A DNA stretch of 40,322 bases, from the IMG/VR virus record IMGVR_UViG_3300035670_000536, positions 1 to 40,322 of that record. One strand, given 5' to 3'. Under the pieces are notes generated by a model. It saw nothing but the letters and a program-made list of their open reading frames with translations. It was not told the DNA's origin and did not search any database. Positions 1 through 40,322 of the stretch are shown one piece after another (the stretch's first letter is position 1; each line of letters begins with the position of its first letter). The stretch is from a virus. Both the position numbers and the translations under genes were made by a program.

Positions 1-33
1 GTAGAGGGCGCAACGGCTTAGAGAGTGAACCCA

Positions 34-52
34 CCCCCCCCGGGGGGGCGCG
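34..52. other. C-run/G-run palindrome after the HNH gene, cos candidate
   Basis: Eight C residues (34-41) run directly into seven G residues (42-48), giving a 14-bp perfect palindrome just past the HNH stop. On a circular map it lies between the HNH gene and the small terminase gene, the usual place for cos in HNH/P27-type packaging systems. GC-rich single-stranded ends are common in such phages. No repeated terminal sequence is visible between the two ends of the window, so the exact cut site is unknown. Confidence 0.3.
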
Positions 53-361
53 TCAGGGGCGGGGGCGGTTGAAAGGGTGCGCAGGATCGACGGGGAAGCC
101 GTCAAGGCCGGCCTCTTTGCTAAAGCCTGCGATTTCCTGCGCCTGCTTTAGGCTGTCATGGCAGGGCTTGCATAGGGACTGCAAAGGCCCGTGTAAAAAC
201 CTGTCAATGTCGCCGTTATGGCGCTCGATATGGTCCGCAATCCGAGCCGCGACAGTCTGGCCTCTCGCAAGATGAAAGGCACAAAGCGGCTCGGTTGCCA
301 GTTGATGCGCGCGGCGTTTCTTCCAGGCCGCGAGGTCATAGAGCTTTCGGTGACGGCTCAA
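53..361 (-). CDS. HNH endonuclease, packaging-associated
   Basis: This 102-aa protein has the HNH core ADHIERHNGD around residues 42-51 and the downstream LCKPCHDSLK segment with a CxxCH pair around residues 63-72. Small HNH proteins next to the terminase help the terminase cut cos DNA in HK97-like phages, and that role is inferred here from position. If the genome is circular, the next gene on this strand is the small terminase gene at 40097. The first zinc-binding pair is unusual: homologues usually have CxxC, but here the motif reads CAFH (about residues 27-30), so a His may replace the second Cys. The start overlaps the end of the upstream gene by 4 bases, which suggests coupled translation. 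Confidence 0.88.
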   Translation of the reverse strand: MSRHRKLYDLAAWKKRRAHQLATEPLCAFHLARGQTVAARIADHIERHNGDIDRFLHGPLQSLCKPCHDSLKQAQEIAGFSKEAGLDGFPVDPAHPFNRPRP

Positions 362-753
362 TACAGGCTAACGCCGTCGCGCAGCGTTTGGCCTTGATCC
401 GTCATCGGTTCAAAGCCTGCATCTTCGCCGGTCAGTTCATCTTCGCAAGATCCTGCCATCGGGTGCAGCGCGTCTGGCTCGGCGCGCTGTTCAATTTGAG
501 CGTCGCCGGCCGCAATCGCTGCGTTCAACGGCGCATCGTTGATCCGCACAAGGGCGGCCTGCAGGGCCTCGCGGGCTTCCTGCGCCTGCTTTTGATAGGC
601 CGCAACGCTATCGACTAGCGCTTGCTCTTCGCGCACAAAGTCTACGCGCAAGGCGGCGAGCTTTTCACGCTCGAGGCTTTCGGCCTTTGTAAGAGCCTCA
701 ATCGACGCCTTTGCGTCACGGGCTGCGCGAACCGCATCTTCAAACGTCTGCAT
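358..753 (-). CDS. Hypothetical protein with N-terminal coiled coil
   Basis: The 131-aa product is not recognised. Residues about 1-75 are rich in Ala, Glu, Lys and Arg with heptad-like spacing and are probably a coiled coil. The C-terminal part is acidic and lacks a recognisable fold. It lies between an unknown gene and the HNH nuclease and overlaps the HNH start by 4 bases, so it belongs to the packaging end of the late operon. A role as a packaging accessory or DNA-end factor is possible, but only its position supports this. Confidence 0.75.
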   Translation of the reverse strand: MQTFEDAVRAARDAKASIEALTKAESLEREKLAALRVDFVREEQALVDSVAAYQKQAQEAREALQAALVRINDAPLNAAIAAGDAQIEQRAEPDALHPMAGSCEDELTGEDAGFEPMTDQGQTLRDGVSLY

Positions 754-759
754 AGGTGG

Positions 760-1167
760 TCACTTTCCTATTACGGGATCAAACGTTGTTCTAAGCGTAT
801 GAGTCCAGCCATGAATAATGGCCACGCCTTCAACGCGGCCGGATTTGGGGAGGGGAACGGCGTAGTATTTCACGAAGCCGTCGCGGATCCGCTGGCGCTC
901 GCCGGGCCTAACCAGGCGGCGCGTTATGGCGTCCGATATTTCGCCCTGCAGCGCCTTGATATGGCCTTCGCGCCCATGCTTGCCAATCACGGCGAGCAAG
1001 GCGGCGGCGCGCGGATGCGTAAGCAATTCCTCGCGCGCCTCGATCAAGGCGGCCTCGCATAGCGTCTGGAACGTTCGGAAATCGCGCGGCTCGCCGGGAG
1101 AGACAAACCAAAAGCGCGAAGAGCGGGCCGGGCGGGTGAACACAAAAGCGGCGCCGTCGTCAGCCAT
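760..1167 (-). CDS. Hypothetical protein, first gene of late operon
   Basis: The ATG at 1167 is chosen because a GGAAGGG ribosome site precedes it; the longer reading frame would run into a strong hairpin at 1190-1217. The product is 135 aa (MADDGAAFVF...), soluble-looking and mixed alpha/beta, with no motif I recognise. It is the first gene downstream of the putative late promoter near 1239-1267 and is followed after 6 bases by the next gene. Its position just upstream of the HNH and terminase genes suggests a packaging or late-regulation role, but nothing in the sequence proves one. Confidence 0.75.
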   Translation of the reverse strand: MADDGAAFVFTRPARSSRFWFVSPGEPRDFRTFQTLCEAALIEAREELLTHPRAAALLAVIGKHGREGHIKALQGEISDAITRRLVRPGERQRIRDGFVKYYAVPLPKSGRVEGVAIIHGWTHTLRTTFDPVIGK

Positions 1168-1189
1168 AGCGCGCCCTTCCAAACGGAAA

Positions 1190-1217
1190 GCGCCCGGCCT
1201 ATGGTGAGGCCGGGCGC
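1190..1217 (-). terminator. Leader hairpin with U-rich tail, tR'-like terminator
   Basis: A perfect inverted repeat has 11-bp arms (GCGCCCGGCCT and its complement) and a 6-base loop. Read on the minus strand it is followed by TTTCCGTTT and then the ribosome site of the gene starting at 1167. It can act as an intrinsic terminator for transcripts running out of the methyltransferase operon, or as a terminator in the late leader that antitermination must overcome. Which of the two applies is inference. Confidence 0.6.
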
Positions 1218-1238
1218 GGGAAGTCCAGAATTGCAATT

Positions 1239-1267
1239 GGCATATTAGCGAAGGCTTAGGGCGTCAA
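1239..1267 (-). promoter_or_regulatory. Putative late promoter
   Basis: On the minus strand TTGACG (1262-1267) lies 17 bases from TATGCC (1239-1244), with an overlapping TAATAT at 1242-1247. The -35 box matches five of six consensus bases; the -10 is weak. It points into the hairpin at 1190-1217 and the genes from 1167 onward. This is the only sizeable intergenic gap upstream of the late operon. Confidence 0.4.
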
Positions 1268-1329
1268 GCGTTAGTGTGTAACCGGAACGTTAACGCCTAT
1301 ATCTGGGGCGAATAAGGAAAGGGTGCGAA

Positions 1330-1500
1330 ATGTCTGCAGGCGAACGCTGGCTTGCTTTTGGGGAAATGCTGACGATCGGCGCGCTTGGCCTCGTCGGCCT
1401 TTGCTTGGCGCTGCTTTTCGTTAGTGAAATCTGGACGCGCGCAAGCGTCGCGCTAGAGCTAAGGCGCCGCCGGCGCGAGTGGCGCGACGAAGAGGTTTAA
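1330..1500 (+). CDS. Small single-span membrane protein
   Basis: This 56-aa ORF has an AAGGAAA ribosome site about 7 bases before its ATG. Residues 13-36 form one hydrophobic segment (MLTIGALGLVGLCLALLF) and are followed by a highly basic tail with a run of five arginines, so the probable topology is N-out, C-in. It lies on the plus strand between two minus-strand transcription units, and its TAA stop shares bases with the methyltransferase stop. Holin-like or membrane-inhibitor roles are possible given its size. I do not recognise a family. Confidence 0.6.
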   Translation: MSAGERWLAFGEMLTIGALGLVGLCLALLFVSEIWTRASVALELRRRRREWRDEEV

Positions 1501-3098
1501 GCCGTGGTTTTCCTGTCTTCGGCGTCCATCCTGCGCATGATCCAAAGGCCGCACGGATAAGCCCATGCGTTGCCAATTGCCTTATACCGCGGCCCGTCCG
1601 GGTGCGCAGCGAGCGCCTTGGCCTCTTCATAACGGGCCGCCTGCGCCTCTTCCGTGTCAAATATCTCGCCGGCCATGATCCAGGCGACTGTTTGCGCAAG
1701 ATCCTTTTTCCAGCCGGCGCGCTTTTTGTTCCACGTAGGAATCAGCGTCCAGTCATCGGGAAGGCCCTGCAGGCGCTCGCACTCGCGCGGGGTCAGGCGG
1801 CGCACGGCGTAGCCTGTTTGTAAAATCGTTGTGGTGCTGTTTTCTGATTGTCCCGGCGTGCGCGCTCTTAAAGCGCTATGCACATCCGTTTGAGATGCTG
1901 CTGCGCTTGCGGCGGTTCCGTGAAGTGTAAACGAAACACTTTGCGGCGTTTGCCGCGCCTCGAGCGTATAGGCCTTTTCAGCGGAAAAGCCTGCGCCGTT
2001 CGGCCCGGCGGCGGGATTGGCGGCGCCCGCGCGCTCTTGAATGGCAAAGGCAACGGCTTGCGAAAAGCCGTGAGTATCAATCGCCGCCGCTATATGGGAA
2101 CTATCAGGATCTTGTCTCGCTTTGAACGCGATTATCGGCGTTCCGCGCCCGGTTCCGTCTTCGCTGGCGTCGAACCCTTCGCCGGTCAGCGCGTGCGTCG
2201 TCTGTTGAAACGCGACAAGGTTCGCGATTTCATCGCCGGCTGGCCCGCTTGAGCCCTTGGCCCATTTCGAGCTTATCGCCTGCGGCACGATTTCGGGAAT
2301 CAGTCCGCCGTCGAGCTCGGTGTCGGTTCCAAGTCCGCCACCGCCTTTAGTGCGCGCCGCAAGGGTAGGGGCAGTTCCTTCCCGCGCGTTCCGGCGCGCC
2401 GAAGGATTCCCGTCGCGGCTTCGCTGCTCAAATAGAACCTTTGCGGGGTCGCCGGCTCCAAAACTGACGACAACAAACACGCGGCGGCGTCGTTGGGCGA
2501 CTCCGAAATATTGAGCGTCGAGAACCCGCCAAGCGAGCCGTGCCCGTGGCCCGCTGACCATACCTGCACTAGGCCAGCTTCCGGGCCGGGCGCGCAGGCC
2601 GTCTTTGATTTCTTGCTGCCCTTCCGGCGTAAAGTCGTCGGCTTCACTTCCAGGCGGAAGTGCGGGCGCATTTCCGCCGACAAGCGCAGAAATGAAAGTT
2701 CCGAAGGCGTTGCCCTTGTCTGAGAGAACGCCGGGAACGTTTTCCCAAAGAGCCCATCGGAAGGCGGCGGCGCTGTCTTGGAACGCATGGCATAGCTCCA
2801 CAAATTTAAGGGTTAGGTTCCCGCGGGCGTCTTTGATGCCGCCGCGCAGGCCTGCGATTGAAAAAGACTGGCAGGGTGTGCCGGCGATAAAGCATTCGGT
2901 TTCGGGAAAATCGGCGGCCTCGATCGTCAGCATATCGTCCAGCAAGGGCGCCGCGCCGGGCTTGCCATATCCAAAACGATACTCGAGCACGGCGCGCGGG
3001 AAGGCCTCGCGCTCGCACGCAAAGACGCTTTGCCAGCCGAGATTATGGGCGGCGAGATCGGGCACGCCGATTCCGCTGCAGGCGGTTGCAAACTTCAT
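1497..3098 (-). CDS. DNA (cytosine-5) methyltransferase
   Basis: This 533-aa protein transfers a methyl group from S-adenosylmethionine to cytosine in DNA. The motifs appear in order: motif I FATACSGIG near the N-terminus (residues 3-11), motif IV GTPCQSFSIAG with the catalytic Cys at about residue 76, motif VI ENVPGVL at about 119, motif VIII AQRRRRVFVV at about 200, a long variable target-recognition region, motif IX RRLTPRECERLQGLPDDW, and motif X KAIGNAW near the C-terminus. No restriction enzyme gene is adjacent, so it is an orphan enzyme that probably protects phage DNA from host restriction. It is the last gene of the early operon and its start overlaps the upstream stop by 4 bases. 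Confidence 0.96.
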   Translation of the reverse strand: MKFATACSGIGVPDLAAHNLGWQSVFACEREAFPRAVLEYRFGYGKPGAAPLLDDMLTIEAADFPETECFIAGTPCQSFSIAGLRGGIKDARGNLTLKFVELCHAFQDSAAAFRWALWENVPGVLSDKGNAFGTFISALVGGNAPALPPGSEADDFTPEGQQEIKDGLRARPGSWPSAGMVSGPRARLAWRVLDAQYFGVAQRRRRVFVVVSFGAGDPAKVLFEQRSRDGNPSARRNAREGTAPTLAARTKGGGGLGTDTELDGGLIPEIVPQAISSKWAKGSSGPAGDEIANLVAFQQTTHALTGEGFDASEDGTGRGTPIIAFKARQDPDSSHIAAAIDTHGFSQAVAFAIQERAGAANPAAGPNGAGFSAEKAYTLEARQTPQSVSFTLHGTAASAAASQTDVHSALRARTPGQSENSTTTILQTGYAVRRLTPRECERLQGLPDDWTLIPTWNKKRAGWKKDLAQTVAWIMAGEIFDTEEAQAARYEEAKALAAHPDGPRYKAIGNAWAYPCGLWIMRRMDAEDRKTTA

Positions 3099-3883
3099 TG
3101 CGCCAGCCTCTCGGCGATAAGGGCGTCGTAAGTTATCGCCGGATCGATCGCCCTAGAGGCCGCCTTAAGCCGCCGCCGGCATGGCAGGGAACGGTTAGCG
3201 GCTAGATCCTGACACGCTGAGAGGGCACGCGGGCCGGCTTGGCGGGCGATCGTGGCGGAAAGGTCCATATAGGCCGCCTGCGCCGCTTCGCGGGCTTCGT
3301 CGGTCATCGGCACGCCGTCGCCGGCCGCTACCGTGAAAGAGGCGTTCCCGATCGCCGCATGAAACTTACCGAATGCCGAAACGAAGGTCGCCAGCGCGCC
3401 GAGCTCGGCGCGTGACAGGAAGCCTGCGTAATCGGGATGCGAGGCAATGCGGCGGATAGGGTCGGCGTTGACGGCCGCGACGTTTGCCCGGTGGCGCGCA
3501 AGGTGAATTTCGATCGCTTCCGGCGAACGGTCAAAAACGTAGGCAAGGCCGCGGGCGCGTTCATGCTCGGCGCGCAGCTGCGCCGCGCGCGCGTCTCTCG
3601 AGATCACGGGGAACGCGCCAGGCTTAGGCGGCTGAAACGCGATAGGATAGCGAAGCGAAGGCGCCGAAATCGACGTCACGCGCCAGCCGATCACGGTAAG
3701 CGCGTGGAAAGCCGCGCCGAGCCGGTCTAGGTCAACGTTCCCGCGGTCCCATCGCTTGAGCGCATAAACCCGATCAGGATTAAGCCCGACGGCGCGCAGG
3801 GCGTCGGTGACTTCGTCGGAAGGCCGCGGGTTGTATTTTCGCGCCTTCGCGCGGCGTTCATGCGGCGGAACACGTTTCGGCAT
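3095..3883 (-). CDS. Hypothetical early protein, 262 aa
   Basis: The product has a basic N-terminus (MPKRVPPHERRAKARKY) and is otherwise mostly alpha-helical, with no motif I can assign. It sits between the replication protein and the methyltransferase. Its single-base overlap with the upstream gene and 4-base overlap with the downstream gene indicate coupled translation. The position next to a replication initiator would suit a loader or accessory replication protein, but I see no Walker motif or other signature, so this remains a guess. Confidence 0.8.
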   Translation of the reverse strand: MPKRVPPHERRAKARKYNPRPSDEVTDALRAVGLNPDRVYALKRWDRGNVDLDRLGAAFHALTVIGWRVTSISAPSLRYPIAFQPPKPGAFPVISRDARAAQLRAEHERARGLAYVFDRSPEAIEIHLARHRANVAAVNADPIRRIASHPDYAGFLSRAELGALATFVSAFGKFHAAIGNASFTVAAGDGVPMTDEAREAAQAAYMDLSATIARQAGPRALSACQDLAANRSLPCRRRLKAASRAIDPAITYDALIAERLAQ

Positions 3884-4623
3884 CAGGAAGCCCTCACAAG
3901 CGGAATCACGTTTTCGGAAGGGTGAAGCGCCAGGCGCAGGCCGGCGGCCTCGAGCGGCTTTGCAAGCGATCTTGAAAAGCGCTCGAGGCTATACCGGCCG
4001 CCGACGATCAAAGCGCCGTCGACGAAGCCTTGAACGTCCAGCGCGAGTCGTTCGGCCTCTTCGCCTGCAGCTGGCGCGCTCGCCGCTGCGCCTCGCAAGC
4101 GGGCGAGCGCGTCAGCGCCCGCAGGCGAAAGATAGGGTTTCTCTGTCTCGTAAGAGACAGAAACCCTATCTATGGATAGGGTTACCGACAATTGATTATC
4201 AATTGATCCGCAGTCAGCCTGTTTTTCTTCGGATTTTTCCGCGTTTTCTGACGCGGTTTGGATTCGTTTTTGCTTCAAAAACTTTCCGTTTTTTGACGGT
4301 TTCGTTTTTCCCGTGCGGGCGGCTGCGCGCACTTCCGAGAGCTTGCGTTGCTTTTCGAGCTCGCGATCTACGCGCTTGTGCCCGATCGTTTTGCCGTCTT
4401 CGGCCTCGAAAAAATACCGCGAGATTTCGGCCCATGCCTTGCGAAACTTCGTCGGCGTCAAGCCGGTGACGCGGGCAAGATATCGCGGGTCGTTTTTGAG
4501 GCGGCCGCCTTGCGCGTATAGGTGAAAGAGCAATAGGCAATATGCGCCGTGCTCTTCGGTGCGAAGGCCGATCGTGTCGCGCAGGTAGTCGCCGGGATAC
4601 ATGACAAAGCCGGGGGCGCTCAT
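3883..4623 (-). CDS. DUF1376-type phage replication initiator
   Basis: The N-terminal 95 residues of this 246-aa protein match the DUF1376 pattern: YPGDYLRDTIGL, then EEHGAYCLLLFHLY, a GG turn, the LARVTGL helix, and the FFEAEDGKTIGHKRVDREL end. The family is common in replication regions of phages of Gram-negative bacteria and is thought to be a winged-helix DNA-binding module. A long basic, low-complexity linker follows (about residues 95-165), then a C-terminal helical domain. The linker's DNA carries repeats and palindromes that look like a replication origin (4131-4205), the arrangement known from lambda O. Its start overlaps the stop of the flanking small gene. Confidence 0.85.
   Translation of the reverse strand: MSAPGFVMYPGDYLRDTIGLRTEEHGAYCLLLFHLYAQGGRLKNDPRYLARVTGLTPTKFRKAWAEISRYFFEAEDGKTIGHKRVDRELEKQRKLSEVRAAARTGKTKPSKNGKFLKQKRIQTASENAEKSEEKQADCGSIDNQLSVTLSIDRVSVSYETEKPYLSPAGADALARLRGAAASAPAAGEEAERLALDVQGFVDGALIVGGRYSLERFSRSLAKPLEAAGLRLALHPSENVIPLVRAS
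4131..4205. other. Candidate origin of replication inside the initiator gene
   Basis: The 9-mer GATAGGGTT occurs three times in 53 bases: 4131-4139 forward, 4162-4170 reverse and 4175-4183 forward. The first two lie in an imperfect hairpin (4131-4170; arms end GTCTC / GAGAC, with a 2-base bulge). CAATTGATTATCAATTG at 4189-4205 is a palindrome with 7-bp arms. Immediately to the right, 4220-4310 is rich in T runs, unusual in this GC-rich genome. Iterons plus a dyad plus an AT-rich tract within the linker of the replication gene match the lambdoid origin plan. Confidence 0.6.
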
Positions 4624-4922
4624 TGCTCGATTTCCTTTTTCAGTGCTTCCACATGCGAAAGGCTCATTGCGACATCGCGCGCGATATCAAGCGGGCGCTC
4701 GCCAGCGCCGAGCCGGCGGCAAATCTCGAGGTCGCGCGCGTCGTGTTCGTGCGACGCCTCGAGGCGCGCGAGCATCGGCGTCAGCTGGCGAACCGTCAGC
4801 ACAAGGCCGGTTTTGCGGGCGATCGCCGCAACGGCTTCGGCATTCGTCTTGCCGGCCGCGCGAAGGCGCAGGCCTAACACGGCGGCCTTTGCGCGTTTGG
4901 TTTCTTCGTTGTCAGTTTGCAC
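4620..4922 (-). CDS. Small helical, possibly DNA-binding protein
   Basis: The GTG at 4922 is chosen because AAGGAGTCAGG lies just before it; the ATG-started longer frame would run far into the nuclease gene. The product is 100 aa and highly helical. The segment around residues 70-95 (ERPLDIARDVAMSLSHVEAL) resembles a helix-turn-helix, and residues 25-45 could form another. It lies between the VRR-NUC nuclease (14 bases upstream) and the replication initiator (4-base overlap), so it probably acts in replication or its control. I do not recognise a named family. Confidence 0.75.
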   Translation of the reverse strand: MQTDNEETKRAKAAVLGLRLRAAGKTNAEAVAAIARKTGLVLTVRQLTPMLARLEASHEHDARDLEICRRLGAGERPLDIARDVAMSLSHVEALKKEIEQ

Positions 4923-4936
4923 CCCTGACTCCTTGT

Positions 4937-5377
4937 CTAAGTTTTTTCGTAAAGCCGTCCTGGCGCCGTCGATGGAATGGCGCGAAGCTTCACGCCGAAT
5001 TCGGTTAGCGCCACCGCCGCGTCTTCCATGCTGCGCACGATCGCATAGCGGCCGCCGGCGGCTTCGAATTCGCGGCGCCAATCTTTTTGATCTTTCGAAG
5101 GCATGCCGGTCTCGGTTTTGACTTCGAGGCCGATCACGCAAGGCCCGCCCGGGCGCGGGTCGATTACGATCAGGTCGGCGACGCCGTTTTTCATGCCCTC
5201 GCGTTTGAGCTTGATCGCGGCGAGGCTTAGACGGAACGTTTTTCCGGCCTTGCTCTTGCGCTCTTTGGCGACAAGGTGCCCGCCATTCGGCACGGCGAAA
5301 TAGATCGCGCCCGGCGGCAAGGCGACGTCGAGGAATTGCTTAATCGAGACTTGAATCGGGTGCTCGCGTTCGGTCAT
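4937..5377 (-). CDS. VRR-NUC domain nuclease
   Basis: This 146-aa protein is a stand-alone VRR-NUC domain, a member of the PD-(D/E)xK nuclease superfamily. An N-terminal helix with a conserved Gln precedes FAVPNGG (about residues 27-33). The metal-binding centre appears as GVADLIVID (about 64-72) and the ExK as LEVKTE (about 85-90), followed by a Q in SKDQKDW. Phage VRR-NUC proteins are structure-specific nucleases, probably resolving branched replication or recombination intermediates. The start at 5377 overlaps the upstream stop by 4 bases, as expected within this operon. Confidence 0.88.
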   Translation of the reverse strand: MTEREHPIQVSIKQFLDVALPPGAIYFAVPNGGHLVAKERKSKAGKTFRLSLAAIKLKREGMKNGVADLIVIDPRPGGPCVIGLEVKTETGMPSKDQKDWRREFEAAGGRYAIVRSMEDAAVALTEFGVKLRAIPSTAPGRLYEKT

Positions 5378-5823
5378 GGGCGCGGGCCTAGCCAATTCGA
5401 GGGCAGGCCCTCTTTGCCGGCGCGGATCCGTTCGCACATAGCGAGCGGCGCGCAATCGCGGCAAAAGCCTTCGGCGCAATCGGCAACGCTCTTTTTTCCG
5501 CATGCAAGCGCGCCAATCTCGAAAACCGGCTTCGCGGTCATCTTTGTTGGCTCGGCGCCTTTGAGCACATAGCAAGCCGCGTCGACTCGCGTGTCGATTT
5601 GCCCGCCGAAAGGCTCGATCAGGCCTTCGGCGCGGAGCTCGCGCACGTCGCGGCCGCGAATGGCCACGCCCGAAAGCGTCAGGCTCCAATATAGATCCTC
5701 GCCGGATATCTGGGCGGCGATGCTGTCGCCGGTCGCGGCGAGGTGATCGCGCAGGGCGCCGGCGGCCTTCGATAGCTTCGGCCCGCGGGCATTGCGCCCG
5801 CCGGCCTTCTTTGCGGCTTTCAT
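5374..5823 (-). CDS. Cys-rich hypothetical early protein
   Basis: The product has 149 aa. The N-terminus is basic, and the middle (about residues 20-75) looks like a winged-helix-type domain with the LRAEGLIEPFGG turn. The C-terminal third carries a cluster of cysteines spaced as C-x8-C-x4-C-x2-C-x5-C, which could bind zinc or an iron-sulfur cluster. Such a cluster beside a VRR-NUC nuclease suggests a DNA-metabolism partner, but I cannot name a family. It overlaps both neighbours by 4 bases. Confidence 0.78.
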   Translation of the reverse strand: MKAAKKAGGRNARGPKLSKAAGALRDHLAATGDSIAAQISGEDLYWSLTLSGVAIRGRDVRELRAEGLIEPFGGQIDTRVDAACYVLKGAEPTKMTAKPVFEIGALACGKKSVADCAEGFCRDCAPLAMCERIRAGKEGLPSNWLGPRP

Positions 5824-6038
5824 GGGAGACTCCAGAATTCGAGGCCGATCGCGGCGAGGCCGCACGCGCAGGCCCAAAGGGCGACGATCAGGAAGCGCCC
5901 GCGGCCTTCGGGCCGGGCGGTGCTGTTTGCGTAAACGACGGCGACGCAGGCGGTCAGGGCGGCCGCGACAAGGCAGGCGCCAGCCGCGCCAAGCGTCAGG
6001 CGCGCCGTTTCCAGCGCGAAGGCGACGTCGGCCGGCAT
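5820..6038 (-). CDS. Small two-span membrane protein
   Basis: This 72-aa protein has two hydrophobic segments (about residues 13-36 and 48-68) separated by a short charged loop (NSTARPEGRGR). It is the second gene of the leftward early operon, directly after the Cro-like regulator, with 1-base and 4-base overlaps at its ends. Small membrane proteins here often affect superinfection or host physiology, but the sequence gives no specific function. Confidence 0.7.
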   Translation of the reverse strand: MPADVAFALETARLTLGAAGACLVAAALTACVAVVYANSTARPEGRGRFLIVALWACACGLAAIGLEFWSLP

Positions 6039-6292
6039 TATGCCGCGTCTTCCGTGCGAACGAGGCTTTCGAGGTCGATTTGATAGCCGCGGCCTTCGGC
6101 ATAGGCGCAGATACGCTTTGCCAGCGCGTAAGACGCTCGCACGGCGCGCACGGCGCTGCCGTCTTTCCGGTAGCCTTTCGCCAGGTTCGATATCGTCGAC
6201 TTTGGCACGCCTAGCGCGACGCTCATGTCGCGTTGCGATCCGCGGCCTTCAATCTCTAGCATTTCCTGCAGCGTTGCCCGCTTGAGCTTCAT
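6038..6292 (-). CDS. Cro-like helix-turn-helix regulator
   Basis: In this 84-aa protein, residues about 18-42 (GSQRDMSVALGVPKSTISNL) form a classical helix-turn-helix. It is the first gene of the leftward operon and is transcribed divergently from the repressor at 6476, the Cro/CI arrangement. Three palindromic operators lie in the 183-bp gap between them. It probably represses the repressor promoter during lytic growth; that is inference from position and fold. Confidence 0.82.
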   Translation of the reverse strand: MKLKRATLQEMLEIEGRGSQRDMSVALGVPKSTISNLAKGYRKDGSAVRAVRASYALAKRICAYAEGRGYQIDLESLVRTEDAA

Positions 6293-6324
6293 GTAACTTC
6301 GCCTTCGGCCTTAACCTTACCGGG

Positions 6325-6341
6325 GTTTGTGTAATGCAAAC
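6325..6341. promoter_or_regulatory. Operator O1
   Basis: GTTTGTGTAATGCAAAC fits GTTTG-N7-CAAAC with both outer half-sites perfect. It overlaps the probable -10 region of the leftward promoter (minus-strand TTGCCC at 6351-6356, weak -10 around 6328-6333), so binding would block transcription of the Cro-like gene and the early operon. Confidence 0.65.
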
Positions 6342-6368
6342 TTTTCGGGAGGGCAAGCGGCGGCGCTT

Positions 6369-6385
6369 GTTTTGGCGTTACAAAC
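6369..6385. promoter_or_regulatory. Operator O2
   Basis: GTTTTGGCGTTACAAAC has a perfect right half-site (CAAAC) and GTTTT on the left, in the same 17-bp format as O1. It lies between the leftward promoter and the probable repressor promoter, and is followed by TATT as O3 is. Confidence 0.55.
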
Positions 6386-6403
6386 TATTCTTTTGCGCTT
6401 GAA

Positions 6404-6420
6404 GTCTGACTGTGGCAAAC
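6404..6420. promoter_or_regulatory. Operator O3 at the repressor promoter
   Basis: GTCTGACTGTGGCAAAC has a perfect right half-site and one change in the left. It lies in the spacer of a weak rightward promoter candidate (TTGAAG at 6400-6405, TATTGG at 6421-6426 after the overlap) upstream of the repressor gene. This position would suit autoregulation or Cro-like repression. Confidence 0.55.
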
Positions 6421-6475
6421 TATTGGAAACGTTAAACACGTCTGCAAAAAGGAGCTCGAGAGGGAGCAATTAAAA

Positions 6476-6832
6476 ATGGTCAAAGCTATAGACCCAAACC
6501 GGCGGTTTTATCTGCGCGAGCGCCGGCATAACGCCGGGATGACTCAACAGGCGCTAGCCGATGCAATGGGCACGACTAAGGGCGTGATTTCCCAACTCGA
6601 AACCGGGTTTACGCGCTATAACGAAGACTGGATTACCAAGGCCGCCGAAGTCTTGCGCATAGAACCGGCTGACCTGCTTACGCCGTTAGAGGCGCTGCCG
6701 CTTTCGGTCAAAATGGATTCTCTCCTATCCGAGATCGTCGCGGCTTGGCCGCTGATAAACGACTCCAATCGCGTTACGCTTGCGAGCCTGGCGCATTCCC
6801 TGTCTTCCGAAGGATCCGCGCGCAAAGATTAA
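6476..6832 (+). CDS. XRE-family prophage repressor
   Basis: This 118-aa protein has an N-terminal XRE helix-turn-helix: LRERRHNAGMTQQALADAMG, then TTKGVISQLETG (about residues 12-45). The C-terminal half is a short helical region and has no LexA-like Ser/Lys protease signature, so induction is unlikely to work through RecA-driven self-cleavage. An AGGGAG ribosome site precedes the ATG. It faces away from the Cro-like gene and is surrounded by five copies of the operator motif, so it is the best candidate for the lysogeny repressor. Confidence 0.85.
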   Translation: MVKAIDPNRRFYLRERRHNAGMTQQALADAMGTTKGVISQLETGFTRYNEDWITKAAEVLRIEPADLLTPLEALPLSVKMDSLLSEIVAAWPLINDSNRVTLASLAHSLSSEGSARKD

Positions 6833-6859
6833 CGGCGGGCGGCGTTTTGTAGTCAAAAA

Positions 6860-6876
6860 GTTTGCGATTTGTAGAC
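6860..6876. promoter_or_regulatory. Operator O4
   Basis: GTTTGCGATTTGTAGAC has a perfect left half-site and the GTCTA-type right half-site, the reverse of the variant in O3. Together with O5, 36 bp away, it flanks the rightward promoter candidate TTGGGT (6878-6883) / CATAAG (6901-6906). Confidence 0.5.
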
Positions 6877-6895
6877 TTTGGGTGTTGCGGAAATT

Positions 6896-6912
6896 GTTCG
6901 CATAAGGCAAAC
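6896..6912. promoter_or_regulatory. Operator O5 over the rightward -10
   Basis: GTTCGCATAAGGCAAAC has a perfect right half-site and one change in the left. It covers CATAAG, the probable -10 of the promoter for the gene starting at 6938 and the rightward operon. The spacer to TTGGGT is 17 bases. Confidence 0.55.
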
Positions 6913-6937
6913 AACGGTTAAGCCCGGAGTTTGGTTA

Positions 6938-7258
6938 ATGCTCGTTTCATCTGATTTTGACTGCCCCGTCATGCTTTCCGCCGGCCGCCTTGGCCGCCCG
7001 AAAGACGCTTTCGACAAGCTGGACACGCTGCGCCGGCATAACGCCCGCCGCGCCCTCGAGGCCGCCCGGCTTCCCGATCTCGGCGCCGCCCGCGCGACTA
7101 TGGCGCAAATAACGGCGGCCATTCATGCTGCGCCGTCGCACCTTGCGCCGCGCCTGTATCCGCTTGCCATGCAAGCCGCCGTTACGCTCGAGGCAATCGA
7201 GGCTCGCCGCGCCAGCCTTTACGCGGCGATTGACGCCGAGCGGGGCGCCGCATGCTGA
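6938..7258 (+). CDS. Hypothetical protein, first rightward gene
   Basis: The ATG at 6938 has a GGAG ribosome site and lies downstream of the operator-covered promoter; a longer TTG-started frame would begin inside the operators. The 106-aa product is predicted to be mostly helical with many Arg and Ala residues. I do not recognise a family. Its position as the first repressor-controlled rightward gene suggests an early lytic or regulatory role. Confidence 0.65.
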   Translation: MLVSSDFDCPVMLSAGRLGRPKDAFDKLDTLRRHNARRALEAARLPDLGAARATMAQITAAIHAAPSHLAPRLYPLAMQAAVTLEAIEARRASLYAAIDAERGAAC

Positions 7259-7500
7259 TTAGCGGAATGTTTGTTATTGGCGAAGCCGTCGTCAGGCTGC
7301 AGCCGACTCCCGGCGGCTTTACCGTCCGCATGACGAAGGGCCGCGAGTCGAAGGCGGTTTATCAGCTGCCGGACGAAATGAAGCGCGCGCAGGAATGGGT
7401 CGACGCTAACGTCGAGACGGAAGCGGGCCGCGCGATCGCGACGGCGGCGCTTTCCTGTTACGATGACGTGCGCCGGATCCGCGATATGGGGGCGCGCTGA
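7252..7500 (+). CDS. Hypothetical protein, 82 aa
   Basis: A small mixed alpha/beta protein with no recognised motif. An N-terminal beta-rich part (VRLQPTPGGFTVRM) is followed by a helical, charged C-terminus. It overlaps the preceding gene by 7 bases and the following gene by 1, so it is part of the same translationally coupled rightward operon. Confidence 0.65.
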   Translation: MLISGMFVIGEAVVRLQPTPGGFTVRMTKGRESKAVYQLPDEMKRAQEWVDANVETEAGRAIATAALSCYDDVRRIRDMGAR

Positions 7501-7790
7501 TGTTTTTCAGTATAGAGACGGAATTGCCCAGCGGCACGCGGCTTCGCCTGCAGCGCGATCGCACGTTATGGGTTGCCACGTTCGCGAGCTCGCAATTCGT
7601 CGTTAAGCGCGGCAATGAACGCGAGTTTATCGAGCGGGCGCGCGCGTGGTGCGAAGGCAACGTCGGCGGCGCTTCGCTGCAGATGGCGTATAACATAATC
7701 AATCACTACGCCGCCGTCGTGCGCGAGGTCGAGGCCGCCCTACTTGGCGAATTGCAGCCCGATTACCTGCGCGAAGGGGGCGCCGAGTGA
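7500..7790 (+). CDS. Hypothetical protein, 96 aa
   Basis: A small protein that starts with a beta-rich segment (FFSIETELPSGTRLRLQRD) and continues as helices. I see no catalytic or metal motif. The layout, beta-rich N-terminus then helices, resembles the preceding gene product, so the two may be distant relatives. It overlaps both neighbours by 1-4 bases. Confidence 0.65.
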   Translation: MFFSIETELPSGTRLRLQRDRTLWVATFASSQFVVKRGNEREFIERARAWCEGNVGGASLQMAYNIINHYAAVVREVEAALLGELQPDYLREGGAE

Positions 7791-8068
7791 GCCGGGTCCG
7801 TTATCAGGCCGTCGCGCTCGCGGATCCCGCCGAAGTGTCGGCGATCTCTCGCCGGTTCGTGTCGACGGTCGCGCGCAATGTGCAAATGTCTACCGATACA
7901 AACGTTTCGGCCACGCTTGCCGCGTGCTGCATTCAATCGGCGCAATTCGCAATAATCGCAATCAACGGACTCACGGAAGACGAGGCCGAAACCGCCGCCG
8001 CTGCCGCGCTGCAGAACATGCGCGACGGGCGTTTCTTTCAACTCAATACGCCGCCCGGCGAAGCTTAG
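7787..8068 (+). CDS. Hypothetical protein, 93 aa, GTG start
   Basis: The GTG at 7787 overlaps the previous stop (GTGA), supporting coupled translation. The product is helical with two adjacent Cys (AACCIQS, about residues 46-52), and its C-terminus is Ala-rich. No family is recognised. It is followed after 9 bases by the GapR-like gene. Confidence 0.62.
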   Translation: MSRVRYQAVALADPAEVSAISRRFVSTVARNVQMSTDTNVSATLAACCIQSAQFAIIAINGLTEDEAETAAAAALQNMRDGRFFQLNTPPGEA

Positions 8069-8077
8069 GGGCCTGCT

Positions 8078-8332
8078 ATGACCGACGTTACCAAAATCGA
8101 CGAAACGACGCGCCAAAAGCTGCGCCAGACGATCGCCAAAATCGAACGGCTCGAGGAAGAAAAGCGCGAAGTCGCCGAGCAAATCAAGGAGGTTTACGGC
8201 GAGGCGAAGGCCTTCGGCTTTGACACGAAGGCGCTTCGCCAGGTTATCCGCCTTCGGAAGATCGAAAAGGCCGAGCGCGAAGAAATGGAAATGATCTTAG
8301 ACGCCTATCTGATCGCGCTCGGCGAGGCCTAA
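8078..8332 (+). CDS. gapR: GapR-like nucleoid-associated protein (DUF2312)
   Basis: This 84-aa protein matches DUF2312/GapR along its whole length: an N-terminal helix with [22 protein letters not shown], then [19 protein letters not shown], then a final helix ending in [11 protein letters not shown]. GapR is typical of Alphaproteobacteria. The Caulobacter protein is a similar-sized DNA clamp that binds AT-rich or overtwisted DNA ahead of replication forks and RNA polymerase. A phage copy may organise phage DNA during replication or act on host replication. This gene is one of the better indicators of the host class. Confidence 0.9.
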
Positions 8333-8335
8333 GCA

Positions 8336-8467
8336 ATGAACGCGCGCCCGGCATATCGCGCAGGCCTGCAGCTGGCAGGCTTGGCGCTTGCGACGGCGGC
8401 GTCGACGATCGCCGCTGGCGCGCTGCTATTTGTCGTTATGGTGATCGCCGGGGGCGCGCACGGATGA
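8336..8467 (+). CDS. Small single-span membrane protein, 43 aa
   Basis: This very short gene lies between the GapR-like gene and the excisionase-like gene and overlaps the latter by 4 bases. After a short basic N-terminus (MNARPAYR), residues 10-40 are almost entirely hydrophobic (LAGLALATAASTIAAGALLF and on), predicting one membrane span. No clear ribosome site is visible, so it may be translated by coupling. Function unknown. Confidence 0.5.
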   Translation: MNARPAYRAGLQLAGLALATAASTIAAGALLFVVMVIAGGAHG

Positions 8468-8757
8468 CGCCGCCGCCCTATGCCGGGCCCGTCGAGGCGC
8501 TATCGATCGAGGCCGCCGCCTCGCGCTTCGGCGTGTCCGCCGAGCATTTCCTAACCGTCTATGACGGGCCGCGCGTCTATTTGGGGCGCGACTCAAGTCT
8601 GCTAAGGATTCCGGCCTATGCCCTGCACGAATGGCTAGCGGGGCGCGCTTTCGTGCCGGGCGATGCCGGCGGCGGTTCGGCATGGGATAGGTTCGGCGAT
8701 GGCAAGAAAACCGGACGCGAAGGCGTTTCGAAACGTCCAAAGGGTGCGCGGTCGTGA
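8464..8757 (+). CDS. Excisionase-like DNA-binding protein
   Basis: The 97-aa product carries a MerR/Xis-type winged-helix pattern: LSIEAAASRFGVSAEHFLTV, then a beta wing with LRIPAYALHEWLAGR (about residues 14-60). Its basic C-terminal tail overlaps the integrase start by 59 bases. A small helix-turn-helix protein directly before an integrase is the usual place for an excisionase or recombination directionality factor. The assignment is by fold pattern and context. Confidence 0.65.
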   Translation: MTPPPYAGPVEALSIEAAASRFGVSAEHFLTVYDGPRVYLGRDSSLLRIPAYALHEWLAGRAFVPGDAGGGSAWDRFGDGKKTGREGVSKRPKGARS

Positions 8758-9808
8758 TGGCACAGTGCGCCTTTACCATAGGGTCGCCAAGGTCCGCCTT
8801 CCCGACGATTACGGCTCGCCGGAATTCGCGGAAGCATGGGCGGCGGCCGAAAAGTCGGTTCGCCGTGCCAGCGCGCAAGGATATGCGCCCGGCACGTTCG
8901 GTGAGCTTGTCGAGGCCTTCGAGGCTTCCGAAGACTGGCAGGCGCTCGCCGATCGCACGCGGGCCGATTACCGCAAGGTTCGCGATTGGCTTTATTCACA
9001 AGGCGCCGAGCGCGGCTTTACGCGCGAGCTCGATCAGGCGCGCGCCGAGCGGATCCTTGACGCCGCCGTCAAGGAAACGAATTGGCGGTTTGCCGTCTAT
9101 GTCCTGCAATATTGCCGGCGCGTCTGGAATTGGAGTCAGGAAAAGGCGAGCCGCAAAAAACGTTGGGGCGACGGGAATCCGTGGCGCGATATCCCGACGC
9201 CTAAGAAACCGCGCGCCCTCGCCGAGCGCGAGACTAACCGCGCCTGGACGCCGCAAGAGCTCGCCGCCGCCCTCGAGCGCGCGCCGATCGGGCTTCGCCG
9301 CGCTTATGTGCTCGGCGCTTGCGGTTTCGACGGTGGCACGATGACGGGCCTTCGCTGGACAGACTTTAACGAGGCGACGGGCGTTTTCGCCGGCGCCGAG
9401 CGCGTCAAAACCGGCGTCGCCGGATATACGATCGTTTATCGCCCCTTGCGGCCTTATCTCGAGGAAGGCCCGCGGCCGTCTGATTTCATTGTCACAAACC
9501 AGAACGGCGCCGCGTTCAAAACCGCGAACGCGCTGCAGACGCGATCAAGCGAATTCCTGCGCGGCCTCGCGACGGCCGGGATCGTCGGCGAAGGCCTGAC
9601 GCTTCACGGGCTGCGCCATACGATCGGCAAGGCGCTGGCAGACACGGGCGCGGATCTTCGCGCCATACAATCGGCCTTGCGCCATTCTACCGCGCGCATG
9701 TCGCTTAAGTATTCCGACGGCGCCGACAAGCGCCGAGCGGCGGAAGGGGCGGCGGATAACGTCGCCGAATGGTTCGGGAAGGGCTTCGAGGGGGCGGGCG
9801 ATGACTGA
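8699..9808 (+). CDS. int: Tyrosine recombinase / phage integrase
   Basis: I take the ATG at 8699 (MARKPDAKAF); an in-frame ATG at 8663 is also possible. The 369-aa protein has an N-terminal basic segment, a SAM-like core-binding domain (about residues 70-160) and a C-terminal catalytic domain. Catalytic residues are visible: Arg in TGLRW (about 219), HxxR in LHGLRHT (about 302-305), a His in ALRHST, and the nucleophilic Tyr in SLKYSD (about 338). It should integrate and excise the phage at an att site. The likely attP lies about 2.2 kb downstream. Confidence 0.95.
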   Translation: MARKPDAKAFRNVQRVRGRDGTVRLYHRVAKVRLPDDYGSPEFAEAWAAAEKSVRRASAQGYAPGTFGELVEAFEASEDWQALADRTRADYRKVRDWLYSQGAERGFTRELDQARAERILDAAVKETNWRFAVYVLQYCRRVWNWSQEKASRKKRWGDGNPWRDIPTPKKPRALAERETNRAWTPQELAAALERAPIGLRRAYVLGACGFDGGTMTGLRWTDFNEATGVFAGAERVKTGVAGYTIVYRPLRPYLEEGPRPSDFIVTNQNGAAFKTANALQTRSSEFLRGLATAGIVGEGLTLHGLRHTIGKALADTGADLRAIQSALRHSTARMSLKYSDGADKRRAAEGAADNVAEWFGKGFEGAGDD

Positions 9809-10058
9809 CGACATAGAAAAGCGCGCCTGCGGCTGCATTCATTGCAGCGACTTAGGCCTGATCTTTCCGGCTAAAAAACAATTCTTTCGGTCGCTTGGCG
9901 CCGCCGTGACAATTCCCGGGCCCGTGCGGCCGCTTCCGGTGCCGTGCGCCTTTTGCGTAGCCGGCGAGGTCGAAGAGCGGGTTATTTGGGAGATCGCGCA
10001 GCGCGAGCCGGGCGACGGCGAATTCGAGCTTAAGCGGTTCCGGCGGGAAAAGGGTTAG
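9801..10058 (+). CDS. Zinc-ribbon-like small protein
   Basis: This 85-aa protein contains CGCIHC (about residues 10-15) and CAFC (about 49-52), two CxxC knuckles of the kind that hold a zinc ion in a ribbon. The C-terminus is charged (RFRREKG). The start overlaps the integrase stop by 8 bases. Such ribbons bind nucleic acid or protein partners; the exact role is unknown. Confidence 0.65.
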   Translation: MTDDIEKRACGCIHCSDLGLIFPAKKQFFRSLGAAVTIPGPVRPLPVPCAFCVAGEVEERVIWEIAQREPGDGEFELKRFRREKG

Positions 10059-10061
10059 GGT

Positions 10062-10346
10062 ATGGCGCGCGCGATTTCAATAACCGGCGGCAACGTCATT
10101 ATGAAGGCGCCGAAGGGCGAGGAAGATCGCGTTTGCGATTTGCAGGTTTTCGCCCATCGCGGCGGCCTTGTTTCACGCTGGCGCCTTAGCGCCCTCGAGA
10201 TCGAGGAAGTTGCGCGCACGGGCTGCATTTATCTCGAGGTCATGGGGCACGGAATGCCGCCCGTGTTCATCGGATCCGAGTCCGAAATGCGAGCCTTTAC
10301 TGTCGACTATGGAAAGCCGCTGCCGATTCAAACGGAAGAGGGTTAG
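10062..10346 (+). CDS. Hypothetical protein, 94 aa
   Basis: A beta-rich small protein with the segment VFAHRGGLVSRWRLSALEIEE near the middle. No family is recognised. The upstream gene's stop lies inside AAAGGGTTAGGG just before this ATG, so ribosome site and stop overlap. The same layout recurs before the next gene at 10350, which suggests coupled translation. Confidence 0.65.
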   Translation: MARAISITGGNVIMKAPKGEEDRVCDLQVFAHRGGLVSRWRLSALEIEEVARTGCIYLEVMGHGMPPVFIGSESEMRAFTVDYGKPLPIQTEEG

Positions 10347-10349
10347 GGC

Positions 10350-10574
10350 ATGACAGACGGAAAGCCGGTAGTTTTCGGGATAGATCTCGCCAGCGGCGAA
10401 GACCTGCTAATGATTCACTATGCGGGCGTTGGCATGACGCCGGCCGAATTCGTCGCGCATCTGCGCGGCCGATTTACCGACGGCGCGCTTTCGTATGAGG
10501 TCGACGCAACCGTTCTGCATATGCTGCTAGACTTGGCGGAAATCTCGGCGCGGCCGCGGAGGGCGGTCATATGA
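10350..10574 (+). CDS. Hypothetical protein, 74 aa
   Basis: A small protein with a beta hairpin-like N-terminus (KPVVFGIDLASGEDLLMIHY) and a helical C-terminus. It is preceded by GAGGGTTAGGG, which contains the upstream stop. It overlaps the next gene by 4 bases (ATGA). No recognised motif. Confidence 0.62.
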   Translation: MTDGKPVVFGIDLASGEDLLMIHYAGVGMTPAEFVAHLRGRFTDGALSYEVDATVLHMLLDLAEISARPRRAVI

Positions 10575-10939
10575 CGCGCCAGGCGCCGCAAGCGGTCTAT
10601 AACGACTACGCGCTTCATAAATTCGCCGACGCGGGCCAACTGCTTTGGATTGGTGGCCCTGTTGGCGCTTACGATCGGGCGCGGCGTTTTTTGGCATATT
10701 CGCCGCGCGAGCTTCGCCGCGTGCCGATGGAAAGCGCTTTTCGCGCGCTGCAGGGCGCGCGGCGCGGCGGGGTCGCCTTTGTGTTTAGGCCGCACTCTGA
10801 CGCGGCGAGTTGCGACTTTCATTCCTATATCGAGGTCGTCGACATGGCCGCGCACAAGCAATGGGCGACGTTAGACGCGGCCGCTTTTCTCGAGATCGTC
10901 GATATGAACGAGAGCCGGCCGGCGAGGGGCAAGGCATGA
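10571..10939 (+). CDS. Hypothetical protein, 122 aa
   Basis: The product is a mixed alpha/beta protein. Recognisable stretches are LLWIGGPVGAYDRARRFLAY near residues 19-38 and a C-terminal helix that repeats a VVDMAAHK / IVDMNES pattern. I cannot assign a function. It is linked to both neighbours by ATGA overlaps within the rightward operon. Confidence 0.65.
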   Translation: MTRQAPQAVYNDYALHKFADAGQLLWIGGPVGAYDRARRFLAYSPRELRRVPMESAFRALQGARRGGVAFVFRPHSDAASCDFHSYIEVVDMAAHKQWATLDAAAFLEIVDMNESRPARGKA

Positions 10940-11223
10940 CGCGCCAGGCCGCGACGCTTCGCCCGGCGATCAGCCTCGAAATGGACGCCGAGTCCGTGCG
11001 CCCGTTCATGCGCTCGCTGCTCGAGGGCGGGCGCGTTAAAGTCTCGATCGAAAGCGAACACGGTTCGGCCTTCGGCGCCTTTGAGATACTGAGCGCCGAC
11101 AAGGGCGGAAAGGCTCGAAAGCCTTCACTTGCCCTAATCCAAGCCGAGCCCCTGCAGCCCAAACGTAAGCGCGCGAGGGTGTCAAAACCTGTCACCCACA
11201 AAAAAGGGAAGGCGACGCCATGA
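10936..11223 (+). CDS. Hypothetical protein with basic tail, 95 aa
   Basis: The ATG at 10936 overlaps the previous stop. The N-terminal two thirds are an alpha/beta fold with MRSLLEGGRVKVSIESEHGS. The last 25 residues are very basic (KRKRARVSKPV and KKGKA), which suggests nucleic-acid binding. The tail's DNA carries the first copy of an 18-bp repeat (11181-11198). Function unknown. Confidence 0.62.
   Translation: MTRQAATLRPAISLEMDAESVRPFMRSLLEGGRVKVSIESEHGSAFGAFEILSADKGGKARKPSLALIQAEPLQPKRKRARVSKPVTHKKGKATP
11181..11198 (+). repeat. 18-bp direct repeat, copy 1
   Basis: GTCAAAACCTGTCACCCA, followed by an A-rich stretch, lies about 22 bases before the start at 11220. A second copy at 11675-11692 differs in one base. 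Both are near the 3' end of one gene and just before the next. Possible roles are a regulator site or an integrase-related site. Confidence 0.5.
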
Positions 11224-11636
11224 AAGAAGAGGAAATCGAAAAGCTTCGGCTTTGCTATATCGATCAGGACGAAACGCCGTCCGCGCTGGCGTTCTTTACG
11301 TCCGACTTTGAGGGGCAATGGGGCGACGATTGGAATGACTCGCCCTATGAGTCGAACGCGGGGGCGCCCTATCCCGCGCCAGGCCGCACGCTTTGCGAGG
11401 TCGAATTTAGGGTCGAGCTCATGACGCCGGCCGATGCATCAGATTTCCATCATTCGGGCGTGTCCGTCGAAACGATAAACACCGGCCGCGTTGCATGGCT
11501 GGCGCCGACGCCGGCGCAATACAAGGGCGGCGCCCGCTGCATTTATGCGGGTTGCACGCTTGCCGAGTTCCGCCGGCTAATTGATCTCGCCGACGGGCGC
11601 ATTCTTGCCTTTCACGTCAGGGAAGAGCTGCTTTGA
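11220..11636 (+). CDS. Hypothetical acidic protein, 138 aa
   Basis: A soluble, acidic protein; its middle is rich in Trp, Asp and Tyr (GQWGDDWNDSPYESNAGAPY). It has four Cys, at about residues 12, 60, 107 and 112, without CxxC spacing. No recognised family. It overlaps the upstream gene by 4 bases. Confidence 0.62.
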   Translation: MKEEEIEKLRLCYIDQDETPSALAFFTSDFEGQWGDDWNDSPYESNAGAPYPAPGRTLCEVEFRVELMTPADASDFHHSGVSVETINTGRVAWLAPTPAQYKGGARCIYAGCTLAEFRRLIDLADGRILAFHVREELL

Positions 11637-11674
11637 TTACGTTTCCACAATCGACAAAACGCCGGCGCGAAGGC

Positions 11675-11692
11675 GTCAAAAACTGTCACCCA
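11675..11692 (+). repeat. 18-bp direct repeat, copy 2
   Basis: GTCAAAAACTGTCACCCA differs from copy 1 at 11181-11198 by one base. It is intergenic here, 22 bases before the ATG at 11714. The spacing to the next gene is nearly the same as for copy 1, which favours a role in gene expression. Confidence 0.5.
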
Positions 11693-11713
11693 TCGCAAAA
11701 CGGGAGTTGTGAA

Positions 11714-12004
11714 ATGAAGCTTTCAGATTTTGCCCAAGCCGTGCGCAAAGCGTCAGGCGAGCCGGCGCTAATGCCGTGGCAAGTTCGATACCTAGATTTG
11801 TTGCAATCGCACTTGGCCAAGCAATCGACAAACGGCGGCGGCGCGGCTTCTGAGCTAACCGATTATGAAGAGCAAAAGGCCACAGAAGACGCCTGGGCGG
11901 ATGATCTTCTAGCGCGCAACCAATCGACAAACGACGCCGGCGCGGCTAGTAATCCACAAGCCGCGCCGGCCGCCACTGTAAAACAGTCCGAAACCGAACT
12001 GTAA
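11714..12004 (+). CDS. Hypothetical protein with internal repeat, 96 aa
   Basis: The ATG at 11714 has a GGGAG ribosome site; a TTG-started longer frame from 11633 is less likely. The N-terminus (MKLSDFAQAVRKASGEPALM) looks helical. A short motif is repeated with few changes, QSTNGGGAAS and QSTNDAGAAS, about 33 residues apart. The 3' end contains the first two CTGTAAAACA repeats of the probable attP. Function unknown. Confidence 0.55.
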   Translation: MKLSDFAQAVRKASGEPALMPWQVRYLDLLQSHLAKQSTNGGGAASELTDYEEQKATEDAWADDLLARNQSTNDAGAASNPQAAPAATVKQSETEL

Positions 12005-12027
12005 AACACAAAACCGGAGCGCCTAAA

Positions 12028-12516
12028 ATGCGAATGAAATCAAGTCTGAGGCTCTATGGCGGAGTGGTCACGCAGCGGATTGCAAATCCGTTAAGCCCCA
12101 TAGAAAACATTAGGTTTTTTCTGGCAAAAACCGCCCTTGGGGGGCGGAACGGGGCGCGAACCTGTAAAACATTATGCACGGGCGCGGCGGCGCTGGCGCT
12201 CGCGGGTTGCGGCGCGCCGACGGTCGCGCCGTGCCCATCCATTGCGCCGCCGGTCGACGTTGCGCCAGAGCTTGCCGGCGGGCCGCAATTTCGAAGCCGC
12301 TGCATAGTCTTGACCGGCGGCGGCTCATGGGAATGCTACCCCGGCGAAATGCGGGCAATTCTCGATATATGCGGTCTGGGCGGAAACCCGGGTTGCGAGG
12401 CCGAAGCCCGCGCCGCCGTTGATGCGATTTCGCTGGAGCGCGCCAGGTCTAGCGGTGCGGCCGCCTTGCTCGATATTCACGACGCGGCCGTCGCCTCGAG
12501 GCAGGCCAATGACTAA
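12028..12516 (+). CDS. Lipoprotein-like ORF with tRNA-derived N-terminus
   Basis: The frame from ATG 12028 (ribosome site GGAG at 12016-12019) gives 162 aa. A lipoprotein signal with lipobox LAGC appears only at about residues 52-68, much too far in for a normal signal peptide. The first 25 residues are encoded by the tRNA-Cys fragment. No ATG, GTG or TTG start is available in frame just before the hydrophobic stretch. I infer that att or tRNA sequence was inserted at the front of a lipoprotein gene, so export of the present product is doubtful. The mature part is small, Cys-containing and unrecognised. Confidence 0.45.
   Translation: MRMKSSLRLYGGVVTQRIANPLSPIENIRFFLAKTALGGRNGARTCKTLCTGAAALALAGCGAPTVAPCPSIAPPVDVAPELAGGPQFRSRCIVLTGGGSWECYPGEMRAILDICGLGGNPGCEAEARAAVDAISLERARSSGAAALLDIHDAAVASRQAND
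12050..12104 (+). pseudogene. Partial tRNA-Cys (GCA) lacking the T arm
   Basis: A 7-base acceptor strand GGCTCTA (12050-12056), TG, a D arm closed by GCG/CGC (12059-12073), A, and a perfect anticodon arm GCGGA-TTGCAAA-TCCGT (12075-12091) with anticodon GCA match alphaproteobacterial tRNA-Cys. Similarity ends in the variable loop: no T arm and no TAGAGCC acceptor strand follow. CCATAGA at 12098-12104 can instead pair with TCTATGG at 12053-12059 (7 bp). I read it as a phage-borne 5' tRNA segment serving as attP core rather than a working tRNA. Confidence 0.7.
12126..12147 (-). terminator. Possible minus-strand terminator
   Basis: CCGCCC (12131-12136) and GGGCGG (12142-12147) form a 6-bp stem with a 5-base loop; on the minus strand it is followed by TTTTT. 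It lies inside the plus-strand ORF, just after the tRNA fragment. It could stop antisense transcription or protect the att region. The stem is short. Confidence 0.3.
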
Positions 12517-12712
12517 GGTTCATCGCGGGCCCGCCGCGCTCGAGGGCGACGGCCGAAACAAGCTTCGCGCCCATTGGCCGCCGCGCCGGGTAAACGTTGT
12601 CACGGTTCATCTAAGCGCCGACGAATACCGCGCTCTTTATGGCCGGGCGGTGTCGGGCGGCGTGTCGCTCGCGCAGGCGGTTCGGCTTTTGATCGGTGAG
12701 GCGCGGCAATGA
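12509..12712 (+). CDS. Ribbon-helix-helix-like small protein
   Basis: The start at 12509 overlaps the end of the lipoprotein ORF by 8 bases. The 67-aa product has a basic N-terminus and the pattern VNVVTVHLSADEYRALYGRA followed by SLAQAVRLLIGEA. This is a beta strand then two helices, as in Arc/CopG-type DNA-binding proteins. A regulatory role is plausible but not proven. Confidence 0.55.
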   Translation: MTKVHRGPAALEGDGRNKLRAHWPPRRVNVVTVHLSADEYRALYGRAVSGGVSLAQAVRLLIGEARQ

Positions 12713-13233
12713 ACCGAACCGGCTATATCTGGCCTATTGAGCGCGTCGACGATGCCGGCGAGCCGGCGCCGTCCGGCGACTATATCAAGGTCGGCCTGCG
12801 CCATGCCGGCGAGCTTTCGGCTATATGGCTCGATCTACTGGACGCGGAAGCGCTCGCCGCCGGCCTCTCGGCGCTGATCGCGGGCAAGCTTCCCCACGGC
12901 AAGGGCGCGCCCTGCAATACCTGCCGCAAGCCGCTAGGGCCTGGCGATCTCGTTTATCGCTTCGGCCCGGGCGGTCAGCCGGCGTTATTGTGCGAGGCCT
13001 GCGCGCCGACGGTCGCCGAAGAAGATACGGCGATTGCCCGGGCGCTTGTCGCCGGCGAATTGCCGCCCGGGTTTGATACGCGCGCGCAGGCGGCGACATT
13101 CCGGGCAATGCTGCGCGTATCCCATCACGCGCAGGCGAAGCGCCTGGCGCCGCTTACAGAGGCCGCGACGGTCGAATTTCCCGAGCCGCCGCCGACGGCG
13201 CGCGAAACCTATCGAGGCCCGCCCGATGAATGA
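12709..13233 (+). CDS. Zinc-binding hypothetical protein, 174 aa
   Basis: Two CxxC pairs (CNTC at about residues 68-71 and CEAC at about 94-97) bracket a glycine-rich beta segment, typical of a zinc ribbon. The N-terminal 60 residues look like a separate alpha/beta part, and the C-terminus is helical and then Pro-rich. It overlaps both neighbours (ATGA upstream, 8 bases downstream). I do not know its function. Confidence 0.65.
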   Translation: MNRTGYIWPIERVDDAGEPAPSGDYIKVGLRHAGELSAIWLDLLDAEALAAGLSALIAGKLPHGKGAPCNTCRKPLGPGDLVYRFGPGGQPALLCEACAPTVAEEDTAIARALVAGELPPGFDTRAQAATFRAMLRVSHHAQAKRLAPLTEAATVEFPEPPPTARETYRGPPDE

Positions 13234-13426
13234 ACCGCCGAAGAGCGCCGCTGACGTCGTTTGCCCGTCTTGCGGGGCGACAAAGGCGCAGCCGTGCCGC
13301 CGCACGCCGCGCGGCATGCTGCGCCCGCGGTCGACGTGGGATTATTGCCCCAGCCGCCGGGCGCGGTTCCTGCGCGCTATAGGCGTCTTAGGTGATCGAG
13401 AGCGGCGCCCGGCGACGAAGCCTTAA
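13226..13426 (+). CDS. Small zinc-finger-like protein, 66 aa
   Basis: CPSC (about residues 13-16) followed by CRR and a later DYCPSRRARFL resembles the small zinc-finger proteins with a CPxCgA...PC pattern seen in many actinophages and alphaproteobacterial phages. The protein is strongly basic, which fits nucleic-acid binding. It is the last gene before the intergenic region with operator O6. Confidence 0.6.
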   Translation: MNEPPKSAADVVCPSCGATKAQPCRRTPRGMLRPRSTWDYCPSRRARFLRAIGVLGDRERRPATKP

Positions 13427-13447
13427 CGGGCCGGCCGCCGCCGTTAA
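13423..13447. repeat. Dyad after the rightward operon
   Basis: TTAACGG (13423-13429) and CCGTTAA (13441-13447) are perfect inverted repeats around a GC-rich centre, and the left arm includes the stop codon of the preceding gene. It has no U tract on the plus strand. It could be a weak transcription boundary or a protein site upstream of the promoter at 13459. Confidence 0.35.
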
Positions 13448-13458
13448 CTATAAAGCAT

Positions 13459-13487
13459 TTGCCGCCGGTCGCGGGTTTGTATATTAC
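13459..13487 (+). promoter_or_regulatory. Promoter of the 13.5-kb cassette
   Basis: TTGCCG (13459-13464), a 17-base spacer and TATTAC (13482-13487) form a good sigma-70-type promoter. The operator at 13475-13491 covers the -10. The first gene starts at 13536. Confidence 0.6.
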
Positions 13488-13491
13488 AAAC
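13475..13491. promoter_or_regulatory. Operator O6, best palindrome
   Basis: GTTTGTATATTACAAAC has perfect 7-bp arms around TAT and is the most symmetric copy of the GTTTG-N7-CAAAC motif. It overlaps the -10 box of the promoter at 13459-13487, 6.6 kb from the repressor region, so the cassette at 13536-15016 is probably silent in the lysogen. Confidence 0.65.
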
Positions 13492-13535
13492 TTGTCGCAG
13501 GGCCATAAGGCCCGCCTAACCGGAGACAACGACAA

Positions 13536-13784
13536 ATGACCTTTCAGGCTATCCTTCGTTTTGCCGCGCCCGTCACGCTAGAGACGGCCGAAACCGAATT
13601 CGTGCCCGCCGTGCGCGAGCTCGCCCGCAAATATGCCGCCATTCGCGAGCAATTCCTTTTGCCCGGCTATGCCATTCCCGACGCCGAAATCTGGCAGGAC
13701 GGCCGGCGCATCGGGCACATTACGGCGACGGGCCGGATCTCGCGCCAGTATAACCGCCGCCTGATCGCGCAGGCCGCCCAATGA
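13536..13784 (+). CDS. Hypothetical protein, 82 aa
   Basis: The first gene behind the operator-covered promoter, with CCGGAG as ribosome site. The product is mixed alpha/beta (MTFQAILRFAAPV at the start, EIWQDGRRIGHITATG near the end) and carries no motif I recognise. It overlaps the next small ORF by 4 bases. Confidence 0.65.
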   Translation: MTFQAILRFAAPVTLETAETEFVPAVRELARKYAAIREQFLLPGYAIPDAEIWQDGRRIGHITATGRISRQYNRRLIAQAAQ

Positions 13785-13909
13785 TGACGCTCGCCGCCTA
13801 TGTTCTGGCGCTCGGCGCCGTGGCCGCCTTTTGCGAGCTCTTCGGCGAGCGGGCAAATTTCCTGCTCACGGCTGACGATCACGACGCAATCGAATTCGAA
13901 GGGATTTGA
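13781..13909 (+). CDS. Small hydrophobic protein, 42 aa
   Basis: An ATGATGA overlap with the upstream stop gives two possible starts (13781 or 13784). The first 20 residues are hydrophobic (TLAAYVLALGAVAAF) and the rest is acidic, which suggests one membrane span. Function unknown; it could be a small toxin-like or accessory membrane peptide. Confidence 0.45.
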   Translation: MMTLAAYVLALGAVAAFCELFGERANFLLTADDHDAIEFEGI

Positions 13910-13915
13910 AGGGTT

Positions 13916-13978
13916 AGCCGCCGCCGCGCAGGTGGCGGCTTTCCCGTCCAATCTGGACGTTACAGGGCCCGCGGGCCC
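13916..13978. repeat. Intergenic cluster of three dyads
   Basis: The 89-bp gap holds AGCCGCC/GGCGGCT (13916-13940, followed by only three T), CGTCCA-ATC-TGGACG (13945-13959), and the 14-bp palindrome GGGCCCGCGGGCCC (13965-13978). The last lies just before the ribosome site of the membrane protein gene. The first may weakly terminate transcription; the other two could hold a translation control structure. Confidence 0.4.
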
Positions 13979-13998
13979 GCCTTTATCAGGAGTCTAAA

Positions 13999-14745
13999 AT
14001 GTCAGTTTCCCGTTTTGCCGACGATCGCGGCGGCACAAACTTCTTTCTCTTCGGCGCGGGCCTTGCCTCGATCGCCTTTAACGTCTGGGCGGCCTTCAAT
14101 ATCTATAGCGGAATTTCGGCGGTCGTGTTCGCCGCCGGAATTTTCTGTATCGAGATTGTCGCCTTCCTTTGCCTTCGTCATATCCTGCGCGACTTGGATA
14201 ACGGGCACAGGGTCAAGCCTGCTTTCGGCTTCGTGCTCTTCGGCCTTATGGCGGTTGTGTGCTTGTTCATGGGCTGGCGCGCTTTCGAAACGAAGAATAT
14301 CGAAATCGCCGAGCTCAACAAAACGCGCGAGCGTGACGCCGTCGCCTTCGAGGCCCGGGCGACTATCCACGCCGCCGCCGTCGTCGTCGCCATTCAAACC
14401 GGCGAGCGCAGCACGGAAACGACGGAAGAGGCCCGCCGGAAGACCGAGCAAGCGAAGGCCGACGCGCTGCGCCTCGAGGTCAAGAAAAACCCGGAAGTGC
14501 CGCCGTTTCTCGCCGTCGTTATCCTGATCGTGCTCGAGGGTCTGAAAATGTTCGGTCGCTGGGCAATCGCCACGCCGACGCGCAAGACGCCGGCGCAGGT
14601 CGCCCGCGATAAGGCGATCGAGGAAGGCAAGCCTAAGCGCACCTATACGCCGCGCCGTCCGGCCGAAGAAATCGCCGCCGAGAAGGCCGCAAAGGCCGCC
14701 CGCAAGCTGGCCAAGGCCGGCGGGCACATTGCAGCCGCCAACTAA
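13999..14745 (+). CDS. Membrane/coiled-coil protein, 248 aa
   Basis: Three hydrophobic segments (about residues 15-36, 39-60 and 74-94) are followed by a charged helical stretch (about 97-165), a fourth hydrophobic segment (FLAVVILIVLEGLKMFGRW, about 170-188), and a Lys/Ala/Arg-rich tail of about 55 residues. A good GGAG ribosome site precedes the ATG. The plan resembles that of the late protein at 16781-18043. Inclusion in a repressor-controlled cassette suggests membrane action during lytic growth, such as lysis timing or exclusion. No family is recognised. Confidence 0.72.
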   Translation: MSVSRFADDRGGTNFFLFGAGLASIAFNVWAAFNIYSGISAVVFAAGIFCIEIVAFLCLRHILRDLDNGHRVKPAFGFVLFGLMAVVCLFMGWRAFETKNIEIAELNKTRERDAVAFEARATIHAAAVVVAIQTGERSTETTEEARRKTEQAKADALRLEVKKNPEVPPFLAVVILIVLEGLKMFGRWAIATPTRKTPAQVARDKAIEEGKPKRTYTPRRPAEEIAAEKAAKAARKLAKAGGHIAAAN

Positions 14746-14763
14746 CCGACTAAGCTAGGTGAT

Positions 14764-14810
14764 GGAAAAACAAAAAGCCGCCGGCCGCCTCGAACGAGAC
14801 GGCCGGCGGC
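14764..14810 (-). terminator. Intrinsic terminator of the late operon
   Basis: A perfect 11-bp GC-rich stem (14777-14787 with 14800-14810) is followed on the minus strand by TTTTTGTTTTT. It lies 186 bases beyond the spanin stop at 14996, where leftward late transcription should end. Its right side overlaps the leader of the plus-strand gene at 14828. Confidence 0.8.
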
Positions 14811-14827
14811 AATATAAAGGGCGGGCG

Positions 14828-15016
14828 ATGACGGGTGACGACTTAAAGCGAATCCAGCACAAGCGCGGCGCGTCGGATTCCGAGTTCCTGATCTATCTAG
14901 GGCGCAAGGTGAACGCGACGACGTTAAGGCGCCTGCGCGCTTGGAAGGCGGGCAAGGTTGCCTTGCCGCCCGACGTCGTCGACGCCGCCCTGCGCCTAGT
15001 CGACGGGCACGCCTAG
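14828..15016 (+). CDS. Small helix-turn-helix-like protein, 62 aa
   Basis: The ATG at 14828 follows AAAGGGCGGGCG; an upstream in-frame ATG at 14762 lies before the terminator stem and is less likely. The protein reads as an XRE-like fold: helix DDLKRIQHKRG, helix SDSEFLIYLG, then VNATTLRRLRAWKAGKVALP and a final helix. It is the last plus-strand gene and its end overlaps the convergent spanin gene by 21 bases. A role in regulating the cassette is plausible. Small HTH genes after accessory genes also occur in anti-CRISPR loci, but nothing here shows that. Confidence 0.6.
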   Translation: MTGDDLKRIQHKRGASDSEFLIYLGRKVNATTLRRLRAWKAGKVALPPDVVDAALRLVDGHA

Positions 15017-15313
15017 CGCCTTTTTCGCCGCGTCGAGGGCGGCATTCGTGCGCAGGATAGCGTCGACGGTTTCCGGCGTGTCGCAACGGTTGTGCGGATC
15101 CGGCAAGATCTCGGCGGCCTCGATACGCCCGTCGCCGTTTGCATCCACAAAGCAAGGGTCGTCAGCGCTGCCGACGTTGAACCTAATCGCGGGGATCTTG
15201 GCGAGGATTTGCCCGGTTTCGGGGATCGGCTTCGGCGCGCTGGCGCAGCCGCTCAAGTTCCCTAGAATTAAGATCATCAGTGCTAAGGCCGCGCCCGTCG
15301 CCGTGATCTTCAT
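14996..15313 (-). CDS. Rz1-like outer-membrane spanin with EF-hand loop
   Basis: This 105-aa lipoprotein has a basic N-terminus (MKITATG), a hydrophobic segment and lipobox LSGC at about residues 19-22. Its 5' part lies out of frame inside the Rz-like gene, the classical nested spanin layout. Unusually, the mature protein contains DANGDGRIEAAE (about 60-71), which matches the 12-residue EF-hand calcium loop at every key position (D1, N3, D5, G6, I8, E12), flanked by two Cys 24 residues apart. A Pro-containing segment follows the lipobox as in o-spanins. It should link the outer membrane to the Rz partner at lysis. Confidence 0.82.
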   Translation of the reverse strand: MKITATGAALALMILILGNLSGCASAPKPIPETGQILAKIPAIRFNVGSADDPCFVDANGDGRIEAAEILPDPHNRCDTPETVDAILRTNAALDAAKKALGVPVD

Positions 15314-15599
15314 AAACCGGCGCAGGGCCGATTTCCTGCGAAAGTTCACGTTCGGCCTCTTCGATCTTGTTAACTGCATTTTTCGTATCCCTCTCGATCC
15401 GGTCGATAATCTGCTCTTCGCGCTCTTCGGCGCCGAGTTTCTTCGCCTTCGCGATCGCGCGGCGGTAGCCGAAGACGATCGCGGAAAGCGTTGCGAGGCC
15501 GACAAGCGCGTATGTCAGCGGCTTCGAGGCGCGAACCGTGCGCCAGGCGGAAACGGCGGCGCCGGAAATCCAGCGCCAGAAAGCAATAAGCGCAAGCAT
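15183..15599 (-). CDS. Rz-like inner-membrane spanin
   Basis: In this 138-aa protein, one hydrophobic segment near residues 29-45 (LTYALVGLATLSAIVFGY) is followed by a charged coiled coil (about 50-90: REEQIIDRIERDTKNAVNKI and on) and a polar tail. With the lipoprotein gene embedded out of frame in its 3' half, it is the i-spanin of a two-component system that fuses inner and outer membranes in the last step of lysis. It is preceded by the endolysin gene with a 10-base gap. Confidence 0.82.
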   Translation of the reverse strand: MLALIAFWRWISGAAVSAWRTVRASKPLTYALVGLATLSAIVFGYRRAIAKAKKLGAEEREEQIIDRIERDTKNAVNKIEEAERELSQEIGPAPVYEDHGDGRGLSTDDLNSRELERLRQRAEADPRNRANPRQDPRD

Positions 15600-15609
15600 G
15601 GCGGGGCCC

Positions 15610-16794
15610 CTAATATTTCAGCTGCGTAGCGTTTGCGCGGCCGCGTTTCATCTTGCGCCAGCCGGCGCGGATAATGGCCGGCGCCGATACGATCGCCGAG
15701 ACAAGCGCGGCGGTGATCGTGGCGAGGATCCCCAAAACAAACGGGTCGCGAAGGGCGTCGATCAATAGCACGCTCGCCCACGATGGCAGCACGGCGATAA
15801 AAAACCCGCGCTGTCCCATCTGCAAAAGGATTTGCCCTAGCGCCAGCCAAACGCCGCCCCAAAAGGTTTCGCTATCGGTTATCGGCTTCGCGTTCGCGAC
15901 GGCGTCAGGGTCGAGGCCTCGATAATGCAAATCCTTGACGGTGAGGCCGGCACGGGCGGCCTGCTTATAGGGGTCGCCGATCGCGATAACCGGCTTGCGC
16001 TCTTTCGGCGGCGGCGGCGGGGAAGGCGGCGGCGATACGGGCACTTCCGGCGCAGGATCCGCGGCCTTCGGTGCGGGTTCGGGCGGTTTAGGTGGCGGCG
16101 CCGCGTCAACGGGGACTCTCGCTTGTCGCGGCGCCGCCGCCCGGGCCTTTGCGTCGTAAGCGCGGGCACGGGCTAGGGCCGTTTCGGCGGTGACCATATC
16201 GCCTAGCGTCCCATCCAGGTTAAGCCGAATAAACGGCGTTTCGATCACGCGGCCGGAAGCGTCGCGCTTGATCGTGTCTTCGGTCGTCTCCTGATAAGGC
16301 CATTCGAGGGGCAAGCCGTGCCATTGGCAAAGCCGGCTGATCGCCCGCGTATAAAGGCCGGCGTCGCGGCGATCGCCCGCCCAATGCCAGCGCAGAATCT
16401 CGCCGTCGACGTGTTCCCATGCGCCGGCGTTGATTGCCTCGCGAAGGCCGGTCGTGCCGCGCGCGCCGGAAAAGAGGAAGTCGGGCCCCAGATTAAAGGC
16501 CATATCGGCGAGCGTGTCGAATTGGTTTTGCAATAGCTCGCGCGTGATCGCCCGGGCGATTCCGGCTTCGTGGATTCGCCATTGCACGGCGAAGAGCTCG
16601 GCGGCTTCGCGTTCGGTGATCGTCTCGCCAGGTCCGACGGGCACGACTTCGCCGTCAATAATCCGATAAGTCGAGCCGTAACCGATCGTCCAGCGCCCGC
16701 GGCTGCAGCGATAGGAGCGCGCGCGGAAGCCTTCGCGCAATTGGCCGGCGGCAAGGCCGGCCGGACTCGTCGTCATGTCTTTAACGTTTGGCAT
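15610..16794 (-). CDS. GH24 endolysin fused to a holin-like membrane domain
   Basis: The N-terminal 150 residues of this 394-aa protein are a T4/P22-type lysozyme: Glu21, Cys30 and Thr36 in REGFRARSYRCSRGRWTIGYG have the E-x8-C-x5-T spacing of the catalytic triad. FDTLADMAFNLGP is the conserved helix. A Pro-rich linker (about 225-270) leads to a C-terminal region with two or three hydrophobic segments (about 305-375) and a basic tail (WRKMKRGR), the profile of a small holin. It cleaves peptidoglycan; the membrane part may anchor it or form holes. A shorter start at Met7 is possible. It overlaps the upstream gene by 14 bases. Confidence 0.9.
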   Translation of the reverse strand: MPNVKDMTTSPAGLAAGQLREGFRARSYRCSRGRWTIGYGSTYRIIDGEVVPVGPGETITEREAAELFAVQWRIHEAGIARAITRELLQNQFDTLADMAFNLGPDFLFSGARGTTGLREAINAGAWEHVDGEILRWHWAGDRRDAGLYTRAISRLCQWHGLPLEWPYQETTEDTIKRDASGRVIETPFIRLNLDGTLGDMVTAETALARARAYDAKARAAAPRQARVPVDAAPPPKPPEPAPKAADPAPEVPVSPPPSPPPPPKERKPVIAIGDPYKQAARAGLTVKDLHYRGLDPDAVANAKPITDSETFWGGVWLALGQILLQMGQRGFFIAVLPSWASVLLIDALRDPFVLGILATITAALVSAIVSAPAIIRAGWRKMKRGRANATQLKY

Positions 16795-18043
16795 CGCCTT
16801 GTCCCTCTTCGCCCTCTTCGCCTTCGAGATCTTCGCCCGGGCCGCCCGGCGCGTCCTGCGCGACTTCCGGCGCCTCGCCAGCGGCCGGCGGATCGGCGCC
16901 TAGATATCCGCCGAACGGCCGCACGTCGCCCGATGGCGGCTCGAATTCGGCGTCGTAAACGGCGTTAGGATTATTGCGCTTCCGGGTGTCGGCGCCCTTG
17001 CGCCCGGCCTCTTCGCGCGTGCGAACCTTGCGGGCCGTTGTCCATGCGTCGAGGGCGATAATCGGGAAGAGAAAGCATAACACCTGATGCAAGCCCGAGC
17101 GGATGACGCGCACAAAGATCAGGTCGCCGGCCTTTACGACTTCCTTTTTATCGGCGGTTAGCTTGCCGGCGTCGGCGTCTAGCTGCGCCTGCGCCTTGTC
17201 GCGCGCCGTCTTCGCGTCGGCGAGCGCCTGCGCGTCTTCGCGGATCTTCGCGGCCTCGATCTTCTTTTCCTCGAGCGCCGAAATCCGCGTCGTCAGGTCG
17301 TCAATTGTCCGCTGGAACGCGAGCCGGTTTGTGCCTTGATTTTCGGGAATGGCTTCGCGTGCGGTTCGGGCGGCCTCGCGCTCGGCGGTAAGGTCAACGA
17401 TCTGGCGCGCGGCGGCGTCTTCGGTTTCCTTTGCAATGGCAGCGCTCGGCGTGCCGGCGAGGCGTGCGATTTCCGCGTTTGCTTCGTCAAGGCGCGCCTG
17501 CGCGGTGGCGTCTGTCGCCGAGATCTGCGCGGCCTCGAGGGCGCGGGCCTGGCGCTTGTCTTCGTAATATCCCCATTTCGAAACGAGAGACATAAAGATA
17601 GCGAACGCCGTCGCGATCAAAAGCAATTCGGGCGTGCCCTTTTTCTTTTCCTTTTTGAGGCCTGACGCCGTCGGCGCGCCGATATCGGAAACAAGTTCGA
17701 AGATCAGCGAAAGCGCGAGCGCCGAAATCGTCGTGACGCTAATTAGCGCCAGCCAATCGACAAGCGGGAAGAGGGCGGCGGGCACTTCGTTGCCGTCGCT
17801 GTCGACGGCGAGGCCTAGCCAATAGCTCGCGCTGAAAAGCTGACTCGTCGCGATCATGACGAAAGCGCCGGCGGTGGAAATGCTCGCGATGAAAAACCAG
17901 CCGCGCGAGTCGAGCGTTACCAATTCTTCGAGCGGCGGCATCCACTTTTTGCGGTGTTTCGCGGCAAGCGCGAGCGCGCCGGCGGCGATCAGGCCGCCGA
18001 GCGCAAGCGCGACGATAAACGCCGCGTCCATGAAATTTTGCAT
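16781..18043 (-). CDS. Large membrane/coiled-coil late protein
   Basis: This 420-aa protein has four hydrophobic segments (about residues 8-28, 50-70, 93-115 and 135-152). They are followed by a long Ala/Glu/Arg-rich coiled coil (about 158-300), another hydrophobic segment (about 312-335) and an acidic, Gly/Pro-rich tail (EDLEGEEGEEGQG). An AAGGGAC ribosome site precedes the ATG. It is encoded between the tail-tip and endolysin genes, so it belongs to the lysis end of the late operon. A role in lysis control or in making a membrane channel is possible; I recognise no family. Confidence 0.75.
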   Translation of the reverse strand: MQNFMDAAFIVALALGGLIAAGALALAAKHRKKWMPPLEELVTLDSRGWFFIASISTAGAFVMIATSQLFSASYWLGLAVDSDGNEVPAALFPLVDWLALISVTTISALALSLIFELVSDIGAPTASGLKKEKKKGTPELLLIATAFAIFMSLVSKWGYYEDKRQARALEAAQISATDATAQARLDEANAEIARLAGTPSAAIAKETEDAAARQIVDLTAEREAARTAREAIPENQGTNRLAFQRTIDDLTTRISALEEKKIEAAKIREDAQALADAKTARDKAQAQLDADAGKLTADKKEVVKAGDLIFVRVIRSGLHQVLCFLFPIIALDAWTTARKVRTREEAGRKGADTRKRNNPNAVYDAEFEPPSGDVRPFGGYLGADPPAAGEAPEVAQDAPGGPGEDLEGEEGEEGQGDAKR

Positions 18044-18055
18044 ATTGTGAGTCCC

Positions 18056-18640
18056 TTAGTGGAAGCCGAAGGCCTTCGCGAAAAGGTCCAGCGCTTTCGG
18101 AAGGCTAGTCACGCCTTCGTTTAGGAGCATGGCGACAATATAGAGGCCCGCCGCGGTCTGAAATCCATACTGCAACAATAGATGCGCCAGGCGCCCCCAT
18201 CGCTTCCAGCGGTTCGCCTTTTCCGCGCGGGCGGCTTCGGCTTGCTCGGCGATCAGCCTCGAGAGATCCGAAAGCGCGTCGCCGACTCGGCTGATCTCGG
18301 CGCCGCGGCGCGTGTCAGCTTCCGCCATAGCGGCAAGCCGGCCGCCGAGCGCGTCAAGCTTCGTTTGCATGTCCAGAATTCGCGAATTCGTGGCGTTGAA
18401 CTTGTCCGCGATTCTTTCCTGCAAATCCGCAACGGTTTTGTGCAGGTCGTCGGTTAGCGCTTGCTGCAGCCTGACAAGGTCGACGCGGTCGGCCTTCGCC
18501 TCTTTGAGGGCGATATACTGGCTCGCGAGCGCGCCGCTTTCCGTGCGGTCCGTCTTTTGCTTTTCGAGCGCAATAAGCCCGGCCTCGAGCGCGCCGAGCG
18601 CCTTAAAAATGCGGTCGGCCCGCTCTTCGGATATGGTCAC
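18056..18640 (-). CDS. Tail-anchored coiled-coil protein
   Basis: The GTG at 18640 starts a 194-aa protein. Residues about 1-140 are a continuous charged coiled coil, and the C-terminal part holds one hydrophobic segment (about 152-175, LLLQYGFQTAAGLYIVAMLL), so it is probably anchored in the inner membrane by its C-terminus. It lies between two other membrane protein genes in the late operon. Function unknown; antiholin-like or membrane scaffold roles are possible. Confidence 0.7.
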   Translation of the reverse strand: MTISEERADRIFKALGALEAGLIALEKQKTDRTESGALASQYIALKEAKADRVDLVRLQQALTDDLHKTVADLQERIADKFNATNSRILDMQTKLDALGGRLAAMAEADTRRGAEISRVGDALSDLSRLIAEQAEAARAEKANRWKRWGRLAHLLLQYGFQTAAGLYIVAMLLNEGVTSLPKALDLFAKAFGFH

Positions 18641-18660
18641 CTATCGCCCCCGGGCGCCGG

Positions 18661-18942
18661 TTAGGTTAGTTCGCCGGCGCGCGTCGCGAGCACGGTTGCG
18701 GCTTCGATCGCGAGGCCATGCCAGCCGCCGCCGGCGGAAATCAGAAAGGCCGCGCCGACAAGCAAGGCGACGCCGGCGGGCGCCAGGTCCGGCGCTTCGC
18801 GAAGGGCGTTGAACGTGTCGACGGCTTGCACGACGGGCGACGGTTTCGCTTGCGCGGCGTAGATAGCGGCCGCGTGATCTTCGGCCGGCTCATATGCCAT
18901 AAGAGCATCGCGAAAGGCGGGAATGTCGGTCGGGTAGGTCAT
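18661..18942 (-). CDS. Small membrane protein, holin candidate
   Basis: This 93-aa protein has a polar N-terminal half and one hydrophobic segment (about residues 55-72, GVALLVGAAFLISAGGGW), with a weaker one near the C-terminus. It is the first gene after the tail-tip gene and before the endolysin group, a common place for a holin. The small number of membrane segments would fit a class II or III holin, but there is no conserved motif. Confidence 0.6.
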   Translation of the reverse strand: MTYPTDIPAFRDALMAYEPAEDHAAAIYAAQAKPSPVVQAVDTFNALREAPDLAPAGVALLVGAAFLISAGGGWHGLAIEAATVLATRAGELT

Positions 18943-18963
18943 GAGTTTATTTCCTTGTGCTGA

Positions 18964-21900
18964 TTAAGAGCCTGTCGCCGTCGCGCTGCCGTAAACGCTC
19001 CAGCTAGTGCCGCCGCTGCGTCTAGTCCGAAGGCGGAAGGATTGAGACGTTGACGCGCCGAGTCCGGTAATCGTCTGGTCTATTGAGAGGGTGCCGGGGT
19101 AGTCGAAATTTGAGCCGGACTCGGCGTCCAATTCCCTATAAGAGTCCGTGCCTGAAACTTCGGTTCCTACGTCCGTCCAGGTTCCCGAAATATTGCGCTG
19201 CCATCGGCCTATAATGCGCTGCCCGATGCCGCCGAAATGGTTGTAATCGACGTTTGCCACAAGGCGCACTTGCCCGCCGCTTCCCGTCGTCACGGTGAGA
19301 TCATCTGAAACGACGGTGAAAGACGTAGAGGCGGGATCAACGATTGACGTATCGGAGGCGCTTGTGCCGCCGCCGGATCCGCTAACCGGCGGCGGCGCAA
19401 GCAATCTGTTGAAGCTTACAGTTATCCGAAGGGTTACGCCGCCATAGGTCGCCGAGACAATAACGTCCGCGTTAGATGGCAGCGCCGTCACAGTGAGATT
19501 ACCGGCCGCCGCCGTTGCCGTGTCGTCGACGGTTGCTGTCGCCGCGCCGGCGGAAACGATTGACCAGGCCGCATCTGCCGAAACGACGGTATTTCCTAGC
19601 TTTAGCGTAAGTCCGACGGTGCGCGGCAATTGTCCGGCGGCTGGCACGCCGGCGCTATCGCAATTGATAATTACGCTTTGAGTCGTCGCGGCAATCGTCA
19701 GCTGCGATTGTGCCGTGATGTCGGCGCGCAGCGCCCATGCCGAGCCGGTCCATTCAAACTGCTGGCCGGTGTCGGTGGCGTAATAGAGTTGCCCGGCAAA
19801 GGCGCCGGATGCGGGGCGGGCGGAAAGCAAGCCGCGGGTTGCGATGTTTTCATTTAACACGGCGGCGGCGGCGGCCGTGGCGCCCGGGCCCTGGCCGGTG
19901 ATGGCGGCTGCGGTGTTCGCCGCCGTCGGATCCGCGCCGGGCGTATATCTTGCCATGAACGGCTGAGCCATTCGGGGGGTTTCGGAAGTCGCCGCGGTTG
20001 CCGAGCGAAATATAAACAAACGAAATCTGCGCGCGTTCGCACCGGCGGTTGCAAGCCCGGTTACCAAAGTCCAATTTAGGCCGCCGGCAACGTTAACAAG
20101 CAAAAATTGCGCGTTTGCGCCGGCGGTGTCCGTTACATGAACGCCAAGCCGCGCGCCCGTCGCGGCGTCTTGTGTATTTACCATTGCCTGAAAATAAATT
20201 TTCTCGCCGGGCCGGCACGGGCGCCAAACGTTTTCGTATTGAGCGCCGACGCCGCCAGAGACTAACTGCAACGCATGTGTAAACTCTTGGCCGGAAACCG
20301 AAACGACTGTCGAGGCTGCAGACCCCCAAGACCCCGCGCCGTTCGCGAATTCTTGCGTTAAGACTAGGTTAGCCGTGTCGGGCGGCAAATTAGAAATTCG
20401 TGTTCGGTAATCTGCTGTGTCTAGGGTTGCGAGCGCGCCTTGGCCGGTGAAGCCGGCCGCCGTATTGATAGAGGTCTGATCCGAGCCGGCGGCGGCGTCG
20501 AAGCCAAGCTGCAGCGGCGGCGCTACCGTCGCGCCGGCTGGCAAAAGCGCAATCGTCGGGAGTGCCATTCGGACAACGGGGGCCGACGTGCTGGCCGTTC
20601 CCCGAAGTTCAATTTCGCAAACGACCGAACCGGCCGGCGCGGTCGTCACGCCTGACGCTTCGGTGAACGTAGAAGCGTCGCCCGTGCCAGCGCCCGGGCT
20701 GGCGACAAGGTTCTGAACAAAACCGACGGAAGTTCCGGCGGCATTGCGAAACCGGAAGCAAAGATTTAGCGCCGAGACGTTAGAGGCGCCAACAAGCGCC
20801 CGCACGCCTAAGACTTGCCCGGGGAGGCATGGCATACCGCGGCCAAAGTTACGCAAAACAATTCCGGTGCCGACGGTCATTCCGGCGCCGGTCGCAATTC
20901 CGACTCGCAAGTTTCCGGACGCTGACGCCGCGCTAAAAACACCCGAACCGCTTTCAACGGCGGCGCCCCAATAGCCGGAGGTTTGGCGGAAGCCGGTATC
21001 GAGAGCGGCGTTCGCGCCGACTCCGGCCTGCGCGTTGAGCACGGCCGCCGCCGGCGCCGTCGCGCCAGGCCCTTGCCCGGTGATCGCTGACGCCGTGCCG
21101 AGTAGGGTTATAACCGCCGCTTCCGTGATCGGAGTCGTCGCGTCATCGCGCAGCAAGCCCGAGATCAGCCGGCCAAGCGGAACGTCGGTAACGTCCAGAA
21201 TAAGAAAGCTGACGACTTCCGCCCGCCCGCCGCTGCCCGTTGCGGTTATGTCAAGGCGGGGGCGCCAAAAGGCGTTGAACGTGTTCGGCGAGGCGGCAAG
21301 CTGGAAAACGCGGCCGACAAGCGCCCAGGCGCCGGCCGCCGGACTGACGCTGTTTGCAATGTTCGGAATTGCCGATTGCACGGATCCCGGGTCGCCGTGC
21401 CCGTAACTCGTGTTTAGGCCGTTCACGGTCGTAATCGTGAACGTAATAGCGCCGCCGGTCGGCGCCGTTTCCGTGCGAACGCGAGCAATAAGAGCATAAC
21501 GCCGGCCGGGAACGGGCGTGAACACGCCTTTAGGGGTTAGGTATCGCGGGAACGCATTAAACCGGATCACGCGGCCGACGTTGGCAACGTCCGCGTATCC
21601 TTCGGCGGTCGGATCCGCGACGGCTTCCGGCGTGCCGCCGAAGGCGGTTGTCCAATGCCTGCCGTCGGCGTTGAAATCCGAAACGATAAGGCGCCGCGAG
21701 GTGCTAAGGCTTGTCGTTAGGTTTGCGCCGTCGGTGGCGTTAAGGTCGGCGAGGCTGTTTGCTGTCGCGCCGGATCCTTGCCCGACGATCGAGTCCGCGA
21801 TTGCGCTTGCGCCGACGATATAATCGCCGGTCATTGTCTCGGTTTGGAATTCGGACCACGCTCCCTGACGCTCGCCGGCGCGCTCGCGGAAACGGAAAGC

Positions 21901-24093
21901 GTAAGTCGTGCCAGGCAGGAAGTTAGCCGCGGCGTCGAATGTCTCGAGGCTTCCCGGGATCTTCAAAATTGCCGACGGGCCGGCAATGCCCATGCCGCCG
22001 CCGCTAACGCCGTTCCAAATGCCAAACTCGCATTCGATTTCATCGCCGACGAAGTCATCGTAATCGGTGACGGTGAACCGCACGCCGGGATAAGTCGCGC
22101 CGCCGCCGGTCACGGCAACGGCGAGCACGGCGACGGATGGAATCAGGATTTCGGGCGGGTCATAGGTCGACGGGCCCGCGCCGATACTCGTTAGCTGCGC
22201 GTCGGCTTCATTCCAGGCGATTTCGCCCGGGTCGACTTCGAGCAACAAAAGCCGAACCGTGCCGTCGGTAAACCGGCGCACTTCGTCGGCGATGAATGTT
22301 TTTCCGCTAGGGAAGCCGCGAAGGGCTGACTTGCGCGTCACCCAATCGCCCGGCCGCACGTCTTTAGCCTTCGGGCCGAAGTGCTCTTCGAGCTCGAGCG
22401 TGCGGCGCATCTTGTTTAGGTAAAGCGTAGCCTTCCGCTGCGCGCGCTCTTCGCTGTTTTCGAGATCCTGATTAAAGGTGCCCTCGATCTCGGCGCCGTC
22501 GATTTCCTGAAACGCTTCGCTTGCGACGGCCGGGTAATCCGTTTGCGAATATTTATTCGACGGGTCGCGATATCGGCCTTCTACGCGGTTGATAACGTCT
22601 TCGGCCCGGGCGTTGACGCCGGCGACGGTTTCTTCGTCGCTCATAAGGTCAGTATCGAGCAATTCAACGACGGGCGTTTGCGGTTCGCTTAACCGGATCG
22701 AGACGCGCCCGCCTTCGTCGACGGGGTCGGCGACCATGCAATCGGCGAGCTTCTGAATATTCTTCGCGTGACTGTCGGCGGCCGAGATCCAGCCGTTTGC
22801 CTCATAACGCGGTTGCGTGCCGCCGAGCTTTAGGGCGACGCCTTCGTCGCAATGATCGGCGCGGTATTTATAAGCCGCGTAGGGATCAATAAACGACGAC
22901 GGCGCATCGACGCCGAACCACTTGTAAGAGCTGGACGGGCTGACGACGCGGCCGCGCAGGTAGTGGCGAAGCGCCTCTTCGGGGTTCGCCGTCCAGGTCC
23001 ACGAGTCGGGATCGTTAAGGCGGTGCGACCCGGATCCGCCGGCCGTCGTGTCGAATTGCTCGCGGTAAACCTTCGCGCCCTTCAAAACGAATTCGTGCGT
23101 ATAGCTTTCGGGAAGGTCCGAGTCCCATCTATGCTCTACGATGCAATAAGAGACGCCGCGCCCGCGGTGCGCCGACGTCCATTTAAGCGGCTGCGCGGCG
23201 GTAAGCGTGATTAGCTCGGCGTTTGCCGTCTGATCGTGCCGGCCGTCATACCAGGTCAGCGAAAGGCGAGGCTCGCCGCCAAAGTTAAGGTTTCGCTTCA
23301 CGCCGTGCTCTAGCGGCGCTTGGCCGGCGAGCACGTCGACGCCGTTTATAAAACATTGCTCGAGCGCTTCGCATTCGTGATCGGCAAGCGCGAAAACCTG
23401 AATCCACCAGCCGCGATGCGGGCCGACGGTGCATCCGAACACGAAGCTTCCGCGGGTGATGCCGCGCCCGATCAGCATTTCGCGCGGCGCGGGCTCGTCT
23501 ATTTCATAGGTGATTTGCGCCGAGCCGTTGCGGGCGCGCTTTGTGCGCCACGGCAAAACGACGCCGTCGAGGCGCTTCGCCAAGTCGAAAAATGCGTCGT
23601 CAGGGAAGGCCGCGCGCTGATTGGCCGGCGTGCGGGTTTGGTTGCGGCGCTCGAGGAACACCAGCGCGCCGCTTTCGACTTCCATTTCGATCAAAGGCGC
23701 GTCGCCGGCCTCGATCGTGTCTTCGAGATCTTTAACGCGGCCGGTTTCGTCGGCGATTATAAACGGGTCGCTGAAATCGTAACCGCTCGCGCCGACGTCG
23801 CCGATCGCATAGCGAACCCGGATCGGCCGGCGCTTCCAATTGGAGTCGAGGATCTTTCCGACGACGTCAGTATCGACGGTCTGCAGGCTCGAGTCGTAAC
23901 GCAGCGTGAATTTTTGCGCTTTGAGGTTTGCGGCGCGGTCGATATCGCGCGGCGGCGTAAGCTTGTCGCCGAGCGGCAAATAAGTCTGCCCGTCGAAAGT
24001 GATCTCCTCGCCGGCGTTCGAATGCCGAAGGGTTTCGCCGTCCAGAAAGATTTCAACAAACCAGAAAGCGGGGGCGCCGCGGTCGAAACTCAA
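18964..24093 (-). CDS. Giant tail-tip / receptor-binding protein, 1709 aa
   Basis: The N-terminal 150 residues look like a distal-tail domain (FWFVEIFLDGETLRH, ITFDGQTYLPLGD). Residues about 180-640 resemble a central hub of J type (RWRTKRARNG..., YLRGRV, a long hub with LYLNKMRRTLELEEHFG). The C-terminal half is modular: three jelly-roll-like domains that look carbohydrate binding are separated by a recurring linker of the form GQGPGATA-x-AAVLN, seen at about residues 765, 1010, 1215 and 1380. Beta-rich immunoglobulin-like parts finish the chain. It should form the tail tip and bind the host surface. ATGA overlap links it to the upstream gene. Confidence 0.85.
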   Translation of the reverse strand: MSFDRGAPAFWFVEIFLDGETLRHSNAGEEITFDGQTYLPLGDKLTPPRDIDRAANLKAQKFTLRYDSSLQTVDTDVVGKILDSNWKRRPIRVRYAIGDVGASGYDFSDPFIIADETGRVKDLEDTIEAGDAPLIEMEVESGALVFLERRNQTRTPANQRAAFPDDAFFDLAKRLDGVVLPWRTKRARNGSAQITYEIDEPAPREMLIGRGITRGSFVFGCTVGPHRGWWIQVFALADHECEALEQCFINGVDVLAGQAPLEHGVKRNLNFGGEPRLSLTWYDGRHDQTANAELITLTAAQPLKWTSAHRGRGVSYCIVEHRWDSDLPESYTHEFVLKGAKVYREQFDTTAGGSGSHRLNDPDSWTWTANPEEALRHYLRGRVVSPSSSYKWFGVDAPSSFIDPYAAYKYRADHCDEGVALKLGGTQPRYEANGWISAADSHAKNIQKLADCMVADPVDEGGRVSIRLSEPQTPVVELLDTDLMSDEETVAGVNARAEDVINRVEGRYRDPSNKYSQTDYPAVASEAFQEIDGAEIEGTFNQDLENSEERAQRKATLYLNKMRRTLELEEHFGPKAKDVRPGDWVTRKSALRGFPSGKTFIADEVRRFTDGTVRLLLLEVDPGEIAWNEADAQLTSIGAGPSTYDPPEILIPSVAVLAVAVTGGGATYPGVRFTVTDYDDFVGDEIECEFGIWNGVSGGGMGIAGPSAILKIPGSLETFDAAANFLPGTTYAFRFRERAGERQGAWSEFQTETMTGDYIVGASAIADSIVGQGSGATANSLADLNATDGANLTTSLSTSRRLIVSDFNADGRHWTTAFGGTPEAVADPTAEGYADVANVGRVIRFNAFPRYLTPKGVFTPVPGRRYALIARVRTETAPTGGAITFTITTVNGLNTSYGHGDPGSVQSAIPNIANSVSPAAGAWALVGRVFQLAASPNTFNAFWRPRLDITATGSGGRAEVVSFLILDVTDVPLGRLISGLLRDDATTPITEAAVITLLGTASAITGQGPGATAPAAAVLNAQAGVGANAALDTGFRQTSGYWGAAVESGSGVFSAASASGNLRVGIATGAGMTVGTGIVLRNFGRGMPCLPGQVLGVRALVGASNVSALNLCFRFRNAAGTSVGFVQNLVASPGAGTGDASTFTEASGVTTAPAGSVVCEIELRGTASTSAPVVRMALPTIALLPAGATVAPPLQLGFDAAAGSDQTSINTAAGFTGQGALATLDTADYRTRISNLPPDTANLVLTQEFANGAGSWGSAASTVVSVSGQEFTHALQLVSGGVGAQYENVWRPCRPGEKIYFQAMVNTQDAATGARLGVHVTDTAGANAQFLLVNVAGGLNWTLVTGLATAGANARRFRLFIFRSATAATSETPRMAQPFMARYTPGADPTAANTAAAITGQGPGATAAAAAVLNENIATRGLLSARPASGAFAGQLYYATDTGQQFEWTGSAWALRADITAQSQLTIAATTQSVIINCDSAGVPAAGQLPRTVGLTLKLGNTVVSADAAWSIVSAGAATATVDDTATAAAGNLTVTALPSNADVIVSATYGGVTLRITVSFNRLLAPPPVSGSGGGTSASDTSIVDPASTSFTVVSDDLTVTTGSGGQVRLVANVDYNHFGGIGQRIIGRWQRNISGTWTDVGTEVSGTDSYRELDAESGSNFDYPGTLSIDQTITGLGASTSQSFRLRTRRSGGTSWSVYGSATATGS

Positions 24094-24764
24094 AACACAA
24101 GGCTTTCAGTTACGGCGAAGTTTGCGCCGGATGCGGGGGGCGTGAACGGCGAGACGGCGCCGCCGGCAAGCCGGATCAATTGGCGGGCCTCGAATTCGAT
24201 AAAGTCGGGCTCTTTCGTTTCCGTGCGCGAGAGACGGCCGGAAAGGTAAAACTCGCCGAAGGCATAGTTACGCCGCGGGCGGGCCGTCGAGGCGTGCGGC
24301 GTCGCCGGCGGCGGCCATACTTGAACCGTGATATTGCCGCCGCTCGCCGTCGCGGGCGCTAGAACTTCGCCGATATAGTAGCCGCCGGCCGCGGTATAAT
24401 AGGAGATCATATCGCCGATTTTTGCCGCCCATGCGCCGGCGCTTGAAAACGTCACGGTCGAGGCGCCTTTATTGACGCTGGCAACGGTCAAGCCGGTGTC
24501 GCTGATCGGCCCGCCGCGCGGGATAAGGCGCCAGCTGCGCGAGATCAGGAAGGGGTTACGCGAGCCGCGGCGCGCGGCCGCCCATGCGCCCCAAACGGAT
24601 TTGCTTTGCCGCGTCGGCGTTTCCACGCGAAGCGTCGCCGTCCAAAACGGCTCGCCGACGGTGAGGTTCACGCTTTCGCCGCTGGCGACGGTGCGGTCGG
24701 TCTGCACTTCGTTAGGCTCGAAAAGGCATTCGACGACGCCGTTATAGTCCAGGCCTTGAATCAT
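24090..24764 (-). CDS. Distal tail-like protein
   Basis: This 224-aa beta-rich protein is encoded between the tape measure and the tail tip, where distal tail proteins are normally found. FWTATLRVETPTRQS (about residues 39-53), the NPFLISRSWR stretch, and a late YLSGRLSRTETKEPDFIEFE segment suit a tail ring protein. Four-base overlaps join it to both neighbours. Family naming rests mainly on order. Confidence 0.72.
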   Translation of the reverse strand: MIQGLDYNGVVECLFEPNEVQTDRTVASGESVNLTVGEPFWTATLRVETPTRQSKSVWGAWAAARRGSRNPFLISRSWRLIPRGGPISDTGLTVASVNKGASTVTFSSAGAWAAKIGDMISYYTAAGGYYIGEVLAPATASGGNITVQVWPPPATPHASTARPRRNYAFGEFYLSGRLSRTETKEPDFIEFEARQLIRLAGGAVSPFTPPASGANFAVTESLVF

Positions 24765-27700
24765 GGGCGGGGCCTTTCAAAACGCGGCGTCGTGCGCTTG
24801 ATCTCGCGCGCTTGCATGCTGCCGAAATTGCGGTCGACGTCGCTTAGAATTGTGCGGCGGTGCTGATCGAGGGCGGCGGCGAGTTCGTCGCGGATCTCGG
24901 CGGCGCCGTTGCCGCTTACGCTGACGATCATGTCACCGAATGAAACCGAACGCGCAGGCGCAGGCGCGACGGCGCCGGCAATCGTCGAGGGCATGCGGCC
25001 GGAGCGCAGCGCCTCGAGGTTGGCAATTCCGAGCCGCTTCGTTGCCTTCGCGTCGAAAACGTATTCGCCGCGGTGAACGGCGCCCGCTACCGTGTTCGGG
25101 TCGCCGTCGCCGGTATAGCCGCCCTTTTTGAAGCCGGCGGCGGTGCTGGCGAGAATGCCGGCGATGGCCGCCGCGCCGGTCACTTTCGCCGCGAGGATTG
25201 CCGGCGCGTTCAAGGGCGGCGGCGCCGATGCGTTCGCTTTCGCAATGGCGAGTTGCATATTTATATAAGCAGACGCCAGCGCCGCGGCTTTCTCGGCGAG
25301 GAAGAGCGCCTTAAAGATTCCCGATTGCTCGCCGGCGAAGGTGCTGGCGAGGCTCGAGAGCGCGCCGAAAAGTTGCTGCGTTGCCGCTAGCTGCGCCTGC
25401 GCCGACGCGGCGCGAATGGCCATAACTTCGGCTTCGCTGTCTTCGATAACCGCGCGGCGGGCCTCTTCGGCTTCCATGAGCGAGATCAATTCGAGATCTT
25501 GCGCTTCCTGAATTAGCGCAAGCTTCGCGGCCTGCTGATCGGCGACGCGCTGCAATTCCTCTTGCCCTGATCCGGCCGTTTCATCCAGCGCGGCAATCTC
25601 TTCGCGCACGAGGCGCTTAAATTCGAGCTCTTCGGCGGCGAGGGCTTCTAGGGCAGCGTTCCGGCGCTCGCCGTCTTTGATTTCGTCTTCGATCTGTTTT
25701 CGGCGGGCGTCATACTCGCGCGAGGCAATCGAAAGCGTGCGGCCTAGCATGCGGTCGCGTTCATCGATCACGCGGGCGAGTAAGTCGATTTCCTGCTGCG
25801 CGGCCTCTTCCTTGGCGCGGTTCATTTCTTCCTGATCGGCAAATTCTTCCTCGCGCAGTTGCCGCAATTTCGCCGCCGCGTTTTCGTTCGCCTTCTTTTT
25901 CAGTTCGGCGGCGGCCTCGGCGCCAAGCCCTAACGAGTCGATCGCTTTAAGGTCGGCGTCGAGGTCGTTTTGAATTTGCTCGTCGCGCCAAATATAGAAT
26001 TCGTTCCAGGTTGACCGGATTTCTTCAATAATCCTTTCGGCTTCCGTTTTCGCGTCGGCCTGCGCCTTGATCTGGCTTTCGATTTGCTGGCGCACCTTAG
26101 AGACGTCGCCGGCCAGCGGGTTGCCGCCATCAACTGGGATAGCCGGCGCGCCGCTGTCGGGCGCAGCTGGCGAGGCGCCGCCGCCTAGATCGAAGCTCAT
26201 TGCCTGCAGCGCGGGAAGGGCTTTTTCGAGAATGCCGACGTATTCAATCGTCGACTCAAGTTCTGTATTCGCCGCCTTAAGCGCGCCTTCGAGCGCTAGC
26301 GTATCCGTGCCGAAGGCGCGCGATTCCTCGATAGCCTGACTCAACACCCTAACTTCGTTTTGAAGGCGCTTCACTTCCTCGCGCCCACCTTTGATGCCTT
26401 TGAGAAAGTCCGTCTGCAGCCTTTGGCGCTCGATCGCGGCAAGGGCGGCGACGGCGTCTTTCTGGTTTTCGATTTGCTCGGTAAGCTGTTTTGAAGCCGT
26501 GGCCGCGTCTTCGGAAAGCTGAACGTTGTCCAGATTGGCGCGCGCCAGGATATCGAGAGCGCCCGAAAGGTTGCGAACGGCGCGGTCGGACTGAATAGCC
26601 TGATATTCAAAATAACCGAAAGCGGCGGCGACGGCGGTAATCGAAAGACCAATCGGGCCGCCGAAAAAGTTTAGCAGGGAAGATCCGGCGCGGCCGACGA
26701 CGTCCATAGCGCCCGAAAGCTGGCGAGCGGCTACGGCTGCGGCTGTCTTCGCCCCCGCAAGGCGGCGCTGCGCGGTTTCAAGGCGTTTCGTCGTTTGTTC
26801 ATACTGAGAGTCGATCGCGTTCAGGCGATTTGCATTCGCAAAGGCTTTAGACTGCAGCTGGTTAAGTCGGGCCTGCGCGGCATCGCGCTCTTGAAGCGCC
26901 TTCAATGTCTGCGCTTCCGTTCCCTTGCCGCCGGAAAGGGCTTGATTATACCGCTCTTGCGCCTGCGTAAGTTCGTCCTGCGCGATTTTCATTTCGCCGT
27001 ACTGCGCGAACAATTTCGGGCCGCTTTCGACGGTTTGGCGAAGCTTTTTGCGCTCGCGGTCGAGCTCGGTGAGCGCGCGCTTTTCCCTGTCGACGGCGCG
27101 CGCTGCGTCATCAGCCTTTTGCAGGGCGGCTTCGCGTTCAGCCTTATAGGCGTCGATTTGCTCGCGTGATCGGCTGCGCAGGCTTCGGGCGTAGTTTACG
27201 CCGCTTGCCAGCGCGTCGTTAAGCGCGCCGCCTAGGCCGCGCGCGCCTAGCAGGGTGACGGCGATTAGGAGACTGTCGGCGAAGGCTTCGAAGTTGTCGG
27301 CGAGGCCGTTTGCAACGCCGCCGAGACTCTTCGTGATCGAAAGCGACTCATCGAGCTCGCCGACATATTGAACGGCGGCTGTGCGCAGGTTTGTGAAGCT
27401 GTCCGCAACGGTGGATTGCGTAACGGAGAATTGCGCTTCGATCTCGGGCGCCGCGTTTAGGATGGCCTTAAAGATCCGGTCGCTTGTAAGCTTGCCTTCG
27501 GCGCCGAGCGCCTTTAGCGCGCCCTGCGCGACGCCGAATTCTTTCGCGATCGCCTGCAGCAAAAGCGGCGAGCTTTCGCGCAGGCTGCGCAATTCGTCGC
27601 CCTGTAGCACGCCGGAAGAGAGCGCTTGCGATAGCTGCAGGATTGCCGACGCTTGTTCCTGCGCGCTGGCGCCGCCGGCGACAAAAGACTGATTGATTAG

Positions 27701-28132
27701 TTGCGTCGCCTGAATCACTTGTTGCTGACTTGCGCCGAGATCCGCGGTCGCGCGCGTCAGGCGCGCATATAGCGTTGCCGTCGCGTCGAATTCGGTGCGG
27801 GTTGCCCGCGCAATGTCGGCGATTGCAGATAGGCTAACGCTAGCGGTGCCGGTTGCGGCCGCCGCGGCGCTGATCTGGTTACTTGCGCGCGTCCAGGCGT
27901 CGGCTAGGTCGGTAACTTCCGAAGTGACGGTCGCAAGGGCAATACCGGCGATTGCGCGGCGCACGTCGCGGCCGAATTGCTCGGTATCGCGCGCCATGCC
28001 TGACGTAGTCGCCCGCCAATTCTGCGCCATGCGCCGGCCGGTCGTCTCTACTGAAAAGCCGGCCTTTTGCATCTGCTTTTGCAGGTCGCGGATATCGACG
28101 GAAATCTGCGCGAGTAATAGGCGGTCTGTCAT
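24761..28132 (-). CDS. Tail tape measure protein
   Basis: This is a 1123-aa protein. The N-terminal domain has the tape-measure pattern, with LYARLTRATADLG, INQSFVAGGASAQEQASAIL, LSQALSSGVLQGDELRSLRE and SPLLLQAIAKEFG at about residues 120-200. The middle is a long coiled coil with hydrophobic segments, and the C-terminal part includes a HRGEYVFDAKATKRLG motif often seen at the end of tape measures. It sets tail length; by the usual rule of about 0.15 nm per residue the tail would be near 170 nm. Its start overlaps the tail-chaperone extension by 4 bases. Confidence 0.93.
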   Translation of the reverse strand: MTDRLLLAQISVDIRDLQKQMQKAGFSVETTGRRMAQNWRATTSGMARDTEQFGRDVRRAIAGIALATVTSEVTDLADAWTRASNQISAAAAATGTASVSLSAIADIARATRTEFDATATLYARLTRATADLGASQQQVIQATQLINQSFVAGGASAQEQASAILQLSQALSSGVLQGDELRSLRESSPLLLQAIAKEFGVAQGALKALGAEGKLTSDRIFKAILNAAPEIEAQFSVTQSTVADSFTNLRTAAVQYVGELDESLSITKSLGGVANGLADNFEAFADSLLIAVTLLGARGLGGALNDALASGVNYARSLRSRSREQIDAYKAEREAALQKADDAARAVDREKRALTELDRERKKLRQTVESGPKLFAQYGEMKIAQDELTQAQERYNQALSGGKGTEAQTLKALQERDAAQARLNQLQSKAFANANRLNAIDSQYEQTTKRLETAQRRLAGAKTAAAVAARQLSGAMDVVGRAGSSLLNFFGGPIGLSITAVAAAFGYFEYQAIQSDRAVRNLSGALDILARANLDNVQLSEDAATASKQLTEQIENQKDAVAALAAIERQRLQTDFLKGIKGGREEVKRLQNEVRVLSQAIEESRAFGTDTLALEGALKAANTELESTIEYVGILEKALPALQAMSFDLGGGASPAAPDSGAPAIPVDGGNPLAGDVSKVRQQIESQIKAQADAKTEAERIIEEIRSTWNEFYIWRDEQIQNDLDADLKAIDSLGLGAEAAAELKKKANENAAAKLRQLREEEFADQEEMNRAKEEAAQQEIDLLARVIDERDRMLGRTLSIASREYDARRKQIEDEIKDGERRNAALEALAAEELEFKRLVREEIAALDETAGSGQEELQRVADQQAAKLALIQEAQDLELISLMEAEEARRAVIEDSEAEVMAIRAASAQAQLAATQQLFGALSSLASTFAGEQSGIFKALFLAEKAAALASAYINMQLAIAKANASAPPPLNAPAILAAKVTGAAAIAGILASTAAGFKKGGYTGDGDPNTVAGAVHRGEYVFDAKATKRLGIANLEALRSGRMPSTIAGAVAPAPARSVSFGDMIVSVSGNGAAEIRDELAAALDQHRRTILSDVDRNFGSMQAREIKRTTPRFERPRP

Positions 28133-28341
28133 CCGGCGGCTTTCTGCTCTTCGCGCTCGCGCTCGGCGCGTGCGCGGGCCTTTGCGGCGCGAAGGGTATC
28201 GATCGAGGGCGCTTGCGGCTTGTCGTCTTCCGGCGCCGCGTGCGCGTCATTCCAGCCCGCGACGACGGCGTTATATTCCCAGAATGACCAGGCGCGCGCG
28301 TCGGTAGGGCTGAAACCCATAGGCGCTAGTGCGCCGAGCAT
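28129..28341 (-). CDS. Tail chaperone C-terminal extension (frameshift product)
   Basis: The 70-aa frame (ATG 28341) continues upstream without a stop in the -1 frame to the end of the preceding chaperone gene. The GPRGQLPYKQMLG segment before the ATG and the WSFWEYNAVVAGW segment after it are both typical of GT-type tail assembly chaperone tails. It may be made mainly as a -1 frameshift fusion at CCCC-TGA (28377-28383) rather than from its own ATG, which has no ribosome site. It would contact the tape measure and tube during tail assembly. Confidence 0.75.
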   Translation of the reverse strand: MLGALAPMGFSPTDARAWSFWEYNAVVAGWNDAHAAPEDDKPQAPSIDTLRAAKARARAEREREEQKAAG

Positions 28342-28376
28342 TTGCTTATATGGGAGTTGCCCGCGAGGCCCGATTT

Positions 28377-28383
28377 TCAGGGG
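28377..28383 (-). promoter_or_regulatory. Putative -1 programmed frameshift site
   Basis: In the zero frame the end of the gene reads AGC CCC TGA. The P-site proline codon can slip back one base and still read CCC, with the stop in the A site favouring the slip. The new frame is open through the next gene (CTG AAA ATC GGG and on). Confidence 0.55.
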
Positions 28384-28772
28384 CTTTCCGCGCTGTTTTC
28401 CGGCGGCGCCGCCGGCGGCTTTTTTGGCGGCTCTTCGGGCGTGTTTGGGCCTAGCGCGGCTAAGATAATTTCGTGCGCGAGCGGCACATAACGCAGCAAG
28501 TAGCCGGCCTGTATCGTCGACGTCACAAGCCTGTCGGCTTCGGCTTCGCTCATTCCGCCGCCGATCAGCCCGAACCGGATCACGTCGGCGAGGTGTTCGG
28601 CGCGCCAGGCGCCGCCGCGCAGGATGGCTTCAAAGGCCATAGGGCCTAAGTCGTGCTTGTCCTGCAATAGGCGGAGCTCGCCAAAAACAGGGAGTGCGAA
28701 CCGGCGGAGCTCGCCGGCAAAGTAGCCGGTATGGACTCCGTCGGTTCGCGTGTTCTGAGTCCCTTCGGCCAT
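28377..28772 (-). CDS. Tail assembly chaperone (G-like)
   Basis: This 131-aa helical protein has FALPVFGELRLLQDKHDLG near residues 26-44 and a Pro/Glu-rich end (TPEEPPKKPPAAPPENSAE). It lies between the major tail protein and the tape measure, the standard place for the two-gene chaperone cassette. The stop codon follows four C residues, allowing a -1 slip of the proline tRNA into the frame of the 28129-28341 extension. Confidence 0.8.
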   Translation of the reverse strand: MAEGTQNTRTDGVHTGYFAGELRRFALPVFGELRLLQDKHDLGPMAFEAILRGGAWRAEHLADVIRFGLIGGGMSEAEADRLVTSTIQAGYLLRYVPLAHEIILAALGPNTPEEPPKKPPAAPPENSAESP

Positions 28773-28785
28773 TGGTCAGGCGGCC

Positions 28786-29226
28786 TTAAGAGATCGTCGT
28801 TATCGTGATCGTGCCATGCGAGACAAGCGAGAGCTCGGCGTTAACGACGTCTTTCGACTCCGCCGTTACCGAAAACGACGTCAGCTTCGCCGCCATCGCG
28901 TATTGCGTGCCGCCCGTGCCGCCGACGCGAACGCGAACGTTTTTGGCCGTGCCAGCGTTCGCCCAATCGGCGAAGAATTTGTCGTCGCCTTTTTCGAGCA
29001 CGCCGGCGCCGCTGATCTCGCCGCTAATCGCGGTCACGAATTGCAGCGTTTTGGAAGGCAAGAGATCGTCTTCGCAATCGGGAAGGTTGCGCGAGGTCGT
29101 CTCGCCAGTGATCGTGAAGCCGCGCGAGCTGTTAAGGGTGCATTTAGGTTCGAAAACTTCCGGCGTCGCGCCGTCGCCGATCAGGATTTCGAAACCGTTG
29201 AATTCTACGTGTGCCACGGTTGTCAT
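28786..29226 (-). CDS. Major tail tube protein
   Basis: This 146-aa, beta-rich protein has an extended loop (TSRNLPDCEDDLLPSKTLQF), GAGVLEK, and a beta-sandwich C-terminus ending in repeated short beta strands (AELSLVSHGTITITTIS). Size, composition and position directly before the tail chaperones fit the tail tube protein of siphoviruses. Confidence 0.82.
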   Translation of the reverse strand: MTTVAHVEFNGFEILIGDGATPEVFEPKCTLNSSRGFTITGETTSRNLPDCEDDLLPSKTLQFVTAISGEISGAGVLEKGDDKFFADWANAGTAKNVRVRVGGTGGTQYAMAAKLTSFSVTAESKDVVNAELSLVSHGTITITTIS

Positions 29227-29293
29227 GTTGGGCAGTCCTTACATGGGGTTGAGGGATCGCGCTTGCCCACGGCGCGGCTTAAGGGCGTTCCGG

Positions 29294-29698
29294 TTAGGCC
29301 GGAATTTCGAGCGAAAACGCGGTGACGGTGAAAACCTGCGTCGGCTGAAACGACGTATTGTCGACTTCGATATCGCCGCCGGCGCCCGGAAGCGTGACAG
29401 TGCCGCGCATGCGCAAGGTTGTGCCGTCCGATGAATACAGTTCGAAATGCCCGGCCGTGCCGGCGGCGTCGGCGCTTGCGTCTTCCCACGTTCCCGACTT
29501 TTCCTTAACGCCGCCCGCGGCCGGCAAAAGCCAATCTGAGGGCAGGTTAAGGGTAGCGAGCACGGTGCCGGCGGATGCATCCGAAAGCGCGGCCGGCTTG
29601 GCGCCGCTGCGGATCCGCATAACCGGGCCGGTGCCGAAAACGGTTTCGATCGCGTCAAGCATCGCATTGCGGCTTGCCGCGTCCAGGTTGATCGTCAT
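29294..29698 (-). CDS. Minor structural tail protein
   Basis: This 134-aa protein has an N-terminal helix (RNAMLDAIETVFGTGPVMRI) followed by beta strands (GHFELYSSDGTTLRMRGTV). Proteins of this layout are found beside tail tube genes in many proteobacterial phages and are thought to be structural. It starts directly after the preceding gene's end. Function unproven. Confidence 0.72.
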   Translation of the reverse strand: MTINLDAASRNAMLDAIETVFGTGPVMRIRSGAKPAALSDASAGTVLATLNLPSDWLLPAAGGVKEKSGTWEDASADAAGTAGHFELYSSDGTTLRMRGTVTLPGAGGDIEVDNTSFQPTQVFTVTAFSLEIPA

Positions 29699-29968
29699 TT
29701 AGAGTCCCTCTTCGGCTGGCACGGCGAGGCCGTTGGCGGCGATAAACGTTTCGAAGTGCTCGGCGGGCGGCCGGCTGATATTGAGCGCCGTGATAAGCGA
29801 CGGGATGCTTTCGCTCGCGAGCGTGAAGGCGGCGAGCTCTTCGGCGTTCATCCACCCGTGAAGCGCGCGCCATTCATAGCCGCCCTTAATCAGTGTGCGG
29901 CCGAATTCGCTTTCGAGCGGGTGCCCGGCGAGGTCGCTATACTTTGCGGCGGCGATTAGTCCGATCAT
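29699..29968 (-). CDS. Hypothetical protein between neck and tail genes
   Basis: An 89-aa protein with Ala-rich helices and the segment YEWRALHGWMNAEELAAF. No recognised family. It overlaps the 733-aa fusion gene by 4 bases and abuts the minor structural gene, so it is probably a small neck or tail assembly factor. Confidence 0.65.
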   Translation of the reverse strand: MIGLIAAAKYSDLAGHPLESEFGRTLIKGGYEWRALHGWMNAEELAAFTLASESIPSLITALNISRPPAEHFETFIAANGLAVPAEEGL

Positions 29969-32166
29969 GCGGCAAGTGTCCTTATTGATTGCCAGCGCTC
30001 GAGGGCGGCGCGTTCGCCGGTCGTCAGTGCGCGGTTTATCCAGGTGCCGCCGTAGAAGCGGCCGGAGAGGCCGGATCCGTAAACGTCGTTTTGATTGCTG
30101 AACAAACTAAGCCCGCGCGTTTCGGCGCTGGTGTCATAGACACTAATCGGCCCCAGAGAGTTGCCGCCGTTAAGTCTAGCGGCGGCGGTTGTCGCACCCG
30201 ATTGCTCAACCGTGAAGACGTGCGGCGTCGTTTCGTCGCCGCCGGAAAGCAACGGAATAAAGGCGCTATTGGCGGCGTTTCGATATGACCAATCGCCCGA
30301 CACTCGCGCAAGTTGTCCGTTTCCAGAGTTCACATTGCTATTGCTAAAGGCTGCCCGATTGTCTGCGTCGAACCTCCACCCACCCACATGCGACCAGACG
30401 TTCCCCAAATTGCACACCGGCAAAACCTGCATCCAATCGTCTACGCCGTCCGGGGCGAGCCAGTGGAGGTAGGGCGTGCCCGGCGCCACATGCTTTACAG
30501 AGACGTCCGAAACCCTAAGCGTAGAGCCGGCGGAAGGCGTTCCAGCCATGCCGACGCAAATATACATTGTCGCAGCTGTCGCGGTTAAAAGATATTCGCC
30601 CGAACCCAACCAAGAGGCGACGACTGTCTGACCTAGCGTAGTTCCGCCTGTGCCTGTGACATTAGGGGTCCATACGGCATAACGATCTCCCGTCCCCGTG
30701 GCCGATCTACCATTTAGCCTGACAAAGTAGGTTTGTCCGACTGTTAAACCGGAGACGGCGTGAACAAAGCGCGGGGCGGCGTCAGTCCCATTCGCGGTGA
30801 GGGTTGCGACTCCGCCGGAGGCGGTGAAGGTCGACGTCGTTGTAGAAAATCCCGCCAGCCATCCGGTAACGTTGGCAAATCCAGCGCCGCCATTCGTAAC
30901 CAACTCCGGCAAAGCCGCCATCGCCAGCGGGCTAGGTTCGGTGCGGTATAGCGGCCTAGCCGCATCGCTCGGGGCGATGGCGTGGAAGCCGGGGGCCTCC
31001 CGAATTGTCAAATAACTTAAATCAATTTCCCATTGCGTTGACTGGGTTTGGTTAAAGCCTGAAAAAATCAAAGAGTTAGAATGAAATACCGTAAGTGTTG
31101 CTTCGGCCCATTCGTTATTAATCGCGGACGCGGCAACAATTTGACTCCACGCGCCGTTAAACATTTGAAGCGAGCCGTTTCCCATGACGCGCCGGGCTTT
31201 TATACGAAATTGATAGACACGATTAACGGGCGGAAAAATGCCGCCCATGTTTTGCTCTGCGCCTCCTAAGTGAGCAGTTTGAGTCCACGACAAAATATTG
31301 CCTGTTACCTGCGGACCCAAGGTTAGGTTTGACGGGTTGTAAGACTTCCAAACAATTCCGGCGCCAAGGTTTGGCGTATCTAGAGTCGCCAAGTATTCCG
31401 CCGCCGTCTTCCCGCCCATACGGGACTTGTCGAGCATGATCCCGACTGTCTGCCCGCCCGCCGTTACGTTCGCGCCGCCGGTGCGGGATTGGTAAAGCGA
31501 CGTGAGGTCGCTCGGATCATAAAACGCGCCGGTTTCGTTTGCCGCGAATAGCTTGTCAGGCGAAAAGATCGTCGCCGACGCGCTCGATATAATGCCAGGC
31601 AACACAATCGCCGCGCTTGCCAAAAGCCGCGCTTTGCCAGCTGCAGAAAGGCGCGGCGTTATTGCCATCGCGGCGCTAGCCGCAAGGCGAAGCTTGCCGG
31701 CCGCCGAGAGAAGGGGCGCGGCGATCGTCGCGCGCCCGGCCGCAAGCTTTTCCTTTGGCTCGAGGCGATAACTGAATTCAATTATGGCTTGATGCGTCAG
31801 GCCGTCCGAATGCTGCTCGATCGAATAGCCTTCGCAATATCCGAGCACGACGCGGAAGCCGTCGACGGTGAGGCCGCCCGACTTCGTCAACAGGAAGCGA
31901 AGCCGCTCGGCGAAACGCTTGCATTCAACGCGGCCGGGTTTTCGGCTGTAAACGCGAACGGTCGAAATCACTTCCGAGCTCGATCCGCAATAATGATCTA
32001 GCGGCGTAACAATGTCTTCGCCGATCTTCACATAGGGAAACGGCGTATTTTGCGGGATATGGTCAAAGACGCGCTGCCCTAGTCCGAGATCCGCTAGCTT
32101 TGCGTCCGCCTTGATGCGCGCAACCATTGCGGCTTGCAGCGAAAGCGAGGGGTCTAGCTCGATCAT
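29965..32166 (-). CDS. DUF3168 tail-completion protein fused to adhesin/lectin region
   Basis: Residues 1-135 of this 733-aa protein match DUF3168 tail-completion proteins: IELDPSLSLQAAMVARIKAD, RVFDHIPQNTPFPYVKIGED and the closing VEFSYRL-type strand. These cap the head-side end of the tail and are usually about 130-140 aa, so this protein is over five times the usual size. Next come two repeats of LSAAGK-x-RL-x-AS, then about 500 residues of beta-rich jelly-roll-like domains and a final LamG-like lectin fold (WINRALTTGERAAL). GC content falls in the middle part. The added domains probably stand out at the neck. Confidence 0.82.
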   Translation of the reverse strand: MIELDPSLSLQAAMVARIKADAKLADLGLGQRVFDHIPQNTPFPYVKIGEDIVTPLDHYCGSSSEVISTVRVYSRKPGRVECKRFAERLRFLLTKSGGLTVDGFRVVLGYCEGYSIEQHSDGLTHQAIIEFSYRLEPKEKLAAGRATIAAPLLSAAGKLRLAASAAMAITPRLSAAGKARLLASAAIVLPGIISSASATIFSPDKLFAANETGAFYDPSDLTSLYQSRTGGANVTAGGQTVGIMLDKSRMGGKTAAEYLATLDTPNLGAGIVWKSYNPSNLTLGPQVTGNILSWTQTAHLGGAEQNMGGIFPPVNRVYQFRIKARRVMGNGSLQMFNGAWSQIVAASAINNEWAEATLTVFHSNSLIFSGFNQTQSTQWEIDLSYLTIREAPGFHAIAPSDAARPLYRTEPSPLAMAALPELVTNGGAGFANVTGWLAGFSTTTSTFTASGGVATLTANGTDAAPRFVHAVSGLTVGQTYFVRLNGRSATGTGDRYAVWTPNVTGTGGTTLGQTVVASWLGSGEYLLTATAATMYICVGMAGTPSAGSTLRVSDVSVKHVAPGTPYLHWLAPDGVDDWMQVLPVCNLGNVWSHVGGWRFDADNRAAFSNSNVNSGNGQLARVSGDWSYRNAANSAFIPLLSGGDETTPHVFTVEQSGATTAAARLNGGNSLGPISVYDTSAETRGLSLFSNQNDVYGSGLSGRFYGGTWINRALTTGERAALERWQSIRTLAA

Positions 32167-32645
32167 TTAAGGGCGTCTTTCAGGGCCTTGCGCGCCGCGC
32201 GAACGATCCGGTTTCGCATGCGGCGGCGATAAGCCCGAATGAAGGGGAAGAAAAACGGCTTAGGCGGCATTACGCCGGTCGACGATCCGTCGGCTTGCTG
32301 GCGCGGGCCCGTGCCATAATGGACTAGGTGAGCGTGCGGGGCGCTCTTGCCGCCGGCAAAGATCGAAATGCGCAGGTCGTCGGGAATGTTCGGCGTTCGG
32401 TCTTCGGTTATCCCGAGCGTGCCCTTTGGCGGCGGGCCAAATTTCCAGTTAATTGACTGCTGCAGATTGCCGTCGTCGACGGGCGCCGCGCGCTTCATCA
32501 CGGGCACAACTTCCTCGCCGTTCTGGCGAAGGGCTTCTGTCGTCGCCGGGCGCACTTCTGCGGGCCCTTTTTCGATTAGCTCGGATATCGAGGCGCGAAA
32601 GCGGGGATTTGCCCGCCAGCGCGTCTTAACCATTGGCGCCGCCAT
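32163..32645 (-). CDS. HK97 gp10-like tail/neck protein
   Basis: The ATG at 32645 is taken as start; TTG 32657 and ATG 32633 are alternatives, since no start has a strong ribosome site. The 160-aa product shows the gp10 family plan: helix with VPVMKRAAPVDDGNLQQSI, a beta part with HAHLVHYGTGPR and a MPPKPFFFPFI segment. Members act in head-tail joining or tail completion. It overlaps both neighbours. Confidence 0.82.
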   Translation of the reverse strand: MAAPMVKTRWRANPRFRASISELIEKGPAEVRPATTEALRQNGEEVVPVMKRAAPVDDGNLQQSINWKFGPPPKGTLGITEDRTPNIPDDLRISIFAGGKSAPHAHLVHYGTGPRQQADGSSTGVMPPKPFFFPFIRAYRRRMRNRIVRAARKALKDALK

Positions 32646-32973
32646 ACTGGCAGACAAGCTTTAGAAACTTGCCGCGCATGTCGGGATTTTCGATATAGTT
32701 GACGTTCAAAAGCTGCCCGCTGCGCGCGTTGCGGATCCGGTCGCCTGGCGTGATTTGAACCGTGCGCGAAGAGTGGCGAACCGTGATTTCGACAAGGCCG
32801 CGGGCCTCGATCTTCGCCGCTTCCACGCCTTCGCCGCCGCGAAGCGGGCGGATTTCGGCCGGCTCGTTTTCAATCACGGCCGCCCATGTGTCGGTTACCG
32901 TGTTCCCGAAACCGTCGTCAGCTGCGCCGCGCCGCTCTACCGTTATCTTGCGGTTAAGGCGGCCGGCGGCCAT
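32626..32973 (-). CDS. Head-tail joining protein
   Basis: This 115-aa protein starts with the family pattern GRLNRKITVERRG and continues with beta strands (ARGLVEITVRHS, ITPGDRIRN) typical of the small SPP1 gp16/HK97 head-tail joining proteins. It lies in the standard place between the gp6-like connector and the gp10-like protein and overlaps the next gene. Confidence 0.85.
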   Translation of the reverse strand: MAAGRLNRKITVERRGAADDGFGNTVTDTWAAVIENEPAEIRPLRGGEGVEAAKIEARGLVEITVRHSSRTVQITPGDRIRNARSGQLLNVNYIENPDMRGKFLKLVCQYGGANG

Positions 32974-33293
32974 TAGTCCGAGCCTTCGAAGCCGCCGCTA
33001 GCCGGCGGCGCCTCGATCGGCGGCGGCTCGATCGTGTCAAAGGTCGCGCCGTCTTCGGTGACGGTGACGCGCATTTCGGCGACTTGCTCGGCGCCGGCGG
33101 CTTGGCCTGGCGCCGGCGGCTCGCCGTCGTTCCAGACTTCGGCGAGGCCCGGCCGCGATTGCAGCCAAGCGGCGACGGCGGGCACAACGGGCCCGGCATA
33201 GCCGGCCGGAAGGTCGACGACGCCGCGGCCTACGGGCACGGTGACGCTTTCGGGAGATATGACGCGCACGCGCCAGCTTTTGCGCTGATTCAT
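32973..33293 (-). CDS. Hypothetical connector-region protein, 106 aa
   Basis: The basic N-terminus (MNQRKSWRVRVISPESVTVP) is followed by beta strands, a flexible Pro/Ala-rich segment and an acidic end. It does not match a family I know. It lies between two connector genes with 1- and 4-base overlaps, so it is probably a structural accessory such as a decoration or neck protein. Confidence 0.68.
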   Translation of the reverse strand: MNQRKSWRVRVISPESVTVPVGRGVVDLPAGYAGPVVPAVAAWLQSRPGLAEVWNDGEPPAPGQAAGAEQVAEMRVTVTEDGATFDTIEPPPIEAPPASGGFEGSD

Positions 33294-33910
33294 CCGTAGA
33301 CTCCGTTTCTATATCCGCAAATCAAGTGCTCTACACTAAGAGGCAAAGCCGCCAGCTTTAGGGCGGTGCTATATTCGCGGTTTTCGTAAAGGTGGCCGGC
33401 GATAAGCTTGATTGCGTGCCGGATCGGCGCGGGCACGTCTTCGCCGGCGTCGCCGTATCCCGTGACAAATTCAGCCTGCAGCGCGTCGGGACGATCGTCG
33501 AGGCTAGGCCATGATTTGCCCGGCTTCGGCTCGAGATACGCCCAATCGGGCCCCTTGATTAGCCGGAAATCGGAAAGCGTCGCCGTCGCCAGCATTTCGA
33601 CGTCCGGCGGATAATACCGGATCGCCGAAACCGAAACGACGGGCGCGAGGGGAAGGAAAAGGCGGGCGTGCCCGTCGGCGTCCTCTACTGCAACGTTCCA
33701 GGTCTGATTTATTAGCGCCCGGCGAAGGGCGCCGTTATAGCCGTCGAGGTGCCCGCGGGCGGCCTCGAGGATAGCGCCCAAAGTGCCGTCTTCGTCGTCG
33801 TGTTCTATGCGCAGGTGAGCCTTGATTTCGTCAAGCGTGACGGGCTCTTCCGCGGCCTTCGTAACAAGCGTTACGATCGGTTCGCCGATAAAGGCCGGGA
33901 AGATCCGCAC
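33290..33910 (-). CDS. Head-tail connector, gp6/phiE125 gp8 family
   Basis: GTG at 33910 is the most likely start, 6 bases after the upstream stop. The 206-aa protein has the family's signature VTLDEIKAHLRIEHDDEDGTL (about residues 21-41), the RALINQTW turn and the helix IRHAIKLIAGHLYENRE. Members form the ring below the portal. It lies in the expected order after the capsid gene. Confidence 0.85.
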   Translation of the reverse strand: MRIFPAFIGEPIVTLVTKAAEEPVTLDEIKAHLRIEHDDEDGTLGAILEAARGHLDGYNGALRRALINQTWNVAVEDADGHARLFLPLAPVVSVSAIRYYPPDVEMLATATLSDFRLIKGPDWAYLEPKPGKSWPSLDDRPDALQAEFVTGYGDAGEDVPAPIRHAIKLIAGHLYENREYSTALKLAALPLSVEHLICGYRNGVYG

Positions 33911-33915
33911 GGCGA

Positions 33916-34128
33916 TTACTCGGCGGCCTTCGCGGGCCGGCCGCGCTTGGCCTTGCCGGCGGTCGCGGCGGCGATCGCGTCTTCGCCAGGTTCGCAAGCG
34001 AAGCCTTTGTCAAAGAGGCGCTGCGCCTCTTCGGGTGAAACATAAACAATCTTGTCGACGTCGCGGTCGTTTTTCGCGCTGGCCATAGAAACCAGCATTT
34101 GCACGGGCACAGTTTTTGCGTCTGCCAT
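33916..34128 (-). CDS. Small protein after the capsid gene, 70 aa
   Basis: A short protein with a beta/alpha N-terminus (VPVQMLVSMASAKNDRD, VYVSPEEAQRLFDKGFAC) and a basic C-terminus (GKAKRGRPAK). Small genes after the capsid often encode decoration or connector accessory proteins, but this one carries no specific motif. Confidence 0.68.
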   Translation of the reverse strand: MADAKTVPVQMLVSMASAKNDRDVDKIVYVSPEEAQRLFDKGFACEPGEDAIAAATAGKAKRGRPAKAAE

Positions 34129-34157
34129 AGGTGAGTCCTCTCGAGGTCAGGAAAGGG

Positions 34158-34183
34158 CGCCGGCGGCGGTTAGGCCGCCGGCG
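34158..34183 (-). terminator. Hairpin after the capsid gene
   Basis: A perfect 10-bp GC-rich stem with a 6-base loop directly follows the capsid stop at 34194. On the minus strand CCCTTTCC follows, too few U for a strong terminator. It may partly stop transcription or protect the capsid mRNA 3' end, raising capsid relative to downstream genes. Confidence 0.5.
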
Positions 34184-34193
34184 TCGATTGCGA

Positions 34194-35510
34194 TTAGCTG
34201 GCCGGGTGCGTGAGCCCCTTAATGGACGTCGAGTCCGTAACTTTGCCGTCAAAGCGGCCGAAGGCCATAAAGCCCAGCTGCGTGTTATTCATATAACGCT
34301 CGCGGAAAACGAAGATCGAGAAGTTCCCGACTCGGCGAACGATATAGTTTTTCAGGTCGCCGAAGATCACGGAGCGATTGCTTGCGCCCGGAACTGCCAT
34401 TGCCTGATTCACATAATACCGATTACCGAGAATTGTTCCCGGCTCGCCGCTCGTGAGTCCCGGTTGCCAGATATAGCGGTTTTCTGCGTCTTTCAGCTTG
34501 CGGATCATTTTCAGCGTATCGTCGTGAAACATCCACCCGCACGTGGGGCTTTGACGATAAGCCGGGTCGACGCTGTGCTGCAGGTCAAAGAGTTCGTCGG
34601 CCGCGATAGCCGCAACGGCGGCGGCCGTTACGCCAGCGCCGGCGCCGACGGCAATCCCTTGCGGCTGGCTCGATCCGGTGCCGGTCGTCAGCTTCCGGTT
34701 AGCGGTGCGCGCCATGCGCTTGCCGAAAAGCGGCGTCATAAGCCGGTTTTCGATATCGAAAGCCGAGTCTTCCATAAGCTGCAGCGGCACGCGGATAATT
34801 TCGGAGTTATGCATATACGCCGAAAGCGTCAGCTGCCCGAAAACCGCGTCTTGTCCGCCGTCGTCGGTAATCTCGGCGTTTTCTGCGAATTGGCTTCCCT
34901 CTTTGTCGGTGTCGTCAAGCGAGGGCCATTCGATCAGGTTGCCGCCGTCGGTTTCGAGCAAATCGATAGCGCCGGGATCCAGCATCGGGCCCCATGCTTT
35001 CATCGTTTCCGTGATCTTCGGCAGGAAGATGCGCGGCACGGTGAAGCCGCCGGCGGATCCGGTGCCGGCCGCCATAGCGCGCATTTCGCGGCTCATCGCT
35101 GCAGGCATCGCGCCGGCTTCCTCGAGCGCTGCGCGTTCCTCTTCGGTGATATAAGAGGCGCCGCCGAGCAAAAGATTCTTAAACGCGGTGCGCAGTTCGG
35201 CTTTTTCAGGCTGCGCGGCGCCAGGCGCGACGACGTCGGGCGCAGGCCGGCCGCGGCGGCGGGCCTCTTCGGCTTCGCGGCGCTCGCGCTCTTCGCGTTC
35301 GGTGGTCACGGCTTCGGCGCGCGCGGCACGCTCTTCGCGCGCGATATCGGCTTCGATCCTGTCGAATTCCTTCATCGCGTCGTCAAATTGACGCTCGAGT
35401 TCTGCGCGGCGTTCGGGGGTCGTCTGATCGGTGATGCCGTTCAGTGCCTCGCGGGCGGCGGTAACGGTGCGGGCGTTCTTTTCCCGCAATTCCTTTAGTC
35501 TGGCGCTCAT
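34194..35510 (-). CDS. HK97-fold major capsid protein
   Basis: The first about 100 residues of this 438-aa protein are a charged coiled coil (LKELREKNARTV to EEARRRGRPAP), the scaffold-like delta domain removed by the protease in HK97-type phages. The rest has the HK97 capsid pattern: AMAAGTGSAGGFTVP near residue 146, an E-loop, DSAFDIENRL, TGTGSSQPQGI and RERYMNNTQLGFMAFGRFDG at the end. GGAGTC precedes the ATG. It follows the protease as usual. Confidence 0.95.
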   Translation of the reverse strand: MSARLKELREKNARTVTAAREALNGITDQTTPERRAELERQFDDAMKEFDRIEADIAREERAARAEAVTTEREERERREAEEARRRGRPAPDVVAPGAAQPEKAELRTAFKNLLLGGASYITEEERAALEEAGAMPAAMSREMRAMAAGTGSAGGFTVPRIFLPKITETMKAWGPMLDPGAIDLLETDGGNLIEWPSLDDTDKEGSQFAENAEITDDGGQDAVFGQLTLSAYMHNSEIIRVPLQLMEDSAFDIENRLMTPLFGKRMARTANRKLTTGTGSSQPQGIAVGAGAGVTAAAVAAIAADELFDLQHSVDPAYRQSPTCGWMFHDDTLKMIRKLKDAENRYIWQPGLTSGEPGTILGNRYYVNQAMAVPGASNRSVIFGDLKNYIVRRVGNFSIFVFRERYMNNTQLGFMAFGRFDGKVTDSTSIKGLTHPAS

Positions 35511-35549
35511 GGTTGACTCCTGTTTGAGCTTGTCGGTTTTGCGGGTTCG

Positions 35550-36188
35550 CTAACCGAGTCTTCGGGCCTTTAGGTCCAAAGTCATTCGCCGGCGGATCAT
35601 GCCGGCGTCAGCATCGCGAGGGGCCTTCGCTTTGCGGGCCTCTTCGAGGGATCGAAGGGCAATTTCGGTGCCGGCATATGCCGGTTCGGTAACTATCGAG
35701 ACGTCATAAAGACGGCCGACTTTGAGAATTTCGCGAAGTTCGCTTTCGTCGTCGCCCTTTTGCGTCCAGCGGGTTTCGCCGTCGGGATACATGGAAAACG
35801 CAAACGACATTTTCGAAAGGTCGCCGCGCTTCATCTTCGGAACGATCCGCATCACGTCCGGGTCGCCGGCGTCCAGCGTCGACTCCATCCACAAGCCTTT
35901 GCCGTCTTCGCGCACGGTGAGCGTTTTCGAAGCCGTGCGCGAAAGCGGCAAGCCGTCGTGATTGATCAGAAAAACGACGTCGTCGCCGCGCGCAATTGCA
36001 TCTTTGAAAGCGCCGGGCCGGATCACTTCGCGGAAATATCCGCCTATATCGGTTTCTTCGTCGAAAACGGCGGCATAGCCGGAAACCTTGACGCTTGAGC
36101 CGTCATCGGCTGCGCGCACTTCAATACCGCGGCTGATAAAACGGGTTTCGCGCTGATCGGCGTGCGCGCCGCGTTGCTCAATCTTCAT
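35550..36188 (-). CDS. Prohead maturation protease (U35/HK97 gp4-like)
   Basis: ATG at 36188 gives 212 aa. The family features are GYAAVFDEETDIGGYFREVI near residue 37, the catalytic His in INHD, the catalytic Ser in KMSFAF and the RLYDVSIVTEPAYAGTE end of the fold. It cuts the capsid delta domain during head maturation. It lies between portal and capsid, as is standard, and overlaps the upstream small gene by 11 bases. Confidence 0.93.
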   Translation of the reverse strand: MKIEQRGAHADQRETRFISRGIEVRAADDGSSVKVSGYAAVFDEETDIGGYFREVIRPGAFKDAIARGDDVVFLINHDGLPLSRTASKTLTVREDGKGLWMESTLDAGDPDVMRIVPKMKRGDLSKMSFAFSMYPDGETRWTQKGDDESELREILKVGRLYDVSIVTEPAYAGTEIALRSLEEARKAKAPRDADAGMIRRRMTLDLKARRLG

Positions 36189-36564
36189 TTTTCGGGCCTT
36201 TCGGTGCGGGCGGCCAAAAGCGGGGCGCGCTGACGTCGATAGAGTTGATCTGCGCAATGTTGCGGCTGCAGTAGACTTTGAGCGCGTCGGCGGCGGCGCG
36301 GTGTGCCATGATACAACGGGCGATATTCGCGGCCGTCTCTTTGTCCCGGCTTGCGATATAGCTTTCGGAGCTGACGCCGACGATATCGGCGGAAGGCGCG
36401 TAGCCGATCAGCGTCGAGAGCGCGCTATAAAGCGCGAAGATCTGCTCTTGCATTCCGAAATGCGCCTGAATTCGCTTCGCACATTCGCGGTCAATTCGCG
36501 CACATTTCCGGTCAAGCGTGATTTCGCGCGAATTCGGAATGAATTCGCTCGGCGCGTTACTCAT
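36178..36564 (-). CDS. Hypothetical protein between portal and protease
   Basis: ATG at 36564 (MSNAPSEFIP) overlaps the end of the portal gene (ATGAGTAA). The 128-aa product is helical with KRIQAHFGMQEQIFALYSA and a C-terminal Cys-containing helix (IARCIMAHRAAADALK). It is not a family I know. The insertion of an extra gene between portal and protease is uncommon, so a minor head role is possible. Confidence 0.65.
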   Translation of the reverse strand: MSNAPSEFIPNSREITLDRKCARIDRECAKRIQAHFGMQEQIFALYSALSTLIGYAPSADIVGVSSESYIASRDKETAANIARCIMAHRAAADALKVYCSRNIAQINSIDVSAPRFWPPAPKGPKNED

Positions 36565-37810
36565 TAGGCGGCGGCGTGCCAGCCTGCGCAAGCGGCTGAG
36601 ATCCGAGCGGCACGGTTGCGCCCTGGATTAGCAATTGATCGCCCATCGGAAGGGCTTCGCGGTTTTCCAGCGCGCGCGCTTCGTTTGGCGTCAGAATCGC
36701 GTTTTGAACCGCCTTCGCCAAGCCTTCCATTCTTGTCTGGAAATCGCCGCGCAGGAGTCCGTCGACATTGTGCGACACGTAATTTCGGCGCGTGCGCGCA
36801 TAATTTGCGCGGCCGAAAAGCTTCAAATCGGCTTCGCCCTCAAAAGCGCGCGCCCATTGGACGACGACGTGTTTAACGAAGTGCAAGTCTTGTTGCTCGG
36901 CGTTTGAAAACGTGCCGCGGGTGAGCTCGTGAAGGAAGATCGGCGGCAATTGAAAGACGCGGGCAATTTCCTCGATCAAAAACCGCTGAAATTCCGTCAT
37001 CTGCATTTTTTGCGGATCGATGCCGACGGCGTTTAGCTTGTGCCCGATTGGAAGCGAAATCGCCGGCTTGCCCTCGTTAAACGCGGTCGCGGCAACTTTT
37101 GCCATTTCGTCGGCGGCCTTGCTGGCGCCTTCCTGCGTCGAGAACGGGCCTTCGAGCACGACGGCGGGCAAGCCGCCGTTCTTGAAGATCTTCCCGCCGT
37201 ATTGCTTGGCGCCGAGCGTCGTCGCCAGGCTGTCGCGGCAAATTTGCAACGGGCCGTAATGGCCGACGCCGTCTTCGCGCAGCATAAACGCGACGTCGAT
37301 AACGTCGGCCGCTTTATAAATCTCTTCCTTCGCGCTCGCGCCCGGCTTGTAACGGTATTGCCGAACGCCGCCGATGCGTTCGACGGTGACTTTCGACGGC
37401 TCGAGCGGGAAAAGGTCAATCGCGCGATCGCGGGCGTCACGCTCGATCGCGATAAAGCCGCGGCCGGTCGTTAGAACGCGCTCCCAAAACCATTTGCGCA
37501 GGGCATAGGCGCTCAATTCGTCGTTAGCTGCGCCGTTCAAAAGCGCGTCGAGGCTTCCCGCAATCCGTTTCGGGCCTTCCTTGCCGCGCTCGAAATGGTG
37601 AAGCGGCAAGGCGGCAAGCGTGCGCGAGAGGAAATTGACGGCCGCCCATACCGCGGGAATGCCTAAAATCTTTTCGTCGGTCACGACGATCTGATTTCCC
37701 GAGCTGATCCCAAAATATCCTAGAATTGATTCCGAGCTAATCCGAACCTTCGGCGACTCGATCGTGTTTCGGTTTTCGCGGCCGAAGACGCGGTCGAGAA
37801 TTGTCGCCAT
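36557..37810 (-). CDS. HK97-family portal protein
   Basis: The sequence runs through the family's markers in this 417-aa protein: FGISSG near residue 35, ALPLHHFERG, the YRYKPGASAKEE-type wing, SLATTLGAKQYGGKIFKNGG, EFQRFLIEEIARVFQLPPIFL and a C-terminal HFVKHVVVQWARAFE helix. The portal forms the dodecameric ring through which DNA is packed. The gene starts 3 bases after the large terminase stop. Confidence 0.94.
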   Translation of the reverse strand: MATILDRVFGRENRNTIESPKVRISSESILGYFGISSGNQIVVTDEKILGIPAVWAAVNFLSRTLAALPLHHFERGKEGPKRIAGSLDALLNGAANDELSAYALRKWFWERVLTTGRGFIAIERDARDRAIDLFPLEPSKVTVERIGGVRQYRYKPGASAKEEIYKAADVIDVAFMLREDGVGHYGPLQICRDSLATTLGAKQYGGKIFKNGGLPAVVLEGPFSTQEGASKAADEMAKVAATAFNEGKPAISLPIGHKLNAVGIDPQKMQMTEFQRFLIEEIARVFQLPPIFLHELTRGTFSNAEQQDLHFVKHVVVQWARAFEGEADLKLFGRANYARTRRNYVSHNVDGLLRGDFQTRMEGLAKAVQNAILTPNEARALENREALPMGDQLLIQGATVPLGSQPLAQAGTPPPNE

Positions 37811-37813
37811 GCG

Positions 37814-39664
37814 TCACCCCTGCGCGAGAATAGAGAACCCGGGAACATCCCACGGCGAAGACGGCGGCTTCCATCCGCCGACGTCTTTCGCCGCGCCGAT
37901 CGCCATTGCTAGCGCGACAAGGCCGTCGATTCTTCCGGTCGCCCGGCGTTTGTCAAAAATCCAGTTATCAGTGCCCGCGGGATCCTCGCGGCAAACCGCG
38001 CTCGCCACGTTCCAGGTTAGCGCCGGGTTTGGCTGGATTCGAATTCGCGCCTCGATAATCGCGTTTTCCGTCTCTTGGCAGCTGTTAGGCATCCAAAGCG
38101 GATTCTCGATTTTTTGCGTCGGCGCGTTCGGGTTCGTCGTCGTCGTGCGCCGGAAGCCTTGCGGGTGCTCCATAAGCGGCAACGTTATGCCTTCGTCGGT
38201 CAGGTTGTCGCCGAGCTCTTTCAAGCGGTAGCGGTCATATGCGACGCGTTTTAGCACAAAGTCGCGCTGCGCCTGCGCCAATAGATCGGCGATCGGCGCG
38301 AGCTTGATAACCTTTCCGTCGGTAAGGCTTATGTCGCCGGCGTCCGCCCAGAGATCATACCTGACGCGGTCCTTTTCGGAAGCCTCGCGCAGGCCTTCAC
38401 GCGGGCGCCAGAACCGAACGAAGGCGTCGTATTGGTTTCCGTCGCGCGGGAACACAAAGGCCGCGGCGCTCATGTCTGTTGTATACGAGAGGTCAAGCCC
38501 GGCGTAACATTCCCGGCCTTTCATGGATTCCCACGTCACGGCCGGCGCTTGAACCGAGTCCCAAATCTCGCGCGTAATCCATGCATCGGCCGCGTCAGTC
38601 CAGACGCAAAAGTTCAGCCGCAAAACCCGGTTTTGATGCGCTGGCAGCGATCGCGCTTTTGCTACCGCCTTCGCCAGGTAGTCGCGCTTAATGGTAATCC
38701 CTAAAAGCGGGTTCGCCTTTTTCCAGCACGACTCGTCTTTTAGCGGATCGTCGCCGGGATCGAGGGCGCAGATATAAGCGAAGGTTTGATCGGCGGCGAG
38801 CGGGTCGAGGCCTTCGGTTTCGCCCTTCACAATCCGCGCGCAAAAATCGTGCATGACGGCGCAAGGGCTTTTGCGATCGTCGCCGCTATTCGTGATGATA
38901 AACAAAAGCGGATTTTCGCGCTTTTTAAAGCCCGCTTCGAGCATTTCGAGTAATTCCGACGTTTTATGCTCGTGATATTCGTCGATAATTACGCAATTCG
39001 GGCGCGGTCCCGACTTCGCCCCATCCTTTGCCAGCGGCTTCATGAAGCTGCCGCTCGGCGTGTGCCACATTTGCCAGACGGGATTCTTGCCGCTTGTGCC
39101 GATACGCTTTCGAAGTTGTGGCGATTGCTCGCGCATTTTAACGGCGTCGCGAAACGCGATCATAGCCTGATCTTTGAGCGTGGCGCCGATATAGACTTCG
39201 GCGCTTAGTTCGCCGTCGGCGACGAAAGATTTCATCGCGACGCCGGCGGCGAGCGGTGATTTTCCGTTCCCCTTGCCTTGCTCGATATAGGCGGTTCGGA
39301 AGCGGCGGCGCCACTTGCCTGCGTCTTTCTTGATCCGGCCGCGCGCGTCGCGCTCGCCGTGCCACATCTTCCAGCCGTAAAGCGAACCGACGATAAAGGC
39401 TTGCGACGGGTGTAACTGAAACGGCACGAATTCGCCGTCGCCTTCCACGCAAAGAACCTTTTCGAAAAACAATATCGCCTTGTTTGCTTCGTCCAGGTCA
39501 AAACGAAGGCCGCGCGCTGCGCCGTTTTTCAGGTCGTCGAGGTGGCGCTTGCACGCCGCCCGAACTAGCGGGCCGGCGACTTCCTTTTTCGACGTTACGG
39601 CGAGGGCGTAAGCTTTGACGCGGTCAGGCTGAGAAGAAACTTTCGATTTCGTCTTCTTCGCCAT
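37814..39664 (-). CDS. terL: Terminase large subunit
   Basis: ATG at 39664 (AAAAGGCGC upstream) gives 616 aa. The ATPase domain has a Walker A EQGKGNGKS at about residues 128-136 and Walker B VIIDEYHEH at about 226-234. The C-terminal nuclease domain has acidic LDLSYTTDMS (about 392) and a late DGLVALAMAIGAA segment. It powers DNA packaging and cuts the concatemer. It overlaps the small terminase gene by 41 bases and precedes the portal gene. Confidence 0.95.
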   Translation of the reverse strand: MAKKTKSKVSSQPDRVKAYALAVTSKKEVAGPLVRAACKRHLDDLKNGAARGLRFDLDEANKAILFFEKVLCVEGDGEFVPFQLHPSQAFIVGSLYGWKMWHGERDARGRIKKDAGKWRRRFRTAYIEQGKGNGKSPLAAGVAMKSFVADGELSAEVYIGATLKDQAMIAFRDAVKMREQSPQLRKRIGTSGKNPVWQMWHTPSGSFMKPLAKDGAKSGPRPNCVIIDEYHEHKTSELLEMLEAGFKKRENPLLFIITNSGDDRKSPCAVMHDFCARIVKGETEGLDPLAADQTFAYICALDPGDDPLKDESCWKKANPLLGITIKRDYLAKAVAKARSLPAHQNRVLRLNFCVWTDAADAWITREIWDSVQAPAVTWESMKGRECYAGLDLSYTTDMSAAAFVFPRDGNQYDAFVRFWRPREGLREASEKDRVRYDLWADAGDISLTDGKVIKLAPIADLLAQAQRDFVLKRVAYDRYRLKELGDNLTDEGITLPLMEHPQGFRRTTTTNPNAPTQKIENPLWMPNSCQETENAIIEARIRIQPNPALTWNVASAVCREDPAGTDNWIFDKRRATGRIDGLVALAMAIGAAKDVGGWKPPSSPWDVPGFSILAQG

Positions 39665-40097
39665 CGTCAAGCGCCTTTTCCACGCGCGCCCGGGCCGCCG
39701 GCGTCATTCCAAATTCAGAACACCAGCTGCGAATCGTGCGCTCGGCGCGCTCTTGAATACCGACGGCCGGGTGTAGCTTGATCTGCATTCCGGCGACGCC
39801 TTCGGTTTCATAGGTCATCGATCCGAATTGCAGGATAATCCGCCGGGCCTCAAAAAACCGCGCCCAGGCCTCGCAAAGCATGCGCAGCGCCGGGCCGTCG
39901 GCGGTCGTCAAAACGCCCATCTTAAAGGTTTCGTCGGCGACGATATCCCAGATTTTCGAAGCCGTGCCGTCCATGCCGGCCGGCTTGTTTGGCCGCTCGC
40001 GAACCGGCTTCGGCTCGTTTTCTGGCAGCGCGCGCTTGCCCGGGTTGCCGTCGACTAGCTTTAGATGCGTCGGCTTCGGCTTGCGTCCCTTCGTCAT
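39624..40097 (-). CDS. terS: Terminase small subunit, P27 family
   Basis: ATG at 40097 is preceded by AAAGGC. The 157-aa product has the P27-type pattern: basic start TKGRKPKPTHLKLVDGNPGK, then W in ASKIWDIVAD, the ALRMLCEAWARFFEA helix, and HPAVGIQERAERTIRSWCSEFGMTPAAR near the C-terminus. It recognises the packaging site. On a circular map the HNH gene at the left edge lies just upstream. Confidence 0.9.
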   Translation of the reverse strand: MTKGRKPKPTHLKLVDGNPGKRALPENEPKPVRERPNKPAGMDGTASKIWDIVADETFKMGVLTTADGPALRMLCEAWARFFEARRIILQFGSMTYETEGVAGMQIKLHPAVGIQERAERTIRSWCSEFGMTPAARARVEKALDDGEEDEIESFFSA

Positions 40098-40118
40098 GCT
40101 GCAGCCTTTCAAGGATTA

Positions 40119-40147
40119 AGGCCGGCGCGGGTGCAACGCGCCGGCCT
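40119..40147. terminator. Strong hairpin in the terminase leader
   Basis: AGGCCGGCGCG and its exact complement form an 11-bp stem with a 7-base loop. On the plus strand CTTTTC follows; on the minus strand it lies 22 bases before the small terminase start. It resembles the hairpin at 1190-1217 and may be a transcription control element or part of the packaging site. Confidence 0.5.
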
Positions 40148-40322
40148 CTTTTCATCCGAACGCCAAGCCCCGGCGCGCGGTCGAATGGACGGGCCCGCCG
40201 CACGGTTTCGAAGATCCGGCGAGCCCTAGGGCGGATTGCGGCGCCCTTGTTCCGTATACTGACGATAACGCCCGGGGCGGGGTCAACAAAGTTTCCCAAT
40301 TTCGCGGCCATGCGCGGGAAGC
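40148..40322. other. Terminal non-coding region joined to 1-52 on a circular map
   Basis: With 1-52 this forms roughly 230 bases without a gene I accept. It holds GC-rich direct and inverted short repeats and the sequence up to the C/G palindrome at 34-48. In this phage type the cos or pac region is expected between HNH and terS, so this is the likely packaging region. I see no tRNA or promoter of note. Confidence 0.4.

Follow-up and report, generated by a model that had tools for sequence, protein, structure and literature searches.

Our results indicate that the region between positions 11976 and 12171 is, with high confidence, the attachment site (attP) of a temperate phage that rebuilds a tRNA-Cys gene of its host by supplying the 5' half, the host being presumably one of the Caulobacterales-type Alphaproteobacteria. 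The window, by which we mean the whole stretch of 40,322 nucleotides analysed here, is a single virus record. A metagenomic relative (L006) spans both of its ends, with about 10 bases between position 40322 and position 1; since the ends of the window lie elsewhere and join in this relative, the window represents a near-complete, unintegrated genome that was opened away from attP and in which the attachment site is whole. The window terminase shares at most about 45% identity with those of known phages, and a nucleotide search of phage records with the window gave no match. The features on which the argument relies are the following.

8464-8754, + strand: small open reading frame just upstream of the integrase gene, with tblastn homologues that occupy the equivalent position ahead of int in G606 and G529
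8663-9808, + strand: tyrosine integrase gene, int (PHROG integrase, E 2.8e-24; Pfam Phage_integrase)
9801-12004, + strand: about seven small same-strand open reading frames between int and attP, the last ending inside the second arm repeat
11976-11985, + strand: left arm-type repeat 1, CTGTAAAACA, 74 bp before tRNA nucleotide 1
11999-12008, + strand: left arm-type repeat 2, CTGTAAAACA, 51 bp before tRNA nucleotide 1 and 23 bp from repeat 1
12024-12029, + strand: TAAAAT box, proposed in the preliminary description as a candidate -10 element
12028-12516, + strand: open frame running through the tRNA half, lipoprotein-like (LALAGC) after the right arm; integration would split it
12050-12091, + strand: 5' half of tRNA-Cys(GCA), the predicted attP core, 41/42 identical to the tRNA-Cys of the probable host; the junctions of relatives lie at nucleotide 40/41
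12162-12171, + strand: right arm-type repeat, CTGTAAAACA, 112 bp after tRNA nucleotide 1

The half contains the acceptor 5' strand, the D arm and the anticodon arm with GCA, and its identity to tRNA-Cys stops past the anticodon stem. The claim that the phage holds the 5' end of the tRNA through the anticodon arm is borne out by 41 identical positions of 42 to genuine tRNA-Cys genes in two Hyphomonadaceae genomes, which also provide the extended identity expected of the tRNA-Cys of a probable host. The Rfam tRNA model scored 23.5 bits on the half (gathering score 29), leaving the 3' part unmatched, and ARAGORN found no complete tRNA within the window. Strand exchange would fall in or adjoining the anticodon arm, at about 12074-12089. 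Three exact copies of CTGTAAAACA, all on the + strand, occur in the 40,322-base genome, two to the left and one to the right of the half and none anywhere else, exactly as had been described. When one mismatch is allowed, the number of matches rises to five, against 0.64 expected, and five were reached in none of 100 shuffles; the layout of the triple appeared in 0 of 300 shuffles of both arms.

Strong support for the attP reading comes from lysogens of related phages. The tRNA-Cys 5'-half pattern was scanned against 299 genomes from the order of a matching Hyphomonadaceae genome, and it matched once in most of them and twice in five. At E 1e-30, an integrase profile matched only G606 and G529 in this order sample; in the family of G606 it matched G606, G577, G721 and G692. 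The half and a complete tRNA-Cys lie on one contig and on the same strand in G606 (44 kb apart) and in G577 (38.8 kb apart), with int just upstream of the complete copy in both. The two junctions are on separate contigs in the other two of these four lysogen genomes: G529 has int beside the complete copy, and in G721 one contig carries the half beside a host gene, and a second contig has the complete tRNA-Cys beside int. On the host upstream side the lysogens have nucleotides 1-40/41 of the tRNA only, followed by phage DNA; on the other side come, in order, int, 14-32 bp, a complete tRNA-Cys and the host tRNA-Asn. At an empty site (L003), an uninterrupted tRNA-Cys is followed by tRNA-Asn. The host gene upstream of the half is of the same kind in G529 and G721, and we interpret its product as a protein-L-isoaspartate methyltransferase. 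Elements that enclose int and are bordered by a 5' fragment on the upstream side and by a complete tRNA of the same orientation on the downstream side were found in G606, G577 and the viral contig L228. The search for prophages with tRNA-Cys at a junction, which the preliminary description had recommended, has returned four genomes and one viral contig, with junctions after the anticodon stem. Among the bacterial genomes scanned (the 299-genome order sample and the family of G606) there was no lysogen of the window phage itself. G623 was rejected as a lysogen, given that both of its matches are complete tRNA-Cys genes on short contigs with no prophage; G675 has two pattern matches on separate contigs, and the integrase of G692 faces the 3' end of a tRNA-Phe instead.

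The point of exchange bears on which DNA the rebuilt gene contains. The D-loop sequence in G721 is GTTACGC in the displaced host half and GTGACGC in the rebuilt tRNA. If the complete copy joins a phage front to a host back, this difference places the exchange 3' of that base, and the simplest reading is that the rebuilt tRNA-Cys of G721 is a phage-host chimera with a phage-derived front, in line with the earlier proposal that integration replaces the front half of the host gene. It could be argued instead that strands are exchanged near tRNA nucleotide 1, in which case the front half would remain that of the host and the swap would be confined to upstream DNA. The identity block does begin at nucleotide 1, the junctions alone leave the exchange point unfixed in most lysogens, and the G721 difference may stem from mutation after integration. 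Nevertheless, the D-loop base on that same assumption argues for an exchange further 3', and the blocks end at the anticodon stem, which is the usual cut site of tyrosine integrases in tRNA genes (PMC8371274). We regard an exchange near nucleotide 1 as highly improbable and favour one in or next to the anticodon arm.

The attP of each relative was reconstructed by joining both flanks of the element, and the positions of the arms, relative to tRNA nucleotide 1, are as follows.

Window: TGTAAAAC at -73, -50 and +113
G721: TGTCAAAA at -73, AGTAAAAC at -50, TGTAAAAC at +112
G606: TATTGGCA at -75, -52 and +132
G529: TGGAAAAC at -73, TGGAAAAA at -51, TGGAAAAC at +124
G577: AGTCTAAG at -72, TGTCTAAG at -51 and +124

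One geometry is common to all five attP, with left repeats near -73 and -50 and a right repeat between +112 and +134, and the left pair is spaced by 21-23 bp in each. The arm sequence is nearly identical in the window and G721 and different in G606, G529 and G577. Shuffling of the arms produced such a triple in no more than 2 of 300 trials, none of them placing it at the conserved position; the triple of G721, too degenerate for the automatic shuffle test, was read by eye with the window motif. Repeats of arm type on both sides of the core, as in lambda-type attP, are present in all five, and their conservation supports the view that they are putative integrase arm sites. The right arm takes one of three places, at about +112, +123 and +133, in steps of about one helical turn; these steps emerge from the right arms of the window (12162-12171), L118, L157, L183 and L188.

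This geometry also bears on whether the half is kept for a function of its RNA, as a tRNA-like or tRNA-fragment decoy or regulator with no part in recombination. TCTATGG (12053-12059) and CCATAGA (12098-12104) can pair into a hairpin that would close the window half, as such a role might suggest; the fold z-score is only -1.7, weakly better than shuffles, the relatives share the geometry of the DNA arms and not the sequence downstream of the half, and integrated forms exist. We find an RNA role scarcely credible, and the attP reading, as first proposed, draws support from lysogens of relatives that have related integrases and the same arm layout.

The integrases of the window, G606, G577, G529 and G721 form one side of a branch with support of 99/97, and the window enzyme is 51% identical to that of G606 and 53% to that of G721; in viral contigs it has only distant relatives, at about 27%. 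The nearest outgroup integrases that adjoin a tRNA (tRNA-Thr, -Arg, -Lys or -Phe) are convergent with it, the usual 3' type. The window integrase has Asp in the Arg I column, together with the K, H-x-x-R, H and Tyr positions and a GFDGG motif. Asp at Arg I is also found in G606 and G721, and in G692 and G254, both next to tRNA-Phe. K-x-x-N replaces H-x-x-R in G529, G577 and the contig L228, and the G529 enzyme is also without the Tyr. Non-canonical catalytic residues were seen in the integrases at window 8663-9808, L120:6551-7681, L185, L156, L184 and L228. A missing Arg I has a precedent in IntDOT. As judged from its sequence, the window integrase, with Asp in place of the canonical Arg I, is a putative recombinase. 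The product of 8464-8754, just upstream, may be a helix-turn-helix excisionase or regulator; a weak HTH_17 match, below the cut-off, occurs in its G606 and G529 homologues only.

With the last base of its stop codon at 9808, int is separated from tRNA nucleotide 1 by a gap of 2,241 bp. The distance, noted as unusual in the preliminary description, is real and exceptional when set against the 14-32 bp of the related lysogens. Nearly all of the small open reading frames at 9801-12004 are without family matches, and they are absent in compact relatives; as int lies directly upstream of tRNA-Cys in the lysogens, they look like later insertions. The distance could also mean that the half is a dead remnant of imprecise excision or recombination, with the real attP elsewhere and close to int, and an open frame does run through the half. 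Yet the half is undecayed (41/42) and flanked by arm repeats, the same layout is an active junction in relatives with related integrases, and a random fragment would not end at one tRNA position across unrelated elements. Intermediate gaps between int and attP, of 458-1194 bp, exist in other viral contigs. We consider a remnant very unlikely.

For the relatives, the evidence establishes the two junctions, the blocks of identity, the geometry of the arms and the phage-derived base in a rebuilt tRNA; the window phage probably behaves as they do. Its integrase would bind the two left arm sites and the one right arm site, and strands would be exchanged within the anticodon arm of the host tRNA-Cys gene or right beside it. 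The phage half, from tRNA nucleotide 1 to about 40, would then join the host 3' half at attR to give a complete tRNA-Cys, and the host's own 5' half and its upstream region would be left at attL as a fragment. The DNA upstream of the rebuilt tRNA in the lysogens is phage-derived, and the rebuilt gene would be transcribed from it, with transcripts that either read through from int or start at a local promoter. In archaea, there is precedent for a rebuilt tRNA that uses the integrase promoter (PMC8371274). The TAAAAT box had been put forward as the promoter at 12023-12028 and in fact lies one base further on, at 12024-12029. A sigma-70 scan upstream of the rebuilt tRNA gave nothing clearly above shuffles, neither a shared site nor support for TAAAAT; since most host upstream regions fail the same scan too, it is a weak test, and the box stays a candidate.

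A lipoprotein-like frame follows the right arm in the window (12028-12516, for which PHROG and Pfam gave no matches) and in G606 (L118:2310 onward), and in both the displaced host tRNA promoter would read into this frame after integration. Since G529 and G721 are without such a frame, we abandoned the hypothesis of a phage lipoprotein gene driven in every case by the displaced promoter.

Several known systems resemble this one in part. In the Islander catalogue, 159 of 3919 islands have a displaced 5' fragment, against 3760 of the 3' type (PMC4383910), in agreement with the earlier remark that most phages carry the 3' end of the tRNA. The likeness to the 5' class of that catalogue is close: a tyrosine integrase splits the tRNA, the 5' fragment is displaced and a complete gene lies at the other side (PMC4383910). 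The window has the 5' portion of a tRNA ending at the anticodon region and no 3' half, as in that class; a difference is that the catalogue paper describes no attP arm layout for its 5' islands (PMC4383910). The pTN3-like integrases of Thermococcales also use the 5' half of a tRNA as attB, with 41 bp shared and the tRNA rebuilt away from its original promoter (PMC8371274; PMC5495485). They differ in being archaeal and in using tRNA-Leu, with an attP inside the int gene, which is disrupted on integration, whereas here an intact int precedes the tRNA, both in the window and in the lysogens. A review on these integrases describes 5'-half integration in bacteria as "seldom encountered" (PMC8371274 / PMC5495485). 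Canonical phages of the 3' end share with the window related tyrosine integrases next to a tRNA, but in them int and tRNA converge, with the tRNA 3' end facing int, while here the two are co-directional and integration uses the 5' half. In the tRNA-dependent lysogeny of actinobacteriophages, an essential tRNA gene is likewise targeted and expression then depends on the prophage; those phages bring their own complete tRNA and the target is not rebuilt (PMC10865867), whereas the window is without a tRNA gene and a complete tRNA-Cys is rebuilt in its relatives. Integration by a 5' fragment is a known minority mode, to which the tRNA-Cys case is added here, unusually well documented by relatives.

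In viral contigs we found 113 stretches with the tRNA-Cys 5'-half pattern, none of them with the exact half of the window. Seventy-three integrases adjoin the pattern, and 45 of these, from several lineages, are beside a 5'-type tRNA-Cys junction: 17 just upstream of the half, 10 upstream of a complete copy, as at attR, and 18 downstream of the half and convergent, the other 28 being ordinary 3'-end types; these counts are not frequencies, given a query that favours 5' halves and the presence of near-copies among the contigs. The arm layout recurs in several of the viral-contig attP, such as L200, L206, L221 and L285. Many of the alphaproteobacterial viral contigs L199-L301 carry a 5' half, and a second arrangement among them has a convergent int just downstream. 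In the literature searched, a scope that left out most subscription journals, we found no description of this breadth of tRNA-Cys 5'-half use in Alphaproteobacteria. To judge from the viral contigs, this mode seems to be common at the tRNA-Cys locus and no mere curiosity.

A tRNA gene ordinarily retains its own promoter after integration. In each lysogen genome the pattern matched the half and one complete gene only, and from these matches the host seems to have no tRNA-Cys gene besides the rebuilt one. As the phage supplies the promoter-side half of this gene, a lysogen would be expected to need transcription from prophage DNA to stay viable, and the sequence of the tRNA itself could be altered by the phage-supplied front. 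Five aligned attP, an empty site and the D-loop marker make the exchange point, the arm-site code and the expression of the tRNA directly testable. More tentatively, as a whole that we hold possible and would not yet bet on, several integrase lineages in Alphaproteobacteria, of phages and of small satellite-like elements, may have settled on the 5' half of tRNA-Cys; the apparently sole tRNA-Cys of the lysogen would then be under phage transcription with a phage-written front, the orphaned host promoter would be turned into the prophage, the integrase of the window clade would work without the canonical Arg I, and the state of the prophage could tune cysteine decoding or hold it hostage.

At L228:437-10551, a complete element of 10.04 kb is bordered by a half on one side and a complete tRNA-Cys on the other, and its left arms lie at -74 and -52. 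Its genes encode a capsid protein, a prohead protease, a portal, an AAA ATPase and an integrase, and no recognised terminase or tail was found among the open reading frames tested. Elements of this type probably resemble capsid-forming satellites. A similar gene set, plus a VapE-like protein, is present in G529 (L156 and L157).
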